From positions 496,001-560,000 of the forward strand of contig NZ_CP018911.1 of NCBI RefSeq assembly GCF_004000605.1: a stretch of 64,000 bases of DNA, written 5' to 3'. A model generated the notes under the pieces. That model did no database searches, was not told where the DNA came from, and saw nothing but the letters and a program-made list of their open reading frames with translations. Source of the DNA: Glycocaulis alkaliphilus. GTDB taxonomy: Bacteria; Pseudomonadota; Alphaproteobacteria; Caulobacterales; Maricaulaceae. Shown here piece after piece: positions 1 to 64,000 of the stretch (position 1 is the first letter of the stretch; every line of letters starts with the position of its first letter). The translations under genes were made by a program, and so were the position numbers.

Positions 1-201
1 GGGGGCATGGACCGCACTCAAGGGCTCGCCCTGACACCCTTCGCTGGGGGCCATGCGGGCAATATTGGGCATGAGCGGCATTTGCGATTGCGGCATGAAC
101 GGCCCGCGCTCACGCGGGTCGGTCATCGGCGTTGGCACGGACACACAGCCCGAAAGGAGTGTGGCAAGGCCTGCAAGGGCAAGAAGAGGGGTGGTGCGCA
201 T
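1..201 (-). CDS. TonB-like C-terminal domain lipoprotein (partial, copy 1)
   Basis: Only the first 67 codons lie in the window; the gene runs off the left edge. It begins MRTTPLLALAGLATLL and continues into SGC, a lipoprotein signal peptide with a plausible lipobox, so the product is probably an outer-membrane lipoprotein. The complete homologue at 42,124-42,573 shows the rest, a TonB-type C-terminal fold. The gene is divergent from the hom operon and shares the intergenic region with its promoter. Its role is not known; similar small TonB-domain proteins are envelope proteins. Confidence 0.7.
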   Translation of the reverse strand, partial: MRTTPLLALAGLATLLSGCVSVPTPMTDPRERGPFMPQSQMPLMPNIARMAPSEGCQGEPLSAVHAP

Positions 202-264
202 GGCCGCCAGACTAGCGGCTGGGGCCGGACGCGCCAGCGCTTTTGCGCAGCGCGAATTGCCCGC

Positions 265-293
265 TTGACATCACATAAGGATATGTTTATGTC
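265..293 (+). promoter_or_regulatory. Promoter and palindromic operator of the hom-metX-metZ operon (copy 1)
   Basis: A TTGACA -35 hexamer lies at 265-270 and a TATGTC-like -10 at 288-293 with a 17-base spacer, placing the transcript start at the edge of the riboswitch. An imperfect palindrome, ACATAAGGATATGTTTATGT at 273-292, fills the spacer and overlaps the -10. The same motif occurs at the same place in copy 2 and, in the other orientation, before metF. By position and shape it could bind a methionine-cycle repressor such as the ArsR-family SahR; the identity of the regulator is inference. Confidence 0.65.
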
Positions 294-295
294 CT

Positions 296-356
296 GATCT
301 TGCGCCGATTTGAGCTTCAGCTTGCGGGCGCGGAACAAATGCAGCTAAAGCGAAGC
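296..356 (+). ncRNA. SAM-II riboswitch (copy 1)
   Basis: The sequence has the SAM-II layout: a GCGCC stem strand, the loop GATTTGAGC, the return strand GGGCGCG, then ACAAATGCAGCTAAAGCG, which forms the pseudoknot with the loop. Flanking CCTG and CAGG can extend the first helix. SAM-II is known in Alphaproteobacteria upstream of methionine synthesis genes and turns them off when S-adenosylmethionine is plentiful. Here it leads hom-metX-metZ with about 125 bases of further leader before the hom start. The element is essentially unchanged in copy 2. Confidence 0.9.
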
Positions 357-480
357 AGGACAAGACAAAGCGGCCCGGACCGGGCACGACCGGAATAGTC
401 CTGCATCCCTTTGCCATCGGCGCTCTTGCATTTGCCTTTCCGCTCTCCCGCGCGACGGAAAAAAGAAGAGTGGAACTGCC

Positions 481-1452
481 ATGGCCCCGCTGGATTACGC
501 ACCGAGCTTTGTGTCTCCCGTAACCGTACGCAGCCGGCCCATGCGCGCGGTATTGCTGGGCTGCGGCACGGTCGGCAGCGCGCTTCGCGCCCGCCTGCCG
601 CAAGGCGTGGCGATTGAAGCCATCGCGGTGAGCCGCTGGCGTGATCTGGGCAAGGGTCCGGTACGCGTACTCGACAGTCTCGATGCCGCGCTGGACCTGG
701 CCCCTGATCTGGTCATTGACGCCCTGCCGGGCTGCGCGGGCGCCGAGACGGCGCTGGAGCGCGCGGTTCAGGCCGGTGCCCACATTGTTTCCGCCAACAA
801 GGCCGTCATCGCCCGCCGCCCCGATCTGGAGCGCGCGGCGAAAGAAAAGGGCCGCGCCTTTCTCTATAGCGCCGCGGTGGGCGGCGGTGTGCCCGTGCTG
901 GAAACGGTCAGCGCCCTCAATGCGCGCGGACGCGAAATCACGACCGTAAAGGGCGTGTTCAACGGCACATCGAATTTCGTGCTCGACCGGCTGGCCAAGG
1001 GCGAGGCGCTGGACGATGCCGTGCGCGCCGCGCAGGCCGCCGGCTTTGCCGAAGCCGATCCCAGCGCCGATCTCGATGGTGATGACGCGGCAGCCAAGCT
1101 GGTGCTGACCGCCCGCGCCGCCTGGGGTGTTGATCTTGATATTCAGGCCATAGCCCGCCAGTCGATCACTGAACTGGCCCCCGGCTTTGCCGCCAAGGCG
1201 GCGCGTGAGGGGCTGCGCATCCGGCAGGTCGGGCGTCTGGCCCGCTCGGGCGGCGGCGTTCACGCCGCGGTGCGTCTCGAAGCGGTGGGCGCCGACAGCG
1301 TGTTCTACCGTGTGGAGCGTGAAGGCAATGGCGTGGTCATCGCGCTGAAGGATGCGCCGGGCGTGATCCTTACCGGCAAGGGCGCAGGCGGCGCGCCGAC
1401 GGCGGCCAGCATGGCCGGAGACATTGCCCGTCTGGTCGCGGAGCACGGCTGA
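481..1452 (+). CDS. hom: Homoserine dehydrogenase (copy 1)
   Basis: Reduces aspartate semialdehyde to homoserine, the branch point to methionine and threonine. The N-terminal NAD(P)-binding motif GCGTVG is at residues 27-32, SANKAVI at 104-110, NGTSNF at 161-166, and the family signature GFAEADPSADLDGDDAAAKL at 188-207. At 323 residues it is the short form with no C-terminal ACT domain, so allosteric control by threonine is not expected. The start shown is conserved in copy 2 and has a purine-rich stretch upstream; an internal ATG at codon 21 is the alternative. It is the first gene of the operon and overlaps metX by one base. Confidence 0.92.
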   Translation: MAPLDYAPSFVSPVTVRSRPMRAVLLGCGTVGSALRARLPQGVAIEAIAVSRWRDLGKGPVRVLDSLDAALDLAPDLVIDALPGCAGAETALERAVQAGAHIVSANKAVIARRPDLERAAKEKGRAFLYSAAVGGGVPVLETVSALNARGREITTVKGVFNGTSNFVLDRLAKGEALDDAVRAAQAAGFAEADPSADLDGDDAAAKLVLTARAAWGVDLDIQAIARQSITELAPGFAAKAAREGLRIRQVGRLARSGGGVHAAVRLEAVGADSVFYRVEREGNGVVIALKDAPGVILTGKGAGGAPTAASMAGDIARLVAEHG

Positions 1453-2414
1453 TGCCTGCCGTGCTTGCCGCCACAGAGGCGGGGGAGGGGGCAGCCGATC
1501 CCGCCTGTCCTTTCCCCATAAACGACCATATCACCACGCTGGAGCTGTCCTCCGGTGCGTTCGTAACCGCCAGGGGCCGTGTCTACGGCCCTGCCGGCGC
1601 GCCGGGCATTATCGTGCTGGGCGGGATTTCGGCGCACCGCTTCCTGCTGGGCGATCACGCAGACCGGGCCAGCTGGTGGCCGGGCATTGCCGGGCCGGGC
1701 CTCGCGCTCGATCCGCTGCGCTATCAGCTTCTCGCCTTCGATTTTCTGGCAGAGGAAGTGGCCCCCTTCCCGCGCGTGGAGGATCAGGCAGAGGCCCTGC
1801 TGGCGCTCGCCGATGCCGCTGGTTTCGAGACCTTCCAAATTGTCGGGGCCTCCTATGGCGGCAGCATTGCGCTGGCGCTGGCCGCCCTCGCGCCGGAGCG
1901 GGTGACGGGCCTGCATGTGCTGTGCGCGGCCGCTTGTCCCCATCCGATGACGACGGCCCTGCGCGCCATCCAGCGCGACGTCGTCGAGTTTGGCCTCGCG
2001 CGGGGAGATGGATCGGGCGGGGTGGATCTCGCCCGCCGCCTTGCCATGACGACCTACCGCACGGCCGACGAGTTCAAGGCGCGCTTTGCCAGCCCGGCGC
2101 CGGGCTCGTGCGATGCCAGGGGCGTCGAAGCCTATCTGGCGGCGCGCGGCGCGGACTATGCCGCCCATACCAGCCCGCAGCGCTTTCTGGCCCTGTCGCG
2201 CTCCATGGATGCGGTGCGCATCGATCCGTCCGCCATCCGTGCGCCTGCGCGGCTGTTCGCGGTGGCCGAAGACAGGCTGGTGCCGCTGGCCGACATGGAG
2301 GCGCTGGCCAATGCCATTCCCGGTGCCAGCCTGCAGACCTGTTCCAGCCTTTATGGCCATGACGGATTTTTAAAGGAGGTGGAGGCCGTGACACGCTTTC
2401 TGGAGGCGATATGA
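1452..2414 (+). CDS. metX: Homoserine O-acyltransferase, MetX-type alpha/beta hydrolase fold (copy 1)
   Basis: Expected to activate homoserine with an acyl group from acetyl- or succinyl-CoA. The alpha/beta-hydrolase triad is visible: nucleophile Ser134 in GASYGG, Asp274 in VAEDRLVP and His303 in YGHDGF. The protein has 320 residues, somewhat shorter than typical MetX (about 370). Position between hom and metZ, with a TGATG start overlap, supports the assignment. Whether the donor is acetyl- or succinyl-CoA cannot be told from the sequence alone. Confidence 0.8.
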   Translation: MPAVLAATEAGEGAADPACPFPINDHITTLELSSGAFVTARGRVYGPAGAPGIIVLGGISAHRFLLGDHADRASWWPGIAGPGLALDPLRYQLLAFDFLAEEVAPFPRVEDQAEALLALADAAGFETFQIVGASYGGSIALALAALAPERVTGLHVLCAAACPHPMTTALRAIQRDVVEFGLARGDGSGGVDLARRLAMTTYRTADEFKARFASPAPGSCDARGVEAYLAARGADYAAHTSPQRFLALSRSMDAVRIDPSAIRAPARLFAVAEDRLVPLADMEALANAIPGASLQTCSSLYGHDGFLKEVEAVTRFLEAI

Positions 2415-3568
2415 GCCGGGACGAGACACGCGAAAGCCTTGCCACGCGCGCCGCGCGCGCCGGGATCAATGCCGATCCGGGCCATGGCGGCATCGTCGCG
2501 CCGATCAATGTCGCCGCCACCTATCTGCGCGAAGACCCGGCCATACCCGGCCGGTTTGACTATGCGCGCACCAATGCGCCCACACGCGCCGTGCTGGCAG
2601 AGGCTATCGCAGATCTTGAAGGCGGTGCGGGGGCCTGCCTGACCGCCTCCGGCATGGCCGCGATCGATCTGGTCCTGAACCTCTTGCCCGCAGGCGCGCG
2701 CATTGTCGCCGCGCATGATTGCTATGGCGGCACGCAGCGCCTGTTCAATGCGCGCGGCCCCCAGCGCGGGTTCGAGATTGTCTATGCCGATGCGACAGAC
2801 CTTACTGCGCTGGAAACCGCACTTGCGCCCGGCGCGGCGCTGCTCTTTCTGGAAACCCCGTCCAATCCGCGCCTGCGCATTACCGACATTGCGGCGGCGA
2901 GCGCGCTGGGCCGCCGGGCAGGCGCCCTCGTCGCGGTCGACAACACCGTGCTCTCGCCCGCCATCCAGCGCCCGCTGGAGCTGGGGGCCGACATATCCGT
3001 CAGCTCGCTGACCAAGATCATCAATGGCCATTCCGATATGGTGGGCGGTGTTGTGAGCGTGCGCGATGCGGCGCTTCTGGAGGATCTCGCCTGGTGGCTG
3101 AATGCGTCGGGCACAGGGCTGGGGCCGTTTGATGCGTTTCTGGCCACGCGCGGGCTTCGCACCTTGCCCCTGAGGGCCAGAGCACAGTCAGAGGCCGCGC
3201 TGGAACTGGCGGGGCGGCTGGCCGGGCATGGCAGCGTGGTCCGCGTCGATTATCCGGGCCTTGCCAATCATCCCGGCCATGAGCTTGCCGCGCGTCAGCA
3301 GGCAGGGCTATTCGGGCCGCTATTGAGCCTTGAGGTCAAAGGTGATCCGCGCGTGTTTCTGGAGCGGCTGGAATTGTTCTCGCTGGCACAATCGCTTGGC
3401 GGGGCGGAAAGCCTGGTTTCGGTTCCCGCCCTGATGACCCATGCCGCGATGAGCCCGCAGGCGCGCGCCCATGCCGGCATCAGCGATTCGCTGGTGCGCC
3501 TGTCGGTAGGGCTGGAGGATGTGGACGATCTCTGGCGCGATCTGGAGACGGCTCTCGCAGCGCTCTAG
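2411..3568 (+). CDS. metZ: Cystathionine gamma-synthase / O-acylhomoserine sulfhydrylase family enzyme (copy 1)
   Basis: PLP-dependent trans-sulfuration enzyme that turns the acylated homoserine into cystathionine or directly into homocysteine. Lys202 in SSLTKIINGHSDM is the expected PLP lysine; Asp177 in VAVDNTVL and the YARTNAPT segment (51-58) are also family hallmarks, and SLGGAESL lies near the C-terminus. The 385-residue length is normal. It starts four bases inside metX (ATGA overlap), so the three genes are translationally coupled. metZ rather than metB is inferred from the alphaproteobacterial operon context. Confidence 0.8.
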   Translation: MSRDETRESLATRAARAGINADPGHGGIVAPINVAATYLREDPAIPGRFDYARTNAPTRAVLAEAIADLEGGAGACLTASGMAAIDLVLNLLPAGARIVAAHDCYGGTQRLFNARGPQRGFEIVYADATDLTALETALAPGAALLFLETPSNPRLRITDIAAASALGRRAGALVAVDNTVLSPAIQRPLELGADISVSSLTKIINGHSDMVGGVVSVRDAALLEDLAWWLNASGTGLGPFDAFLATRGLRTLPLRARAQSEAALELAGRLAGHGSVVRVDYPGLANHPGHELAARQQAGLFGPLLSLEVKGDPRVFLERLELFSLAQSLGGAESLVSVPALMTHAAMSPQARAHAGISDSLVRLSVGLEDVDDLWRDLETALAAL

Positions 3569-3589
3569 CGCTCTGCCTTGACGCCGCCC

Positions 3590-4501
3590 CTATCTGCGCC
3601 AGGTCAGCGAGAAGGCGGCGAAGTCTTCAGACGTGTCCCAGGACTGGGTCGGCAGCGACCAGCTGGTTTCGCGGCGCACATAGGCGAGCGAGACATCCAC
3701 GCCCTGCACCCGCATGGCGAGGCCTGCCTGCTGGTCTCCCACCATGGCATAGGGCTGGAGGGTGAGCGTCTCGCGCAAGGAGCGCGACTCGCCGGGGCGG
3801 TAGATCAGCGCCTGACGGTCGGCGCCGGCAAAGAACCACCAGCCGCCATTGGCCGAATCTTCGCTGCCGACATACCGGCCGACCCGCACGGTGGCGCCGA
3901 ACTCGGTAGCCGACCCGCCATCACCAAAGCTGACACCGGCGCGCGGGCGCAGACCCATATCCAGCTCGCCCTGTCCGCCGGCGCTGTCAAAGCGGCCTTC
4001 ATAGCGCAGGGCCACGGCCCGCCCGCGCATCCGGTTGGAGGAGAACTGCCAGGCTGGCATGTCCAGCCCCGACGGCGAAAGCGCGGCTGTCACCCAGTCT
4101 GGCTCTTCAGCATCAAACATCGCCACGCGCAATTCGCTGCCAGCCGCGCTGCGGGCGATGACGGTCTGCGGCGCATTGAACGCGCCAAAGCTCTGGCGCA
4201 TCTCGCCCGTGTCGGTAGCCGACAGGCCGGATGATGCGAGCGTTGTTGCGTCGCGGGCGCCGTGTGGCTCCTGAACCCACTCGCCGCGGTCCATGGACAG
4301 GCGCATGGAGGGCAGCGGTCCGGCAGAAAGCTCTTCGAGCAGCGGATGAATGATGATGGCGTTGGTATCGAGGGAGGATGCGTCCTGCGCCAAGGCTGCA
4401 GGTGTGCCGGCCGCCAGACTGGCGCCAGCAAGGGCTACGGCGCCGGCAAGGCAATATGCCCTCGCGTTGGAACGCCCTGAAATGTGCTTCGCAGTGGTCA
4501 C
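3590..4501 (-). CDS. LpxR-like (DUF2219-type) outer-membrane protein, putative (copy 1)
   Basis: A 303-residue exported protein with an N-terminal signal peptide ending near AALAQDA. The C-terminal half is rich in alternating aromatic/polar beta-strand segments (GWWFFAGADRQALIYR, LTLQPYAMVGDQQAG) and ends in an aromatic-basic tail, as in outer-membrane barrels. These segments recall the lipid A 3-O-deacylase (LpxR) family, which trims lipid A; catalytic residues were not verified. The start is GTG, with GGGGAG eight bases upstream, matched in copy 2. It is convergent with metZ. Confidence 0.5.
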   Translation of the reverse strand: MTTAKHISGRSNARAYCLAGAVALAGASLAAGTPAALAQDASSLDTNAIIIHPLLEELSAGPLPSMRLSMDRGEWVQEPHGARDATTLASSGLSATDTGEMRQSFGAFNAPQTVIARSAAGSELRVAMFDAEEPDWVTAALSPSGLDMPAWQFSSNRMRGRAVALRYEGRFDSAGGQGELDMGLRPRAGVSFGDGGSATEFGATVRVGRYVGSEDSANGGWWFFAGADRQALIYRPGESRSLRETLTLQPYAMVGDQQAGLAMRVQGVDVSLAYVRRETSWSLPTQSWDTSEDFAAFSLTWRR

Positions 4502-4633
4502 GTTGGCGCTCCCCAGTGCCGGTTACGTCACCTCAATATACGCCCGAAGGAGTATCACGTTCCCTCGCAGCGCGCTCGCAGAATCGCGCGCTGCTGCTTA
4601 ATTGTGTGTGAATACTGCCGCAACCTTGCCACG

Positions 4634-4662
4634 AAAAAGGGGAGGCTGCGCGCCTCCCCTTT
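4634..4662 (-). terminator. Rho-independent terminator of nrdA (copy 1)
   Basis: Read on the minus strand, an 8-base-pair GC stem (GGGGAGGC / GCCTCCCC) is followed by a run of T residues, starting 25 bases after the nrdA stop codon. It also insulates nrdA from the LpxR-like gene, which is transcribed in the same direction. Confidence 0.8.
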
Positions 4663-4686
4663 CCCGCTTGCATGTTTTCCAGTGCC

Positions 4687-6567
4687 TTACTGGCAGGCGA
4701 GGCATTCCTCGTACTCGGTCTTGGCCGCGGCCTGCATGGAGCTTTCCATGTCGTCCTTGCCTTCGGTTCCGGCAAAGGCGGTGCGCTGGACCGATTTGGA
4801 GCGGCAATAATAGAGCGACTTGATGCCCCGCTCCCATGCCGTCCAGTGCAGCATGTGCAGATCCCATTTATCGACATTGCCCGGCAGGAAGATGTTCAGC
4901 GACTGCGCCTGGCAGATATAGGGCGTGCGGTCGGCGGCGTGTTCGATCACCCAGCGCTGGTCCAGCTCGAAGGCGGTCTTGAACACGTCCTTCTCGTCCT
5001 GGCTGAGGGCGTCCAGGTGCTGGACCGAGCCTTCATGCTCCAGGATCGAGTTCCAGGTGTGAGGCGTGTTGATACCCTTCTCGTCGAGAATCTTCTCCAG
5101 ATAGGGGTTCTTCACCGTGAACGATCCAGACAGCGTCTTGTGCGTGTAGACATTGGCCGGGATCGGCTCGATGCCTGCGCTGGTGCCGCCGCAAATGATC
5201 GAGATCGAGGCCGTCGGCGCGATGGCCAGCTTGTGGGAGAAGCGCGCCTTCACGCCGCTCTCTGCCGCATCCGGGCAGGCGCCGCGCTCTTCGGCAAGCT
5301 TCACCGAGGCGCGGTCCGCACCCTGACGCAGATGCTTGAACAGCTTGCGGTTCCAGCTCGCCGCCATGGCGGACTCAAAGGGAATGTTGAGCGCCTGCAG
5401 GAAGGAGTGGAAGCCCATCAGCCCAAGGCCGACAGACCGCTCGCGCCAGGCTGAATAGGTGGCGCGGTCCATCTCGTCGGGCGCGCGGTCGATAAAGTCC
5501 TGCAGGACGTTGTCGAGGAAGCGGAACAGATCCTCGATGAAGAGCGGATCGTCCTTCCACTCGAGGAATTTTTCCGCATTGACCGACGACAGGCAGCACA
5601 CGGCGGTGCGGTCGCGGCCCAGATGGTCGACGCCCGTCGGCAGCATGATTTCCGAGCACAGATTGGACTGGCGCACTTTCAGGCCCAGCTTCTTCTGGAA
5701 CATGGGCAGCGCGTTGTTCACCGTGTCGGAATAGATGATGTAGGGCTCGCCGGTCTGCAGGCGCAGCTCCAGGATTTTCTGCCACAGCTTGCGCGCGGAG
5801 ATGGATTTCACCACTTCGCCGGATTTGGGCGAGATGAGCGGGAAGTCCGCATCCTCACGCACCGCCACCATGAACTCGTCGGTGATATTCAGGCCGTGAT
5901 GGAGGTTGAGGCTCTTGCGGTTGAAATCGCCAGAGGGTTTGCGGATTTCCAGGAATTCTTCGATCTCCGGGTGGTGGATGTCGAGATAGACGGCGGCCGA
6001 ACCACGGCGCAGCGAGCCTTGCGAAATCGCCAGGGTCAGCGAATCCATCACGCGGATGAAGGGAATGATGCCGGAGGTCTGCCCGTTCTGGCCGACTTTC
6101 TCGCCGATGGAGCGAACGCTCCCCCAATAGGTGCCGATGCCGCCGCCATTGGAGGCGAGCCACACATTCTCCGTCCAGGTGGCCACGATGTCGTCCAGCG
6201 AATCGCCAACCGAATTCAGGAAGCAGGAGATCGGCAGGCCGCGCTCGGCCCCGCCATTGGAGAGGACCGGCGTGGCCGGCATGAACCAGAGACGCGACAT
6301 ATAGTCGTAAAGGCGCTGCGCATGGGCGGTGTCATCGGCATAGGCCGTGGCCGCGCGCGCAAACATGTCCTGATAGGTTTCGCCGGGCAGGAGATAACGG
6401 TCGACCAGCGTTTTCTTGCCGAAATCGGTCAGCAGCTCGTCGCGTGACGGATCGGTCTTCACGCTCTCCACGAGGCGCAGCGTGACGGCTTTGGGCTTGC
6501 CCCGCCGCGAGCGTACAGGGCCCTGCGTTGCGGTGCCGGAGATCGGGCTAGAGTCAAACGGCGTCAT
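4687..6567 (-). CDS. nrdA: Ribonucleoside-diphosphate reductase, alpha subunit, class I (copy 1)
   Basis: Reduces ribonucleotides to deoxyribonucleotides for DNA synthesis. The redox cysteines appear at Cys115 (LPISCFLNS) and Cys324, the thiyl-radical site at Cys304 with Glu306 (NLCSEI), the phosphate loop in APTASIS, and the C-terminal relay pair in EECLACQ (Cys622, Cys625). At 626 residues it seems to lack an N-terminal ATP-cone, as in other short alphaproteobacterial NrdA. The beta subunit gene is not adjacent. The upstream region carries two NrdR-type boxes. The copy 2 protein is nearly identical, far closer than the flanking genes. Confidence 0.95.
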   Translation of the reverse strand: MTPFDSSPISGTATQGPVRSRRGKPKAVTLRLVESVKTDPSRDELLTDFGKKTLVDRYLLPGETYQDMFARAATAYADDTAHAQRLYDYMSRLWFMPATPVLSNGGAERGLPISCFLNSVGDSLDDIVATWTENVWLASNGGGIGTYWGSVRSIGEKVGQNGQTSGIIPFIRVMDSLTLAISQGSLRRGSAAVYLDIHHPEIEEFLEIRKPSGDFNRKSLNLHHGLNITDEFMVAVREDADFPLISPKSGEVVKSISARKLWQKILELRLQTGEPYIIYSDTVNNALPMFQKKLGLKVRQSNLCSEIMLPTGVDHLGRDRTAVCCLSSVNAEKFLEWKDDPLFIEDLFRFLDNVLQDFIDRAPDEMDRATYSAWRERSVGLGLMGFHSFLQALNIPFESAMAASWNRKLFKHLRQGADRASVKLAEERGACPDAAESGVKARFSHKLAIAPTASISIICGGTSAGIEPIPANVYTHKTLSGSFTVKNPYLEKILDEKGINTPHTWNSILEHEGSVQHLDALSQDEKDVFKTAFELDQRWVIEHAADRTPYICQAQSLNIFLPGNVDKWDLHMLHWTAWERGIKSLYYCRSKSVQRTAFAGTEGKDDMESSMQAAAKTEYEECLACQ

Positions 6568-6645
6568 GGTCCAAACCGCTCCTTCGTGCAGGGCGCAAAA
6601 ATCCTAGGCGCTGGGCAGAAGAATGCGCGCCGCCTTAACAAAAAC

Positions 6646-6692
6646 CTATACATGCTGTGTGGCTTCCCCCGGAAACCGCAACATATAGTGCT
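6646..6692 (-). promoter_or_regulatory. Tandem NrdR boxes upstream of nrdA (copy 1)
   Basis: Two sites resembling the NrdR consensus (acaCwATATwt-type) lie about 32 bases apart: CTATACATGCTGTGT at 6646-6660 and CAACATATAGTGCT at 6679-6692 as read on the plus strand. NrdR is the ATP/dATP-sensing repressor of ribonucleotide reductase genes and binds pairs of boxes spaced about three helical turns. Both boxes and the bases between them are unchanged in copy 2, while the flanks have diverged. Confidence 0.8.
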
Positions 6693-6845
6693 AAGGGTCT
6701 GGCCTAGCGTCAACGGCCCAAACACGCTTCAACCCAACTTTTTGGTTAATGAAGCCTTACCACGGACCGCTCCGCATCCGGACTCTTTAACGCTTTCGGG
6801 GCTGTAGCCCAGCTGACATTAAATGTGGAAAGTCCGCCAGCAGGT

Positions 6846-9800
6846 TCAACCCAGATTCAGGAGCTCGGGATCGCCCCCTTGTGCCGCAATGTTGATCGTG
6901 ACGACGCGCTCTGCTGCAAAGCGGTAGAGATAGTGCGGTCCCCCGGCTTTCGGGCCGGTCCCGGAGAGGCCTTCTCCGCCGAAAGGCTGCACGCCGACGA
7001 CCGCGCCGGTCATATTGCGGTTCACGTACGTATTGCCCGCCGGAACCGCCTCTCGGACCGAATCAAGGAATCGCTGGAGGCGCGAATGCACACCCAGCGT
7101 CAGCCCGTAGCCCTTGCCCGCGAGCTGGGCGGCGAGCTTTGGCAGATCGGCGCGCTTGTAGCGGATTACATGCAGGATCGGTCCGAACACTTCGCGGTCG
7201 GCCACGTCCAGCGAGGGCAGCTCCACCAGCAGGGGCGCAAAATAATGCCCTTGCGCTTTCAGTTCATCGCTCAGCGGCGCGCGGTGGAGAATTGTCGCGT
7301 CGCGCTCCATGCGTTCCGCGTGGGCGGTCAGCATGGCCAGCGCCTCGTCATCAATGACCGGGCCGACATCGGTCGCCGGATCGGCGGGATCACCCAAGGC
7401 GAGCGCATCCATCGCGCCTTTAAGGGCCTCGATCAGCCCGTCAGAGGTCTCTCGCGGCAGGAAGAGGATGCGCAGCGCCGAGCAGCGCTGTCCGGCTGAG
7501 CCGAAGGCAGAGAGAATCGCATCGTCCACCACCTGCTCTTTCAGGGCGGAGGTATCGACGAACATGGCGTTGAGCCCGCCCGTTTCCGCGATCAGCGGCA
7601 GGATGGCGCCCTCGCGCGATGCCAGCGTGCGGTTGATGATGCGCGCGACTTCCGTCGAGCCAGTGAAGGCAACCCCTGCAAGCAGCGGATGGCCCGTCAT
7701 CAGCGCGCCCACCTTGCCATCGCCCGGCACCAGTTGCAGCACATCCTTGGGCAGGCCGGCCTTCTGGAAGAGCTTTACGGCCTCGAACGCCACCAGCGGT
7801 GTCTGCTCGGCCGGCTTGGCGACGACCGTATTGCCCGCCGCCAGCGCAGCGGCAATCTGGCCGGTGAAGATCGCCAGCGGGAAGTTCCACGGGCTGATAC
7901 AGGCAAAGACACCCTTGCCCGCCAGCTCCATATGGTTGGTTTCGCCTGCCGGTCCGGGCAGGCGGTCGGCATGGCTGAACTTGGTCTCGGCTTCGGCTGC
8001 ATAATAGCGCAGGAAGTCCACCGCCTCGCGCACTTCTGCCACGCCGTCATTAAGTGTCTTGCCAGCCTCGCGCGTCAGGATCGCCATGAAGCGGCCGGTC
8101 TCGCCCTCCAGCGCATCGGCGAGCTTGCGCAAAATCGCCGCGCGGGCGGCGCCGCCCTGACGGTCCCAGCCATCAAACGCCTTGTGCGCCGCCGTGAAGG
8201 CGGCATCGACCATGGCTTCATCGGCCTCGGTGATTTTGCTCACAATCACGGATGAATCCGCAGGGCTCGCCTGTCCGCGCTCCGTCCCGGTCTTCACCTT
8301 GCCGGAAATGACCGGGCCGCAGGCATGGGGCATGGCCTTGTCGAAACGGGTCTGTGCCTCTGCCAGCATGTCACGCACATCTTTCTGCGAGAGGTCGGTG
8401 CCTGCCGCGTTCTCCCTGTGCGGACCATAAAGCCGGGGCGGGGCCGGAATGAAGGGGTGGCGGTCCATGCTGTCGGCGCCCTCGAACGGACCGCGCGCCA
8501 CATCGGCAGCCGGAACATCCGGGTCGAGGAAGGAGTGGACGAAGGAGGTGTTGGCGCCATTCTCCAGCAGACGCCGCACCAGATAGGGCAACAGGTCTTC
8601 ATGGCTGCCGACGGGCGCGTAGACGCGCACCGGGCGCAGCGCGAAGGCGCTGGCGGCGGCCAGATAAAGCGGCTCGCCCATGCCGTGCAGGCGCTGGAAC
8701 TCATACGCGCCATTGCCCAGCTCGGCGGCGATCTCGCGCACGGCACACAATGAATGCGCGTTATGGGTGGCAAACTGGGGGTAGATCGTGTCCGGCTCGC
8801 CCAGCATGGCGCGCGCGCAGGCAAGATAATTGAGATCGGTTGCGGATTTGGTGGTCCAGACCGGGAAGTCCGGCCAGCCATTCATCTGCGAGAATTTCAC
8901 TTCCGTGTCCCAGTAGGCGCCCTTTACGAGGCGCACCATGAGGCGCCGCCCGCTTTTCCGGCCCAGCTCGGCCAGCTTGCCGATCACCGCATAGGCGCGC
9001 TTCTGGTAGGCTTGCAGGGCAAGACCCAGACCGTTCCAGCCAGCCAGTGATGGCTCGTGGGCGAGGCGCTCCAGTATCATCAGCTGCAGGACGAGACGGT
9101 CTGATTCCTCGGCATCCAGGCAGAATCCTATGTCAGCCGCCTTTGCCGCCTGCGCCTGTTCGAGCACTTTGGGATAAAGCTCGCGCCAGAGCGCTTCCAG
9201 CTTGAAGATATTATAGCGCGGATGCAGGGCGGAGAGCTTGACGGATACTCCATCGACCGTTTCCACCGGCCCTTGCTGGCGCGCCTTGGCGACGGCGGCA
9301 ATCGCGTCCAGATAGCGGGTGTGATAGCGCGCCGCGTCCGTGTGTGTGCGCGCGCCTTCGCCCAGCATGTCAAAGGAGAAGAGCGGGAAATGCCCCTCAG
9401 GCACTTTCCAGGCATGACCGCGCTTGATCGCGCCGCCAATCGTACGCCCCAGCACGAACTGCTCGCCCAGAATGCGCATGGCCTGACGCGTGGCGGTGCG
9501 GATGACCGGCTCGCCGACGCGGCCCGCGATATTGCGGAAATAGGCGCCGGGATCCTTTCGCGCCGCCGGATCCAGATCCATCAGCGAGCCCGACAGCATC
9601 AGGCCCAGCGTGGACGCATTGACCAGCCAGTTCTCCGACTTCCAGGCGTGCTCGCCCCAGGCGCCTGACCCGATCTTCTCGGCGATCAGCGCATCGGCGG
9701 TCTTCGCATCCGGCACGCGAAGCAGCGCTTCGGCCAGACACATCAGGGCAAGGCCTTCCTTGTTGGACAGGCCAAACTCCTGAAGGAAGGATTCCATCAG

Positions 9801-9992
9801 CCCGGTGCGGGTTTTGGCAGCGCGGGCCCGCTCGACCAGATCAATCGCCGCTGCCGAAACGCGCGCGCGCGCAGCTGTGTCCAGCCCGGCCTTGGCGTTC
9901 AGCGCCCGCACCGCCTCGCTTTCAGGTGCGAATTTCAGGGCGTCAATGGCGTCCCAGTCGATACCGGAGGCGGGAGAAGATGCACCGTTCAT
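6846..9992 (-). CDS. putA: Bifunctional proline dehydrogenase / P5C dehydrogenase (copy 1)
   Basis: Oxidises proline to glutamate in two steps. The N-terminal half contains the proline dehydrogenase barrel (segments GAYWDTEVKFSQMNGW and WTTKSATDLNYLACARAML); the C-terminal half is an aldehyde dehydrogenase with ISPWNFPLAIF, GNTVVAKPAEQTP, the FTGSTEVA cofactor loop and catalytic Cys837 in GQRCSAL. The chosen ATG gives 1,048 residues, exactly as in copy 2; the open frame extends 150 codons further upstream but that part reads across the divergent glycosyltransferase gene. No ribbon-helix-helix domain is present, so it should not act as its own repressor. Confidence 0.93.
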   Translation of the reverse strand: MNGASSPASGIDWDAIDALKFAPESEAVRALNAKAGLDTAARARVSAAAIDLVERARAAKTRTGLMESFLQEFGLSNKEGLALMCLAEALLRVPDAKTADALIAEKIGSGAWGEHAWKSENWLVNASTLGLMLSGSLMDLDPAARKDPGAYFRNIAGRVGEPVIRTATRQAMRILGEQFVLGRTIGGAIKRGHAWKVPEGHFPLFSFDMLGEGARTHTDAARYHTRYLDAIAAVAKARQQGPVETVDGVSVKLSALHPRYNIFKLEALWRELYPKVLEQAQAAKAADIGFCLDAEESDRLVLQLMILERLAHEPSLAGWNGLGLALQAYQKRAYAVIGKLAELGRKSGRRLMVRLVKGAYWDTEVKFSQMNGWPDFPVWTTKSATDLNYLACARAMLGEPDTIYPQFATHNAHSLCAVREIAAELGNGAYEFQRLHGMGEPLYLAAASAFALRPVRVYAPVGSHEDLLPYLVRRLLENGANTSFVHSFLDPDVPAADVARGPFEGADSMDRHPFIPAPPRLYGPHRENAAGTDLSQKDVRDMLAEAQTRFDKAMPHACGPVISGKVKTGTERGQASPADSSVIVSKITEADEAMVDAAFTAAHKAFDGWDRQGGAARAAILRKLADALEGETGRFMAILTREAGKTLNDGVAEVREAVDFLRYYAAEAETKFSHADRLPGPAGETNHMELAGKGVFACISPWNFPLAIFTGQIAAALAAGNTVVAKPAEQTPLVAFEAVKLFQKAGLPKDVLQLVPGDGKVGALMTGHPLLAGVAFTGSTEVARIINRTLASREGAILPLIAETGGLNAMFVDTSALKEQVVDDAILSAFGSAGQRCSALRILFLPRETSDGLIEALKGAMDALALGDPADPATDVGPVIDDEALAMLTAHAERMERDATILHRAPLSDELKAQGHYFAPLLVELPSLDVADREVFGPILHVIRYKRADLPKLAAQLAGKGYGLTLGVHSRLQRFLDSVREAVPAGNTYVNRNMTGAVVGVQPFGGEGLSGTGPKAGGPHYLYRFAAERVVTINIAAQGGDPELLNLG

Positions 9993-10033
9993 TGTCGATC
10001 CGTGTTCCAGGCCAGAGCTGGGCCGACATTGCC

Positions 10034-10113
10034 CACAACGCGAACGGGCAGGCAAGGCCACAGCACCGTTACCCTTCGCTTGGGCGGAAAAACACGTTAT
10101 GAGCACCGGCCCG
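10034..10113. promoter_or_regulatory. Highly conserved putA / glycosyltransferase divergent spacer (copy 1)
   Basis: About 80 bases between the divergent starts of putA and the glycosyltransferase differ from copy 2 (52,385-52,463) at only a handful of positions, whereas neighbouring coding DNA differs at about one base in six. Complementary CGAACGGG and CCCTTCG segments could pair. It probably contains promoters or a shared operator; no precise -35/-10 pair could be fixed. Confidence 0.45.
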
Positions 10114-10166
10114 GCATCCTGCCGGTAGCCCGAACAGGCTTGCGGCATTCGAGAAGAGGCTGGGAC

Positions 10167-11258
10167 ATGGACAACACGCCGCTGCGCATACTGCTGGTGA
10201 CAGACGCCTGGGAGCCGCAGGTCAATGGCGTGGTGCGTACCCTGTCGCGCACGGTCGATGAATGCCGCGCCATGGGCCATGAGGTGGAGGTCATCCATCC
10301 GGGCCTTGGCTTCAAGACCATCCCCCTGCCGACCTATCCCGACATCAAGCTGGCGCTGGGCGCGCGTGAGGACCTGGAAGCGCGTTTCCGCGCCTTCGAG
10401 CCGGAAGCGATCCATATCTCCACCGAAGGCACGCTGGGCCATGTTGCCCGGCGCATCTGCCTGTCATGGAAGCTGCCCTTCACGACCAGCTACCACACCC
10501 AGTTTCCCGAATATGTGCATGCGCGCTTCCCCTTTATTCCGCTGGCGGCGGGCTATGCCTTCATGCGCCGCTTCCACAATGCGGGTAACGGCATCATGGT
10601 CGCCACCGAGACGATGCGGGCCGGGCTCGTCAAGCGCGGCTTCAACAATCTCGTCCCGTGGTCTCGCGGGGTGGACACAGACCAGTTCCGCCCGGACCTG
10701 CGCGGCATTGATGGCGGGGTCTATAAGGACCTGCCAAAGCCCGTCTTTGCCTATGTCGGCCGGGTCGCGGTGGAAAAGAATATCGAGGCTTTCCTCAAGC
10801 TCGACCTGCCCGGCTCCAAGGTTGTCGTCGGGCCGGGCCCGCAGCTCGAAGAACTCAAACGCAAATACAAGGACGTCCACTTCACCGGCGGCAAGTCGGG
10901 CGAGGAGCTGGCCCGCCATTTTGCGGACGCCGATGTGTTCGTCTTCCCCAGCTTCACCGACACGTTCGGGCTGGTAATCCTCGAAGCGATGGCTTGCGGC
11001 ACGCCGGTGGCGGCGTTTGTTGCGCCGGGTCCGCGCGACATCATCCCCGGCTCCAATGCCGGTGTGGTGTCAGACGATCTGCGCGAAGCCTGCCTGCAGG
11101 CGCTGGAGCTGAACCGCGAGGATGCGCGCGCCTTCGCCGAGCAGAACTCCTGGCGCGCCTGTACCGAGCAGTTCGTCGCCAATCTCAAACCCCAGCCCCG
11201 CCCGGAGCGCAAACGCTTCTGGAAGCGGTTGCGGCGCCTGCGGCGGAACAAGGGTTAG
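10167..11258 (+). CDS. GT4-family glycosyltransferase (copy 1)
   Basis: 363-residue GT-B fold glycosyltransferase. The N-terminus LLVTDAWEPQVNGVVRTL binds acceptor and the C-terminal FTDTFGLVILEAMACGTP contains the E-x7-E nucleotide-sugar motif typical of GT4 enzymes. The overall pattern resembles alphaproteobacterial mannosyl- or glucuronosyl-transferases that act on diacylglycerol or phospholipids; that substrate is inference. The ATG chosen is matched in copy 2, giving the same length. The C-terminus is basic (RKRFWKRLRRLRRNKG), suiting membrane association. Confidence 0.8.
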   Translation: MDNTPLRILLVTDAWEPQVNGVVRTLSRTVDECRAMGHEVEVIHPGLGFKTIPLPTYPDIKLALGAREDLEARFRAFEPEAIHISTEGTLGHVARRICLSWKLPFTTSYHTQFPEYVHARFPFIPLAAGYAFMRRFHNAGNGIMVATETMRAGLVKRGFNNLVPWSRGVDTDQFRPDLRGIDGGVYKDLPKPVFAYVGRVAVEKNIEAFLKLDLPGSKVVVGPGPQLEELKRKYKDVHFTGGKSGEELARHFADADVFVFPSFTDTFGLVILEAMACGTPVAAFVAPGPRDIIPGSNAGVVSDDLREACLQALELNREDARAFAEQNSWRACTEQFVANLKPQPRPERKRFWKRLRRLRRNKG

Positions 11259-11274
11259 CGTTACCGCGCTGAAC

Positions 11275-11353
11275 CCCCGGACGCGAAGCGATCCGGGGCC
11301 TCTCTCAGGACTATCCGGCAGCAGGTCCCGGCTCTCGCAAGCTCGGCCGGGAT
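11275..11353. repeat. Twin GC hairpins between convergent genes (copy 1 only)
   Basis: Two successive inverted repeats, one with CCCCGGA / TCCGGGG arms (11,276-11,300) and one with CCCGGC / GCCGGG arms (about 11,328-11,352), fill the gap between the glycosyltransferase and the ribD-like gene. They look like the short intergenic palindromic repeats common in this bacterial group and may end transcription from both sides. In copy 2 the corresponding place holds a toxin-antitoxin operon instead. Confidence 0.55.
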
Positions 11354-11379
11354 TTCAGATTTTGCCGGACGCAATATCG

Positions 11380-11967
11380 CTAACGCGCCACCCTCACCCG
11401 CGTCATCCCTTCGCGGCCAAGGCGCTGGATCGCCTGATCCACGCTTTCATCCGGCCCCGGCACCAGATCGGCATCGAAGATATTGGCCCGGCGGTCCTGC
11501 AATACTAGCGGCAGGCCGGTGCGCACGCGGGTGAAAAAGCCGGCATTGAGCGTATCGCCTGCCTCCTGCCGGACGCCTTCGATCACTTGAATGCCTGCCT
11601 CGCGCAGCATGGCCACGCCGCGTCCCGATACGCGCGGATCAGGATCACCCGACGCGATGAGCACGCGCGCCACGCCTGCCCGGATGAGCGCGTCTGCGCA
11701 GGGCGGCGTCTGGCCATAGTGGGAGCAGGGCTCCAGCGTGACATAGACATCGGCGCCGCGCGCGGCCTCTCCCGCACTCTCCAGCGCCTGCGCCTCGGCA
11801 TGCGGGCGTCCGCCCGGCGCGGTGACGGCAATGGCGATCACCTGGCCATTTTTTGCGATGACGCAGCCGACAGAAGGGTTGGGCGCGGTGCTTCCCAGCC
11901 CGGAAAAGGCCAGCGCCAGCGCCGCGTCCATGAAGCGCAGATCGGAAGGGGTCAGCCCTTCGGGCAT
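11380..11967 (-). CDS. ribD: RibD-type pyrimidine deaminase with vestigial reductase domain (copy 1)
   Basis: The N-terminal part is a riboflavin-pathway deaminase: HAEAQAL and the zinc ligands of PCSHYGQTPPC are intact, and [12 protein letters not shown] is the usual start of the fold. Full RibD has about 360 residues with an NADPH reductase domain; this protein stops at 195. After [13 protein letters not shown] only about 40 residues remain, resembling the edges of the reductase domain but lacking its core. The identical length in copy 2 shows this is a stable form. The reductase step would need another gene. It overlaps gpmA by 16 bases. Confidence 0.8.
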   Translation of the reverse strand: MPEGLTPSDLRFMDAALALAFSGLGSTAPNPSVGCVIAKNGQVIAIAVTAPGGRPHAEAQALESAGEAARGADVYVTLEPCSHYGQTPPCADALIRAGVARVLIASGDPDPRVSGRGVAMLREAGIQVIEGVRQEAGDTLNAGFFTRVRTGLPLVLQDRRANIFDADLVPGPDESVDQAIQRLGREGMTRVRVAR

Positions 11968-12677
11968 GGGGGCAGGGCCTCGGCGCGGTCTTCATCGAGA
12001 TAGTGCGCCTCGACGGGGCGCAGCCCATCCAGCTCGATCAGCAGCGGATTGCCGGTTGGCACCTCCACTTTCAGGATGTCGTCATTGCTGACCTGGAAGA
12101 GGATTTTGACCAGCGCGCGCAGCGAATTGCCATGGGCTGAAATGAGCACGCTCTCGCCGCCATTGAGGCGCGGCGCCACCAGCGCACGGAAACACTCATC
12201 AACGCGGGAAAGCGTATCTTTCAGGCTTTCGGTGCCGGGCAGGGCAGCCGGGTCGAGATGGGCATAGCGCTCATCGTGCGAGGGATGGCGCGGATCGGAC
12301 GGATCCAGCGGCGGCGGCGGAATGTCGAAGGAGCGCCGCCAGACCAGCACCTGGTCCTCGCCATGGGCGGCCACGGTCTCGGCCTTGTTCAGCCCGGTCA
12401 GCGCCCCGTAATGGCGCTCATTGAGCCGCCAGTCCGGCATCATCGGGATCCACAGCCGGTCCAGCGTATCAAGCCCCAGCTGGGCGGTACGGATGGCGCG
12501 GCGCATATAGCTGGTAAAGGCGATGTCGGGGGCGAAGCCCGCCTCTTTCATCAGCGTGCCGCCCCGGCGGGCCTCGGCTTCGCCGCGTTCCGTCAGGTCC
12601 ACATCCACCCAGCCGGTAAAGCGGTTTTCCAGATTCCACTGGCTCTGGCCGTGGCGGGTGAGGACTAGGCGGGGCAT
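11952..12677 (-). CDS. gpmA: 2,3-bisphosphoglycerate-dependent phosphoglycerate mutase (copy 1)
   Basis: Interconverts 3- and 2-phosphoglycerate in glycolysis and gluconeogenesis. The catalytic RHGQSQWN lies at the N-terminus, with [15 protein letters not shown], the Glu of [11 protein letters not shown], and [10 protein letters not shown] carrying the second histidine. The ATG used gives 241 residues in both copies and has GGAG seven bases upstream; an ATG five codons earlier is less well supported. The gene precedes and overlaps the ribD-like gene, so the two are co-transcribed. Confidence 0.92.
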   Translation of the reverse strand: MPRLVLTRHGQSQWNLENRFTGWVDVDLTERGEAEARRGGTLMKEAGFAPDIAFTSYMRRAIRTAQLGLDTLDRLWIPMMPDWRLNERHYGALTGLNKAETVAAHGEDQVLVWRRSFDIPPPPLDPSDPRHPSHDERYAHLDPAALPGTESLKDTLSRVDECFRALVAPRLNGGESVLISAHGNSLRALVKILFQVSNDDILKVEVPTGNPLLIELDGLRPVEAHYLDEDRAEALPPCPKG

Positions 12678-12935
12678 CGCGAACTCCAGCATGCAGACGG
12701 TTCCGTATCGGAACCGGGCAATAGCGCGCGCAGCCCCGTTTTACCACTCCCGTAGCGCCGCATCGGCAAAAAAGACACACATCGCGCCCAAACCGGGCGG
12801 GTCTTTCCGGCGCGCTCTTTGCATCACCGGGGGGCAGGGGCAGAGTGTCCGGCTAGAAGGAGGCCATCATCGTAAGATGGCGGTTTGTAGGAGGCGCTGG
12901 CGAACGGCGTCCGGCAGAGTGCAAGGGGTGTTGGG

Positions 12936-13163
12936 ATGATCCGGCAGGTTGTTACCCCCGCAAACGGGGATGAGGCCGCGCTGCTCGACCGGCTGGTGGC
13001 CATCTTCACCGAGGAGCTGGCGGCGCGAACCTCCGAATGCATGTTCTACATGACAGAACCGGGCGGCCAGGCCAGCGCACGCATCATCGAGACAGAGACC
13101 CAGGAAACGCTGGACCGTTTCCTCTCCTTCGTCGCCACCCAGATCGGCAATCACGCCTTCTGA
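12936..13163 (+). CDS. Conserved 75-residue protein of unknown function (copy 1)
   Basis: I do not recognise the family. The protein is small and acidic, starts [20 protein letters not shown], contains one Cys (SECMFYM) and ends in GNHAF. It is kept at the same length and with high identity in copy 2 (55,949-56,176), including [20 protein letters not shown] and [14 protein letters not shown], so it is a real gene. No signal peptide or membrane segment is evident. It sits alone between divergent gpmA and kdsD. Confidence 0.7.
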   Translation: MIRQVVTPANGDEAALLDRLVAIFTEELAARTSECMFYMTEPGGQASARIIETETQETLDRFLSFVATQIGNHAF

Positions 13164-13277
13164 ACTGGCCAGCACGAAACAGCGCTGCTAAAGCCTCAAG
13201 CCAAGTGAAACCCCTCGGCCCGGCGTCTTTGCACCCGGTGCAGGCCGTGGGCTGTGATTGAGGTCGACCCCTTTTCC

Positions 13278-14276
13278 ATGTCTGAACCTGAAAGCCTGAA
13301 CCGCCCCTCTGCCCGGATAGACACGGCGCGTATCCTTGATGCCATGCGCCGGACCGCGCGTATCGAGCGCGAGGGGCTGGCCGCCCTGGAAGATGCCTTC
13401 GATGAGCGCGCTGTTGGCGTGGTCAGCCTGCTGGCCACGCTGAAAGGCCGGCTCATCTGTGCAGGTGTCGGCAAGTCGGGCCATGTCGCGCGCAAGATCG
13501 CTGCAACCCTCGCCTCTACCGGCACGCCGGCCCAATATGTCCACCCGGCCGAGGCCAGCCATGGTGATCTGGGCATGATCACGTCCAGCGATGCGGTGCT
13601 GGCCCTGTCCAAATCCGGCGAGACACGCGAGCTGGGCGATCTGAGCGCCTATTGCCGCCGCTTCGGCGTGCCGCTGATTGCACTCACGGCGGGCAAGGAC
13701 AGCACGCTGGCCAAGGCGAGCGATCATCTCCTGCTCATTCCTGATGCGCCCGAAGCCGCCGCGGAGACGCGCGCGCCGACCACCTCCACCACGCTGATGA
13801 TGGCCTATGGCGATGCGCTCGCCGTGGCGCTGATCGAGGCGCGTGGCTTTACGGCGGCTGATTTTGCCACCTTCCATCCCGGCGGCACGCTGGGCGCAGC
13901 CTTCCTCAAGGCAGGTGATCTGATGCATGATGACATGCCGCTGGCCGAAGAAGGCACGCTGATGGCCGACGCGCTGATCGTGATGAGCGCCAAGGGGTTT
14001 GGCTGTGTCGGCATTACGCGCGGCGGCAAGCTGACCGGCATCATTACCGACGGTGACTTACGCCGCCATATGAGCCCGGACCTCACTGCTTCGCCGGTCG
14101 AGACGATCATGACGGCCAATCCCAAAAGCGTCCGGCCCGGCGATCTTGCTGCCGATGCGCTGCGCCTGATGACGGCGGGAACGCACAAAATCCTGTCCGT
14201 GTTTGTCTGTGATGAAACCGGCAAGCCGCTCGGCCTGTTGCACATTCATGATCTATTGCGTGCCGGTCTCAGCTAG
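13278..14276 (+). CDS. kdsD: D-arabinose 5-phosphate isomerase, KpsF/GutQ family (copy 1)
   Basis: Converts ribulose 5-phosphate to arabinose 5-phosphate, the first step to KDO for lipopolysaccharide. An N-terminal SIS sugar-isomerase domain contains GVGKSGHVARKIAATLASTG and LSKSGETREL; two CBS domains follow in the C-terminal third (DLMHDDMPL onward and MTANPKSV onward). The ATG used gives 332 residues in both copies. An upstream GTG would add eight residues that are not conserved. Confidence 0.9.
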   Translation: MSEPESLNRPSARIDTARILDAMRRTARIEREGLAALEDAFDERAVGVVSLLATLKGRLICAGVGKSGHVARKIAATLASTGTPAQYVHPAEASHGDLGMITSSDAVLALSKSGETRELGDLSAYCRRFGVPLIALTAGKDSTLAKASDHLLLIPDAPEAAAETRAPTTSTTLMMAYGDALAVALIEARGFTAADFATFHPGGTLGAAFLKAGDLMHDDMPLAEEGTLMADALIVMSAKGFGCVGITRGGKLTGIITDGDLRRHMSPDLTASPVETIMTANPKSVRPGDLAADALRLMTAGTHKILSVFVCDETGKPLGLLHIHDLLRAGLS

Positions 14277-14326
14277 GTTGATACGCGCTCACTCCGGACC
14301 GGACCTGACCCCCCAAAGAGGCACAC

Positions 14327-15853
14327 ATGACCGATAGCCAGCGCCCCGCCGCCGACATCCCGCCCAATAGCTGGGAGTTTGAAACCCGCCCGCTCATCAA
14401 GCCGACCGGGTTTCGCGAATACGATGCGCGCTGGTGGTTCGGTCATCCGGGGTCTGACAAGGCACCGGAGCTCAATCTTTACGGTGTGCAGGCGCTGGGA
14501 CTGGGACTTGGCACGCTGATGCACGAGCTGGGCGTCGCGCCGCATATCGTGACGGGCCATGATTTCCGCAGCTATTCGCTTTCGGTGAAACAGGCGCTGG
14601 AAGTGGGCCTGATGCAGGCCGGTGTGACGGTGCATGATATTGGCCTGGCGCTGTCGCCCATGGCCTATTTTGCGCAGTTCGATCTGGATATTCCCGCCGT
14701 TGCCATGGTCACGGCCAGCCACAACTCCAATGGCTGGACCGGCGTGAAGATGGGCGTGGAACGTCCGCTGACCTTCGGGCCGGACGAGATGAGCCGGCTG
14801 AAAACCATCGTTCTTGAGGGGCTAGGCAAGGCGCGCGCTGGCGGCGGTTATGTGCGCGCCGATGGCGTACGCGAGCGCTATATCGCCGATCTGGTGGGCG
14901 GGTTCAAAGCAAAGCGAAAGCTGAAAGTGGTCGCCGCCTGCGGCAATGGCACGGCTGGCGCGTTTGCCCCGCAGGCGCTCGAAGCCATGGGCGTGGAGGT
15001 GGTCGCGCTGAACTGCGATCTCGATCACACCTTCCCGAACTACAACCCGAACCCTGAAGACATGAAGATGCTGCACGCGCTGGCCGAGGCGGTGCGCGAG
15101 CACAAGGCCGATGTCGGCCTTGCCTTCGATGGTGACGGGGACCGGTGCGGCGTGGTCGATAATGAGGGCGAGGAGATTTTCGCCGACAAGGTTGGCCTGA
15201 TGCTGGCGCGTGATCTCTCCGCTGAGCACAAGGGCGCCACTTTCGTGGTCGATGTGAAATCGACCGGGCTTTACGCCACCGATCCGGTGCTGAAAGCCAA
15301 TGGCGCGAAGACCGATTACTTCAAGACCGGCCATTCCTATATCAAGCGCCGCTCCCACAAGCTGGGCGCGCTGGCGGGCTTTGAGAAGTCCGGCCATTTC
15401 TTCCTGCAGCCGCCCGTCGGCAAGGGCTATGATTGCGGGCTGACGGCGGCGCGCTGCGTCATCGCCATGCTGGACAATAATCCGGATAGCTCGATGGCCG
15501 ATCTCAAGCGCGCTCTTCCCGTCAGCTATGGCTCGCCCACCATGTCGCCCGCCTGCGCGGACGAGGTGAAATACGACGTGGTGGAACGGATCATCGCCAG
15601 CTTTGAAGACAAGAAGGCGAAGCGTGAAAAGGTCGCGGGCCGCGCAATCGTGGACGTGAACACGGTCAATGGCGTGCGCTTCACCTTTGCCGATGGGGCC
15701 TGGGGGCTGATCCGGGCCTCCTCCAACACGCCCAACCTGGTCGTGGTGGTGGAAAGCCTCGCCTCCAAAGAAGATGTCAGCGCGATCTTCGCCGCGATCA
15801 AGCAGGAGCTGGCGAAATATCCTGAAGTCGGCGCGTTCGATCAGGAAATCTGA
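14327..15853 (+). CDS. Phosphomannomutase / phosphoglucomutase (copy 1)
   Basis: Moves phosphate between C6 and C1 of hexose phosphates, feeding nucleotide-sugar synthesis. The phosphoserine is Ser131 in [11 protein letters not shown], the metal-binding loop DGDGDR is at 268-273, and the C-terminal phosphate loop RASSNTPNL is present. The 508-residue length fits the bacterial PMM/PGM family. It follows kdsD by 50 bases and precedes rfbB by 23, so the three likely form one operon. Substrate preference (mannose or glucose) cannot be read from sequence. Confidence 0.9.
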
Positions 15854-15876
15854 ACGCGGGGGAGCCGGGCAGGGCG

Positions 15877-16923
15877 ATGACAATACTGGTCACAGGCGGG
15901 GCGGGATTTATCGGCTCGGCGGTTGTCCGCCTGGCGGTGTCGCGCGGCCTGTCCGTGGTCAATCTCGATGCGCTGACCTATGCGGCCTCGCTGGAGAATG
16001 TGGCGTCTGTGGCCACCTCCCCGCTCTACGCCTTCGAGCACGCAGACATACGCGACCGGGCTGCATTGGAGCGGATTTTTAACGCCCACCAGCCCGATGC
16101 CGTCATGCATCTGGCGGCTGAAAGCCATGTCGACCGCTCCATTGATGGCCCGGCTGACTTCATCGAGACCAATATCAACGGCACGTTCAACCTGCTCGAA
16201 GCGGCGCGCAAATACTGGGCGGGCAAGGGCAGGCCGGAAGCTTTCCGCGTCCACCACATCTCCACTGACGAGGTGTATGGCTCCCTGCCCGCCGATCCGT
16301 CAGTGAAGTTTACCGAAGAGACGCGCTACGATCCGCGCTCGCCCTATTCAGCCTCCAAGGCGGCGGCCGACCATCTGGTGCGCGCCTGGCATGAGACCTA
16401 TGGCCTGCCGGTTGTGCTGACCAACTGCTCGAACAATTACGGGCCCTATCATTTTCCCGAAAAACTGATCCCGCTGATGATCATCAAGGCGCTCGCGGGC
16501 GAGACCTTGCCGGTCTATGGCGATGGCTCCAATGTGCGCGACTGGCTCTATGTCGAAGACCATGCCGACGCGCTGCTGACCGTGCTGCAGGCGGGCGCTG
16601 TGGGCCGCGCCTACAATATCGGGGGCAATAGCGAGCGCACCAATCTGGAGCTGGTGACGGCCCTGTGCGCGGTGCTGGATGAGCTGCGTCCTTCAACGCA
16701 GCCCTATGCCAGCCTTATCCGCTTTGTCGAGGACCGGCCCGGCCATGATGCCCGCTACGCGATTGATGCCAGCCGCATAGCCGGCGAGCTGGGCTGGCGC
16801 CCCTCTGTGACGCTTGAAGAGGGTCTGCGCCGCACGGTGCAATGGTATCTGGACAATGAGCGCTGGTGGCGGCCTCTGCTGGCGCGCAAGGGCGCAGGCG
16901 ACAGGCTCGGCACGAAGGTCTGA
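15877..16923 (+). CDS. rfbB: dTDP-glucose 4,6-dehydratase (copy 1)
   Basis: Makes dTDP-4-keto-6-deoxyglucose, the branch point for deoxysugars. GGAGFIGS at residues 7-14 binds NAD, the catalytic Thr-Asp-Glu is at 130-132 ([11 protein letters not shown]), and Tyr157/Lys161 form the YxxxK pair. The 348-residue length is typical. It is followed by rfbA and a sugar aminotransferase, but not by rfbC or rfbD, suggesting an amino-deoxysugar rather than rhamnose as end product (inference). Confidence 0.93.
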
Positions 16924-17002
16924 CCCGCGCGGCGCGCATTGACGTCCGGCAGCACGCGCCGGATACAGGGGGCCGGATGGATCGCACTGCGGGAAAATGG
17001 CC

Positions 17003-17884
17003 GTGACAGCACGCAAGGGTATCATTCTGGCAGGCGGGTCGGGCTCGCGGCTTTATCCGGTCACGGCTGTGGTCTCAAAACAGCTCCTGCCGATCTACGA
17101 CAAGCCGATGATCTATTATCCGCTGTCGGTGCTGATGATGACGGGCGTGCGCGAGATCGCCATCATCACCACGCCGCACGATCAGGCTCTGTTTCAGGCG
17201 CTGCTGGGTGATGGCAGTCAGTGGGGCATATCGCTGAGCTATATCGCCCAGCCATCGCCTGACGGGCTGGCACAGGCCTATCTGCTGGCGGAGGATTTTC
17301 TGGCCGGTGCGCCATCGGTGATGGTGCTGGGCGACAATATCTTCTTTGGCCAGGGCCTGCGCGAGATGCTGCGTTCGGCGGATGCGCGTCCATCAGGCGG
17401 GACGGTGTTCGGATACGAGGTTGCCGACCCTCAACGCTATGGCGTTCTGGCTTTCGATGATGAGGGCCGTGCAACGCACATCGTCGAAAAGCCTGAAACG
17501 CCGCCTTCCGAGTTTGCCGTTACCGGGCTCTACTTCCTCGACGGAAACGCCCCGGCGCGCGCCCGCAAGGTCACGCCGTCCGGGCGCGGCGAGCTGGAGA
17601 TTACCTGCCTGTTGCAGATGTATCTCGATGCAGGCGAGCTGGAGGTGGAAACCATGGGCGCAGGCTATGCGTGGCTGGATACCGGCACGCCCGACAGCTT
17701 GCTGGAAGCAGCCGATTTCGTCTCTACGCTGGAACGCCGGCAAGGCTCCAAGATTGCCTGCCCGGAAGAGATCGCATTTCGGCAGGGCTTTATCGCCCGC
17801 GAGGATTTGCGCGCGCTCGCCGATGCGATGGGTGGCGGCGCCTATGCGCTATACCTTCGACGGCTCGCTGACAGGGTGAAGTGA
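17003..17884 (+). CDS. rfbA: Glucose-1-phosphate thymidylyltransferase (copy 1)
   Basis: Couples dTTP and glucose 1-phosphate to dTDP-glucose, the substrate of RfbB. The nucleotide-binding GGSGSRLYPVT, the KQLLPIYDKPMIYYPLS block and LGDNIFFGQ are present. I chose the GTG start because it lies eight bases after GGGA, exactly as in copy 2, and yields 293 residues in both; an in-frame ATG two codons upstream is the alternative. Confidence 0.93.
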   Translation: MTARKGIILAGGSGSRLYPVTAVVSKQLLPIYDKPMIYYPLSVLMMTGVREIAIITTPHDQALFQALLGDGSQWGISLSYIAQPSPDGLAQAYLLAEDFLAGAPSVMVLGDNIFFGQGLREMLRSADARPSGGTVFGYEVADPQRYGVLAFDDEGRATHIVEKPETPPSEFAVTGLYFLDGNAPARARKVTPSGRGELEITCLLQMYLDAGELEVETMGAGYAWLDTGTPDSLLEAADFVSTLERRQGSKIACPEEIAFRQGFIAREDLRALADAMGGGAYALYLRRLADRVK

Positions 17885-17919
17885 GCCTGGCCAGCCCGTG
17901 AGGGCTTGCCCGCAGACAT

Positions 17920-17937
17920 CGAAACAGATTGTGATTC
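17920..17937 (+). promoter_or_regulatory. Conserved 18-base element upstream of the sugar aminotransferase (copy 1)
   Basis: CGAAACAGATTGTGATTC is unchanged in copy 2 (60,934-60,951), although most of the surrounding rfbA-aminotransferase spacer is not alignable. It lies about 80 bases before the aminotransferase start in both and may be part of a promoter or an operator. No regulator can be named. Confidence 0.4.
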
Positions 17938-18017
17938 CCTCCTCGCGCAGGCCTGCATCATGGTCGCGCCAATCAGAACACCGCCCGATGGCGGCAATCG
18001 ATCTACAGGACCCAGTC

Positions 18018-19166
18018 ATGCAATTCATTGATCTTCAAGCCCAATACGCCCGTATCGCGGAGAGGGTGGACGCCCGGATCCTGTCGGCCGTGCGCAGCGG
18101 GCGGTTTATTCTGGGCCCGGAAGTTCAGGAGCTTGAGGCTGCGCTGGCCCGGTTCAGTGGTTCATCGCGCGCGCTGGGCTGTGCCAATGGCACCGATGCG
18201 CTGGTCCTGCCGCTGATGGCGTGGGGGCTGCGCCCCGGTGACGCGGTATTCTGTCCGTCCTTCACCTTTACCGCCACGGCGGAAGTGGTGCCCTGGCTTG
18301 GGGCCTCGCCGGTCTTCGTCGATATTGACCCGGCGACCTATAATATGGACCCGGCCCATCTTGAGGCCTCCATCGAGATGGTGAAGGCAAAAGGCGAGCT
18401 GAACCCGCGCGCCGTGATTGCAGTCGACCTGTTCGGCCAGCCCGCCAACTATCCGCAGATTGCCGAGATTGCGCAGCGCCATGGCCTGAAACTGATCGCG
18501 GACAGCGCGCAGGGCTTTGGCTGCACGCTGGACGGCAAGCATCCCTCCCACTGGAGCGATGTGACGACCACCTCCTTCTTCCCGGCCAAGCCGCTGGGCT
18601 GCTATGGCGATGGCGGGGCGGTGCTGACCGATGATGCGGATCTCGCCGAGATCATGGAATCGTTTGCCGTACATGGCAAAGCCATGCCGCGCGACATCGA
18701 GAAGCGTGCCTTCGAGCACGATCCCAAATACTTCAATGTCCGCATCGGCATGAATTCGCGCCTGGACACCATCCAGGCGGCGGTGCTGCTGGAAAAGCTG
18801 GCGGTATTCCCCGACGAGATCGAGGCGCGTAACCGCATTGCCGGGCGCTACAACACGCATCTGGAAAAGCATGTCGATGCCGTGCCGCAGGTCATCGCAA
18901 ATGGGGTGTCTGTCTGGGCGCAGTACACGATCGAGCACAGCCGCCGTGACGCGCTGGCGGCCCATCTCAAATCACGCGGCATTCCGACCGCCGTGTACTA
19001 TCCCATCCCGATCCACCAGCAGGAGCCGTATGCGAAATACCCTGCCGGGCCGGGCGGACTGCCTGTCACGGAAGAGAAGGCAGAAAAGGTGATCTCCCTG
19101 CCCATGCATCCCTATCTGGACGAAGCCGCGCAGGACGCGGTCATCACCGCAATCCGCGAGTTCTAG
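18018..19166 (+). CDS. DegT/DnrJ/EryC1 family sugar aminotransferase (copy 1)
   Basis: PLP enzyme that transfers an amino group to a keto-sugar nucleotide. Lys191 in FFPAKPLGCYGDGG is the PLP lysine, preceded by the ADSAQGFG loop carrying the PLP-phosphate-binding Asp. The 382-residue length and pattern resemble WbpE-like 3-amino and other nucleotide-sugar aminotransferases. Next to rfbA and rfbB, the likely substrate is a dTDP-keto-6-deoxyhexose, giving a 3- or 4-amino sugar for a surface glycan; the position of amination is not known. The ATG chosen is that of copy 2. Confidence 0.85.
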   Translation: MQFIDLQAQYARIAERVDARILSAVRSGRFILGPEVQELEAALARFSGSSRALGCANGTDALVLPLMAWGLRPGDAVFCPSFTFTATAEVVPWLGASPVFVDIDPATYNMDPAHLEASIEMVKAKGELNPRAVIAVDLFGQPANYPQIAEIAQRHGLKLIADSAQGFGCTLDGKHPSHWSDVTTTSFFPAKPLGCYGDGGAVLTDDADLAEIMESFAVHGKAMPRDIEKRAFEHDPKYFNVRIGMNSRLDTIQAAVLLEKLAVFPDEIEARNRIAGRYNTHLEKHVDAVPQVIANGVSVWAQYTIEHSRRDALAAHLKSRGIPTAVYYPIPIHQQEPYAKYPAGPGGLPVTEEKAEKVISLPMHPYLDEAAQDAVITAIREF

Positions 19167-19199
19167 CTGGACACCGGCCCAGTGCGGGCTGGTGGCGGC

Positions 19200-21374
19200 C
19201 TAGCGGTTTCCGATCGAGAACAGCGTCACCTGCAGCATGATTGACCGGCTGGGGCCAAGATTGCCGATGTCGTAATTGGTCTGGTCGTAAATGATCCGCA
19301 GATCGGTGCATTCATCGCGATAGATCAGGCTGACATCCTGTTTGCGCGTGACCCCGCGCTCCAGATCGCGCACGGCAGAATAGGCCAGAAACCAGTTATC
19401 GGTGACGCGGAAATTACCGCCGAGATTGATCGATTCACGCACCCGCGTGGTGACGGCAGCATCGTCGACAAGCGAGTAGGTGATGTCGCCCCGGACGCGC
19501 CAGATCGACACACGCGAGAAGGCATCGATCCGGTTGGCCTGGGTGGTGTCGCCGTCAAAGCGCCCCCTCACACCCAGCTCGAACTGATTGCCGAAATTGA
19601 CATCGAGCTGGGCCACCCAGTCCGACTGTTCTTCATCAAGGCCAGACCCGGGACCGAAGCTGGCATCGCCATCCAGACGGAAACTGCGGCCGACAAACAG
19701 CTCGGTGTCGGGCAGGTAGCGCGTCTTCGACTGGAAGCTGGCTGTCAGGCCGGCATTGAGGTGCGTACCCTCTTCCCAGGCGTCATAGCCATTGGCCCGG
19801 TTGCGGGCGAACAGGTTGGAGACATCAAGCTCCAGATTGAGGCTGTCCTCGCCCGGCGCGAGTTCGTCGTCGCCCAGCGCCGTCGATGAGGCCAGCTGGA
19901 TGCGCGGCGCCAGAATCGTGTCGCCCAGATCGCCCGGACGCAGGAAGGGCCATGACACGTCCACACCGGCATTCGCCATGGTGCGCGTAAACTCGCGCGT
20001 TTCCAGCGTCACGCCGCTCGCATTGGTGCGTGTGAAGCGGTAGGCGTCGCCGCGTGCGCCGGCATAGGGAGAAACGCGGATGCCGCCGGGCAGGGTGAAA
20101 TTGCGCGACCAGTCGATTTCGCCCGTCGCCCGCGCGTAATCATTGCCTACATCGCGCGTCAGATAGATGCCCGATGCCCTGGCATTGGCAAATCCCGCCC
20201 AGCCGGGAAGCGGCAGCCGGTATTCGGCCTCCACGATGGGGGCAATGATGGGCAGGGTTTCATCGTCGATATTGTCTGCCAGCGACTGGAAACCCATGAC
20301 GGTGGCATTGGCAAAATACTGCCGTGTCCGGCCGCGAACATTGATCTCGGTCGGCAGGAGGCGGGCATTGAGCCTTGCAAAATCGGAATCCCGGTCAGCA
20401 TCGCCTCTCAGCCCGTAGCGCTCCATGTAAAGCGGGTCGGATGTCAGCTGGACATTGAAGCGCCAGACCCAGCCCGGCGCGATATTGAATGCGCCAGACC
20501 CGGCAATATGGCCGCGAAGTTCGGAATCGCCGAACCCGCCATCGCGGTCGAACTCCTGCTCATAGGTGGCGCTGCCGCGCACCCGGATCGCACCTGACCA
20601 GAAACGCTGGCGGTATTCATAACGGACAACCGGATTGTATTCGGTCATCACCATCGGCGTGACGACCAGATCGCGATGTGGCGACATCACGTGATAATAG
20701 GGCTGCTGGTAGACAAAGCCGAGCCGGTTGGAGAGGTCCACCGTCGGAATGAGGAAGCCGGAACGGCGCGGCGCAGACGGGTCCGCATGGGCAAAGACGG
20801 GCGAGTAGAAAATCGGCACCCCGAACGCCTCCAGCCGGACGTCGCGGTAATAGATCATCTCTGATTCAGGGTCTTGGACCACCTCGCGGGCGCGGAAACG
20901 CCAAGTCGGCGGGCGGCGGCTGTCCTCACAGAGGTCGCAGGCGGTATAGTAAGCCCGGTGGAGGGTCACGCCGCCGTCTGACCGGCGGACGGCGTAGGCC
21001 GATGCAGCCCGGCCATTATTGTCCATCAGCATGGCAAAGCCGGTGGCCATCGCCTCCGACCATTCATTGGTCAGCTCGATCTCTTCGGCGGTCTGGGCAG
21101 GCATATCCCCGTCATGCAGGCGCACATTGCCGCGCGCGATCACGCGGTCTTCGTCGGTGCGGTATTCCACTTCGTCGGCGAACAGCATCCGGTCGCCTGA
21201 CTGGACGCTGACCTCTCCGCGCGCGGTGATGACATTGCCTTCGCGGTTCTGTTCGATCTCGATGGCGTCAAGATAGATCGGGCGCTCGCCTTCCTGCGCG
21301 GTGGCAGCGTTTGCGAACATCAGTCCGGTGAGCAGGGCCGCTGCCGCACACATGGTCCTGAACGGCAGTTTCAT
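19200..21374 (-). CDS. lptD: LPS-assembly protein LptD (copy 1)
   Basis: Outer-membrane beta-barrel that inserts lipopolysaccharide into the outer leaflet. An N-terminal signal peptide (MKLPFRTMCAAAALLTGLMF to ATAQ) is followed by the OstA-type periplasmic domain (RPIYLDAIEIEQNREGNVIT, VEYRTDEDRVIARGNVRL) and the large C-terminal barrel. Cysteines in the YYTACDLCEDS segment could form the usual disulphide. I prefer the ATG giving 724 residues; an in-frame TTG six codons earlier with AGGGG upstream is possible. It is convergent with the aminotransferase. Confidence 0.92.
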   Translation of the reverse strand: MKLPFRTMCAAAALLTGLMFANAATAQEGERPIYLDAIEIEQNREGNVITARGEVSVQSGDRMLFADEVEYRTDEDRVIARGNVRLHDGDMPAQTAEEIELTNEWSEAMATGFAMLMDNNGRAASAYAVRRSDGGVTLHRAYYTACDLCEDSRRPPTWRFRAREVVQDPESEMIYYRDVRLEAFGVPIFYSPVFAHADPSAPRRSGFLIPTVDLSNRLGFVYQQPYYHVMSPHRDLVVTPMVMTEYNPVVRYEYRQRFWSGAIRVRGSATYEQEFDRDGGFGDSELRGHIAGSGAFNIAPGWVWRFNVQLTSDPLYMERYGLRGDADRDSDFARLNARLLPTEINVRGRTRQYFANATVMGFQSLADNIDDETLPIIAPIVEAEYRLPLPGWAGFANARASGIYLTRDVGNDYARATGEIDWSRNFTLPGGIRVSPYAGARGDAYRFTRTNASGVTLETREFTRTMANAGVDVSWPFLRPGDLGDTILAPRIQLASSTALGDDELAPGEDSLNLELDVSNLFARNRANGYDAWEEGTHLNAGLTASFQSKTRYLPDTELFVGRSFRLDGDASFGPGSGLDEEQSDWVAQLDVNFGNQFELGVRGRFDGDTTQANRIDAFSRVSIWRVRGDITYSLVDDAAVTTRVRESINLGGNFRVTDNWFLAYSAVRDLERGVTRKQDVSLIYRDECTDLRIIYDQTNYDIGNLGPSRSIMLQVTLFSIGNR

Positions 21375-21599
21375 GCCCTCAATGCTCCACAAATGTCCCC
21401 TAGCATGAATCTGAACTCCTAACCCATCGGGTCCGGGGCGTCCATGGCCCGTGACGTGCGCAAAACGCCTGGGCGCTCTTCATTTCACAAAACGTCATCA
21501 AGCGTGATTGCGCCCTGCCTTGCCTAACGCTGTGCGGCCTGCCACTAAGCAGGCTGAAATCAGGGGCGAAGTGTCTGCGGCAAATCCGGGAGTTGCTGA

Positions 21600-23420
21600 A
21601 TGTGCGGCATTGTAGGTGTGGTCGGTCACGGCGAGGCGGAAGGCTTCATTATCGAAGGTCTTCGCAGGCTTGAATATCGTGGCTATGATTCCGCCGGGAT
21701 AGGCGTGATAGACAAGGGCGGGGCGCTGCATCGCCTGCGCGCCACCGGCAAGGTGCAGGCCCTTGCCGACAAGATTCCCCCCGCACTTGGCGGCAGCACC
21801 GCCATCGGCCATACGCGCTGGGCCACCCATGGCGCGGCCAGCGATGACAATGCGCACCCCCACCAGGCCGGCCGCGTACTGGTCGTACACAATGGCATTA
21901 TCGAGAACTTCAAGACACTGCGCGAGGAACTCGCCGCGCAGGGACGCAGCTTCACCAGCCAGACCGATACCGAAGTGGTGGCCCATCTGATCGATCGCGA
22001 AATGCAGGCGGGCAGCGATCCTGTTGCCGCCCTCAAAACGGTATTGCCGCGCCTTGAAGGCGCGTTCGCGCTGGGCGTGATGGTCGAGGGCGAAACCGGC
22101 TTCATCATGGGCGCACGCAAGGGCGCGCCGCTGATTGCCGGTCTTGGCGGCACGGAAGGCTATCTGGGATCGGACCCGCTGGCGCTGTCCGGCCATGCCA
22201 GCCAGATCATGTTTCTCGACGATGGCGACATGGCGGTGATCCGCCCCGGCGCAATCGAGGTGTTCGACGGACAGGGCGCTGGCGTGACCCGCAAGCTGGT
22301 GCCCGCCGAAACCAGCCATGTGCTGGCCGAAAAGGGCAATCACCGACACTTCATGGAAAAGGAAATCCATGAGCAGCCCGAAGTGATCGGCCGCACGGTG
22401 TCCCACTACGCCGACGCGTTTGAAAACAGCGTACACGAGATCGCCGGCCTCGATTTCCGCTCTGCCAGCCGCCTCATAATCGTCGGCTGCGGCACGGCGG
22501 CCTATGCCGGCGAAATCTCGCGCTACTGGTTCGGCTCGCTCGCGCGTCTGGCCGTCGAGGTCGATATCGCCTCGGAGTTCCGTTATCGCGACCCGGTCTT
22601 CCTGCCGGGCGACATCGCGCTGTTCATTTCGCAGTCGGGTGAAACCGCCGACACGCTCGAAGCCATGCGTCTGGCGGCGGCGGCGGGTGTGCAGACGCTG
22701 GCGCTGGTCAACACCCCCCATTCGACGATTGCGCGCGAGGCTTCCCTCGTCGTGCCGACGCTGGCAGGCCCCGAAATTGGCGTGGCCTCGACCAAGGCCT
22801 TTACCAGCCAGCTTTCCGCGCTGGCGTGCCTGGCCGTGCTGGCCGGGCGCCATCGCGGCCATCTGGACCGCGCGCAGGAGGCCGGCCATGTGGTGAGCCT
22901 TCTGGCCTCGCCGGGCCTGATGGTCAAAGCGCTGGAGCGCGAAGGCGAGATCGAGGCGCTGGCCCAGGAAATCGCCAGCCACCCGACCGTGCTCTATCTG
23001 GGCCGCAACCAGAATTTCCCGCTGGCCCTTGAGGCCGCGCTGAAGCTGAAGGAAATCAGCTATATCCACGCCGAGGGCTATGCCGCTGGCGAGCTTAAAC
23101 ACGGCCCCATCGCCCTGATCGAGGAAGGCCTGCCGGTCATCGTCATCGCGCCGCACGATGCGCTGTTCGACAAGACGCGCTCCTCCATCCAGCAGGTGGC
23201 CAGCCGCGGCGCGCACGTCATTGCGATCACGGACCCGGAAGGCGCACGCGCGCTGGAAGGCGAGGCCGCCAGCATCATCACGCTTCCCAAGGGCAGCCAG
23301 CTGACCAATCCGCTCTTGTTCGCCAGTGCGGTGCAGTTGCTCGCCTATCATGTCGCCGTCTACAAGGGGACCGATGTGGACCAGCCGCGAAACCTCGCCA
23401 AGTCCGTCACCGTCGAATAA
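21600..23420 (+). CDS. glmS: Glutamine-fructose-6-phosphate aminotransferase (isomerizing)
   Basis: Makes glucosamine 6-phosphate, the entry to UDP-GlcNAc for peptidoglycan and lipid A. The N-terminal nucleophile is Cys2 (MCGIVGVVG), followed by the glutaminase domain with GHTRWATHG and NGIIEN. After FMEKEIHEQP, two SIS domains carry SQSGETADT and STKAFTSQ, and the C-terminus ends LAKSVTVE as in the family. The 606-residue length is normal. It is divergent from lptD, with a 225-base gap, and 22 bases before galU. No glmS ribozyme is seen. Confidence 0.96.
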   Translation: MCGIVGVVGHGEAEGFIIEGLRRLEYRGYDSAGIGVIDKGGALHRLRATGKVQALADKIPPALGGSTAIGHTRWATHGAASDDNAHPHQAGRVLVVHNGIIENFKTLREELAAQGRSFTSQTDTEVVAHLIDREMQAGSDPVAALKTVLPRLEGAFALGVMVEGETGFIMGARKGAPLIAGLGGTEGYLGSDPLALSGHASQIMFLDDGDMAVIRPGAIEVFDGQGAGVTRKLVPAETSHVLAEKGNHRHFMEKEIHEQPEVIGRTVSHYADAFENSVHEIAGLDFRSASRLIIVGCGTAAYAGEISRYWFGSLARLAVEVDIASEFRYRDPVFLPGDIALFISQSGETADTLEAMRLAAAAGVQTLALVNTPHSTIAREASLVVPTLAGPEIGVASTKAFTSQLSALACLAVLAGRHRGHLDRAQEAGHVVSLLASPGLMVKALEREGEIEALAQEIASHPTVLYLGRNQNFPLALEAALKLKEISYIHAEGYAAGELKHGPIALIEEGLPVIVIAPHDALFDKTRSSIQQVASRGAHVIAITDPEGARALEGEAASIITLPKGSQLTNPLLFASAVQLLAYHVAVYKGTDVDQPRNLAKSVTVE

Positions 23421-23442
23421 GCCTCCCCACGGAGTATCGAGC

Positions 23443-24321
23443 ATGTCGAAAAAGCCGGTCCGCAAGGCCGTCCTTCCCGTTGCCGGTCTTGGCACGCGCG
23501 TCCTTCCCGCCACCAAGGTGATGCCCAAGGAAATGCTGCCCGTCTTTGACCGGCCGGCCATTCACTATGTCGTCGATGAGGCGCGCGCGGCAGGCATCGA
23601 ACACTTTGTTTTCGTCACCGGGCGCAACAAGGCCTCGATCGAGGATTATTTCGACACCGCCTACGAGCTGGAAATGACGCTGGAGGCCAAGGGCAAGACG
23701 AAGCTGCTTGAAGAGCTGCGCGCCGACCTGCCCGCGCCCGGCGCTTGCAGCTTTGTGCGCCAGCAGGCCCCGCTGGGGCTGGGCCATGCGGTCTGGTGCG
23801 CGCGCGATATTGTGGGTGATGAGCCCTTTGCCGTCCTTCTGCCCGACATGCTCATGCGGTCGGACGTGCCCTTCCTCGCCGCCATGACCAAGGCGTATGA
23901 GACGATTGGCGGCAATATCATCGCGGTTGAGGAAGTGCCGATGAGCAAGGTGAGCTCTTACGGCATTATCGATCCCGGTGAGCGCAAGGGCGAACTGATC
24001 GAGATGAAGGGCATGGTGGAAAAGCCTGCCGAGAAGGATGCCCCCTCCAATCTGATGATCTCGGGGCGCTACATCCTGCAGCCGGAAATCTTTGACGCGC
24101 TGGAAGAGCAAAAGCCCGGCGCGGGCGGCGAGATCCAGCTGACCGACGCCATGCTGCGGCTGATGGAATCGAGCCCCTTCCACGCCTTGCGTTTTGAGGG
24201 TGAGACGCTCGATACCGGGTCCAAGACCGGATACTTACGCGCCGCCGTCACCTACGGCCTTGGCGATCCCGAACATGGCGACGAGGTGCGCCGCATCCTG
24301 GAAGCGCTGCTGAAAGGGTAG
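23443..24321 (+). CDS. galU: UTP-glucose-1-phosphate uridylyltransferase
   Basis: Forms UDP-glucose for glycan and lipid glycosylation. PVAGLGTRVLPATKVMPKEM near the N-terminus is the nucleotide-binding signature, and GGEIQLTDAM and the LDTGSKTGY motif near the C-terminus are typical. The ATG used gives 292 residues; the longer open frame upstream overlaps glmS and is not likely used. GGAG sits just upstream. It forms an operon with glmS and is the last core gene before the accessory region. Confidence 0.95.
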   Translation: MSKKPVRKAVLPVAGLGTRVLPATKVMPKEMLPVFDRPAIHYVVDEARAAGIEHFVFVTGRNKASIEDYFDTAYELEMTLEAKGKTKLLEELRADLPAPGACSFVRQQAPLGLGHAVWCARDIVGDEPFAVLLPDMLMRSDVPFLAAMTKAYETIGGNIIAVEEVPMSKVSSYGIIDPGERKGELIEMKGMVEKPAEKDAPSNLMISGRYILQPEIFDALEEQKPGAGGEIQLTDAMLRLMESSPFHALRFEGETLDTGSKTGYLRAAVTYGLGDPEHGDEVRRILEALLKG

Positions 24322-24458
24322 GGGCGGGCAGAACCGCATGGTGAGCCAGCCATGCTCCGTATCGGCCCTTATTTCTGCAATGGAAACAGGCCTCTAGGAG
24401 CGTAAACAATTTACAAATCCTCGCCTAGCACGTGAAGGGTGAGCACCACAGTCAATAT

Positions 24459-26999
24459 TTACGGCGTAACGGAAGACGCGATCTTGGCCGTCACTAAACT
24501 GGTGATCTCTGAGTGCATATCAACGGGACAGCCGGGGGCAGAGATGGAAATCACCAGCGCATATCGCCCGCTGTCGTTGAACCGCTTTTGCCCTGGGTGG
24601 GTCTTCCACCAACCGGTTACGGGATATACACCGATAGCGTCATGCAACGCGAGGTCAATCGCCCGCCCGCGCCACAGGTCGCAATGCAGAGACCCAGCCT
24701 GAACTGCATTCGAGCCGAGGAGCCAGTAGTCGCCTTCCTGTTGCGGACCCGGCGCGTCCCTCTCTTGCTGGCCGGAAACCCGGCGTTTGAACTGGTCCTT
24801 TGTGTCGGACCGCTTCTTCATTGCGAAGCGGAGGCCAAAGGAGCGGTAGGTTTCCGGTCGGGTTGCCGCGCGACCGGACAAGTTCGGCTCAACGAAATAC
24901 GAAAGCGTCACTTTCATAGTGACTACTTCGTTTTCGATCGCTTCGAGCGCAGCCTTGGGCCAAGGTAAATCATAAAAGTGCATCTCGTTGAATACGGTGC
25001 CGCCATTCTCACCCTGAACAAAAGGTTGGATTGACGCCTGTGCGATCAACGTCACGTCATTGCTGGCCGAATTTATTGCACGTTGAAGATCGGGTACCCC
25101 ATAGCCGACTTCTCGTAGGATTGCTTGCTTTTCAGCCTTCGAGCCGGTTTTCCAATGCTGGCCCCTACCGATCAGACGCTTGCGGATTGGCCCGGGCCAG
25201 TTTGCGGAATCAACTGCCAATGCCCTCTGTGTCTCTGGCCAAAGCTCAGGCAGTGCGGCTTGCAGCGTGCCAATGAAATGCCCCGCCATTCCCGCCGCTG
25301 CGCTTGTGGCCCAGAACGGAACCAGCGGTTCTTCCAAAACGTCAGAACCGGGCGCAAGGAGCGCAACTGAGGGCCCCCAACTACAGTACCCAGAGGGGTC
25401 AGCAAGCATATTGCCCGCCTCGAATAGCACTTCGGGCTTGATCGGGGTGAGGTCTGAAGATAGCCCCTGCGACCCTAAGCTAAATGGACTGCGGTGGTTA
25501 GCAGGCACCACAGGCTTCAAGTCGGCTGGGGTTTCAGGTGGGGTTTCTTTGCCAGTAAAACCGCCAATCGTAAGCGCGTTCCAGCTTTGCGAAGGGTCTT
25601 CGATCGGGTGCGAGAGCTGAACGTCGGCGATGTTCCCACCGCACATGTTGCCTGTTGCGACCACCATTAGGCGTTTAGGTCTTTCTGCCGCTGGAACCCC
25701 ATCCGCTTGATCACCAGGCATTGCCCCCGAAGTGATCTGATCCAGTGCCCCGCTCCAACTGGATGGCCGCTCTGGCGGAAAATCACACGCGGAATTGGCA
25801 AGGCAGAACGCCCGACGCACGTTTGGCCTTTCTGTCTCCACCAGCGCGACGGCGCCCTCAGTCACGACTCCGTAGCTGGGAGGTTTAGTTCTAGGAAAGC
25901 CATTTGGCGGCAGTAGCTTCATAGACTCTACGGCATGGGTGAGTTCCACCTGCCGTGCGTCAGCCATTAGAGGTGCAAGATCGCCATAAAGCGCAATCCC
26001 GGCAAGCGGAGTGCCGTGCCCGCCGTGGGGATGGTGGTCATCTATGCCCCATGCCGCATCATAGGCCCAAGCGCCGTGCAGGGCGGGTGCAATAAGCGGA
26101 TGTTGTGCAGCAACACCGGTATCTAGCGCACAAACTGCATTTGCGTCCTTCGGGGGCGGCACAACACGCCCGGCAAGCTCTGCGGCCCAGTCTTGCTGCC
26201 CCAAGCCCTTCGCGCCTCGGTCGAGAAATGGTTCAATCGTATCCGTTGCTATCCTGATTTCTGCAACGGCGCCCGGGATCCGCTCGACAAATCCGACAAT
26301 TCTTTGAGCTGAGGCGTGGACATAAAGTACCGTTGTATCTGGGAAAACGAGTCGGTCTTGATGAACATCTAGCTCGGCTAGCCGTGCTGCCGCCGCGACC
26401 CCTTCTGCGATCTTGCCGTCATGGCGAACCCAAAGCTCCCACCAGAGGAGTTCTGGGGACGCGAAATCCAGTTTGCCGACAAATAGGGCATGGGCCTCGG
26501 CTGCACGGATGGTTTCCACCCGCTCGAATTTCTCCACGTCTGCCGGGGGCTGATTGCCCCGTGGCTGCCCATAGGAACGAATGCGGCCTTGCAGAAACGT
26601 CCGGGCATCGTCCGGCACAAAGAGGAGGGCGCTTTCCGTCCGGTCGTCACGCCGCTCTGATCGCAGCACAACTACATCCCGCGTGGGGAACTCCAATCCC
26701 TTAGGCAGCTTCACGGCTTGTGCGCGGCTGCCCTCTGCCGGGGGTATGGTGCCCACTTCGACGATGGCACCAGCCTTCAAGCCTTCCACCGGCAAACGAC
26801 CATCCTGCCCGGCAATGGGAATGTCCCCCAAGGCTGCCGTCAGTTGGTCGAGAAGTGCCTTTGAATGCGCAGCATAGTCATCTCTGAGCGGCTTGGGTTC
26901 AATTTTTCGCCGGGGAAAAGAATAGCCGATCCCGTCCCGAAAAACGTCGAACGAAATATGTACATGTTTGCGCGCGTCGTAATCACCCTGCTCTGCCAT
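24459..26999 (-). CDS. ietS: Subtilisin-like serine protease of an IetAS-type system
   Basis: An 846-residue S8-family protease. The catalytic triad is visible as Asp293 (ALDTGVAAQHP), His328 (GGHGTPLAG) and Ser566 (FWATSAAAG), with the oxyanion Asn451 in VVATGNMCGG. About 270 residues precede the protease domain and about 250 follow it, with no signal peptide, so it should act in the cytoplasm. The partner ATPase gene ends 58 bases upstream on the same strand. AAA ATPase plus subtilase pairs are known as IetA/IetS, described as a toxin-antitoxin pair on an Agrobacterium plasmid and as an anti-phage system. Base composition is less GC-rich than the flanking core genes, consistent with transfer. 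Confidence 0.82.
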   Translation of the reverse strand: MAEQGDYDARKHVHISFDVFRDGIGYSFPRRKIEPKPLRDDYAAHSKALLDQLTAALGDIPIAGQDGRLPVEGLKAGAIVEVGTIPPAEGSRAQAVKLPKGLEFPTRDVVVLRSERRDDRTESALLFVPDDARTFLQGRIRSYGQPRGNQPPADVEKFERVETIRAAEAHALFVGKLDFASPELLWWELWVRHDGKIAEGVAAAARLAELDVHQDRLVFPDTTVLYVHASAQRIVGFVERIPGAVAEIRIATDTIEPFLDRGAKGLGQQDWAAELAGRVVPPPKDANAVCALDTGVAAQHPLIAPALHGAWAYDAAWGIDDHHPHGGHGTPLAGIALYGDLAPLMADARQVELTHAVESMKLLPPNGFPRTKPPSYGVVTEGAVALVETERPNVRRAFCLANSACDFPPERPSSWSGALDQITSGAMPGDQADGVPAAERPKRLMVVATGNMCGGNIADVQLSHPIEDPSQSWNALTIGGFTGKETPPETPADLKPVVPANHRSPFSLGSQGLSSDLTPIKPEVLFEAGNMLADPSGYCSWGPSVALLAPGSDVLEEPLVPFWATSAAAGMAGHFIGTLQAALPELWPETQRALAVDSANWPGPIRKRLIGRGQHWKTGSKAEKQAILREVGYGVPDLQRAINSASNDVTLIAQASIQPFVQGENGGTVFNEMHFYDLPWPKAALEAIENEVVTMKVTLSYFVEPNLSGRAATRPETYRSFGLRFAMKKRSDTKDQFKRRVSGQQERDAPGPQQEGDYWLLGSNAVQAGSLHCDLWRGRAIDLALHDAIGVYPVTGWWKTHPGQKRFNDSGRYALVISISAPGCPVDMHSEITSLVTAKIASSVTP

Positions 27000-27057
27000 C
27001 AAACTCCGCCCCGTGACTCAGTAGGTCGACCATTCAAGTCAAGTTATACGGGCAAAG

Positions 27058-28068
27058 TTAGACTTCGGAACCCCTCCGAAACTTACCTTTCAAAGTCTGC
27101 CGATCACGAAGAGCCGCGCGCAACGCGTCAGTCGAAATCTTCACAGCACCGTCGATAATCGCGTCTTTAACCACAGAATCCGCAGCCCGGACCAATTCTC
27201 CTGGGCTTAACCCTGCCAACGCGGGTGACAACGCAGTCCACGACCGGGTATTCAGCCTAAACTTGCCTAGCCGCTTCTCAACAATCGCCCGCGCTGCATC
27301 GGGTTCAGGCAACACATATTCAACAACCTCGTCGAACCGCCGGGCTAGTGCCTCGTCCAAGATTTCGACATGGTTTGTCGCGGCCAGCACAAGGCTATCC
27401 GTGGAGTTCGGCTCCTCCATAAATGAGAGCACCGAGTTTAACACCCGGCGAATTTCGCCTACGTCGTTTGGATCACCCCGGCGCGCGCCGATGGCATCAA
27501 ACTCGTCGAGAAGATAAACGCCCCTGGTCTGCGCGATCTGATTAAACAGAACGCGCATCTTGGCGGCCGTTTCGCCGAAGTACCGGCTGAACAAAGATTC
27601 CAGCCGGACAGTGAACAAAGGCAGCCGTAATTCCCCGGCCAGCGCCAAGGCTGTCATGGTCTTGCCCGTTCCCGGTGGCCCGACAAGAAGCAGATGGGTA
27701 GCAGGTTTCTGCCCGAAATCCCGAAGCGTGGCACGCTCATGTTGTTGGCGCACCACGCGGGCCAAGCGATTCCGCACATCGTCCGCCAGAACCATGTTCG
27801 CCAAGGTTGTCTTGGGATAGGTGCTTTCGACAAGCCCCTGAAGCTCAGCTCGCGGCCGCGCCATCGGGATCGGGGTTTGCCCGCCTATCGGAGAACCTAT
27901 GCGGCGCTGGTCACGGGCCTTCTGTACGAGGCGCTTAAGCTTCTCGGCATCATCTGATTTACCGTCACGTGCCTGTTGCGCAGCAATCTGCATCGCGACG
28001 GACAGAAATTGATCCTCATCGCCTTCGATGTGAGAATTGAGAAGGGCGAAAATGTGCCGCGTTGTCAC
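27058..28068 (-). CDS. ietA: AAA+ ATPase of an IetAS-type system
   Basis: A 336-residue protein with one AAA+ module. Walker A is GPPGTGKT at 130-137, Walker B VYLLDEFD at 184-191, sensor 1 is in LAATNHVEI, and an arginine-finger-like ARRFD follows. The first 90 residues are helical and could bind the partner. The start is GTG with GGAGG seven bases upstream. It is the first gene of a two-gene operon with the subtilase and in the IetAS model would control or deliver substrate to it. The operon starts 178 bases outside the left end of the integrated element. Confidence 0.82.
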   Translation of the reverse strand: MTTRHIFALLNSHIEGDEDQFLSVAMQIAAQQARDGKSDDAEKLKRLVQKARDQRRIGSPIGGQTPIPMARPRAELQGLVESTYPKTTLANMVLADDVRNRLARVVRQQHERATLRDFGQKPATHLLLVGPPGTGKTMTALALAGELRLPLFTVRLESLFSRYFGETAAKMRVLFNQIAQTRGVYLLDEFDAIGARRGDPNDVGEIRRVLNSVLSFMEEPNSTDSLVLAATNHVEILDEALARRFDEVVEYVLPEPDAARAIVEKRLGKFRLNTRSWTALSPALAGLSPGELVRAADSVVKDAIIDGAVKISTDALRAALRDRQTLKGKFRRGSEV

Positions 28069-28245
28069 TCGTTAGCCTCCTCTCGCTCGAAGGTCATTAA
28101 ATTGTAATATGACGACATCGTAACCAGTTCCAAGTTTAAGAACGTTTACCCGAACCGGCGATTTTGCGCCATGGAAAAGAAGCCCGTAACTTCGTGCCTC
28201 TCCCGCCCGAATTTCAAATTCAAAGACTTATTCGGAGAAAGTAAT

Positions 28246-28261
28246 TGGTGGGCCCGGAGGG
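28246..28261. other. attL core of the integrated element
   Basis: TGGTGGGCCCGGAGGG is repeated exactly at 37,124-37,139, where it forms the CCA and acceptor/T-arm end of the tRNA gene. A 16-base match at the two ends of a segment with an integrase next to one of them is the standard mark of tRNA-targeted integration. The bases after the core here differ from the tRNA, so this is the displaced copy. Confidence 0.88.
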
Positions 28262-28287
28262 GCTGGACCTTCCTATACAGAGCAAGG

Positions 28288-28304
28288 GGTTAGCGTGTCT
28301 AACT
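28288..28304. repeat. Left arm-type inverted repeat, candidate integrase site
   Basis: GGTTAG and GTGTCTAAC form an inverted pair 27 bases inside attL. The same GTGTCTAAC occurs at the right end near attR (37,051-37,059) with an inverted partner. Motifs shared by both ends of an integrated element are typical of arm-binding sites for the integrase or excisionase. Confidence 0.55.
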
Positions 28305-28507
28305 AGCTCAAATCCAGCGAAACAACATCAATGCGTTAGCTCTGCAATGGCTAACCATTTCCCCCAGCCTGACAGGCTGGCAAGAAAAACCCCGGCGCGG
28401 GATGGAGAGCCGCAGCGCCAGGGTCAAAACGGATGCAGCAACCAAACAGCAATCCTCAATAATCGCTACACCTTTCCGGCCTTCAAGGCAAGCGCAGGGA
28501 GGGTGTC

Positions 28508-29311
28508 ATGACGGCCTCGCGCGCTTACAGCCCACCCAAACCTTTCTGGCGGCAAATCAGCGAGCTTCGCGAGGCTATTCGCCGCAGCGACATGAACCCT
28601 TCGCACCGCATCGTTGCATTGGAATTGCTGGAGCTGGTCAACGGCAACAAGGGCTTCTCATGGCCATCCGTCGATTGGCTGGCAGAGCAACTTCACCTCT
28701 CGCGCAGCACCGTACTGCGCGCCCTCAAGGAGGTCGAAGGCCGGTTCTTTGAGGTGATCCGTGCGCCCATGAAAGGCCGCGCCGCCGTCAACCAGTATCG
28801 CCCGATCTTTCACCCGGAACCCGCCGAAAAAACGCGCGCCGATCAGGCAAAATCCCGCGATAAATGGTGTCAAAATGACACCAATACCGGCCATTCTGGC
28901 GAGGGAAATAGTGTCACCAGTGACGCGGAAATAGTGTCACCCACGACACCGTATATAGGTAATGAGATATATACACACGCGCGCGAAGGACGTGACACCA
29001 AACCCACGCCCAGCGCTAGGCGGAAGCTCCCACCCGATGATGCGCCGCCCGTTGATCAAGCCGCATGGCGAGCCGATTTCAAGGCGAGGTTCGGTGTCGA
29101 TAAGTTCCGGCAGAAGGCCGCAGGCTGCAAGGTGGCCGGGTCTCGTTTGCTGGCACCCAGCAAGCTAATCGCTATCGAGCTTAACGAGCGCTACCGCCCG
29201 TTCTGGCGAGAGCACGGCTTTACCGGCTTCCTGTCCGAGAACGAACCGGACTGGTTTTGCGAGCTGCCCCCTTCAACGTTCGCAAGAGCTACCAGCAAGG
29301 TTGCTGCGTGA
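28508..29311 (+). CDS. Helix-turn-helix replication-type protein of the element
   Basis: A 267-residue protein whose N-terminal 90 residues form a winged-helix domain (SHRIVALELLELVNG, FSWPSVDWLAEQLHLSRST, VLRALKEVE), as in phage O-type and RepA-like initiators. A hydrophilic linker follows and then a conserved C-terminal segment (FGVDKFRQKAAGCKVAG to EPDWFCELP). The linker-coding DNA holds iteron-like repeats and an AT-rich tract, so the gene probably contains the origin it serves, as lambda O does (inference). It is the first gene after attL and overlaps the HNH gene by one base. Confidence 0.65.
   Translation: MTASRAYSPPKPFWRQISELREAIRRSDMNPSHRIVALELLELVNGNKGFSWPSVDWLAEQLHLSRSTVLRALKEVEGRFFEVIRAPMKGRAAVNQYRPIFHPEPAEKTRADQAKSRDKWCQNDTNTGHSGEGNSVTSDAEIVSPTTPYIGNEIYTHAREGRDTKPTPSARRKLPPDDAPPVDQAAWRADFKARFGVDKFRQKAAGCKVAGSRLLAPSKLIAIELNERYRPFWREHGFTGFLSENEPDWFCELPPSTFARATSKVAA
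28863..28999. other. Putative replication origin with iterons inside the rep-like gene
   Basis: GAAATAGTGTCACC occurs twice, 23 bases apart (28,905-28,918 and 28,928-28,941). Related GTGTCA or TGACACC units are at 28,867-28,872, 28,876-28,882, 28,944-28,950 (CGACACC) and 28,992-28,999. An AT-rich tract (28,951-28,978) lies between the last two. Iterons plus an AT-rich unwinding region within an initiator gene is the phage-lambda-type origin layout. Confidence 0.6.
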
Positions 29312-29646
29312 TGGCTGTCTGGCCGTACTCAACTGCGAACTGGCAGAGGCTTCGGCTTCGCAAGCTGTCCGAACAGCCATTGTGCGAGGTCTGCACAAAG
29401 CTTGGCAGGATCGTGCCTGCCTCTCACGTGGATCATCGCATTGCCATCGCCAAGGGCGGCGAAGCATTCCCACCACTCGAAGGGCTGGCGGCGCTATGCG
29501 CCTCCTGCCACTCGCGCAAGACCAACGCCGAAGATAATCCCCACGCCTTCGGCTTTGGCCCAGCGAAAGGCTGCGACCCAAGCGGCGCTCCGCTGGATGA
29601 TACCCACCCCTGGGGGGCCTCAAATCACGAAAAGCCTTTGGTTTGA
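29311..29646 (+). CDS. HNH endonuclease
   Basis: A 111-residue protein with a zinc-type CEVC pair, the HNH core HVDHRIAIAKGG and a second pair in LCASCHSRKT. HNH proteins next to terminase genes assist DNA cleavage during head packaging in many HK97-type phages and in cf-PICIs. Its ATG overlaps the stop of the preceding gene (TGATG), so it is translationally coupled. Confidence 0.85.
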   Translation: MAVWPYSTANWQRLRLRKLSEQPLCEVCTKLGRIVPASHVDHRIAIAKGGEAFPPLEGLAALCASCHSRKTNAEDNPHAFGFGPAKGCDPSGAPLDDTHPWGASNHEKPLV

Positions 29647-29703
29647 GGACCGGGGGGGAGCTTTTTCACAGAGTTAGTTTCAAAAATGGGAAGGACTGAA
29701 CTG

Positions 29704-30066
29704 ATGAAGACCGAAGAAACCGCTACCAATGAGCTGACCTTGGGCCGGGCGATGGCCGACTACCATCTCGCACACTCGCAGTTCTATGCTGCAAGCCACG
29801 CGCAACAGCCCGGACAGACTGCCGAAGATATCGAAACGGCTTATGAGGCGTTCCGTGCCTCGTTCAAGCGCGCGATCGAGCTGCCGGCGCGAAACCTTGG
29901 CGACCTGAAAGCGAAGCTAAGGCTCTATCTCAGCCACGAAATGGAGTTTCTCGACCCCGAACATACGAAATTCCTTGTTGACCTGATGGCAGACGTTGAC
30001 GGGATTTCCGATCAAGCGAACGCCGTTCGCCGGGAAGCCTACGTTTCGCTGTCAGAGCTGCAATAG
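29704..30066 (+). CDS. Small helical protein before the terminase, unknown
   Basis: 120 residues, predicted to be almost all helix, with no cysteine and no recognised motif. The ATG used follows GGAAGGA at good spacing; an upstream ATG would add six residues. The place between HNH and large terminase is where a small terminase subunit would be expected, but I see no helix-turn-helix or family signature, so that role is only a possibility. It ends ten bases before terL. Confidence 0.55.
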   Translation: MKTEETATNELTLGRAMADYHLAHSQFYAASHAQQPGQTAEDIETAYEAFRASFKRAIELPARNLGDLKAKLRLYLSHEMEFLDPEHTKFLVDLMADVDGISDQANAVRREAYVSLSELQ

Positions 30067-30076
30067 GGGCATTGGC

Positions 30077-31750
30077 ATGGGACGGCGCGGCCCCGGAGCG
30101 ACACCAGCCCCCAAGGATCAGGGGGAGAACGTCTTTCCCCTGTTCGAGGGTAAGCTGACAGCTCCGACGCTGCCCGCTCCGGTTCGGCGCTGGCGTGATG
30201 AGGAAGGGCTTTCGAGAGCGGAACGGGTAATTGCCTTTCTCGAAGACCTGCCCATCACGTCTGGCGCACATGCTGGGCGCAAGATGACCATACGGCCGTG
30301 GCAGCGCGACATTGTGAACGGCATCTACGCAACCGATAGCGACGGCGCGCGTCCGGTGCGAACGGCGGTTGTGTCCATGCCTCGCAAGAACGGAAAGACG
30401 GCGCTTGCTGCCGGTCTGGCACTGGCGCACCTGCTAGGCCCCGAAGCCGAGCCGCGCGGGCAGGTCTATTCTGCCGCCGTGGACCGTGATCAGGCCGCGC
30501 TGATCTACAATGAAATGGTGGCGATGATCAAAGCCGACCCTGAGTTCTCGCGCCGCGTGAACGTGCAGGCTTTCGCCAAACGGATCGAAGACTATGAAAC
30601 CGGCTCGACCTACGCCGCCCTTTCATCGGATGCGCGCAAGGGCCACGGGCTGAACGCCTCTTTCGTGATCTATGACGAGCTGGCCCAGGCGCGTGACCGC
30701 AAGCTGTTCGAGAGCCTCGCAACCAGCATGGGTGCGCGAGCTGAACCGCTTATGGTTGTGATCTCCACCCAAGCCGCTGACGATACGCACTTCCTGTCCG
30801 AGCTGATCGATTACGGTCAGCAGGTACTTTCAGGCGTCACGCAAGACCCCAGCTTTCACCTGACGCTGTACAACGCGCCAGAGGATGCAGACCCTTGGGA
30901 TGAAGCAACGTGGTACGCCTGCAATCCGGCGCTGGACGACTTTCGCAGCCTTGAGGAATTCAGGACGTTCGCGAAGCGCGCGGCGCGCGTTCCCAGCCTC
31001 GAAAGCACGTTCCGCAATCTGTATCTCAACCAGCGCGTTGACGCGGAAGCGCGCTTTATCAACCGCGTTGAATGGGAGAGCTGCGCCACGGTGCCGGATC
31101 GCCGGGCGCTGCGTGGCAAGGCCTGCTTTGGAGGTCTGGACCTTGGCGCTACCCGCGACCTCACAGCGCTTGTTCTGGTGTTTCCAGATGAACAGGGCGG
31201 GTTTGATGTGCTGCCCTATTTCTGGTGTCCCCGCGATCTCTTGCGCGAAAAGGAGGATGCGGAGCGCGTCCCGTACTTCACGTGGGCGAACAAGGGTTTC
31301 ATTGAGGCCACGCCCGGCAAATCGACTGATTACGGGTATGTGGTCCAGCGGCTTGGCGAGCTGGCGCAGGAATTCGATATCAAGAGCATTGCCTATGACC
31401 GCTGGCGCATTGAGGAACTGCGCAGGCAGCTCGACGCGGAAGGCGTGAACTTGCGCCTGACCGAATGGGGGCAGGGCTTCAAGGATATGAGCCCCGCCGT
31501 CGATGCGCTGGAAACTTCGATAATCGACAGCAAGCTTCGCCATGGCGCACACCCCATCCTGACATGGAACGCGTCTAACGCGGTTGTGGACCGGGACGCC
31601 GCAGGGAACCGGAAGCTTTCAAAGGACAAGTCGCGGGAGAAAATCGACGGGCTGGTTGCGCTGGCCATGGCCATTGGCCTGTCACGCCGGGATACCGGCG
31701 AACGCCGTTCGCCTTCCTGCCTGACGGACGGGCCGATCATCCTGATGTAG
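30077..31750 (+). CDS. terL: Phage terminase, large subunit
   Basis: The motor and nuclease that packages DNA into heads. Walker A is SMPRKNGKTAL, Walker B FVIYDELAQ, and the C-terminal nuclease begins at GGLDLGATRDLTAL with further acidic residues downstream. The 557-residue length is normal for the HK97-like type. The N-terminus reads MGRRGPGATPAPK, like the start of P27-type small terminase subunits, before the ATPase begins at about residue 70. It is the only recognised packaging enzyme gene in the element besides HNH. Confidence 0.92.
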   Translation: MGRRGPGATPAPKDQGENVFPLFEGKLTAPTLPAPVRRWRDEEGLSRAERVIAFLEDLPITSGAHAGRKMTIRPWQRDIVNGIYATDSDGARPVRTAVVSMPRKNGKTALAAGLALAHLLGPEAEPRGQVYSAAVDRDQAALIYNEMVAMIKADPEFSRRVNVQAFAKRIEDYETGSTYAALSSDARKGHGLNASFVIYDELAQARDRKLFESLATSMGARAEPLMVVISTQAADDTHFLSELIDYGQQVLSGVTQDPSFHLTLYNAPEDADPWDEATWYACNPALDDFRSLEEFRTFAKRAARVPSLESTFRNLYLNQRVDAEARFINRVEWESCATVPDRRALRGKACFGGLDLGATRDLTALVLVFPDEQGGFDVLPYFWCPRDLLREKEDAERVPYFTWANKGFIEATPGKSTDYGYVVQRLGELAQEFDIKSIAYDRWRIEELRRQLDAEGVNLRLTEWGQGFKDMSPAVDALETSIIDSKLRHGAHPILTWNASNAVVDRDAAGNRKLSKDKSREKIDGLVALAMAIGLSRRDTGERRSPSCLTDGPIILM

Positions 31751-31754
31751 TTTC

Positions 31755-31812
31755 GTACGCATAGCGTACAAAACGCTTGACCGGAGTTTTTCATTCGTGC
31801 AGCGTATGAAAC
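31755..31812. promoter_or_regulatory. Pair of palindromic operator-like sites after terL
   Basis: GTACGCATAGCGTAC (31,755-31,769) is a perfect inverted repeat, and TTTCAT...ATGAAA (31,789-31,811) a second imperfect one; both share TTCGT and GCGTA cores. They fill the 62-base gap before the next gene and are its most likely operator. A TTGACC lies between them, but no well-spaced -10 was found. Confidence 0.5.
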
Positions 31813-32454
31813 ATGGTTCGTAAGATCACCACACCGAAGGCGGTAACCGCACTGTCTCAGGCGCTCAATGTGCCGGAAGGACGCCTTCGCGTGAGCGCGA
31901 TTGAAATGCGCAAGCATAAAGATGAGCTGCTGCCGAGGGGGCCAGCGGGCCGGGGCGCGCCGGAACTTCAACCCTACCACATTGCACGTCTCCTTTTGGC
32001 GGTACTGCTCGACCCAAAAAATCCTCACGATGCACCTGAGAATGTTGCGTATTTTGGCCTTTTGCCATTGTGTGAAATCACCCGTGCCGAAGACGCCCCT
32101 GACTTTTTCGGAGAGCTTGGTTTCGGTATCGGGGCCACGCTTGAGACCGTTTTGGCTAGTGTGCTTTCTGGTATCGGGCGCGAAGAACAGGACTTCTTGT
32201 CAGCGTATCGCGCTGCTGAACGCGATCTCGAAGACAAGCTGAAAGCCCTCCGGCTCGAAGTCCGCTTTTCACACCTCGAAGCAATCTTCACCGCATTTGG
32301 TGTAGAGTATCGCTTCTCAAGATATCCAAGCGAACGTCGCGAACAGGTCGCGGATACCACCGCGATTTTTGAGCCAGTTGAACGCAGCGCTGCCATCGAA
32401 ACAGGTGTTTTCTTTCATTGCGCAGAAGTGTTCGCGGAGGCCCGCGAACAATGA
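31813..32454 (+). CDS. Unknown element protein, possible DNA-binding regulator
   Basis: A 213-residue protein I cannot place firmly. The first 60 residues (TPKAVTALSQALNVPEGRL, then RKHKDELLPRGPAGRGAPEL and HIARLLLAVLL) look like a helix-turn-helix followed by a basic turn. The middle is hydrophobic and the end acidic. It interrupts the packaging genes and is preceded by two palindromes, which suits an autoregulated control protein for the downstream head genes (inference). A 175-base structured gap follows. Confidence 0.5.
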   Translation: MVRKITTPKAVTALSQALNVPEGRLRVSAIEMRKHKDELLPRGPAGRGAPELQPYHIARLLLAVLLDPKNPHDAPENVAYFGLLPLCEITRAEDAPDFFGELGFGIGATLETVLASVLSGIGREEQDFLSAYRAAERDLEDKLKALRLEVRFSHLEAIFTAFGVEYRFSRYPSERREQVADTTAIFEPVERSAAIETGVFFHCAEVFAEAREQ

Positions 32455-32503
32455 CGATCTTCAGTACACCCCACTTTCCTTCAAGCGCGGTGCGGCGCTT
32501 CGA

Positions 32504-32568
32504 GCTGGCCGGGTTGGGGTGTGGCAGGGGCGGGCGACGGTTCCCCTGTCCAGAAGTGCCCGGCCAGC
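32504..32568. other. Nested stem-loop upstream of the capsid gene
   Basis: GCTGGCCGGG and CCCGGCCAGC form a perfect 10-base inverted repeat, with a second CAGGGG / CCCCTG pair inside its loop. It lies in the 175-base gap between the unknown protein and the capsid gene. It could stop or attenuate transcription, stabilise the capsid message, or be part of a packaging site; there is no T-run to make a standard terminator. Confidence 0.5.
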
Positions 32569-32629
32569 ACGTACCAAGCCTAAGCCCGCCGAGAGGCGCG
32601 TTATCCCTTAGATGGAGTTTTTTTCTCTC

Positions 32630-33922
32630 ATGACACTCGCAGAACTTAAAGAGCGGCGCGCCAAGAAAGTGGCAGAGGCCCGCAAGATCAGCACCGACGC
32701 GGGAGCTTCGCCAAGCGATGACGCCCGCAAGCGGTTTGATGAAGTGGAAACGGAAATCCGTTCGCTTGACGAACAGATTACCCGTGAACAGAGGCTGGCC
32801 GAATGGGAGCGCTCTGCCGAGGCCGATCCGGTTTCCGGCTCTGACGGCGATTTCCACAATGCTTGTCAGGCGTTCTCGATTACGCGCGCGGTTGCGGCTC
32901 AGGTGCCTGATCTCGCGCCGTATGTTGACGCCGGGCGCGAGCGTGAAATCTCGCAAGAGCTGGCGCGCCGCTCCAACCGGTCGGTGAACGGCATTCTGGC
33001 CCCGATGGCCGTGTTTCAGGAAAAGCGGGTGCTCACCAGCACCACACCGGCTGGCGGGCCGGGATCGAATATCATCCCGACCCAGCAAGGCGAGTTCATC
33101 GACATTCTGCGCGCGCGCCTGCTGGTACAGCAACGCGGCGCACGTGTCCTGTCTGGCCTGTCCGGCAATCTGGACCTGCCCAAGCTGAAAGCGTCCGCTA
33201 CGGCGGGCTGGGTAGCGGAGAACACCGCTCTCACGCCGAGCGATCACGAATTCACCAAGGTGCAGATGACACCAAAGCATGTCGGCGCACTGACAGAATT
33301 CTCGCGCAATATGCTGCTGCAATCGTCACCCGATATCGAACAGCTCATTCGCGCCGATTTCGCGTCTGTGCTGGCCGAAGCGGTGGACGCCGCCGCCATT
33401 CAGGGCGGCGGTTCAAACGAGCCGAACGGTATCCTAGAAACGGCCGGGATCGGTACGGTTGACTTCTCTACGCCGGGCTGGGCTGCCGTTCTCGAATTCA
33501 TCGAGAAAATCGCAACCGCGAACGCCGATGCCGGTGCCATGGGCTGGGCAACCAACCCGAGCGTGGTGCGCCTGCTGCGCTCTACCTTGAAGGTGCCCAC
33601 CGACGCCGGTGCGGGCTTCTTGATGGACGGGCCAGGCGAACTGGCCGGTTATGCCCTTTCGTCCAGCACTATCGTTCCGAACAATCTCAGCGATGGCGGC
33701 GACCCCGAAGAGCTGGACCGTTCGGCGCTGATATTCGGCAACTGGTCTGACCTTCTGGTTGGCTACTGGTCCGCGTTCGAAATTCTGGTGAACCCGTACG
33801 AGAGCACGGCCTACAAGAAGGGCAATGTTCAGGTGCGCGGCATGATCACTTGCGACGTAGCAGTGCGCCATGCCGAGAGCTTCGTTGCCGCCACCAATAT
33901 CGACACGGCGCAAGGCGGCTAG
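32630..33922 (+). CDS. HK97-family major capsid protein
   Basis: A 430-residue capsid protein. The first 100 residues are a charged coiled-coil delta domain (LAELKERRAKKVAEARKI, DEVETEIRSLDEQI) that scaffolds assembly and is normally removed by the protease encoded next. The rest carries family features such as GWVAENTALTPSD, VGALTEFSRNML and the conserved ALIFGNWSDLLVGYW near the C-terminus. An upstream ATG would add six residues without a better ribosome site. Confidence 0.92.
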   Translation: MTLAELKERRAKKVAEARKISTDAGASPSDDARKRFDEVETEIRSLDEQITREQRLAEWERSAEADPVSGSDGDFHNACQAFSITRAVAAQVPDLAPYVDAGREREISQELARRSNRSVNGILAPMAVFQEKRVLTSTTPAGGPGSNIIPTQQGEFIDILRARLLVQQRGARVLSGLSGNLDLPKLKASATAGWVAENTALTPSDHEFTKVQMTPKHVGALTEFSRNMLLQSSPDIEQLIRADFASVLAEAVDAAAIQGGGSNEPNGILETAGIGTVDFSTPGWAAVLEFIEKIATANADAGAMGWATNPSVVRLLRSTLKVPTDAGAGFLMDGPGELAGYALSSSTIVPNNLSDGGDPEELDRSALIFGNWSDLLVGYWSAFEILVNPYESTAYKKGNVQVRGMITCDVAVRHAESFVAATNIDTAQGG

Positions 33923-33925
33923 GCC

Positions 33926-34546
33926 ATGAACAGCACGCTTCGCCCCCGCATCATCATGCCCCCAGCCTCTCTGGTTGGCGGGCTGTCACGCGAACGCCGT
34001 TCGCGCGGTATTGGCGGGGGCGATGCCGTCGCTGAGACACGCGCCGTTCCGCTGGAATATCGCGCCAAAGGACGCCGCCTTGAAGGCTATGCGGCGTTGT
34101 TCGATACGCCTGCCGAAATTGGCGACTTCACCGAAGTGGTGAAGCCGGGTGCCTTCCGGGCAGCGCTAGAAGCCAATGATATTCTGGCGCTGTCAGACCA
34201 TGACCCCAACCGCCTGCTGGCCCGTACAAGGTCTAAAACCCTGCGTCTTGCCGAAGACAGCCGGGGCTTGGCCTTCGATTTCGATCTGCCTGATACCCAG
34301 CTTGGCAGAGACGTTCTCGCCCTAGCTGAACGCGGCGATCTGGGCGGCATGTCGTTCGGCTTCAATGTGAAGCACGGCGGCGACACATGGGAAGGTCGCA
34401 AGCGGTCACTCATTGCGGTTGATCTTCGCGAAATCAGCGTCGTTTCGGCTTTCCCGGCCTATGACGGCACCGTCATCAGCGCCCGTTCTCGCGGCGAAGC
34501 CAGCCCGCTTGATCTGCGCGTTCGCCTGATGGAGCTAGGCCAATGA
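33926..34546 (+). CDS. HK97-family prohead protease (S78)
   Basis: Cleaves the capsid delta domain during head maturation. The 206-residue protein shows EGYAALFD, the catalytic His in LSDHDPNRLLART and the Ser in GGMSFGFNV, followed by REISVVSAFPAYDG. It begins three bases after the capsid stop and overlaps the portal gene by four bases. In most phages this gene precedes the capsid gene; here it follows. Confidence 0.92.
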   Translation: MNSTLRPRIIMPPASLVGGLSRERRSRGIGGGDAVAETRAVPLEYRAKGRRLEGYAALFDTPAEIGDFTEVVKPGAFRAALEANDILALSDHDPNRLLARTRSKTLRLAEDSRGLAFDFDLPDTQLGRDVLALAERGDLGGMSFGFNVKHGGDTWEGRKRSLIAVDLREISVVSAFPAYDGTVISARSRGEASPLDLRVRLMELGQ

Positions 34547-35802
34547 AAAACCCGCTCTCCACCATAAAGGCCATGTTCTCGCGCCTCGAACAGCGGGCCG
34601 GACACTTCGCCGGGAGCGCCGATCCCGAACCCGCCTTGCCGCCCATATCCAGCGGGCTTTTTGACGGTCTGATTGCTGCGCACGTGGATCCGGAACGCGC
34701 TTCACGCCATGCTGTCGCGCTCCGGTGCATCGCAGTGCAGGCCGAGAACCTCGCGGCGGTGCCGCTGAACCTTTACCGGCGCACCTCCAACGGTGGACGC
34801 GAAAAAGCGTCTGATCACCCCCTGTATACGGTGCTCCATGACGCCCCCAATGGTGCCCTTACGGCCTATGAGGCGCGCGAGTTCCTTACCACTGCCCTGC
34901 TGATTTATGGCAACGCCTATGCCCGGCTTGAGCGCAATGGCCGGGGGCAGGTCACAGCGCTGTACCCGCTCGATCCGCGCGCCGTCACTGTCGAACAAAT
35001 CCGGGCCACGGGACGCTTGCGATACCGGGTGAGTGAAGCGCGCGGCGGCAATTACGTGCTTACCGCCGATGAAATGCTGCACCTGAGATACCGCCTCGAC
35101 CGGGCCGGTATCATGGGGCTTTCACCGCTTCGCCTCGCCAGCGAAACCATGGGGCTCGCACTGGCACAAACAGAGCTGGCGCAAGCCCAGGCGGTCAACA
35201 GCTTCCGTCCAGCCGGTTTCCTGTCCTTCCCTGAGACCCTCAATGCGGAACAACGCAATCAGGTTTCAGGTGCGTTCAAAAACCAGCTCACCGGCTCGCT
35301 GCGCACCAACTCGCTTATGGTGCTCGACGGCGGCGTGAAGTTCGAAGCGTTCTCGATACCGTCGAAGGACGCGGAATTCCTCGAAAGCCGGAAGCTCGCC
35401 AATCTGGACGTAGCCCGCATCTTTGGCGTCCCGCCGACAGTGGTTGGAATTCCAGACCATGCTACCTATTCGAACGTCGAACAGGAAAGCCGGGCACTTG
35501 TGCAGCGCTGTCTTTTCCCGCTCGCCAAGCGGATAGAACAGGCGATGACGGCAACGCTCATCAGCCCGGCCAGCCGTGGCGAGCTGTTCATTGAGCATGA
35601 CCTTGCCGGGCTGATGCGCGGCGATATCAAGTCCCGCTATGACGCCTACAAAATCGGCCGGGAATGGGGATGGCTGTCACCGAACGAAATACGCGGCTGG
35701 GAGAACCTTCCCGCCGTCGACGGCGGCGAGGAATACCTTTCCCCGCTCAATATGGCTCCACTGGGCAGCCGTGCGCCCGAAGAAGCGGGGGCAGGCCAGT
35801 GA
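34543..35802 (+). CDS. HK97-family portal protein
   Basis: Forms the ring at the head vertex through which DNA is packed. The 419-residue length and segments such as AVALRCIAVQAENLAAVPLN, YGNAYARLERN, HLRYRLDRAGIMGLSPLRLA and FGVPPTVVG are typical of the family. It overlaps the protease (ATGA) and, at its end, the next small gene (GTGA). A portal last in the head cluster is the reverse of the usual terL-portal-protease-capsid order. Confidence 0.92.
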   Translation: MKNPLSTIKAMFSRLEQRAGHFAGSADPEPALPPISSGLFDGLIAAHVDPERASRHAVALRCIAVQAENLAAVPLNLYRRTSNGGREKASDHPLYTVLHDAPNGALTAYEAREFLTTALLIYGNAYARLERNGRGQVTALYPLDPRAVTVEQIRATGRLRYRVSEARGGNYVLTADEMLHLRYRLDRAGIMGLSPLRLASETMGLALAQTELAQAQAVNSFRPAGFLSFPETLNAEQRNQVSGAFKNQLTGSLRTNSLMVLDGGVKFEAFSIPSKDAEFLESRKLANLDVARIFGVPPTVVGIPDHATYSNVEQESRALVQRCLFPLAKRIEQAMTATLISPASRGELFIEHDLAGLMRGDIKSRYDAYKIGREWGWLSPNEIRGWENLPAVDGGEEYLSPLNMAPLGSRAPEEAGAGQ

Positions 35803-36002
35803 GTACCCGCCGCAAGATACCATTCACTCAGGCGGAGATGAAGCGGCTTCTCGACGCTGCCCGCTTGAGCGGTATCGAGCGGCCAGTTCCGGTGTGCCGG
35901 GTGCTGCCTGATGGCACTTGCGAGTTGACGGCGCGCTCTGAACGCACCGACGCTGTTTATTCTGACGCGAACGAATGGGATAGGGCGCTTGGCCTCGATT
36001 AG
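35799..36002 (+). CDS. Small protein before the integrase, possibly excisionase-like
   Basis: 67 residues from a GTG start that overlaps the portal stop. It begins MSTRRKIPFTQAEMKRLLDA, a basic helical segment, and ends in an acidic tail (DANEWDRALGLD). Small proteins with this kind of basic, QAEMKR-like start often precede tyrosine integrases in alphaproteobacterial islands; some may be directionality factors, but no function is proved. It overlaps the integrase by 14 bases. Confidence 0.6.
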   Translation: MSTRRKIPFTQAEMKRLLDAARLSGIERPVPVCRVLPDGTCELTARSERTDAVYSDANEWDRALGLD

Positions 36003-37116
36003 GTTGAAATACGTTTCATCCTTTACGGATCGCCACGGGAAGCGGCGCTATCGCTTTCGCCGGAAGGGCGCGCCTGCCTGTTACCTGCCCGGAGAACCGG
36101 GAAGCAAAGAGTTCATGGACGCCTATGATGCGGCCATAAAAGGCGAGCTGGGCGCGGTGGCGCCCGTTGGCGTGAACCGCGCACCGCCCGGCAGCCTGTC
36201 TAATCTCATTGCGATCTACTACGGCTCGACCGCGTTTGACGGCCTTGAGCCTTCAACCAAGCGCACTTACCGTGCCAGCCTTGAGCCACTCCGCGACAAG
36301 TATGGCCAGCTCGCCGTACGGACTATGCAGACCAGGCATGTCGAAGCCATGGTGCGCGCGCTGGGGGACCGGCCCGCATCTGCCAACAAGCTGCTAAAGA
36401 GGCTCAAGACGCTTTTCGAGCTTGCCGTTAGAATGGGCTGGCGCACCGATAACCCCGCAGCGCCGGTGCGGCCCTACAGGATCAAGAGCGACGGCTTTCA
36501 CGCGTGGACCGAAGACGAAATTCACGCCTTCAAAACCGCGTATCCGAGCGGCTCGCGCGAACGTCTGGCGCTGGCGCTGTTGCTGTGCACCGGCCAGCGC
36601 AGCGGCGACGTGGCACGTATGGGGCCGCAAGCAATAGTGCGCCTACCTGACGGTGCGAGGGCGATCAAGCTCAGGCAGCAAAAGACCGGCAAGGCACTTC
36701 TATTGCCGATCCTGCCGGAGCTTGAACGGGAGCTTGCTGCCGGCAACGCCTCACATCTGGTGTTCATAGTGACTGAATACGGCCGCCCGTTCAGCGTGAA
36801 AGGCTTCCAGCAATGGTTTGCCGCGCGGGCAAAGGCGGCAACCGGCAATGACCGCTGTACCGCCCACGGCCTTAGGAAGGCCTGTGCTGTGCGGCTGGCC
36901 AATGCCGGGGCCACGTCTCACCAGATACAAGCTATCACCGGGCACACAAGCCTGTCAGAGGTTCAGCATTACACCGCCGCGCGCGATCAAGTTCAGCTCG
37001 CGCAATCTGCCTTTGGCCTTCTCTCAGGCGGCACAAGTGGCGAACACACAGTGTCTAACCTGAGCAAAAGGTTAGACAGTTCTGAGCCTAAACCCATGAA
37101 AGCAAAGGAGAAATAA
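35989..37116 (+). CDS. int: Tyrosine recombinase (integrase) of the element
   Basis: A 375-residue site-specific recombinase. The N-terminus (ADRHGKRR-like YRFRRKGAP) is an arm-binding domain, a SAM-like core-binding domain follows (LEPSTKRTYRASLEPL), and the catalytic residues are Arg in CTGQRSGDVAR, HGLRKA with the His-x-x-Arg pair, the GHTS histidine and the HYTAA tyrosine. The start is TTG, inside the preceding gene. The gene ends eight bases from attR, and arm-type repeats lie in its last 66 bases. Being last in the head operon means its translation is coupled to the portal. Confidence 0.92.
   Translation: MASIRLKYVSSFTDRHGKRRYRFRRKGAPACYLPGEPGSKEFMDAYDAAIKGELGAVAPVGVNRAPPGSLSNLIAIYYGSTAFDGLEPSTKRTYRASLEPLRDKYGQLAVRTMQTRHVEAMVRALGDRPASANKLLKRLKTLFELAVRMGWRTDNPAAPVRPYRIKSDGFHAWTEDEIHAFKTAYPSGSRERLALALLLCTGQRSGDVARMGPQAIVRLPDGARAIKLRQQKTGKALLLPILPELERELAAGNASHLVFIVTEYGRPFSVKGFQQWFAARAKAATGNDRCTAHGLRKACAVRLANAGATSHQIQAITGHTSLSEVQHYTAARDQVQLAQSAFGLLSGGTSGEHTVSNLSKRLDSSEPKPMKAKEK
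37051..37078. repeat. Right arm-type inverted repeat, candidate integrase site
   Basis: GTGTCTAACC and GGTTAGACA form an inverted pair inside the 3' end of the integrase gene, 46 bases from the attR core. The left end of the element carries the same GTGTCTAAC. The symmetric placement suggests binding sites for integrase or excisionase. Confidence 0.6.
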
Positions 37117-37123
37117 ATGCACA

Positions 37124-37139
37124 TGGTGGGCCCGGAGGG
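37124..37139. other. attR core, within the tRNA gene
   Basis: The 16-base core TGGTGGGCCCGGAGGG is the reverse complement of the tRNA 3' end including CCA, so integration leaves the tRNA intact. It matches attL exactly. Confidence 0.88.
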
Positions 37140-37200
37140 ACTCGAACCCCCAACCAAGCGGTTATGAGCCGCCGGCTCTGACCAGTTGAGCTACAGGCCC
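37124..37200 (-). tRNA. tRNA with CAU anticodon (Ile2 or Met)
   Basis: A 77-base tRNA with an encoded CCA. The acceptor stem GGGCCTG pairs with CGGGCCC (one G-U), the anticodon loop is CTCATAA (anticodon CAU), and the T loop is TTCGAGT. The anticodon arm GGCGGCTCATAACCGCT is closer to the lysidine-modified isoleucine tRNA than to elongator methionine, but identity should be taken from a classifier. It is the integration target of the neighbouring element. Confidence 0.9.
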
Positions 37201-37440
37201 ACCGTAGCGCCCTGATAGCGCAGGCTGGCGGGAGGGGGAAGCGCGCGCTTCACGCCAATTTCCGCGTCCGCCGGAACGCGATGGCCATGGGCACGCCACC
37301 ACCCCGCCTTGCTTTTGCCTCGCGTGCATGGGGAGATGGGCAAATCGTGATGCAACCCGGACGATGCCGGATCGTTATCCGGTCCGGGGCGCGGGAGGGT
37401 TTCGCCTGCGCGCGATACGGATTGAAAGCGGAGATTGACA

Positions 37441-38217
37441 ATGAACCATAGTTTAAACGTTACACCGGCCCGTATGGCCTTGCGGCGGCGCCTGACCGGC
37501 GCGGCCCTGGCCGCTGGCCTGCTGCTGGGCGCGGCGGCGATGATGCCGGTGCCTGCCTTCGCGCAGGCGCAGTCAGAGACGCAGGAGGGCCGCCTGTCCC
37601 TGTCGGCGCAGGGCGAGGTGCGTATCGCGCCGGACATGGCCACGGTCAGCGCCGGGGCGCGCACGCGCGCCGACACCGCAGCCGAGGCACTGGCCGCCAA
37701 TGCGCGGGCCATGTCGGGCGTGTTTCAGGCGCTGGAGCGCGCAGGCATTGCCCGGCGTGACATCCAGACCTCCGGCCTGTCGCTGAATGCGGTCTATGAG
37801 CCCTATGATTCCGAGCGTGGGCGCGACCAGCGTATTGCCGGTTATGAGGCCAGCAATACGGTGCGCGTGATCGTGCGCGACATGGACCGTGTGGGCCGCA
37901 CGATTGATGCGCTGGTGTCCTCCGGTGCCAACCAGCTGCAGGGCGTGAATTTCACCCATTCCGATCCGGCCGAGGCGCGCGACGAAGCCCGCCGCCGCGC
38001 GGTGAACGAGCTGAACCGCTTGCGGTCTCTTTATGCCGAGGCTGCCGGAATCTCGACGGGCCGGCTGATCTCGCTGAGCGAGAGCAGTTCCAGCCAGCCT
38101 TCGCCGATGATGTATGCCCGCGCCGAATCCGTCTCGATGGATGCCGGTACCGAAGTGGCACCGGGCGAGATCACGATCTCGGTCAATGTGGATGCGGTCT
38201 GGGCCATCCAGCCCTGA
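37441..38217 (+). CDS. SIMPL-domain periplasmic protein
   Basis: A 258-residue exported protein. The signal peptide ends in AFAQAQ, and the SIMPL (DUF541) fold follows: LSLSAQGEVRIAPDMATVSAG, the Q-T-S-G-L-S segment, VRVIVRDMDRVG and a C-terminal ITISVNVDAVW. Members of this family sit in the periplasm or envelope and are tied loosely to oxidative or membrane stress. The ATG chosen has GGAG eight bases upstream. It is convergent with the HAD hydrolase gene. Confidence 0.85.
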   Translation: MNHSLNVTPARMALRRRLTGAALAAGLLLGAAAMMPVPAFAQAQSETQEGRLSLSAQGEVRIAPDMATVSAGARTRADTAAEALAANARAMSGVFQALERAGIARRDIQTSGLSLNAVYEPYDSERGRDQRIAGYEASNTVRVIVRDMDRVGRTIDALVSSGANQLQGVNFTHSDPAEARDEARRRAVNELNRLRSLYAEAAGISTGRLISLSESSSSQPSPMMYARAESVSMDAGTEVAPGEITISVNVDAVWAIQP

Positions 38218-38226
38218 TGGAAGCGC

Positions 38227-39060
38227 CTACCAGACGAGGTCCGGGGCCTGCCAGCGCGGGCTCCGGCCGTCCGGCCAGCTGATCTCGCCGGAATTGATCC
38301 CGCCGGTGATGAACAGGCAGTCCAGCCCTTCGCGGTTTGCACCCGCCAGATCGGTCGCCGGCCCGTCGCCGATCGCGAGGATACGCGCCTTGGGCGGGGT
38401 TTCGCCGGACAGCTTGGCCAGCGCGTCATAGGCCAGCTCATAGATCGGCGTGTGCGGCTTGCCGGCATAGAGGGCGGTGCCGCCGAGCGCTTCATAGGCC
38501 TGCGCCAGTGCGCCCGCGCAATAGAGCAGCCGCCCGCCTGGCCCCTGAACCACTATGTCGGGATTGGCGCAGACCATGGGCAGGCCCAGCGCCGCCGCCT
38601 CATTCAGAAGCCCGGCATAATCCTCCGGCGTCTCGTTCTCATAATCGACAAGGCCGGTGCAGGAGATGAGTTTTGCATCCTGCAGGCCGGAAAACCTGAG
38701 GCCCGTGCCCGCATAGATCGGATCGTCAAAGTCCGGCCCCAGCTTGTAGGCCGGACCGGCGCCAAAGCGTGACAGCAGGGCGTGTGTGGCATCGCCGGAG
38801 GTGACGGCGGCGTCCCACACGCCATCGGGCGCGCCCATGCCTTTCAGGAAGCGCTCCAGCGAAGGCGCACGGCGCGGCGAGTTGGACACCAGGCAGACCC
38901 GGCCCCCGTGTTGCCGGAAGCGGACCAGCGCATCCAGCGCAGGTCCGATCAGGCTCTCCCCGTCACGGATGACACCCCAGACATCGCACAAAATGGCGTC
39001 ATACTGAGCGGCCAGCGCGCCGAGGCGCGCTGGCGCTGAAGCGTCAGATGCGGCCATCAC
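38227..39060 (-). CDS. HAD-superfamily hydrolase, IIA subclass
   Basis: A 277-residue phosphatase-type protein. Motif I is DVWGVIRDG (Asp26), motif II VCLVSNSPRR, the conserved lysine is in YAGKPHTPIYELAY, and motif IV is AIGDGPATDLAGAN. This arrangement belongs to the NagD/PGP-like IIA subclass, and the alphaproteobacterial members are usually annotated as HAD-type hydrolase with unknown substrate. It overlaps mlaC by four bases, so it is the third gene of the mlaA-mlaC operon. Confidence 0.82.
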   Translation of the reverse strand: MMAASDASAPARLGALAAQYDAILCDVWGVIRDGESLIGPALDALVRFRQHGGRVCLVSNSPRRAPSLERFLKGMGAPDGVWDAAVTSGDATHALLSRFGAGPAYKLGPDFDDPIYAGTGLRFSGLQDAKLISCTGLVDYENETPEDYAGLLNEAAALGLPMVCANPDIVVQGPGGRLLYCAGALAQAYEALGGTALYAGKPHTPIYELAYDALAKLSGETPPKARILAIGDGPATDLAGANREGLDCLFITGGINSGEISWPDGRSPRWQAPDLVW

Positions 39061-39677
39061 TGCATGCGCTGGCGCAGGGCGCGCGTTGCGGCGCTGACAT
39101 CACCGCGCGCATTGCCGATAATGCTGGTGATCTCCTCGCGCTGTGTCTGGGCGAGCCACACACCCATCACCTCGGCATCGACAACTTTCATGCCGTCATC
39201 AGTGCTCATCACCCGCCAGTTCACCGGCACGTCATCGCCCGCGCCATTGGCCCGCACGGTGGAGCGCACAATGAAGTCGCCCTGCGAACGCGTCACCGAG
39301 CCGGTGACTTCCAGCGTCTGCCCGGCATAATTGCCCAGCTCGCTCTCATACACATTGATGGCGAACTCCCGGAACACGGTCCGGAATTCCTCCAGCTCCG
39401 CCTCGTCCGCGCCACGGCGATAGCGTCCAAGCACGAAATTGGTAATGCGCGGCACATCGGCCAGCACGTCGATCCGGTCGCGGAAATTGCGTTTCAGGGC
39501 CTCCTCGTCCAGCTCGCCCTCGTTATAGGCCTGCAGGGCGTTGATAACCTCTTGCGCCTCGCGCTGGACAAAGGCTTCTGCCTCGCTGGCGCTCTGCGCG
39601 GACGAAGGCTGGGCGAAGACGAGCAGGGCGAAGGCCGCAACGAGGCCCGTGGCCGAAAATTTGAATAATTGGAGCAT
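39057..39677 (-). CDS. mlaC: MlaC-type phospholipid-binding periplasmic protein
   Basis: Carries phospholipids between outer and inner membrane. A signal peptide (MLQLFKFSATGLVAAFALLVF to SSAQ) is followed by the MlaC/Ttg2D domain: EEALKRNFRDRIDVLADVPR, FVLGRYRR, and VNWRVMSTDDGMKVVDAEVM near the C-terminus. The 206-residue length is typical. The ATG follows AGGAAAC; the open frame upstream overlaps mlaA and is not used. It follows mlaA by 37 bases. Confidence 0.88.
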   Translation of the reverse strand: MLQLFKFSATGLVAAFALLVFAQPSSAQSASEAEAFVQREAQEVINALQAYNEGELDEEALKRNFRDRIDVLADVPRITNFVLGRYRRGADEAELEEFRTVFREFAINVYESELGNYAGQTLEVTGSVTRSQGDFIVRSTVRANGAGDDVPVNWRVMSTDDGMKVVDAEVMGVWLAQTQREEITSIIGNARGDVSAATRALRQRMQ

Positions 39678-39714
39678 GTTTCCTGTCCTGGTAGCTGGCG
39701 TGGCTCCCATCACG

Positions 39715-40440
39715 TCAGTCGAAATCGGGCAGATCATTGAAGTCCTGCGCTGTTCCCAGCGCATTGGCCCGGTTCTGCCGGTAGACCGAGCGCAACTGAA
39801 CGTAGGGGTCGATGGCACTACGTTCCAGACTCTGGAAGGTTTCATCGAGCTGCAGCCTGACGTCTATCGCATAGATGGCCCGGTAGACCCAGATCGCCTC
39901 CGTCTCGCGGACATCCTCGACCCAGTAGGTGGGGTGGGGATAACGGTCCACAAACCGGCCAAACGTGTCGCGCACGCTGGACGGGCCGAGGAAGGGCAGG
40001 ACCATGTAGGGTCCGCTCTCCACGCCCCAGTGTCCGAGTGTCAGGCCGAAATCGGTATCGCGCCGCGCGATATTGGCTTCGCTGGCAACGTCAAACAACC
40101 CGCCCACGCCGACAATCGTGTTAAGGCCAAAGCGGCTGGCGGTCGCGAAGGCGTCACCCGGACGGCCCTGCAGCAGCAGGTTGGCGAACACGACCGGTTC
40201 ATTGAGATTTCTCAGCGCATTGCGCACGCCCAGGCGTCCTGTGCGCGGTACTGCACCGCGATAGGCATAGGCGACCGGGGCGATGACAGCCTCGTCGGCG
40301 GCGGCGTTGAAGCTGAACACGGCCCGGTTCAGTGGCTCGAACGGATCATTGGCCTGAAGGGATTCCGGGCGTGTGGTGCAGGCTGCCAGAGCAAGTCCGG
40401 CAAGGACAACAGGTCCTGCAAGGCGTAATTGGCGCATCAA
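39715..40440 (-). CDS. mlaA: MlaA (VacJ) outer-membrane lipoprotein
   Basis: Removes misplaced phospholipids from the outer leaflet. The signal peptide ends in the lipobox LALAAC, and DPFEPLNRAVFSFN, FGLNTIVGVGGLFDVA, DFGLTLGHWGV and LPFLGPSSVRD are family hallmarks. The 241-residue length is normal. It is the first gene of an mlaA-mlaC-HAD operon and divergent from metF. The inner-membrane parts of the Mla system are not in the window. Confidence 0.93.
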   Translation of the reverse strand: MMRQLRLAGPVVLAGLALAACTTRPESLQANDPFEPLNRAVFSFNAAADEAVIAPVAYAYRGAVPRTGRLGVRNALRNLNEPVVFANLLLQGRPGDAFATASRFGLNTIVGVGGLFDVASEANIARRDTDFGLTLGHWGVESGPYMVLPFLGPSSVRDTFGRFVDRYPHPTYWVEDVRETEAIWVYRAIYAIDVRLQLDETFQSLERSAIDPYVQLRSVYRQNRANALGTAQDFNDLPDFD

Positions 40441-40565
40441 TCGTATTTCCCTTCAAGCGCAGCTGTCTGCCCGATGCCCCCGCATCCAGCTGACTTAGAT
40501 AAGGCGTCCATGCGTTTTGCCAAAGATCGATTTGTGTCTTTGGCATTGAAGCATGCTGGATAATC

Positions 40566-40585
40566 GCATAAACATATCCTTATGT
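40566..40585 (+). promoter_or_regulatory. Palindromic operator upstream of metF
   Basis: GCATAAACATATCCTTATGT is the near-exact reverse complement of the palindrome in the copy 1 hom promoter and similar to that in copy 2. It lies 26 bases before the metF start, just after a GATAAT -10-like hexamer. A common regulator of methionine genes is implied; SahR-type ArsR proteins are the best-known candidates. Confidence 0.6.
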
Positions 40586-40611
40586 AGTTGTTTGCGATGC
40601 GAGGCGGCACC

Positions 40612-41502
40612 ATGCCCGATGGGCGCACCCTGCCGGTCCGGCCCGGCCCGGCCATATCCTTCGAGTTCTTCCCGCCCAAGAGCGAGGCCATGGAAGAGCG
40701 GCTGTGGGATTCCATCTCCCGGCTGGCGCCGCTCGACCCGCTCTATGTGTCGGTGACGTATGGGGCGGGCGGCTCGACGCGTGACCGGACGCACCGCACG
40801 GTGCGCCGCATCGTGGAAGAGACGGCTCTCAAACCCGCAGCCCATCTGACCTGTGTGGATGCGCGCTGCGAGGAGGTCGACGAGGTCATCCGTGATTACT
40901 GGGCGGCGGGCGTGCGCCATATCGTGGCGCTGCGCGGCGATCCGCCCAGCGGGGTTGGTGATCGTTATGAGCCGTTCGATGGCGGCTACGCCAATGCAGC
41001 GGAGCTGGCGGCTGGCATCCGCGCAGTGGGCGATTTCGAGGTGTCGGTCGGCTGCTATCCGGAAAAGCACCCTGAAAGCGCGAGCTTCGACCACGATATA
41101 GATCTCTTGAAAGCCAAGATCGACAATGGCGCAACGCGCGCCATCACCCAGTTCTTCTTCGATGCGGATGTGTATTTCCGCTATCTGGACCGGGTGCGCA
41201 AAGCGGGCATCGATATTCCCATCGTGCCGGGTATCATGATGCAGTCCAACTTTGCCGGGCTGGTGCGCATGGCGGGCCTGTGTGGCGCTTCGATCCCGGC
41301 CCGCCTGTTTGACCTTTTCGACGGGCTGGAAAGCGATCCCGGCACGCGTGAGCTTCTCACCGCCAATGTGGTCGCTGATCTGTGCCATGATCTGTGCGAC
41401 CAGGGCGTTGACCAGCTCCACTTCTACACCCTGAACCGGGCCGAGCTGGCGCTGGCGACCTGCCGGCTGCTGGGCGTGCGTCCGGTGGAAATGGCGGCCT
41501 GA
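40612..41502 (+). CDS. metF: Methylenetetrahydrofolate reductase
   Basis: Supplies 5-methyl-THF for methionine synthase. Family segments include [14 protein letters not shown] near the N-terminus, [36 protein letters not shown] and the FAD-binding [28 protein letters not shown] is at the C-terminus. I use the ATG that follows GAGG at seven bases, giving 296 residues; an ATG five codons earlier is possible. metH follows after four bases. The methyltransferase-fused ArsR regulator gene that often precedes metF in related bacteria is not here. Confidence 0.93.
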
Positions 41503-41506
41503 TCCC

Positions 41507-41851
41507 ATGAGTTTTGACCGGAAATCGCGCCTTGAGGCGCTCGAAGCGGAATCGCAAAAGCGCATCCTCGTGCTGGATGGTGCCATGGGCACGATGATCC
41601 AGCGCCTGAAACCGTCCGAGGAGGATTACCGGGGCGAGCGGTTTGCCGATTGGGGCAAGGCGCTCAAGGGCAATAACGATCTTCTGAACCTCACCAGGCC
41701 CGATGCGATACGCGATATTCACGTGGCCTATTTCGAGGCGGGCGCGGACCTGATCGAGACCAACACATTCTCGGCCACGACCATCGCCCAGGCCGACTAC
41801 GAGATGGAAGAGCTTGCCGCCGAGATCGCCCGCGAAGGCGCGCGCCAGACG
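41507..41851 (+). pseudogene. metH: Methionine synthase, N-terminal fragment cut at a junction
   Basis: Residues 1-115 match the homocysteine-binding domain of Met[48 protein letters not shown]. After [10 protein letters not shown] the frame continues into unrelated sequence that is the reverse complement of a histidine-kinase gene. A full MetH has over 850 residues even in split forms, so this piece cannot be active. The break lies in a GGCGCGCGCCAGAC microhomology. It could be a true rearrangement or an assembly chimera. Confidence 0.85.
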
Positions 41852-42007
41852 GTCTTCAAGCCAGGCCACGCGCTTCTGCCAGTGGGAACGGGCGCTGCGC
41901 ACACCCTCGGTCAGCCGCCAGGCCCAGAGCGCAGTCGCCACGGCAAAACCCACCGCTCCGCCGGTAACGATCAACGTTGCCAGCTGTGCCGGCTCGGTGG
42001 CCATCAT
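41837..42007 (-). pseudogene. Sensor histidine-kinase-like N-terminal fragment cut at the same junction
   Basis: 57 codons reading [16 protein letters not shown] to LEDRLARA: one membrane helix (residues 9-30) followed by a basic linker. This pattern is typical of the start of alphaproteobacterial PAS-domain sensor kinases. Downstream of LARA the frame runs antisense through metH, so the gene is truncated at the junction. The assignment rests on a short segment and is tentative. Confidence 0.55.
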
Positions 42008-42123
42008 GGCATGCCCCCTTCACTGCGCGGCCACGGCAAACAGACACGTGGCCATTGCGTGTCGGTGCGGCCGGACGAATCAGCAGTTTAACGGAAGGTG
42101 AATCCCGGCGCGAGAACAGGATA

Positions 42124-42573
42124 TCAGCGTATGCGCACCTGTCCGAGCACAAACTCGAACATCACCGTGCAGCCGGTCAGGTGGGCACCTTCACCCAGCG
42201 CGGCGAATCGCCAGGCCTGCACCGCACGGCGGGCCTCCCGGTCGAAGAACCGGCCGGGCACACCTTGCGCGATGCGCACATTCTCCACCGCCCCGGACTG
42301 GGCGACGTCGAACTGGACGATGGACCAGCCCTGCTCGCCGCGCGCCCAGCCCCGCGCCGGATAGTCCGGCAGCGGTGCATGCACGGCGCTGAGTGGCTCG
42401 CCCTGACACCCCTCGCTAGGGGCAATGCGCGCAATATTGGGCATGAGCGGCATTTGCGATTGCGGCATGAACGGTCCGCGCGCACGCGGATCGGCAACAG
42501 GTGCCGGCACGGACACGCAAGCCGGCAGAAGGGTTGCAAGAGCCGCAAGGGCAAGAAGCGGAGTGCTGCGCAT
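42124..42573 (-). CDS. TonB-like C-terminal domain lipoprotein (copy 2)
   Basis: Complete 149-residue protein. MRSTPLLALAALATLLPAC is a lipoprotein signal with the lipobox LLPAC. The C-terminal half (LPDYPARGWARGEQGWSIV, QFDVAQSGAVENVRIAQGV, FDREARRAVQAWRF) is the TonB C-terminal fold. The upstream open frame is longer by 46 codons but those would read through the hom promoter. It is divergent from hom, as in copy 1. Confidence 0.82.
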   Translation of the reverse strand: MRSTPLLALAALATLLPACVSVPAPVADPRARGPFMPQSQMPLMPNIARIAPSEGCQGEPLSAVHAPLPDYPARGWARGEQGWSIVQFDVAQSGAVENVRIAQGVPGRFFDREARRAVQAWRFAALGEGAHLTGCTVMFEFVLGQVRIR

Positions 42574-42637
42574 GGCGGTCAGACTAGCCGGTCGGGGCCG
42601 TCCTGCCAGCGCCCTTGCGCAGTGCGCGACAACCCGC

Positions 42638-42666
42638 TTGACATCATATAAGGACATCTTTATGTC
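42638..42666 (+). promoter_or_regulatory. Promoter and palindromic operator of the hom operon (copy 2)
   Basis: TTGACA at 42,638-42,643 and TATGTC at 42,661-42,666 with a 17-base spacer, as in copy 1. The spacer palindrome here is ATATAAGGACATCTTTATGT (42,646-42,665). Substitutions relative to copy 1 fall mostly at the centre, and the TATAA/TTAT arms are kept, which supports a protein-binding site. Confidence 0.65.
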
Positions 42667-42667
42667 C

Positions 42668-42728
42668 TGATCTTGCGCCGATTTGAGCTTCAGCTTGCGG
42701 GCGCGGAACAAATGCAGCTAAAGCGAAG
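42668..42728 (+). ncRNA. SAM-II riboswitch (copy 2)
   Basis: Same core as in copy 1 with no change I can find: GCGCC stem, GATTTGAGC loop, GGGCGCG, and ACAAATGCAGCTAAAGCG. It precedes the copy 2 hom operon by about 125 bases and should lower its expression when S-adenosylmethionine is high. Confidence 0.9.
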
Positions 42729-42851
42729 CAGGACAAGACATTCACCGCCCGACAGGGCGAAACCCGGTATCGTCCTGCATCCCTTTGCCATCGGCGCTGA
42801 TGCATTTGCCTTTCCGCTCTCCCGCGTGACGGAAAGAAGAGTGGTACTGCC

Positions 42852-43823
42852 ATGGCCCCCCTGGACAACGCCCCGAGCCTTTACATTCCTGCCGCCGTGC
42901 GCGGGCGGGCAATGCGCGCGGTTCTGCTGGGCTGCGGCACGGTAGGCAGCCAGCTCGCCGCCCGGCTGCCGCAGGGCGTGGCGATCGAGGCGATTGCCGT
43001 GCGCCGCTGGCGCGATCTCGGCAAGGGTGCCGTCCGGGTGCTCGACAATCTGGACGCCGCTCTGGACCTTGCGCCTGACCTGGTGATTGATGCCCTGCCG
43101 GGCTGCACGGAAGCCGAGACGGCGCTGGAGCGGGCGGTTCACGCAGGCGCGCATGTGGTATCGGCCAACAAGGCTGTCATAGCGCGCCGCCCCGATCTGG
43201 AGCGCGCGGCCAGGGAGAAGGGCCGTGCCTTTCTCTACAGCGCAGCTGTCGGCGGCGGGGTGCCGGTGCTGGAAACGGTCGGCGCGCTGACCGCCCGCGG
43301 CCGCGAGATCACGACGGTGAAGGGGGTGGTCAACGGTACCTCCAATTTCGTGCTCGACCGGCTTTCGAAGGGAGAACGCCTTGAAAGCGCGGTCAGCGCA
43401 GCGCAGGCAGCAGGCTTTGCCGAGGCCGACCCGAGCGCCGATCTCGACGGCGATGATGCGGCGGCCAAGCTCGTGCTGGTGGCGCGCGCAGCCTGGGGCA
43501 TCGACATTGATCCGGATTCGATTGCCCGCCAGTCCATCCGTGATCTGGCCCCCGGTTTTGCCGCGAAGGCGGCCCGCGAGGGTCTGCGTATCCGCCAGGT
43601 CGGCCGCCTCGCCCGTGTCGGCGGGGGCGTCCATGCGGCGGTGCGGCTGGAAGCGGTCAGCGCCGACAGCGTGTTCTACCGGGTGGAGCGCGAGGGCAAT
43701 GGTGTCGTCATTTCGCTGAAGGATGCGCCCGGCGTGATCCTCACCGGCAAGGGCGCAGGCGGCGTGCCGACGGCAGCCAGCATGGCCGGTGATCTGGTCC
43801 GGCTCGTTGCGGAACACGGCTGA
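42852..43823 (+). CDS. hom: Homoserine dehydrogenase (copy 2)
   Basis: 323 residues, same length as copy 1. GCGTVG (27-32), SANKAVI, NGTSNF and GFAEADPSADLDGDD are all retained, so the enzyme should be active. Differences from copy 1 are scattered and mostly conservative, as between orthologues of related species. It lacks an ACT domain. It overlaps metX by one base. Confidence 0.92.
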   Translation: MAPLDNAPSLYIPAAVRGRAMRAVLLGCGTVGSQLAARLPQGVAIEAIAVRRWRDLGKGAVRVLDNLDAALDLAPDLVIDALPGCTEAETALERAVHAGAHVVSANKAVIARRPDLERAAREKGRAFLYSAAVGGGVPVLETVGALTARGREITTVKGVVNGTSNFVLDRLSKGERLESAVSAAQAAGFAEADPSADLDGDDAAAKLVLVARAAWGIDIDPDSIARQSIRDLAPGFAAKAAREGLRIRQVGRLARVGGGVHAAVRLEAVSADSVFYRVEREGNGVVISLKDAPGVILTGKGAGGVPTAASMAGDLVRLVAEHG

Positions 43824-44779
43824 TGCGCGTGCCTGCCCTCGCCGCGGAGGAGGCGGACGGCGAACCTGCCTGTCTGTTCCCCATCCATGACCACATCACC
43901 ACGCTGGAGCTCAGCTCGGGCGCGTTTGTCACAGCGAGGGGGCGTGTGTATGGCCCTGCCGGAGCCCCGGCTGTCATCGTGCTCGGCGGGATATCCGCGC
44001 ACCGTTTCCTGCTGGGCGATCATGCCGAGCGGACAAGCTGGTGGCCGGGCATTGCCGGGCCGGGCCTGGCACTCGATCCGCTGCGCCATCAGCTTCTCGC
44101 ATTTGATTTTCTGGCCGACGAGGTGCGCCCCTTTCCGCGCGTCGAGGATCAGGCCGAGGCCTTGCTGGCGCTGGCAGATGCCGCCGGCTTTGATACCTTT
44201 CAGATCGTCGGCGCCTCCTATGGCGGCACGATTGCGCTGGCGCTGGCGGCGCTGGCACCGGATCGCGTGACAGGCCTGCATGTGCTGTGCGCGGCGCATC
44301 GCCCCCATACGATGACAACCGCGCTGCGCGCGATACAGCGCGATATTGTCGAGTTCGGCCTGGCGCGCGGGGATGGCGCTGGCGGGGTGGATCTGGCCCG
44401 GCGCCTGGCCATGACCACCTACCGCACGCCCGAAGAGTTCCAGTCGCGGTTCGCCGATCCGGCACCCGGATCACCCGATGCGGCCGGGGTAGAGGCCTAT
44501 CTCGCCGCACGCGGGGGCGACTACGCCGCGCGGACAAGCCCGCAGCGCTTCCTGGCCCTGTCCCGTTCCATGGATGCAGCGCGGATTGACCCATCGGCCA
44601 TCCGCGCTCCCTTGCGCCTGCTCGCCCTTAAGGAAGACCGGCTGGTTCCGCTTGCCGATATAGAGGCGCTGGCAGCCTGCGTGCCCGGTGCGCAGCTGGT
44701 GCGCGCGTCCAGCCTTTACGGACATGACGGATTTCTCAAGGAGCGCGAAGCCGTCAGCCGGTTTCTGGAGGGGCTATGA
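43823..44779 (+). CDS. metX: Homoserine O-acyltransferase, MetX-type (copy 2)
   Basis: 318 residues, two fewer than copy 1 because of N-terminal gaps. The triad is intact: Ser in GASYGGTIA, Asp in LKEDRLVP, His in YGHDGF. The order hom-metX-metZ and the start overlaps are as in copy 1. Acetyl- versus succinyl-CoA use is undecided. Confidence 0.8.
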   Translation: MRVPALAAEEADGEPACLFPIHDHITTLELSSGAFVTARGRVYGPAGAPAVIVLGGISAHRFLLGDHAERTSWWPGIAGPGLALDPLRHQLLAFDFLADEVRPFPRVEDQAEALLALADAAGFDTFQIVGASYGGTIALALAALAPDRVTGLHVLCAAHRPHTMTTALRAIQRDIVEFGLARGDGAGGVDLARRLAMTTYRTPEEFQSRFADPAPGSPDAAGVEAYLAARGGDYAARTSPQRFLALSRSMDAARIDPSAIRAPLRLLALKEDRLVPLADIEALAACVPGAQLVRASSLYGHDGFLKEREAVSRFLEGL

Positions 44780-45933
44780 GCCGCAAGACCGTGAACGAGG
44801 CCTTTGCCACCCGTGCGGCACGGGCAGGGATCAACGCCGATCCCGGCCATGGCGGCATCACGGCGCCGATCAATGTGGCTGCCACCTATGTCCGCACCGA
44901 TCCGGCCATTGCCGGCCCGTTCGACTATGCGCGCACCAACGCGCCCTCACGTGCGGTTCTGGCAGACGCGATCGCCGGCCTGGAAGGGGCGGCGGGGGCC
45001 TGCCTGACGGCCTCGGGCATGGCGGCCATCGATCTGATCCTGAACCTCGTCCCTGCCGGCGCGCGCATCGTTGCCGCGCATGACTGCTATGGCGGCACGC
45101 AGCGCCTGTTCAATGCGCGCGCGCCCCAGCGCGGGTTCGAGATCGTCTATGCCGACGCCACGGACCTCGGCGCGCTGGAGATGGCGCTGGCGCCCGGCGC
45201 GGCGCTGCTCTTTCTGGAAACCCCGTCCAATCCGCGCCTGCGTATTACCGATATCGAGGCTGCCAGCGCTCTCGGTCACGCGGCCGGGGCAGTGGTGGCC
45301 GTGGACAACACGGTGCTCTCGCCCGCCATCCAGCGCCCGATCGCGCTGGGCGCCGACCTCGTCGTCAGCTCGCTGACCAAGATCATCAACGGCCATTCCG
45401 ACATGGTGGGCGGAGTGGTGTGCGCCAGCGATACGGACCTGGTGGAACAGCTTGCCTGGTGGCTCAATGCGTCTGGCACCGGGCTTGGACCGTTTGATGC
45501 CTTCCTGGCCACACGGGGGCTTCGCACGCTGCCGCTGAGGGCGAAGGCACAGTCGGAGGCCGCGCTGGAGCTTGCCAGGCGCCTTTCGGCCCACGGCAAG
45601 GTGGTCCGCGTCGATTATCCCGGTCTTGCCGCGCACCCCGGCCATGCGCTCGCCACGCGCCAGCAGCAGGGCCTGTTCGGCCCGCTGGTCAGCCTGGAGA
45701 TCAAGGGCGATCCGCGCGCGTTTCTGGCAGGCCTCGGCCTTTTCTCTCTCGCCCAGTCGCTGGGCGGGGTGGAGAGCCTGGTTTCGGTGCCAGCGCTAAT
45801 GACCCACGCCTCCATGAGCGCTGCCGCGCGCGCCCATGCCGGCATCAGCGACTCGCTGATCCGCCTGTCGGTGGGTCTGGAGGATGTCGAGGATTTGTGG
45901 CGGGACCTGGATGCCGCCCTCGAGGGCGCCTAG
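44776..45933 (+). CDS. metZ: Cystathionine gamma-synthase / O-acylhomoserine sulfhydrylase family enzyme (copy 2)
   Basis: 385 residues with the PLP lysine in SSLTKIINGHSDM, YARTNAPS and SLGGVESL. Overlaps metX by four bases. Its stop codon overlaps, on the other strand, that of the LpxR-like gene, so the two genes are directly convergent with no spacer, unlike copy 1, where about 20 bases separate them. Confidence 0.8.
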   Translation: MSRKTVNEAFATRAARAGINADPGHGGITAPINVAATYVRTDPAIAGPFDYARTNAPSRAVLADAIAGLEGAAGACLTASGMAAIDLILNLVPAGARIVAAHDCYGGTQRLFNARAPQRGFEIVYADATDLGALEMALAPGAALLFLETPSNPRLRITDIEAASALGHAAGAVVAVDNTVLSPAIQRPIALGADLVVSSLTKIINGHSDMVGGVVCASDTDLVEQLAWWLNASGTGLGPFDAFLATRGLRTLPLRAKAQSEAALELARRLSAHGKVVRVDYPGLAAHPGHALATRQQQGLFGPLVSLEIKGDPRAFLAGLGLFSLAQSLGGVESLVSVPALMTHASMSAAARAHAGISDSLIRLSVGLEDVEDLWRDLDAALEGA

Positions 45934-46847
45934 CGCCGCCAGGTCAGCGAGAAGGCGGCGAAGTCCTCTGACGTGTCCCAGGACTGGGCTGGCAGGGACC
46001 AGCTGGTCTCGCGGCGCACATAGGCCAGCGACAGATCAACGCCCTGGACGCGCATGGCAATGCCGGCCTGCTGGTCGCCGACCATCGCATAGGGCTGCAA
46101 GGTGAGCGTCTCGCGTATATTGCGGCGGTCGCCGGGACGGTAGACGAGCGCCTGACGGTCGGCCCCGGCAAAGAACCACCAGCCGGCACCGGTGCTGTCA
46201 TCATCGCTGACGAAATGGCCGACGCGCACCGAGGCGCCGAACTCGGTAGCGGAGCCTGCATCGCCCACGCTGAGGCCCGCGCGCGGGCGCAGGCCCACAT
46301 CAAGCCCATCCATGCCGCCGGGGCTGTCGAAGCGGCCCTCATAGCGCAGCGCGACAGCGCGCCCGCGGGCCCGGCCCGCAGAATATCTCCAGGCCGGCAT
46401 GTCGATCGCGGTGGGCGACAGCGCCGACACCACCCAGTCCGGCTCCTCGCTGTCAAACAGCGATACACTCAGCTGGCTGCCCCGGTTGGTGCGTGCGATC
46501 ACGGTTTCCGGCGCGTGGAACGCCCCGAAGCTTTCCGGAGCGATGCCGCTGGCGGAGGCCGACAGGCCCGACTGGGCAATCGCGGACGCGCCGCCATGCT
46601 CGCCGTGCGTGTCTTCCGGCCCGCCGAGAGCCAGCCGCATGGAGGGCAGCGGGCCGGAGGACATTTCCTCAAGCAGGGGTGCGATGATCAGGGTGCTGGG
46701 ATTGGCCGAATCGGCAGACTGCGCCTGCACCGCGCCTTGCAGTGCCAGCGCCGAGGCCCCGGCACAGGCCGCAAGGCGCGCAATCGCTGCAGCAGAGCTG
46801 CAGGTTGCGCGTGCGCAAGGCTGTGCAATGGTCGTCGGGGCGGTCAC
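45930..46847 (-). CDS. LpxR-like (DUF2219-type) outer-membrane protein, putative (copy 2)
   Basis: 305 residues with a signal peptide ending near AVQAQSA. The barrel-like C-terminus (GWWFFAGADRQALVYRPG, LTLQPYAMVGDQQAG, SLAYVRRETSWSLPAQSW) is strongly conserved with copy 1, while the N-terminal third is among the most variable parts of the duplicated block, as expected for an exported protein. The GTG start has GGAG nine bases upstream. The lipid A deacylase relation is a family-level guess. Confidence 0.5.
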   Translation of the reverse strand: MTAPTTIAQPCARATCSSAAAIARLAACAGASALALQGAVQAQSADSANPSTLIIAPLLEEMSSGPLPSMRLALGGPEDTHGEHGGASAIAQSGLSASASGIAPESFGAFHAPETVIARTNRGSQLSVSLFDSEEPDWVVSALSPTAIDMPAWRYSAGRARGRAVALRYEGRFDSPGGMDGLDVGLRPRAGLSVGDAGSATEFGASVRVGHFVSDDDSTGAGWWFFAGADRQALVYRPGDRRNIRETLTLQPYAMVGDQQAGIAMRVQGVDLSLAYVRRETSWSLPAQSWDTSEDFAAFSLTWRR

Positions 46848-46974
46848 GATGATGCACTCCAGTGCCGGTTTCGTCACCCAATTACGCATAGCTTTGTATC
46901 AGGTTCCGGGCCTGCTCCGCCAGAGGATTCGCGATAGCGTTTAATTGTACGTAAAGCCCGATGCAGCCGGGCAA

Positions 46975-47002
46975 CGCCGGGAGGGGGTTCCGCCTCCCGG
47001 CG
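46975..47002 (-). terminator. Possible hairpin terminator of nrdA (copy 2)
   Basis: A 10-base inverted repeat (CGCCGGGAGG / CCTCCCGGCG) with an 8-base loop lies 29 bases after the nrdA stop. There is no T-run on the downstream side, so it is a weaker candidate than the copy 1 terminator at the same place, whose sequence is different. Confidence 0.4.
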
Positions 47003-47030
47003 CGCGCATGCTGGTGGCGCCGTGTCTGCC

Positions 47031-48911
47031 TTATTGGCAGGCAAGACACTCTTCGTACTCGGTCTTGGCCGCGGACTTCATGGAGCTTTCCATGCCGTCC
47101 TTGTCCTCCGAGCCGGCAAAGGCGGTGCGCTGGACCGATTTCGAGCGGCAGTAATAGAGCGACTTGATGCCCCGCTCCCACGCCGTCCAGTGCAGCATGT
47201 GCAGGTCCCACTTATCGACATTGCCCGGCAGGAAGATGTTCAGTGACTGGGCCTGGCAGATAAAGGGCGTGCGGTCGGCGGCATGCTCGATCACCCAGCG
47301 CTGGTCCAGCTCGAATGCTGTCTTGAACACGTCCTTCTCGTCCTGGGTGAGGGCGTCGAGATGCTGGACCGAGCCTTCATGCTCGATGATGGAGTTCCAG
47401 GTGGCCTGGGTGTTCAGCCCCTTGTCGTCGAGCAGTTTTTCCAGATACGGGTTCTTGACCGTGAAGGAGCCCGACAGGGTCTTGTGGGTGTAGACATTGG
47501 CCGGGATCGGTTCGATGCCGGCACTGGTGCCACCGCAAATGATCGAGATCGATGCGGTCGGCGCGATCGCAAGCTTGTGGGAGAAGCGTGCCTTGACGCC
47601 GCTCTCTGCCGCATCCGGGCAGGCACCGCGCTCTTCGGCAAGCTTGACCGAGGCGCGGTCCGCGCCCTGACGCAAATGCTTGAACAGCTTGCGGTTCCAG
47701 CTCGCCGCCATCGCGGACTCAAACGGAATGTTCAGAGCCTGCAGGAAGGAGTGGAAGCCCATAAGCCCGAGACCGACAGACCGTTCGCGCCAGGCCGAAT
47801 AGGTGGCGCGGTCCATCTCGTCGGGCGCGCGGTCGATGAAGTCCTGCAGCACGTTGTCGAGGAAGCGGAACAGATCCTCGATGAAGAGCGGTTCGTCCTT
47901 CCACTCGAGGAATTTCTCTGCGTTGACCGAGGACAGGCAGCACACCGCCGTGCGGTCGCGGCCCAGATGGTCGACGCCCGTCGGCAGCATGATTTCCGAG
48001 CACAGGTTGGACTGGCGCACTTTCAGGCCCAGCTTCTTCTGGAATACCGGCAGCGCGTTGTTCACCGTGTCGGAATAGATGATGTAGGGCTCGCCGGTCT
48101 GCAGGCGCAGCTCGAGGATTTTCTGCCACAGCTTGCGCGCGGAGATGGATTTCACCACTTCGCCGGATTTCGGCGAGATGAGCGGGAAGTCCGCATCTTC
48201 GCGCACGGCCACCATGAACTCGTCGGTGATGTTGAGGCCGTGATGGAGGTTGAGGCTCTTGCGGTTGAAATCGCCTGAGGGTTTGCGGATCTCGAGGAAT
48301 TCCTCGATTTCCGGGTGGTGGATGTCGAGATAGACGGCGGCCGAACCACGGCGCAGCGAACCTTGGGAAATCGCAAGGGTCAGCGAATCCATCACGCGGA
48401 TGAAGGGAATGATGCCGGAGGTCTGCCCGTTCTGGCCGACCTTCTCGCCGATGGAGCGCACATGGCCCCAATAGGTGCCGATGCCGCCGCCATTGGAGGC
48501 CAGCCACACATTCTCCGTCCAGGTGGCCACGATATCGTCCAGCGAATCGCCCACCGAGTTGAGGAAGCAGGAGATGGGCAGGCCGCGCTCGGCGCCGCCA
48601 TTGGACAGGACCGGGGTCGCCGGCATGAACCAGAGCCGCGACATGTAGTCATAAAGGCGCTGGGCATGGGCGGTATCGTCGGCATAGGCGCTGGCGGCGC
48701 GCGCAAACATGTCCTGATAGCTTTCGCCGGGCAGGAGATAGCGGTCGACCAGCGTCTTCTTGCCGAAATCGGTGAGCAGCGCATCACGCGAAGAATCGGT
48801 TTTCACGCTCTCCACAAGGCGCAGCGTGACGGCTTTCGGCTTGCCTCGCCGCGAGCGCTCAAGCCCTTGCGTGGCGGTGCCGGACATCGGTGCTGAGTCA
48901 AACGGCGTCAT
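47031..48911 (-). CDS. nrdA: Ribonucleoside-diphosphate reductase, alpha subunit, class I (copy 2)
   Basis: 626 residues and almost the same protein as copy 1; differences cluster in the N-terminal 40 residues, around NPYLEKLLDDKGLN and in the last 30 residues. Radical and redox cysteines (LPISCFLNS, NLCSEI, CCLSS, EECLACQ) are all present. The two nrdA genes are also far more alike at DNA level than the flanking genes, which may reflect strong constraint or local gene conversion. Confidence 0.95.
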   Translation of the reverse strand: MTPFDSAPMSGTATQGLERSRRGKPKAVTLRLVESVKTDSSRDALLTDFGKKTLVDRYLLPGESYQDMFARAASAYADDTAHAQRLYDYMSRLWFMPATPVLSNGGAERGLPISCFLNSVGDSLDDIVATWTENVWLASNGGGIGTYWGHVRSIGEKVGQNGQTSGIIPFIRVMDSLTLAISQGSLRRGSAAVYLDIHHPEIEEFLEIRKPSGDFNRKSLNLHHGLNITDEFMVAVREDADFPLISPKSGEVVKSISARKLWQKILELRLQTGEPYIIYSDTVNNALPVFQKKLGLKVRQSNLCSEIMLPTGVDHLGRDRTAVCCLSSVNAEKFLEWKDEPLFIEDLFRFLDNVLQDFIDRAPDEMDRATYSAWRERSVGLGLMGFHSFLQALNIPFESAMAASWNRKLFKHLRQGADRASVKLAEERGACPDAAESGVKARFSHKLAIAPTASISIICGGTSAGIEPIPANVYTHKTLSGSFTVKNPYLEKLLDDKGLNTQATWNSIIEHEGSVQHLDALTQDEKDVFKTAFELDQRWVIEHAADRTPFICQAQSLNIFLPGNVDKWDLHMLHWTAWERGIKSLYYCRSKSVQRTAFAGSEDKDGMESSMKSAAKTEYEECLACQ

Positions 48912-48988
48912 GGTGCAAACCGCTCCTTCGTGCAGGGCGCAAAAATCCGTGGCGCAGGGCCGGGACGCGCGCGCTGCCTTAACAAAAC

Positions 48989-49035
48989 CTATACATGCTG
49001 TGTGGCTTCCCCCGGAAACCGCAACATATAGTGCT
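48989..49035 (-). promoter_or_regulatory. Tandem NrdR boxes upstream of nrdA (copy 2)
   Basis: CTATACATGCTGTGT at 48,989-49,003 and CAACATATAGTGCT at 49,022-49,035, identical in sequence and spacing to copy 1. Deeper upstream bases differ between the copies. Confidence 0.8.
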
Positions 49036-49198
49036 AAGGGTCTCGGCTAGCGTCAACGGCCCAAAGGCGCCTCAGACCAATTTTTTGGTAAACAAACTCC
49101 TAACACACCGCCGTCCGTATCCGGACTCTTTAACGCTTTCGGGGCGATAGGCCTGCTGCGATTAAATGTGGAAAGCTGGCGGTCTCCCGCCAGCCGCC

Positions 49199-52100
49199 TC
49201 ACCCCAGATTCAGCAGTTCAGGGTCGCCGCCCTGGGCTGCGATATTGACCGTGACCGTGCGCTCGGCGGCGAAACGGTAGAGATAGTGCGGTCCCCCGGC
49301 CTTCGGGCCGGTGCCGGACAGGCCCTCGCCGCCGAAGGGCTGCACGCCGACGACCGCGCCGATCATGTTCCGGTTCACATAGGTGTTGCCCGCCGGAACG
49401 GCCTCGCGCACCGAATCAAGGAAGCGCTGGAGGCGCGAATGCACGCCGAGCGTCAGCCCGTAGCCCTTGCCTGCGAGCTGGGCGGCGAGCTTTGGCAGGT
49501 CGGAGCGCTTGTAGCGGATGACATGCAGGATCGGGCCGAACACTTCGCGGTCCATCCCGTCGAGCGAGGCGAGTTCCACCATCAGCGGAGCAAAGTAATG
49601 CCCCTTCGCCTTGAGCTCATCGCCGAGCGGCGCACGGTGCAGGATGGTGGCTTCGCGTGCCATGCGCTCCGCGTGGGCGTTCAGCATGTCCAGCGCCTCG
49701 GTATCAATCACCGGCCCGACATCGGTGGCAGGGTCGGCAGGCTCGCCAAGGGTCAGCGCATCCATTGCGCCCTTGAGGGCCTCGATCGTCTGGTCGGCGG
49801 TCTCGCGCGGCAGGAAGATCAGGCGCAGGGCCGAGCAGCGCTGGCCGGCGGAGCCGAAGGCGGAGATCACCGCATCGTCCACCACCTGCTCCTTCAGGGC
49901 GGAGGTGTCGACGAACATGGCGTTGAGCCCGCCCGTCTCCGCGATGAGCGGCAGGATCGCTCCGTCCCGCTGTGCCAGCGTGCGGTTGATGATGCGGGCC
50001 ACTTCGGTTGAGCCGGTGAAGGCCACACCGGCCAGCAGCGGGTGGCCGGTCATCAGCGCGCCCACCTTGCCGTCGCCCGGCACCAGCTGGACGACATCCT
50101 TTGGCAGGCCCGCCTTCTGGAACAGGCGGACCGCCTCGAACGCCACCAGCGGCGTCTGCTCGGCCGGTTTGGCGACCACGGTATTTCCGGCTGCCAGGGC
50201 GGCAGCGACCTGGCCCACAAAAATCGCCAGCGGGAAGTTCCACGGGCTGATGCAGGCAAACACGCCGCGTCCGCGCAGTTCGAGATGGTTGGTTTCCCCT
50301 GCCGGGCCGGGCAGGCGGTCGGCATGGCCGAACTTGGTTTCGGCCTCGGCGGCGTAATAGCGCAGGAAATCGACTGCCTCGCGCACTTCGGCGACGCCAT
50401 CATTCAAGGTCTTGCCGGCTTCGCGCGACAGAATCGCCATGAAGCGTTCCGTGTCGGTCTCCAGAGCGTCGGCCAGCTTGCGCAGGATCGCGGCGCGGGC
50501 CGGCCCGCCCTCCCGGTCCCACGCGTCGAACGCCTTGTGGGCGGCGGTGAAGGCCGCGTCCACCATGCCGGCATCGGCTTCGGTCACCGTGCTGACGATC
50601 CGGGCAGTGTCGGCAGGGCTCGCCTGCTCGCGTGCCTCTCCTGCTTTCACCTTGCCGGACAGGATCGGGCCGCAGGCGTAGGGCATGGCCTTGTCAAACC
50701 GCATCTGTGCATCTGCCAGCATGTCGCGAACGCCTTTCTGAGAGAGGTCAACGCCCGCCGAATTGTCCCGATGGGGACCGTACAGGCGCGGCGGGGCGGG
50801 AATGAAGGGATGACGGTCCATGCTGTCGGCGCCTTCAAACGGCCCGCGCGCCACGTCGGCGGCTGGAACGTCAGGGTCCAGGAAGGAATGGACAAAGGAG
50901 GTGTTGGCCCCGTTCTCCAGCAGGCGGCGCACCAGATAGGGCAACAGGTCTTCATGGCTGCCCACCGGCGCATACACCCGCACCGGGCGCAGGGGGAAGG
51001 CGCTGGCGGCGGCATTGTAGAGTGGCTCGCCCATCCCGTGCAGGCGCTGGAACTCGTAGGCCTCATTGCCCAGCTCTGCCGCGATCTCGCGTACGGCGCA
51101 CAGCGAATGCGCGTTATGGGTGGCAAACTGGGGATAGATGGTATCCGGCTCGGCCAGCATCACCCGCGCGCAGGCAAGATAATTGAGGTCGGTTGCCGAC
51201 TTGGTGGTCCAGACCGGAAAGTCGGGCCAGCCATTCATCTGCGAAAACTTCACTTCGGTGTCCCAGTAGGCACCCTTGACGAGGCGCACCATCAGCCGGC
51301 GGCCGCTGGCACGGCCCAGCGCGGCGAGCTTCTCGATGACGGCGCGCGCACGCTTCTGGTAGCCCTGTACGGCGAGGCCCAGCCCGTTCCAGCCTGCAAG
51401 CGAGGGCTCATGGGCAAGCCGCTCGAGGATCATCAGCTGCAGGACGAGCCGGTCGGACTCCTCGGCATCCAGGCAGAAGCCGATATTGGCGGCCCTGGCG
51501 GCCTCGGCCTGCTCCAGCACTTTGGGATAAAGCTCACGCCAGATCGCATCGATCTTGAAGATGGTATAGCGCGGGTGCAGCGCCGACAGCTTCACCGACA
51601 CGCCGTCCACGGTTTCCACCGGCCCGTCCTGACGGGCTTTGGCCACCGCTGCAATCGCGTCCATGTAACGGGTGTGGTAGCGCGCCGCATCCGCGTGCGT
51701 GCGCGCGCCTTCGCCCAGCATGTCGAACGAGAAGAGCGGGAAATGCCCCTCGGGCACTTTCCAGGCATGGCCGCGCCTGATGGCGGCATTGATCGTGCGG
51801 CCCAGCACGAACTGCTCGCCCAGAATGCGCATGGCCTGCCGGGTGGCGGTGCGGATGACCGGCTCGCCCAGCCGCCCTGCAATCGCGCGGAAATACCCGC
51901 CGGGATCCTTGCGCGCTTCCGGGTCCACATCCATCAGGGAGCCCGACATCATCAGGCCCAGGGTGGAGGCGTTGACCAGCCAGTTCTCCGACTTCCAGGC
52001 ATGCTCGCCCCAGGAACCCGAACCGATCTTCTCGGCAATCAGCGCGTCCGCGGTTTTCGCGTCCGGCACGCGCAAAAGGGCTTCTGCCAGACACATCAGG

Positions 52101-52345
52101 GCGAGGCCTTCCTTGTTCGACAGGCCAAACTCCTGAAGGAAGGATTCCATGAGGCCGGTGCGCGTCTTCGCCGCGCGGGCGCGCTCCACCAGGTCGATTG
52201 CGGCGGCAGAGACCCGGGCGCGCGCCGCGCCATCAAGTCCGGCCTGCGCGTTCAGCGCCCGTACGGCCTCGCTTTCGGAGGCGAACTTCAGGGCGTCGAT
52301 CGCGTTCCAGTCGATGCCGGTGGATTTCGAATTCGCGTGGGTCAT
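49199..52345 (-). CDS. putA: Bifunctional proline dehydrogenase / P5C dehydrogenase (copy 2)
   Basis: 1,048 residues from the ATG beginning MTHANSKSTGIDWN, the same length as copy 1. The proline dehydrogenase segment GAYWDTEVKFSQMNGW and aldehyde dehydrogenase segments ISPWNFPLAIF, FTGSTEVA and GQRCSAL are intact. The open frame extends 310 codons beyond this start, but that part is antisense to the glycosyltransferase gene and is not coding. No N-terminal DNA-binding domain. Confidence 0.93.
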   Translation of the reverse strand: MTHANSKSTGIDWNAIDALKFASESEAVRALNAQAGLDGAARARVSAAAIDLVERARAAKTRTGLMESFLQEFGLSNKEGLALMCLAEALLRVPDAKTADALIAEKIGSGSWGEHAWKSENWLVNASTLGLMMSGSLMDVDPEARKDPGGYFRAIAGRLGEPVIRTATRQAMRILGEQFVLGRTINAAIRRGHAWKVPEGHFPLFSFDMLGEGARTHADAARYHTRYMDAIAAVAKARQDGPVETVDGVSVKLSALHPRYTIFKIDAIWRELYPKVLEQAEAARAANIGFCLDAEESDRLVLQLMILERLAHEPSLAGWNGLGLAVQGYQKRARAVIEKLAALGRASGRRLMVRLVKGAYWDTEVKFSQMNGWPDFPVWTTKSATDLNYLACARVMLAEPDTIYPQFATHNAHSLCAVREIAAELGNEAYEFQRLHGMGEPLYNAAASAFPLRPVRVYAPVGSHEDLLPYLVRRLLENGANTSFVHSFLDPDVPAADVARGPFEGADSMDRHPFIPAPPRLYGPHRDNSAGVDLSQKGVRDMLADAQMRFDKAMPYACGPILSGKVKAGEAREQASPADTARIVSTVTEADAGMVDAAFTAAHKAFDAWDREGGPARAAILRKLADALETDTERFMAILSREAGKTLNDGVAEVREAVDFLRYYAAEAETKFGHADRLPGPAGETNHLELRGRGVFACISPWNFPLAIFVGQVAAALAAGNTVVAKPAEQTPLVAFEAVRLFQKAGLPKDVVQLVPGDGKVGALMTGHPLLAGVAFTGSTEVARIINRTLAQRDGAILPLIAETGGLNAMFVDTSALKEQVVDDAVISAFGSAGQRCSALRLIFLPRETADQTIEALKGAMDALTLGEPADPATDVGPVIDTEALDMLNAHAERMAREATILHRAPLGDELKAKGHYFAPLMVELASLDGMDREVFGPILHVIRYKRSDLPKLAAQLAGKGYGLTLGVHSRLQRFLDSVREAVPAGNTYVNRNMIGAVVGVQPFGGEGLSGTGPKAGGPHYLYRFAAERTVTVNIAAQGGDPELLNLG

Positions 52346-52384
52346 CCAGGTTCCCGTCCTCGTGGCCAGACAGGCGCGACATTG

Positions 52385-52463
52385 GCCACAACGCGAACGG
52401 GCAGGCAAGACCACAGCACCGTTACCCTTCGCTTGGCGGGAAAAACGCGTTATGAGCACCGGC
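52385..52463. promoter_or_regulatory. Highly conserved putA / glycosyltransferase divergent spacer (copy 2)
   Basis: Counterpart of 10,034-10,113 with only a few substitutions. The matched part ends at GTTATGAGCACCGG; beyond it, up to the glycosyltransferase start, the copies differ strongly, so the conserved block has a sharp edge. Confidence 0.45.
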
Positions 52464-52522
52464 TCTGAACCCTTGAACGGGCTGCCCGCGTGCAGGCCGG
52501 GCCGATCTGAAGAGGCGTGTAC

Positions 52523-53614
52523 ATGGATATTTCGCCGCTGCGCATCCTGCTGGTGACGGACGCCTGGGAGCCGCAGGTCAATGGCGTGGTGCGCACCCTT
52601 TCGCGCACGGTGGAGGAGTGCCGGGCCATGGGCCACGAGGTGGAGGTCATCCATCCCGGCCTCGGCTTCAAGACCATTCCCCTGCCGACCTATCCCGACA
52701 TCAAGCTGGCGCTGGGTGCGCGCGATGATCTCGAAGCGCGTTTCCGCGCCTTCGAGCCGGAAGCGATCCACATCTCCACCGAAGGCACGCTCGGCCATGT
52801 GGCGCGGCGCATCTGCCTGTCGTGGAAGCTGCCTTTCACGACGAGCTATCACACCCAGTTTCCCGAGTATGTGCACGCGCGCTTTCCCTTCGTGCCGCTG
52901 GCAGCGGGCTATGCCTTCATGCGCCGTTTCCACAATGCGGGCAACGGCATCATGGTCGCCACCGAGACGATGCGGGCCGGCCTCGTCAAGCGCGGCTTCA
53001 ACAATCTCGTGCCATGGTCGCGCGGGGTCGACACCGACCAGTTCCGCCCCGATCTGCGCGGGATTGATGGCGGAGTATACAAGGACCTGCCAAAGCCCGT
53101 CTTCGCCTATGTCGGCCGCGTGGCGGTGGAGAAGAATATCGAGGCCTTCCTCAAGCTCGACCTGCCGGGCTCCAAGGTCGTGGTGGGGCCGGGTCCGCAG
53201 CTGGAAGAGCTCAAACGCAAGTACAAGGACGTGCATTTCACCGGCGGCAAGGCCGGCGAGGAACTGGCGCGCCATTTTGCCGATGCCGACGTGTTCGTCT
53301 TCCCGAGCTTTACCGACACGTTCGGGCTGGTGATCCTGGAAGCGATGGCCTGCGGCACGCCGGTGGCGGCCTTCATCGCGCCTGGCCCGCGCGACATCAT
53401 CCCCGGTTCGAAGGCCGGTGTGGTGTCAGACGATCTGCGCGAGGCCTGCCTGCAGGCGCTGGAGCTTAACCGCGAGGACGCCCGCGCCTTTGCCGAGCAG
53501 AACTCCTGGCGTGCCTGCACCGAGCAGTTCGTCGCCAACCTGAAGCCCCAGCCCCGCCCGGAACGCAAACGCTTCTGGCGGCGCCTGCGGCGCTTGAGGC
53601 GGAACAAGGTGTAG
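52523..53614 (+). CDS. GT4-family glycosyltransferase (copy 2)
   Basis: 363 residues and close to copy 1 throughout, including LLVTDAWEPQVNGVVRTL and FTDTFGLVILEAMACGTP. The ATG chosen gives the same length as copy 1. An ATG two codons earlier exists. The gene is followed after seven bases by the convergent toxin gene that copy 1 lacks. Confidence 0.8.
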   Translation: MDISPLRILLVTDAWEPQVNGVVRTLSRTVEECRAMGHEVEVIHPGLGFKTIPLPTYPDIKLALGARDDLEARFRAFEPEAIHISTEGTLGHVARRICLSWKLPFTTSYHTQFPEYVHARFPFVPLAAGYAFMRRFHNAGNGIMVATETMRAGLVKRGFNNLVPWSRGVDTDQFRPDLRGIDGGVYKDLPKPVFAYVGRVAVEKNIEAFLKLDLPGSKVVVGPGPQLEELKRKYKDVHFTGGKAGEELARHFADADVFVFPSFTDTFGLVILEAMACGTPVAAFIAPGPRDIIPGSKAGVVSDDLREACLQALELNREDARAFAEQNSWRACTEQFVANLKPQPRPERKRFWRRLRRLRRNKV

Positions 53615-53620
53615 GATCGC

Positions 53621-54055
53621 TCAGCGCTGCCGCTTCCCCGTTTTCAGCTTGTGCTGCCGGAGCTGTTCCAGCATGCCGGAGCGGATATCTTCGTAGAGCC
53701 CCTTGGGAAGACGCCCATACGCCCAGTCCTTGCCGGGCCTGGCCGGAATGATGCCTGCATCATCCCACGAGACCGCGTTGGCCTCGCCTGTCACCACGTA
53801 GCTGGGTCCGTCATCCAGTCCGAGATGGATGCTGACAGCGGCGGGTATGCAGATTGCGTCTGATTGCATTGCTGGTGAGCTGTGCGTCACAGGCACCAGC
53901 AGCACCTCGGTCTTGCCGTCAGCGTTCCGGACAATCGCGGTGACCACTACACAGGGCCGGTCCTTGCTGCCTTCTCCCTGACCTTTCTCGCGCTCGTGCG
54001 ACCACAGAAAGTCATATCGGATGACAAGGCCCGGTACCGGCTCAGGCTTTGTCAC
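53621..54055 (-). CDS. PemK/MazF-like toxin, putative
   Basis: A 144-residue protein starting MTKPEPVPGLVIRYDFLWSH. The PGLVIRYDFLW start, the KDRPCVVVTAI strand and VLLVPVTHSSP follow the beta-barrel pattern of PemK/MazF-type RNA-cutting toxins, though it is more divergent than usual and family membership is not certain. It overlaps the upstream antitoxin-like gene by 14 bases, which is typical of toxin-antitoxin operons. It is present only in copy 2. Confidence 0.6.
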   Translation of the reverse strand: MTKPEPVPGLVIRYDFLWSHEREKGQGEGSKDRPCVVVTAIVRNADGKTEVLLVPVTHSSPAMQSDAICIPAAVSIHLGLDDGPSYVVTGEANAVSWDDAGIIPARPGKDWAYGRLPKGLYEDIRSGMLEQLRQHKLKTGKRQR

Positions 54056-54326
54056 CGGAATCGGTCTTCAGCAGTGCTTCCAGCCGGGGATCAGCATCGC
54101 CGTATTCCGCGCCGGCGAGCGCCTCGGCCCAATCGTCCGGCAGCGCTTGCGTGGGATGGTTCTGGCGGGTGTCGCGCGCTTTCAGGCGCTCATACTCATC
54201 GATATCGATCAGTACGCGGGCCGTGCGCCGGTGCTTGGTGATGAAGACCGGGTCTTTTGCCGACTGCTCGATATAGAGCCCGGCACGGGTCTGGAACTCG
54301 GTAGCCGTCACGCAAATCTTGCTCAT
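54042..54326 (-). CDS. Phd/YefM-like antitoxin, putative
   Basis: A 94-residue protein. The N-terminus (TATEFQTRAGLYIEQSAKDP, VFITKHRRTARVLIDIDEYE) is the Phd/YefM DNA-binding fold, and the acidic C-terminal tail would wrap the toxin. First gene of a two-gene operon on the minus strand. Antitoxins of this kind repress their own promoter, and a palindrome lies at the expected place upstream. Confidence 0.75.
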   Translation of the reverse strand: MSKICVTATEFQTRAGLYIEQSAKDPVFITKHRRTARVLIDIDEYERLKARDTRQNHPTQALPDDWAEALAGAEYGDADPRLEALLKTDSGDKA

Positions 54327-54355
54327 GTCGCCAACGCCTCCGCTCTCATGTGGAG

Positions 54356-54384
54356 ATAATAGCTATTTTCGGTAAAATACGCAA
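54356..54384 (-). promoter_or_regulatory. Promoter and palindrome of the toxin-antitoxin operon
   Basis: On the minus strand TTGCGT (-35, 54,384-54,379), a 17-base spacer and TATTAT (-10, 54,361-54,356) form a good promoter. A perfect palindrome AATAGCTATT (54,358-54,367) overlaps the -10 and would suit binding by the antitoxin. The promoter abuts the 3' end of the ribD-like gene. Confidence 0.6.
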
Positions 54385-54388
54385 ATCG

Positions 54389-54976
54389 CTAACGCGCGAG
54401 CCTTACCCGCGTCATGCCTTCCCGGCCCAGGCGCTGGATCGCCTGATCCACGCTCTCATCGGGTCCCGGCACCAGGTCCGCATCGAAGATGTTGGGGCGC
54501 CGGTCCTGCTGGACGAGCGGCAGGCCGGTGCGCACGCGGGTGAAAAAGCCGGCATTGAGCGTATCACCGGCCGCCTGCCGGACGCCTTCGATCACGGTGA
54601 TGCCCGCCGCGCGCAGCATCGCCACGCCCCGGCCAGATACGCGCGGATCAGGATCCCCGGACGCGATGTAAACACGCGCCACACCCGCACTGATGAGTGC
54701 CTCGGCGCAGGGCGGCGTCTGGCCATGATGGGAGCAGGGCTCCAGCGTCACATAGACGTCGGCGCCGCGTGCGGCTTCCCCGGCGCTCTCAAGCGCCTGC
54801 GCCTCGGCGTGCGGGCGTCCGCCCGGCGCGGTGACAGCCGTGGCGATCACACGGCCGTCCCTTGCGATCACGCAGCCGACCGACGGGTTCGGCGCGGTTG
54901 TGCCGAGCCCGGTGAAGGCGAGCGCCAGCGCCACATCCATGAGGCGCAGATCGGTGTGTGTTACCCCTTCGGACAT
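54389..54976 (-). CDS. ribD: RibD-type pyrimidine deaminase with vestigial reductase domain (copy 2)
   Basis: 195 residues, exactly the length of copy 1. Zinc site intact ([18 protein letters not shown]). The residue of the reductase domain ([13 protein letters not shown] to MTRVRLAR) is conserved, so this short form is under selection and is not a decay product. It overlaps gpmA by 16 bases. Confidence 0.8.
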
Positions 54977-55686
54977 GGCGGCAGCGCCTCGGCGCGCTCG
55001 GTGTCCAGGTAGCGCGCCGCCAGGGGCGTGAGGCCGTCCAGCTCGATCAGCAGCGGATTGCCGGTCGGCACCTCCACTTTCAGGATGTCGCTGTCGCTGA
55101 CCTGGAAAAGGATCTTCACCAGCGCACGCAGCGAATTGCCGTGCGCGGAAATGAGAACGCTTTCGCCGCCCAGAAGGCGCGGGGCGACCAGGGCGCGGAA
55201 GCACTCATCCACGCGCGCAAGCGTGTCCTTGAGGCTTTCGGTTCCGGGCAGTACGGCCGGATCAAGATGCGAATAACGTTCTTCATGCGCGGGATGGCGC
55301 GGATCGGCCCGGTCCAGGGGCGGCGGCGGAATGTCGAACGAGCGCCGCCAGACGAGTACCTGATCCTCGCCATGCGCGGCGACGGTCTCGGCCTTGTCCA
55401 GTCCGGTCAGCGCGCCGTAATGGCGCTCGTTGAGCCGCCAGTCCGGCATCACCGGGATCCAAAGCCGGTCGAGCGTATCAAGACCCAGATGCGCGGTGCG
55501 GATGGCGCGGCGCAGATAGCTCGTGAACGCGATATCCGGCGCGAAGCCTGCCTGCTTCATGAGCGTACCGCCCCGGCGGGCCTCCGCCTCGCCGCGCTCG
55601 GTCAGGTCCACATCAACCCAGCCGGTGAACCGGTTTTCCAGATTCCACTGGCTCTGACCGTGGCGGGTAAGGACAAGACGTGTCAT
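54961..55686 (-). CDS. gpmA: 2,3-bisphosphoglycerate-dependent phosphoglycerate mutase (copy 2)
   Basis: 241 residues starting [15 protein letters not shown], with [11 protein letters not shown] and [14 protein letters not shown] lies seven bases upstream. The open frame extends over 120 codons further upstream, but that part includes the intergenic region and is not conserved with copy 1. Confidence 0.92.
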
Positions 55687-55948
55687 CGAAGGGCTCCGGG
55701 CGGATCTGCGCTGTGAGACCGGGCAATAGCGCGGCGATGCGCGTTTGGCCACTCTTCCCGGTGGCGCGCTGTCACAAAGCTCACACCCGTTCCGCGATTT
55801 TGCTGGGGGAAACTGGCTCGGGCCTTGCATATTTGCCGCAAGCGCGCACACTACAACCTTACGAGGGGGAGTGCGGGCTGCCGACCGAACCGCATGTCTA
55901 GAGAGGCGCGGCTGCACCGCGCCCGTCAATGAGTGGGGGGTTTTGGGA

Positions 55949-56176
55949 ATGATTAGAACTATTGTGACCCCGGCAAACGGGGACGAAGCTGCGCTTCTGG
56001 ACCGTCTGGTAGCCAGCTTCACCGAGGAACTGGCCGCGCGTACGACCGAATGCATGTTTTATATGAGCGAGCCGGGCAGCGCCGCCGGGACCCGCATCAT
56101 CGAGACGGAGACCCAGGAAACGCTTGACCGCTTCCTGTCATCTGTCGCCAGCCATATCGGAAATCACGCTTTCTGA
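55949..56176 (+). CDS. Conserved 75-residue protein of unknown function (copy 2)
   Basis: [20 protein letters not shown] to SHIGNHAF, about 84% the same as copy 1. The substitutions fall between fixed blocks ([42 protein letters not shown]), which marks a real, constrained protein. Function unknown. Confidence 0.72.
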
Positions 56177-56289
56177 TGCTGGCCAGCGCGTATCTGCGCT
56201 GCTAAAGCCTCAACGCAAGTGAGCGGTTGCGGCGCATCCTGATGCGCACTGTTGCCTGTCCCGAGCGCATTGAGATTGAATTTCCCCTC

Positions 56290-57288
56290 ATGTCTGACAC
56301 GCCAAGTCCTGCCCGTCCGTCCATCCGTCTCGATACGGCGCGTATTCTGGACGCCATGCGCCGGACAGCCCGTATCGAACGCGAAGGCCTTGCGGCGCTG
56401 GAGGAGGCGTTTGACGAACGCGCGGTCGGCGTGGTGAGCCTTCTGGCCACCCTCAAGGGCCGGCTTATCTGCGCAGGCGTGGGCAAGTCGGGCCATGTCG
56501 CGCGCAAGATCGCGGCGACCCTGGCTTCCACCGGCACGCCGGCCCAGTACGTCCATCCGGCCGAGGCCAGCCATGGTGATCTCGGCATGATCACCTCCAG
56601 CGACGCGGTTCTGGCCTTGTCCAAATCGGGCGAAACGCGTGAACTGGGCGACCTCACGGCGTATTGCCGCCGCTTCGCCGTGCCGCTGATCGCCTTGACC
56701 GCAGGCGCAACGAGCGCGCTGGCAAGGGCAAGCGATCATCTTCTGCTGGTGCCTGATGCACCCGAAGCTGCCGGCGAGACGCGCGCGCCCACCACTTCAA
56801 CCACGCTGATGATGGCCTATGGCGACGCATTGGCCGTGGCCCTGATCGAGGCGCGAGGATTTACCGCGTCCGATTTCGCGACCTTCCATCCCGGCGGCAC
56901 GCTGGGCGCGGCCTTCCTCAAGGCCGGCGATCTGATGCATGCCGACATGCCGCTGGTGGCCGAAGGCACCCCAATGTCGGATGCGCTGATCGTGATGAGT
57001 TCCAAGGGATTCGGTTGTGTGGGCATTACAAGGGGCGGTGTGCTCACGGGCATCATCACGGACGGCGATCTGCGCCGTCACATGAGCCCGGAACTGACCG
57101 GCCTGCCGGTGGAGGCCATCATGACGGCCAACCCGAAAAGCGTGGCGCCCAGTGATCTTGCCGCTGATGCGCTGCGCCTGATGACCGCCGGCGACCACAA
57201 GATATTGTCGGTCTTCGTCTGTGACGAAACCCGCAAGCCCCTCGGCCTGCTACACATCCACGATCTCCTGCGCGCCGGGCTGAGCTAG
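56290..57288 (+). CDS. kdsD: D-arabinose 5-phosphate isomerase, KpsF/GutQ family (copy 2)
   Basis: 332 residues with the SIS domain (GVGKSGHVARKI, LSKSGETREL) and two CBS domains. The ATG before SDTPSPARPS is used because it gives the same length as copy 1. First gene of a kdsD-phosphomannomutase-rfbB cluster. Confidence 0.9.
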   Translation: MSDTPSPARPSIRLDTARILDAMRRTARIEREGLAALEEAFDERAVGVVSLLATLKGRLICAGVGKSGHVARKIAATLASTGTPAQYVHPAEASHGDLGMITSSDAVLALSKSGETRELGDLTAYCRRFAVPLIALTAGATSALARASDHLLLVPDAPEAAGETRAPTTSTTLMMAYGDALAVALIEARGFTASDFATFHPGGTLGAAFLKAGDLMHADMPLVAEGTPMSDALIVMSSKGFGCVGITRGGVLTGIITDGDLRRHMSPELTGLPVEAIMTANPKSVAPSDLAADALRLMTAGDHKILSVFVCDETRKPLGLLHIHDLLRAGLS

Positions 57289-57337
57289 CGCGCGGCCGCA
57301 CCCCGCAAGACCCCATTTCCTGCTCACGAGGCCTGCC

Positions 57338-58864
57338 ATGACCGACACCCACCGCCCCAGTGCCGATCTGAAACCCAATAGCTGGGATTTCGAGACCCGT
57401 GCGCTGGTGAAGCCGACCGGCTTTCGCGAATACGATGCGCGCTGGTGGTTCGGACATCCCGGCTCCGACAAGGCACCGGAACTCAATCTCTATGGCGTGC
57501 AGGCGCTGGGGCTGGGGCTGGGCACGCTGATCCACGAGCTGGGCATCACGCCGCGTATCGTGACCGGCCACGATTTCCGCAGCTATTCGCTGTCGGTCAA
57601 GCAGGCGCTGGAAGTCGGCCTGATGCAGGCGGGCGTGACGGTTCACGATATCGGTCTGGCGCTGTCGCCCATGGCGTATTTTGCCCAGTTCGACCTGGAT
57701 ATTCCGGCCGTCGCCATGGTCACGGCCAGCCATAATTCCAACGGCTGGACGGGCGTGAAGATGGGCGTGGAGCGTCCGCTCACCTTTGGCCCCGAGGAGA
57801 TGGGGCGGCTGAAGACAATCGTGCTGGAAGGGCTCGGCAAGCCCCGCGCAGGCGGCGGCTATGTCCGTGAAGAGGGCCTGCGCGAGCGCTATATCGCCGA
57901 TCTGGTGGGCGGCTTCAAAGCAAGGCGGAAGCTGAAGGTCGTCGCTGCCTGCGGCAACGGGACGGCGGGCGCATTTGCCCCGCAGGCGCTCGAAGCGATG
58001 GGCGTCGAGGTGATCGCGCTGGACTGCGAGCTCGATCATACCTTCCCGCGCTATAATCCGAACCCGGAAGACATGAAGATGCTGCACGTGCTGGCCGATG
58101 CCGTGCGCGAACACAAGGCCGATGTCGGCCTTGCCTTTGATGGCGATGGCGACCGCTGTGGTGTCGTTGACAATGAGGGCGACGAGATTTTCGCGGACAA
58201 GGTCGGCCTCATGCTCGCGCGTGACCTGTCGGCGCAGTACAAGGACGCGACTTTCGTGGTCGATGTGAAATCGACCGGGCTTTACGCCACCGATCCGGTG
58301 CTCAAAGCCAATGGCGCGAAGACCGATTACTTCAAGACCGGCCATTCCTACATCAAGCGCCGCTCTCACCAGCTGGGCGCGCTGGCGGGTTTCGAGAAGT
58401 CCGGCCACTTCTTCCTGCAGCCCCCCGTGGGCAAGGGCTATGATTGCGGGCTGACGGCGGCGCGCTGCGTCATCGCCATGCTGGACAATAATCCCGCCAG
58501 CTCGATGGCCGATCTGAAACGCGCCCTGCCGGTCAGCTATGGCTCGCCGACCATGTCGCCGGCCTGTACTGACGAGGTGAAGTATGGCGTGGTGGACCGG
58601 ATCATCGCCAGCTTCGAGGACAAGAAGGCGAAGGGCACGAAGGTGGCGGGCCGCGAGATTGTCGATGTGAACACCGTCAATGGCGTGCGCTTCACCTTTG
58701 CCGATGGCGCGTGGGGGCTGATCCGGGCCTCCTCCAACACGCCCAACCTGGTGGTGGTGGTGGAGAGCCTGGCCTCGAAAGAGGATGTCAGCGCCATCTT
58801 TGCCGCCATCAAGGCCGAACTGGCGAACTACAGCGAAGTCGGCGCCTTCGACCAGGAAGTCTGA
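57338..58864 (+). CDS. Phosphomannomutase / phosphoglucomutase (copy 2)
   Basis: 508 residues, same length as copy 1. Catalytic [11 protein letters not shown], metal loop DGDGDR and the RASSNTPNL phosphate loop are intact. It lies 49 bases after kdsD and 29 before rfbB. Confidence 0.9.
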
Positions 58865-58893
58865 CGCGGCGGGCCGGCGGAGGCGCTCAGGAC

Positions 58894-59940
58894 ATGAAGA
58901 TACTGGTCACGGGCGGGGCAGGGTTCATCGGATCGGCGGTCGTGCGCATGGCCGTGGCGCGCGGTCACGCGGTCATCAATCTTGATGCGCTCACCTACGC
59001 GGCGTGCCTGTACAATGTTGCGTCCGTAGCCGCATCTCCGCTCTACGCCTTCGAGCACGCCGACATCCGTGACCGGGCGGCGCTGGAGCGGATTTTCGAT
59101 GCGCACCAGCCGGACGCCGTGATGCATCTGGCGGCCGAGAGCCATGTCGACCGCTCGATCGACGGCCCGGCCGATTTCATCGGGACCAACATAAACGGCA
59201 CGTTCAACCTGCTCGAGGCGGCCCGCAAATACTGGAGCGGCAAGGGCAGGCCAGAGCATTTCCGGTTCCACCACATCTCCACCGACGAGGTATATGGCTC
59301 GCTGCCCGCCGACCCGGCAGTGAAGTTCACCGAAGACACGCGCTATGACCCGCGCTCGCCCTATTCGGCCTCCAAGGCGGCAGCCGACCATCTGGTGCGC
59401 GCCTGGCACGAGACCTACGGCCTGCCGGTCGTGCTGACCAATTGCTCGAACAATTACGGGCCGTATCACTTCCCCGAAAAGCTGATCCCGCTGATGATCA
59501 TCAAGGCGCTGGCAGGGGAAACCCTGCCCATTTACGGCGATGGTTCGAATGTGCGTGACTGGCTTTATGTCGAAGACCACGCCGAAGCGCTGCTGACCGT
59601 ACTGCAGCACGGCGCCACGGGCCGGTCCTACAATATAGGCGGCAATAGCGAGCGCACCAATCTGGAGCTGGTGCAGGCCCTGTGCGCGGTGCTGGATGAC
59701 TTGCGCCCCTCAACGCAGCCCTATGCTGGCCTCATCCGCTTTGTTGAGGACCGGCCGGGTCACGACAAGCGCTATGCCATCGATGCGAGCCGGATAGGCG
59801 ATGAACTTGGCTGGAGCCCGTCAGTGCCGCTGGAAGAGGGGCTGCGCCTTACTGTCAAATGGTACCTAGCCAACGAAGCCTGGTGGCGGCCTCTGATCGG
59901 CCGCAAGGGTACAGGCTCGCGTCTGGGCAGAGGCGCCTGA
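58894..59940 (+). CDS. rfbB: dTDP-glucose 4,6-dehydratase (copy 2)
   Basis: 348 residues from [14 protein letters not shown], with STDEVYGS and the YSASK active site. The open frame extends upstream into the mutase gene, but the ATG used matches copy 1. Ends close to rfbA, as in copy 1. Confidence 0.93.
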
Positions 59941-60019
59941 ATGCACAGACTATGATTGACGGGCACGGGATCGAGCTGGATACAAGGCGCCCACACAGGA
60001 TCCGAACGGGAACAAAACA

Positions 60020-60901
60020 GTGACAGAGCGCAAGGGTATCATACTGGCTGGCGGGTCAGGCGCTCGCCTTTATCCGGTCACGGCTGCGGTGTCCAAACAG
60101 CTTCTGCCGGTCTATGACAAGCCGATGATCTACTATCCGTTATCGGTCGTCATGCTGGCGGGCGTGCGAGAGATCGCGGTCATCACCACCCCGCACGATC
60201 AGCCGCAATTCCAAGCACTGCTGGGCGACGGCAGCCAGTGGGGTATCCAGCTGAGCTATATTGTCCAGCCTTCTCCGGATGGTCTGGCGCAAGCCTACCT
60301 TCTGGCCGAGGATTATCTCGCCGGCGCTTCCTCGGTCATGGTACTCGGCGACAATATCTTCTTCGGCCAGGGCATGACAGAACTCCTCCAGTCAGCAAGC
60401 AAACGCCGCGAAGGCGGAACCGTTTTCGGCTATCAGGTTGCTGATCCGGAACGTTACGGTGTGGTCGCTTTTGATGCAGAGGGACGCGCCATAGAGATTG
60501 TCGAAAAGCCTGCTGTCCCGCCGTCAAACTTTGCCGTCACGGGCCTCTATTTTCTGGACGGCCAGGCGCCAAAGCGTGCCAGGCAAGTCCGCCCGTCTGC
60601 GCGCGGCGAGCTGGAGATCACCAGCCTCTTACAGGTGTATCTTGATGCGGGGGAACTGAACGTTGAGACCATGGGAGCGGGCTATGCTTGGCTCGACACG
60701 GGTACGCCCGACAGCCTGCTGCAGGCTGCACAGTTTGTCGCTGCCCTCGAACGCCGGCAGGGGTCCAAGATTGCCTGTCTGGAGGAGGTGGCCTTCCGAC
60801 AGCAATTCATCGATCACGCGTCGCTGCGCGCGCGTTCCGCACAGCTCGGCAAAAGTGATTATGCGGACTACGTTCGGCGGTTGGCGGGCAAACTTGCGTA
60901 A
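60020..60901 (+). CDS. rfbA: Glucose-1-phosphate thymidylyltransferase (copy 2)
   Basis: 293 residues from a GTG start eight bases after GGGA. GGSGARLYPVT, KQLLPVYDKPMIYYPLS and LGDNIFFGQ are present. From here to about 62,200 the two copies look less alike and copy 2 is less GC-rich at third codon positions than neighbouring genes, hinting at a different history for this part. Confidence 0.93.
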   Translation: MTERKGIILAGGSGARLYPVTAAVSKQLLPVYDKPMIYYPLSVVMLAGVREIAVITTPHDQPQFQALLGDGSQWGIQLSYIVQPSPDGLAQAYLLAEDYLAGASSVMVLGDNIFFGQGMTELLQSASKRREGGTVFGYQVADPERYGVVAFDAEGRAIEIVEKPAVPPSNFAVTGLYFLDGQAPKRARQVRPSARGELEITSLLQVYLDAGELNVETMGAGYAWLDTGTPDSLLQAAQFVAALERRQGSKIACLEEVAFRQQFIDHASLRARSAQLGKSDYADYVRRLAGKLA

Positions 60902-60933
60902 TTTCATCAGGCAGATGCCTGAAGTGCAGACAA

Positions 60934-60951
60934 CGAAACAGATTGTGATTC
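60934..60951 (+). promoter_or_regulatory. Conserved 18-base element upstream of the sugar aminotransferase (copy 2)
   Basis: CGAAACAGATTGTGATTC, identical to 17,920-17,937, in a spacer that otherwise does not align. It lies 78 bases before the aminotransferase start. Confidence 0.4.
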
Positions 60952-61029
60952 TCTCGGCGCGCGCGCCTGCTCCATGTTGCCCGGGAAATCACGCCCATTT
61001 CCGATACGCGCCGACTGATAGGACGAGAA

Positions 61030-62178
61030 ATGCACTTCATTGATCTTCAGGCCCAATACGCCCGCATATCAGAGAGAGTAGACAGCAGGATCCTGTCGGC
61101 GGTCCGCAGCGGACGATATATTCTGGGCCCAGAAGTTCAGGAACTCGAGGCAGCGCTGGCCCGCTTCTGCGGCACATCTCACGCACTTGGCTGCGCTAAC
61201 GGCACAGATGCGCTCGCTCTGGCTCTGATGGCTTGGGGGGTGCAGCCTGGTGACGCTGTGTTCTGCCCATCCTTTACCTTCACTGCAACGGCGGAAATTG
61301 TGCCCTGGCTTGGCGCCAGCCCCGTTTTCGTGGATATCGATCCGTATACTTACAACATGGATGCCGAGCATCTCGCGGCTTCGATCGAGATGGTGAAGGC
61401 TTCGGGAAAACTCAACCCTAAAGTCGTGATTGCGGTCGACCTTTTTGGTCAGCCTGCCAACTATCCGGCTATTTCAGAAATCGCACGCAATCACGATTTG
61501 AAGCTGATTGCGGACTCAGCTCAAGGCTTCGGGTGCACCCTGTACGGCCAGCATCCGTCGAGCTGGAGCGACATTACGACGACGTCCTTTTTCCCCGCCA
61601 AGCCGCTTGGCTGCTACGGCGACGGCGGTGCCATACTCACCAATGATGCGAGCCTGGCCGAACTGATGGAGTCCCTCGCGGTGCATGGAAAGGCTATGCC
61701 GCGCGACATAGCCGGGCGGCATTTCGATCATGATCCAAAATACTGGAATGTCCGTATCGGGATGAATTCCCGGCTTGACACGATTCAGGCCGCCATACTT
61801 CTTGAAAAGCTCGCCATTTTCCCGGACGAGATCGCAGCGCGCAATCGCATCGCTGCCCGGTACAGCGAGCACCTTGCGAACGTGGCCGTTAGCGTGCCAG
61901 AGGTCATATCTGGCGGTGTTTCCACCTGGGCCCAGTACACTATCGAACACACCAGGCGCGATGACTTGGCAGCGCATCTCAAGGCGAAAGGCATACCAAC
62001 GGCTGTTTACTACCCGATACCCATACATCAGCAGGAGCCGTATGCGCATTTCCCTTCAGGTCCAGGGGGGCTGCCGGTCACCGAAGAGAAGGCAGGGCGC
62101 GTAATCTCGCTGCCCATGCACCCTTATCTCGAAGAAGATGCTCAGGATCTCATCATCAGGGCTATCAGGGATTTCTAG
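61030..62178 (+). CDS. DegT/DnrJ/EryC1 family sugar aminotransferase (copy 2)
   Basis: 382 residues, same length as copy 1. The PLP lysine in FFPAKPLGCYGDGG and ADSAQGFG are present. The likely substrate is the dTDP-keto sugar from RfbB, giving an amino-deoxysugar for a surface glycan (inference). Confidence 0.85.
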   Translation: MHFIDLQAQYARISERVDSRILSAVRSGRYILGPEVQELEAALARFCGTSHALGCANGTDALALALMAWGVQPGDAVFCPSFTFTATAEIVPWLGASPVFVDIDPYTYNMDAEHLAASIEMVKASGKLNPKVVIAVDLFGQPANYPAISEIARNHDLKLIADSAQGFGCTLYGQHPSSWSDITTTSFFPAKPLGCYGDGGAILTNDASLAELMESLAVHGKAMPRDIAGRHFDHDPKYWNVRIGMNSRLDTIQAAILLEKLAIFPDEIAARNRIAARYSEHLANVAVSVPEVISGGVSTWAQYTIEHTRRDDLAAHLKAKGIPTAVYYPIPIHQQEPYAHFPSGPGGLPVTEEKAGRVISLPMHPYLEEDAQDLIIRAIRDF

Positions 62179-62268
62179 ATCGCAGGGCGTGCGAGCGGTC
62201 TTTGCCGGGTCAGATCAGGTGCACGGCGTCGTATTACCGCGCTGCATCCGCGCAGATCGGTACCCCGT

Positions 62269-64000
62269 TTAGTTGCCAATGGAGAACAGGGTGACCTGCA
62301 ACCGGATGGACCGGTTCGGTCCCAGATTGCCGATGACCAGATTTTCCTGATTATAGATGACGCGGATATCGGTGCATTCATCGCGATAGATCAGGCTCAG
62401 ATCCTGCCGGCGGGTGATGCCGCGTTCCAGGTCACGATCGGCCCGGTAGCCCACATACCAGTTGTCAGTGACACGGAAATTGCCGCCAAAGCGAATTGAC
62501 TCGCGCACCGGGGTGGCGACGGCCGCATCATCGACCAGCGAGTAGACGGCGTTGGCATTGATCCGCCAGAATGACAGCCGGGAAAAGGCATCGACCCGGT
62601 TCGCCTCTCCGGTAGTGCCGTCATAGCGCCCGTGCACGCCAACCTCGAACAGGCTTGCAAAGCGGACATTGAGCTGGGCAACCCAGTCGGACTCTTCCTG
62701 CACAAGTCCGGACCCCGGTGCGAAAGACGCATCGCCGTCCAGCCGGAAGCTGCGTCCAATAAAGACGTCCGTGTCGGGCAGATAGGGTGTCTTTGTACGG
62801 AAATTGGCCATAAGGCCGGTGTTGAGGTGGGTGCCTTCCTCCCATGCATCATACCCGTTGGAGCGGTTTCGCGAGAACAGGTTGGAAACATCGAGCTCAA
62901 GGTTGAGACTGTCTTCGCCCGGCGCGATCTCGTCAGCCGACAGGCCGGTTGAGGTCACCAGCTGGGCTCTTGGCGCCAGTATCACATCTCCCAGATTGCC
63001 CGGCCGGACGAAGGGCCATGAGACATCGACACCGGCATTGGCCATGGTGCGGGTGAGGCTGCGTGTCTCCAGCGTGCTGCCGTTCGCGTCGGTGATGGTG
63101 AAGTGATAGGCGTCGGCGCGCGCGCTGGCGAACGGCATGGCGCGAATGCCGCCCGCAAAGGTGAAATTGCGTGACCAATCCACCTCGCCGGTGGCCCGTC
63201 CGTAATCATTGCCTTCATCCCGGGTGAAGTAGACGGCCGATCCCCGCGCATTGGCAAATCCCGCATATTCGGGCAACGGGATACGGTAATTGGCTTCGAT
63301 CATGGGTGCCACCAGAGGCAGCGCCCCATCAGGAACGTCCTCGCGCAAAGACTGGAATCTCATGGCCGACGCGTTGAAGAAATACTGGCGCGTCCGGCCG
63401 CGCAGATTCACTTCCGAGGGCAGGAGGCGGGCGTTCAGCTGGGCAAAATCGGAGCGCCTGTCCGCATCGCTGATCATGCTGTAGCGTTCAAGATAGAGAG
63501 GGTCGCTGGCGACCTGCACGTTGAAGCGCCACAACCATCCCGGGGCTATATTGAAGGCACCCGTGCCAACGATATGGCCGCGCAGGTCGCTTTCACCAAA
63601 TCTCCCGTCCCGGTCGAATTCCTGCTCATAGGTCAGGCTGCCGCGCAGACGGATGGAGCCCGACCAGAACCGCTGCCGGTACTCATAGCGCAGGACAGGA
63701 TTGTATCCGGTCATCACCATTGGCGTCAGGACGACGTCGCGGTGAGGGGACATCACGTAATAATAGGGCTGCTGGTAGACAAAGCCGAGCCGGTTGGAGA
63801 TGTCGGCCGTCGGAAAGAGAAAGCCCGAGCGGCGCGGTGCGGAGGGATCCGCGTGCGCGAAAACCGGCGAGTAGAGGATCGGGACGCCAAACGCTTCCAG
63901 GCGCGCATCACGATAATAGATCATTTCGGATTCAGGATCCTGGGTCACCTCGCTCGCGCGCAGGCGCCAGGTCGGAGGCCGTGAGCCATCCTCGCAGATA
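62269..64000 (-). CDS. lptD: LPS-assembly protein LptD (copy 2, partial)
   Basis: The C-terminal 576 codons and the stop are in the window; the gene's N-terminal part, with signal peptide and most of the OstA domain, lies beyond the right edge. The frame is open to the last base, and the visible part aligns with copy 1 from the CEDGSRPPTWRLRASEV region to the C-terminal SIGN. The barrel region is more diverged than most of the block, as usual for surface-exposed parts. Confidence 0.9.
   Translation of the reverse strand, partial: ICEDGSRPPTWRLRASEVTQDPESEMIYYRDARLEAFGVPILYSPVFAHADPSAPRRSGFLFPTADISNRLGFVYQQPYYYVMSPHRDVVLTPMVMTGYNPVLRYEYRQRFWSGSIRLRGSLTYEQEFDRDGRFGESDLRGHIVGTGAFNIAPGWLWRFNVQVASDPLYLERYSMISDADRRSDFAQLNARLLPSEVNLRGRTRQYFFNASAMRFQSLREDVPDGALPLVAPMIEANYRIPLPEYAGFANARGSAVYFTRDEGNDYGRATGEVDWSRNFTFAGGIRAMPFASARADAYHFTITDANGSTLETRSLTRTMANAGVDVSWPFVRPGNLGDVILAPRAQLVTSTGLSADEIAPGEDSLNLELDVSNLFSRNRSNGYDAWEEGTHLNTGLMANFRTKTPYLPDTDVFIGRSFRLDGDASFAPGSGLVQEESDWVAQLNVRFASLFEVGVHGRYDGTTGEANRVDAFSRLSFWRINANAVYSLVDDAAVATPVRESIRFGGNFRVTDNWYVGYRADRDLERGITRRQDLSLIYRDECTDIRVIYNQENLVIGNLGPNRSIRLQVTLFSIGN

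Follow-up and report, generated by a model that had tools for sequence, protein, structure and literature searches.

In the genome of Glycocaulis alkaliphilus, the analyzed stretch of 64,000 nucleotides (the window) contains an element of 8,894 bp at positions 28246–37139 with an exact 16-bp repeat, TGGTGGGCCCGGAGGG, at each end. The left att repeat is located at 28246–28261 and the right att repeat at 37124–37139, both on the plus strand, and the latter lies inside the 3′ end of a tRNA-Met (CAT) gene (37124–37200, minus strand), which is the target gene and remains intact. The distance from this repeat to the end of the integrase gene is 7 bp. The insertion site is uninterrupted in 3 of 5 genomes of the same genus, and such empty sites carry a single copy of the repeat at the tRNA gene. 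As shuffled sequence gave on average 1.44 matches to the 16-bp repeat at up to three mismatches, it is the exact identity and the position of the repeats that carry weight; together with the tRNA 3′ end, the adjoining integrase, and the empty sites, they concur in ruling out chance repeats. An earlier note on this DNA, which had described an 8.9-kb element with exact 16-bp att repeats in a tRNA gene and had suggested searching for empty sites, was right on the former and led to a positive result with the latter. The strain-specific insert exceeds the att-bounded element (about 24326–37122) and includes an IetAS-like defence pair beyond the att repeats. This pair is not supported as cargo of the element, as it is located beyond the left repeat, and a third copy of the repeat is absent from the window at up to three mismatches.

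The genes described for the element are on the plus strand. The first one (28508–29311) encodes a replication-initiation-like protein (HTH_36, phage O-like; PF13730, 5.6e-08; phrog_391, 1.2e-07), which had been absent from the earlier note and was found by the Pfam and PHROG searches. It is followed by an HNH endonuclease gene (29311–29646, scanned as 29299–29646; PF01844, 2e-09; phrog_2323, 2e-23), whose probable start, judged from the reading frame, is the ATG at 29311 that overlaps the stop of the O-like gene. The next gene, orf126 (29686–30066), encodes a helical protein (predicted fold with a mean pLDDT of 72) that has no PDB fold match at E 0.001 and one weak PHROG match of unknown function, and it precedes the gene for the terminase large subunit TerL (30077–31750; phrog_9, 1.3e-141). 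After orf213 (31813–32454), which has no family match, the head genes follow with an HK97-type major capsid protein (MCP; 32612–33922; PF05065, 1.5e-33), which has PDB matches to capsid proteins, an S78 prohead protease (33926–34546; PF04586, 4.8e-39), and a portal protein (34543–35802; PF04860, 8.3e-100). A small ORF of 67 amino acids (35799–36002) overlaps the portal stop by GTGA as well as the start of the tyrosine integrase gene (35989–37116; PF00589, 1.4e-19; phrog_1, 2.2e-42); it has no family match, similar sequence is found at the same place in loci L024, L032, L041, and L082, and it is a candidate for an excision factor. The terminase, HNH, capsid, protease, and portal genes that the earlier note had named are thus confirmed by Pfam and PHROG matches. 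Its view that all genes are intact and tightly overlapping holds in so far as the recognized genes are all open, but not every gene overlaps, with gaps of 62 and 157 bp flanking orf213. The product of orf213 is possibly a DNA-binding regulator or a small terminase subunit. Same-place occupants in eight relatives align to it with 15–21% identity only, and we therefore dropped the idea of an orf213 protein family. Fold comparisons of orf126 and orf213 as potential TerS or connector proteins gave nothing informative, and the fold model of orf213 was unreliable.

Pfam and PHROG searches recognized no tail or lysis genes in the element, and models built from relatives detected no connector or head-completion genes, in agreement with the earlier note, which had listed tail, connector, and lysis genes as lacking. 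Ordinary prophages have tail and lysis modules, neither of which was recognized here. Family searches also recognized no TerS, AlpA, or Stl-like regulator in the window copy. In the whole G. alkaliphilus genome, PF05135 and PF05521 had no match at E 0.001, with each family being matched in 3 of 14 genomes as a control of this search, and the connector model matched, in the stretches scanned, solely a protein of a gene transfer agent (GTA) cluster, L088 (3.2e-09).

The portals of 33 tail-less loci formed one clade with a support of 100/99 in a tree of 59 rows, in which the tail-less ("sat") labels are our own calls from gene layout. These portals share 41–61% identity with the window portal, and the gene order of the tail-less loci is MCP-S78-portal, so that the window element is not a lone ruin. 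All 1,996 matching portals from 50,697 phage records had less than 60% identity to the window portal, and the best-ranked 30 of these 1,996 matches reached at most 40.2%. A tyrosine integrase is encoded 54–1189 bp past the portal match in 25 of the 33 loci and was found by Pfam in one further locus. TerL was present in 21/33 and HNH in 20/33 loci, several of the remaining ones being cut by contig ends; three att-bounded relatives (L083–L085) have no recognizable terminase, and in L025 neither TerL nor MCP is matched within the 4.3 kb preceding the protease. By the tree labels, the hosts belong to several alphaproteobacterial families, such as Rhizobiaceae, Nitrobacteraceae, and Roseobacteraceae. 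Extending the search within the family of genome G448 yielded 4 of 394, two of which, L032 (Oceanicella) and L035 (Haematobacter missouriensis), were already in the set. The distribution of the tail-less elements is patchy, as in mobile DNA. Before tree construction, we dropped L042, L043, L044, L046, L048, L053, and L054, which we judged to be apparent copies, as well as the broken L099, the short first-look loci except L018, and the repeats L119–L122. In L053, the integrase match is split between frames.

Sixteen of the elements are bounded by att repeats. They range from 8.9 to 11.2 kb, and 12 of the 16 are located at tRNA genes, which answers the proposal of the earlier note to look for the same gene set at tRNA sites of related genomes. 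Tail or lysis genes inside the same element in relatives would have spoken against its reading, and none were found: tail, baseplate, holin, and lysin families are absent from the 20 Pfam families detected at E 0.001 among 124 non-core ORFs of at least 50 amino acids on the plus (element) strand of the 16 elements (124 of 125, the L026 integrase being omitted). For these ORFs the Pfam family list is complete, and PHROG contributes 25 of 66 families among the matches listed.

The earlier note had also considered that all relatives might be visibly degraded prophages. This applies to a few loci: L099 is a ruin, and among the 33 portal-clade loci, three have matches split between frames (L031 in the protease, L035 in protease and portal, L038 in HNH), some frame-split loci coming from draft or metagenome assemblies. 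In close pairs among the relatives, which did not include the window copy, the head genes had dN/dS ratios of 0.056–0.263 in 30 of 33 gene-pair comparisons, while the other three gave no ratio; the 33 stem from 48 possible combinations, the rest having no match in one locus, and reading frames extended between stop codons and thus include some untranslated upstream bases. Such ratios indicate purifying selection on the head genes of these pairs.

In the TerL tree, the tail-less loci did not form one clade, and L086 and L087 nested inside, which shows exchange with prophage-type loci. L086, labelled "other", also looks tail-less. This partial grouping of TerL with prophage-type loci, together with the phage-type head genes, the ruin, and the frame-split loci, would be expected if ordinary prophages had repeatedly and independently decayed after loss of their tail genes. 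We regard such an origin as distinctly unlikely, as the tail-less loci share one portal clade, a narrow size range of the bounded elements, and purifying selection on the head genes of close pairs. Their order MCP-S78-portal-integrase also contrasts with that of the distant loci L100–L111, in which TerL precedes the portal in 9 of 12 cases (TerL follows the portal in the other three), and with phage record L112, in which TerL also precedes the portal. The portal tree and the layout likewise ruled out that the window element is a GTA or prophage fragment.

A gp6-like connector is encoded in 24 of the 33 clade loci and a head-completion protein in 10 of the 33. The connector is missing in the window copy and eight others, and its absence is therefore not typical of the lineage. 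As the connector is present in most relatives and neither PF05135 nor PF05521 is matched in the G. alkaliphilus genome, the lineage could be a true satellite family of which the window copy has recently become defective, its heads being unable to take up a tail without a connector. This is unlikely in our view. Not every connector-less member is an isolated wreck: L033 and L082–L085 form a supported clade (100/99), their MCP and protease ORFs overlap or are 42–138 bp apart, and L082–L085 have their att repeats in place. In the window copy, the recognized genes have open reading frames, and the tree requires at least three connector changes.

This tRNA-integrated element has a head-and-packaging gene set but no recognized genes for tails or lysis, and its many similarly built relatives are spread across alphaproteobacteria. 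It therefore resembles a hitchhiker that depends on a virus but builds its own container. Our favored reading, which we consider fairly likely, is that the window element belongs to an alphaproteobacterial lineage of capsid-forming phage satellites and resides in the chromosome in integrated form. Such satellites resemble cf-PICIs and would need the tails and lysis functions of a helper. The capsid-forming, tail-less satellite proposed in the earlier note is thus supported by the 16 bounded relatives without tail or lysis genes, the purifying selection, and the empty sites. Upon helper infection or induction, the integrase would excise a circle at the 16-bp repeats, with the small ORF as candidate excision factor, and the O-like protein would start replication of the element with the host machinery. 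The HNH protein and TerL would then package the element's DNA into its own HK97-type head of capsid, S78 protease, and portal. The helper phage would contribute tails and lysis and, for the window copy, probably also the neck, including the head-tail connector, for which most relatives have their own gene. The particle would finally inject the element, which could integrate at tRNA-Met. Capsid genes without tails could in principle also act on incoming phages, and with an IetAS-like defence pair next to the element, the heads might have a different role, for instance in interfering with phages that infect the cell, with no transfer taking place. We consider this extremely improbable, as the retained TerL, HNH, and integrase genes would be superfluous for a decoy and the patchy distribution resembles that of mobile DNA.

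GTAs have their own tails, consist of a head-and-tail cluster, and are not known to carry an integrase or att sites, whereas the window element has both integrase and att repeats. RcGTA-like agents share HK97-type head genes and hosts with the tail-less elements, but GTA portals branch apart in the portal tree. When the PDB was searched with the window capsid for a link to cf-PICI capsids, the best matches were an 8gta capsid and the RcGTA capsid. A passage of PMC12846349 places an E. coli cf-PICI capsid on a branch with that of RcGTA. In Chelativorans (L021), an RcGTA-like cluster, whose portal matches RcGTA Rcc01684 at 1e-115, harbors a tail-less element within its terminase gene, and joining of the flanks restores the terminase ORF. 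The G. alkaliphilus genome has a separate GTA-like cluster, L088 (portal versus Rcc01684, 1e-111), which contains the only connector found by the family model in the scanned stretches. The necks and tails of the host's own GTA might thus finish the heads of the element, which would make the GTA the helper. There is hardly any likelihood for this, as the GTA-embedded state was seen in a single locus among those compared and 12 of the 16 bounded elements are at tRNA genes. Moreover, GTA connectors (3.2e-09 and 3.2e-12) receive no better scores from the connector model than the prophage-type one of L087 (7.4e-14), and a further capsid locus in the G. alkaliphilus genome has a tape-measure match. 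Portals of the GTA type occur commonly in the genomes studied, and their co-occurrence with the element therefore means little. It is also very unlikely that a separate alphaproteobacterial lineage of capsid-forming satellites, shedding the neck and in some members the terminase, would in some hosts use a domesticated GTA for neck and tail, with one member residing inside a GTA terminase gene.

Capsid-forming satellites illustrate that a mobile element may have its own head and depend on others for the tail only. An alphaproteobacterial satellite lineage, if true, would widen the known host range and offer environmental strains for tests; besides the window strain, members occur, for instance, in Gemmobacter aquatilis, Sulfitobacter, and Chelativorans intermedius. 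Its graded series, from connector plus completion protein via connector only to neither and to no recognizable terminase, makes the supplies required from the helper directly testable by comparison of natural variants.

According to passages of PMC10690885 and PMC13230959, cf-PICIs are integrated elements with their own head and packaging genes and with helper-supplied tails; the latter paper mentions 900 published cf-PICI capsids. By description, the window element resembles them in having an integrase and att repeats that mark a site in the chromosome, in its own HNH, TerL, capsid, protease, and portal genes, and in the absence of recognized tail and lysis genes. Unlike cf-PICIs, which have their own head-tail connectors, the window copy has no recognizable connector, TerS, AlpA, or Stl-like gene, and L083–L085 differ by the lack of a recognizable terminase. 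The mean cf-PICI size given in a passage of PMC10803314 is 14 kb, compared to 8.9–11.2 kb for the alphaproteobacterial elements, and the host groups named in that passage do not include Alphaproteobacteria. The Streptomyces satellites MulchRoom and MiniFlayer, compared by their description in part of PMC10690885, likewise encode packaging and capsid proteins and depend on helpers, but they belong to another phylum, have virulent helpers and direct terminal repeats, and lack an obvious replicase, whereas the window element has the O-like initiator. Helper-embedded PICIs, as described in part of PMC10111431, resemble the Chelativorans member, whose insertion site is a late gene in a locus of phage origin; however, their sites are prophage late genes, the Chelativorans locus is a GTA, and the window element resides in a tRNA gene. 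The Vibrio capsid-forming satellite plasmid cf-PISP (PMC13230959, in part) has the same kind of head set in a non-phage element, but it is an episome with parA/repA, in contrast to the integrated element of the window. The plasmid L118 from Roseomonas may be closer to cf-PISP.

The element spans positions 28246-37139 of the window, which is G000:C1:496001-560000 of an alphaproteobacterial genome consisting of one 3.02-Mb contig. In agreement with the earlier note, which had described exact att repeats in a tRNA, the 16-bp copies at 28246 and 37124 are identical, and the right copy forms the last 16 bases of a tRNA-Met(CAT) (37124-37200, minus strand; ARAGORN); no third copy occurs in the window at up to 3 mismatches. 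All genes between the repeats lie on the plus strand and encode an HTH_36/O-like replication protein, HNH, orf126, TerL, and orf213, followed by an HK97 capsid protein, an S78 protease, and a portal. The small ORF at 35799-36002 comes next, and last a tyrosine integrase, whose gene ends 7 bp before the right repeat. The tight overlap that had been claimed holds for initiator/HNH, protease/portal, portal/small ORF, and small ORF/integrase, with a few bases each, but not beside orf213, where gaps of 62 and 157 bp are found. As had been stated, no tail, lysis, or connector gene was recognized in the element, and a head-completion gene was not recognized either. PF05135 and PF05521 had no match anywhere in the genome at E 0.001, in searches whose controls were each positive in 3 genomes out of 14 known ones. 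A connector model derived from relatives did match one protein (3.2e-09) in the gene transfer agent (GTA) cluster of this genome, L088.

Empty sites, which the earlier note had suggested looking for, do exist: the site is uninterrupted in three of five same-genus genomes (G001, G003, and G005), in which synteny passes from window position 24321-24325 directly to 37123 over an interval of 38-205 bases, and the one att copy is located at the tRNA. In G002 and G004, the match is confined to the right flank. Because same-genus synteny breaks at 24321-24325 and 37123, the strain-specific insert of about 12.8 kb exceeds the element. It also contains, left of and outside the att repeat, an IetAS-like anti-phage pair of S8 protease and AAA ATPase (24459-28068, minus strand; PADLOC IetS 7.1e-29, IetA 1.6e-68), which lies in the interval bounded by the chromosome junction and the left repeat and is missing at the site in the three genomes. 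A second tRNA-Met locus (L079, G000:C1:609738-610825) has a similar downstream sequence (~77% identity) and one att copy.

A portal search of genome contigs gave 16 loci with 48-60% identity, the titled organisms of which we take to be all Alphaproteobacteria. IMG/VR contributed 21 contigs (18 at 53-61% and three at 32% identity), and four further members were found among 199 genomes near that of the window (G177, G134, G166, and G170; loci L082-L085). Where the contig shows it, the close relatives have the common order HNH-TerL-variable gene(s)-MCP-(connector)-S78-portal-integrase. In the portal clade (33 loci), HNH was matched in 20, TerL in 21, MCP in 31, and S78 and portal in all 33; many missing matches are due to loci cut by contig ends. 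No HNH match was found in L082 and no HNH or TerL match in L083-L085; in L025, neither TerL nor MCP was matched over the 4.3 kb upstream of the protease. An integrase lies 54-1189 bp after the portal match in 25 of the 33 loci and was detected by Pfam in L023. In L085 and L098, it is at the opposite end and the portal is followed by a tRNA; a tRNA likewise follows the portal of L047, whose opposite end shows a weak integrase-like match. L040 and L045 end less than 600 bp from the portal, L035 is broken and adjoined by a tRNA, and L049 has no integrase within 4.4 kb, where two larger ORFs without Pfam match are located. L086, labeled 'other' by layout, also appears tail-less, and its integrase follows the portal.

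Att repeats of 15-51 bp delimit 16 elements of 8.9-11.2 kb, namely that of the window, L022, L026, L030, L032, L034, L036, L037, L039, L041, L050, L051, and L082-L085. In 12 of the 16, ARAGORN detects a tRNA at the repeat. A scan of 124 non-core plus-strand ORFs of at least 50 aa from these elements matched 20 Pfam families at E 0.001, comprising connectors, head completion, primases/helicases, HTH proteins, one transposase, and a few others; tail, baseplate, holin, and lysin families were absent from this complete list, as they were from the first 25 of 66 PHROG families for the same ORFs. An IS4/IS5-type transposase gene lies within L022 (L022:4474-5346). Just beyond the L036 element, a second, oppositely directed integrase-like gene (L036:12507-13589, minus strand) perhaps belongs to a neighboring island at the same site.

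In the portal tree (59 rows), the 33 rows labeled tail-less on the basis of layout form one clade (100/99), to which neither the five phages nor the GTA portals nor the distant prophage-type loci of Alphaproteobacteria belong. Of the 50,697 records in a phage collection, 1,996 have a match to the portal, every one below 60% identity, and the best-ranked 30 of these reach at most 40.2%. The TerL tree (40 rows) speaks against a simple picture: it requires two changes, with L086 and L087 nested inside together with L047, and terminases have therefore been exchanged with prophage-type loci.

Eight close pairs and six genes gave dN/dS ratios of 0.056-0.263 in 30 comparisons (33 of 48 pair-gene combinations were feasible), which are rough because dS approaches or exceeds 1 in many comparisons; the window copy stands outside this set because no relative is close enough. 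Some members have decayed: TerL and portal are present as fragments in the ruined relative L099, and three of the 33 portal-clade loci have frame-split matches, which draft sequencing errors may have caused (in L031 the protease, in L035 both protease and portal, in L038 HNH). The element is thus integrated at a tRNA and carries a head-and-packaging gene set, its tail-less design is conserved, and the head genes of its relatives are under selection.

The head-tail joint is graded among the members. With the source members counted, a connector is present in 24 of the 33 loci (model from three members) and a head-completion protein in 10 (model from two members); Pfam confirms the identities of all five underlying proteins. 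The connector model found none in the window copy, L025, L033, L038, L040, and L082-L085, and at least three changes are needed on the tree. Any single connector-less copy could alternatively be defective; the simplest inference for the connector-less forms is that a helper would provide more of the neck. In the att-bounded L083, L084, and L085, no connector or terminase family was recognizable alongside the capsid, protease, portal, integrase, and primase/helicase-type genes; most simply, the helper would provide their packaging motor too.

Judged by description, the nearest known kind is the cf-PICIs, and the element would function like one. The integrase and the small ORF would excise it, the O-like initiator would start replication, and the DNA would be packaged into its own head, with a helper supplying neck and tail to finish the particle and helper lysis releasing it. 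We do not assign cf-PICI membership because the window copy lacks the connector that is a cf-PICI criterion, because TerS and regulators of cf-PICI type were not recognized in it, and because the comparison is by description.

In Chelativorans intermedius, a member (L021:1658-14533) is inserted in a terminase gene that belongs to an RcGTA-like cluster, an arrangement that resembles the helper-embedded PICIs of PMC10111431. Terminase up to ...EDEM is encoded upstream and the remainder after the integrase; when the flanks are joined at an 8-bp core, a single terminase ORF is restored. The portal following the element matches the solved RcGTA portal Rcc01684 (1e-115), as does that of the GTA cluster in the window genome (1e-111). 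A GTA as helper stays speculation, as L021 is one case.

An evenly drawn set of 385 alphaproteobacterial genomes contained nine with a match to the portal of L021 (E 1e-50 or better). Three matched at 53-71% identity (G448, G526, which is broken, and the window genome) and six at 31-35% (L100-L105), none of which showed the MCP-S78-portal order. Within the family of G448, 4 of 394 genomes had a portal match (E 1e-80 or better). This rare and patchy distribution fits mobile DNA.

Among the listed titles and abstract openings of the open literature, none reported such elements in Alphaproteobacteria, with the SatelliteFinder survey and the original cf-PICI paper outside this search, and text search met 'Alphaproteobacteria' alongside 'cf-PICI' only in a reference list. 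Capsid trees of cfPICIs have three distinct radiations, according to PMC11389934.

The 16.9-kb circular Roseomonas mucosa plasmid pTT14-8 (L118, CP099479.1) carries portal, protease, capsid, HNH, and terminase, with no tail gene in its annotation, and in the portal tree it clusters with L101, L104, and L105; L118, and also L105, is possibly an alphaproteobacterial capsid-forming satellite plasmid. Another small phage-derived locus of the window genome (L126, G000:C1:1612000-1631900), in which portal and terminase were not recognized, encodes an integrase, an initiator-like gene, a head protease, an HK97 capsid, and a tape-measure-like protein.
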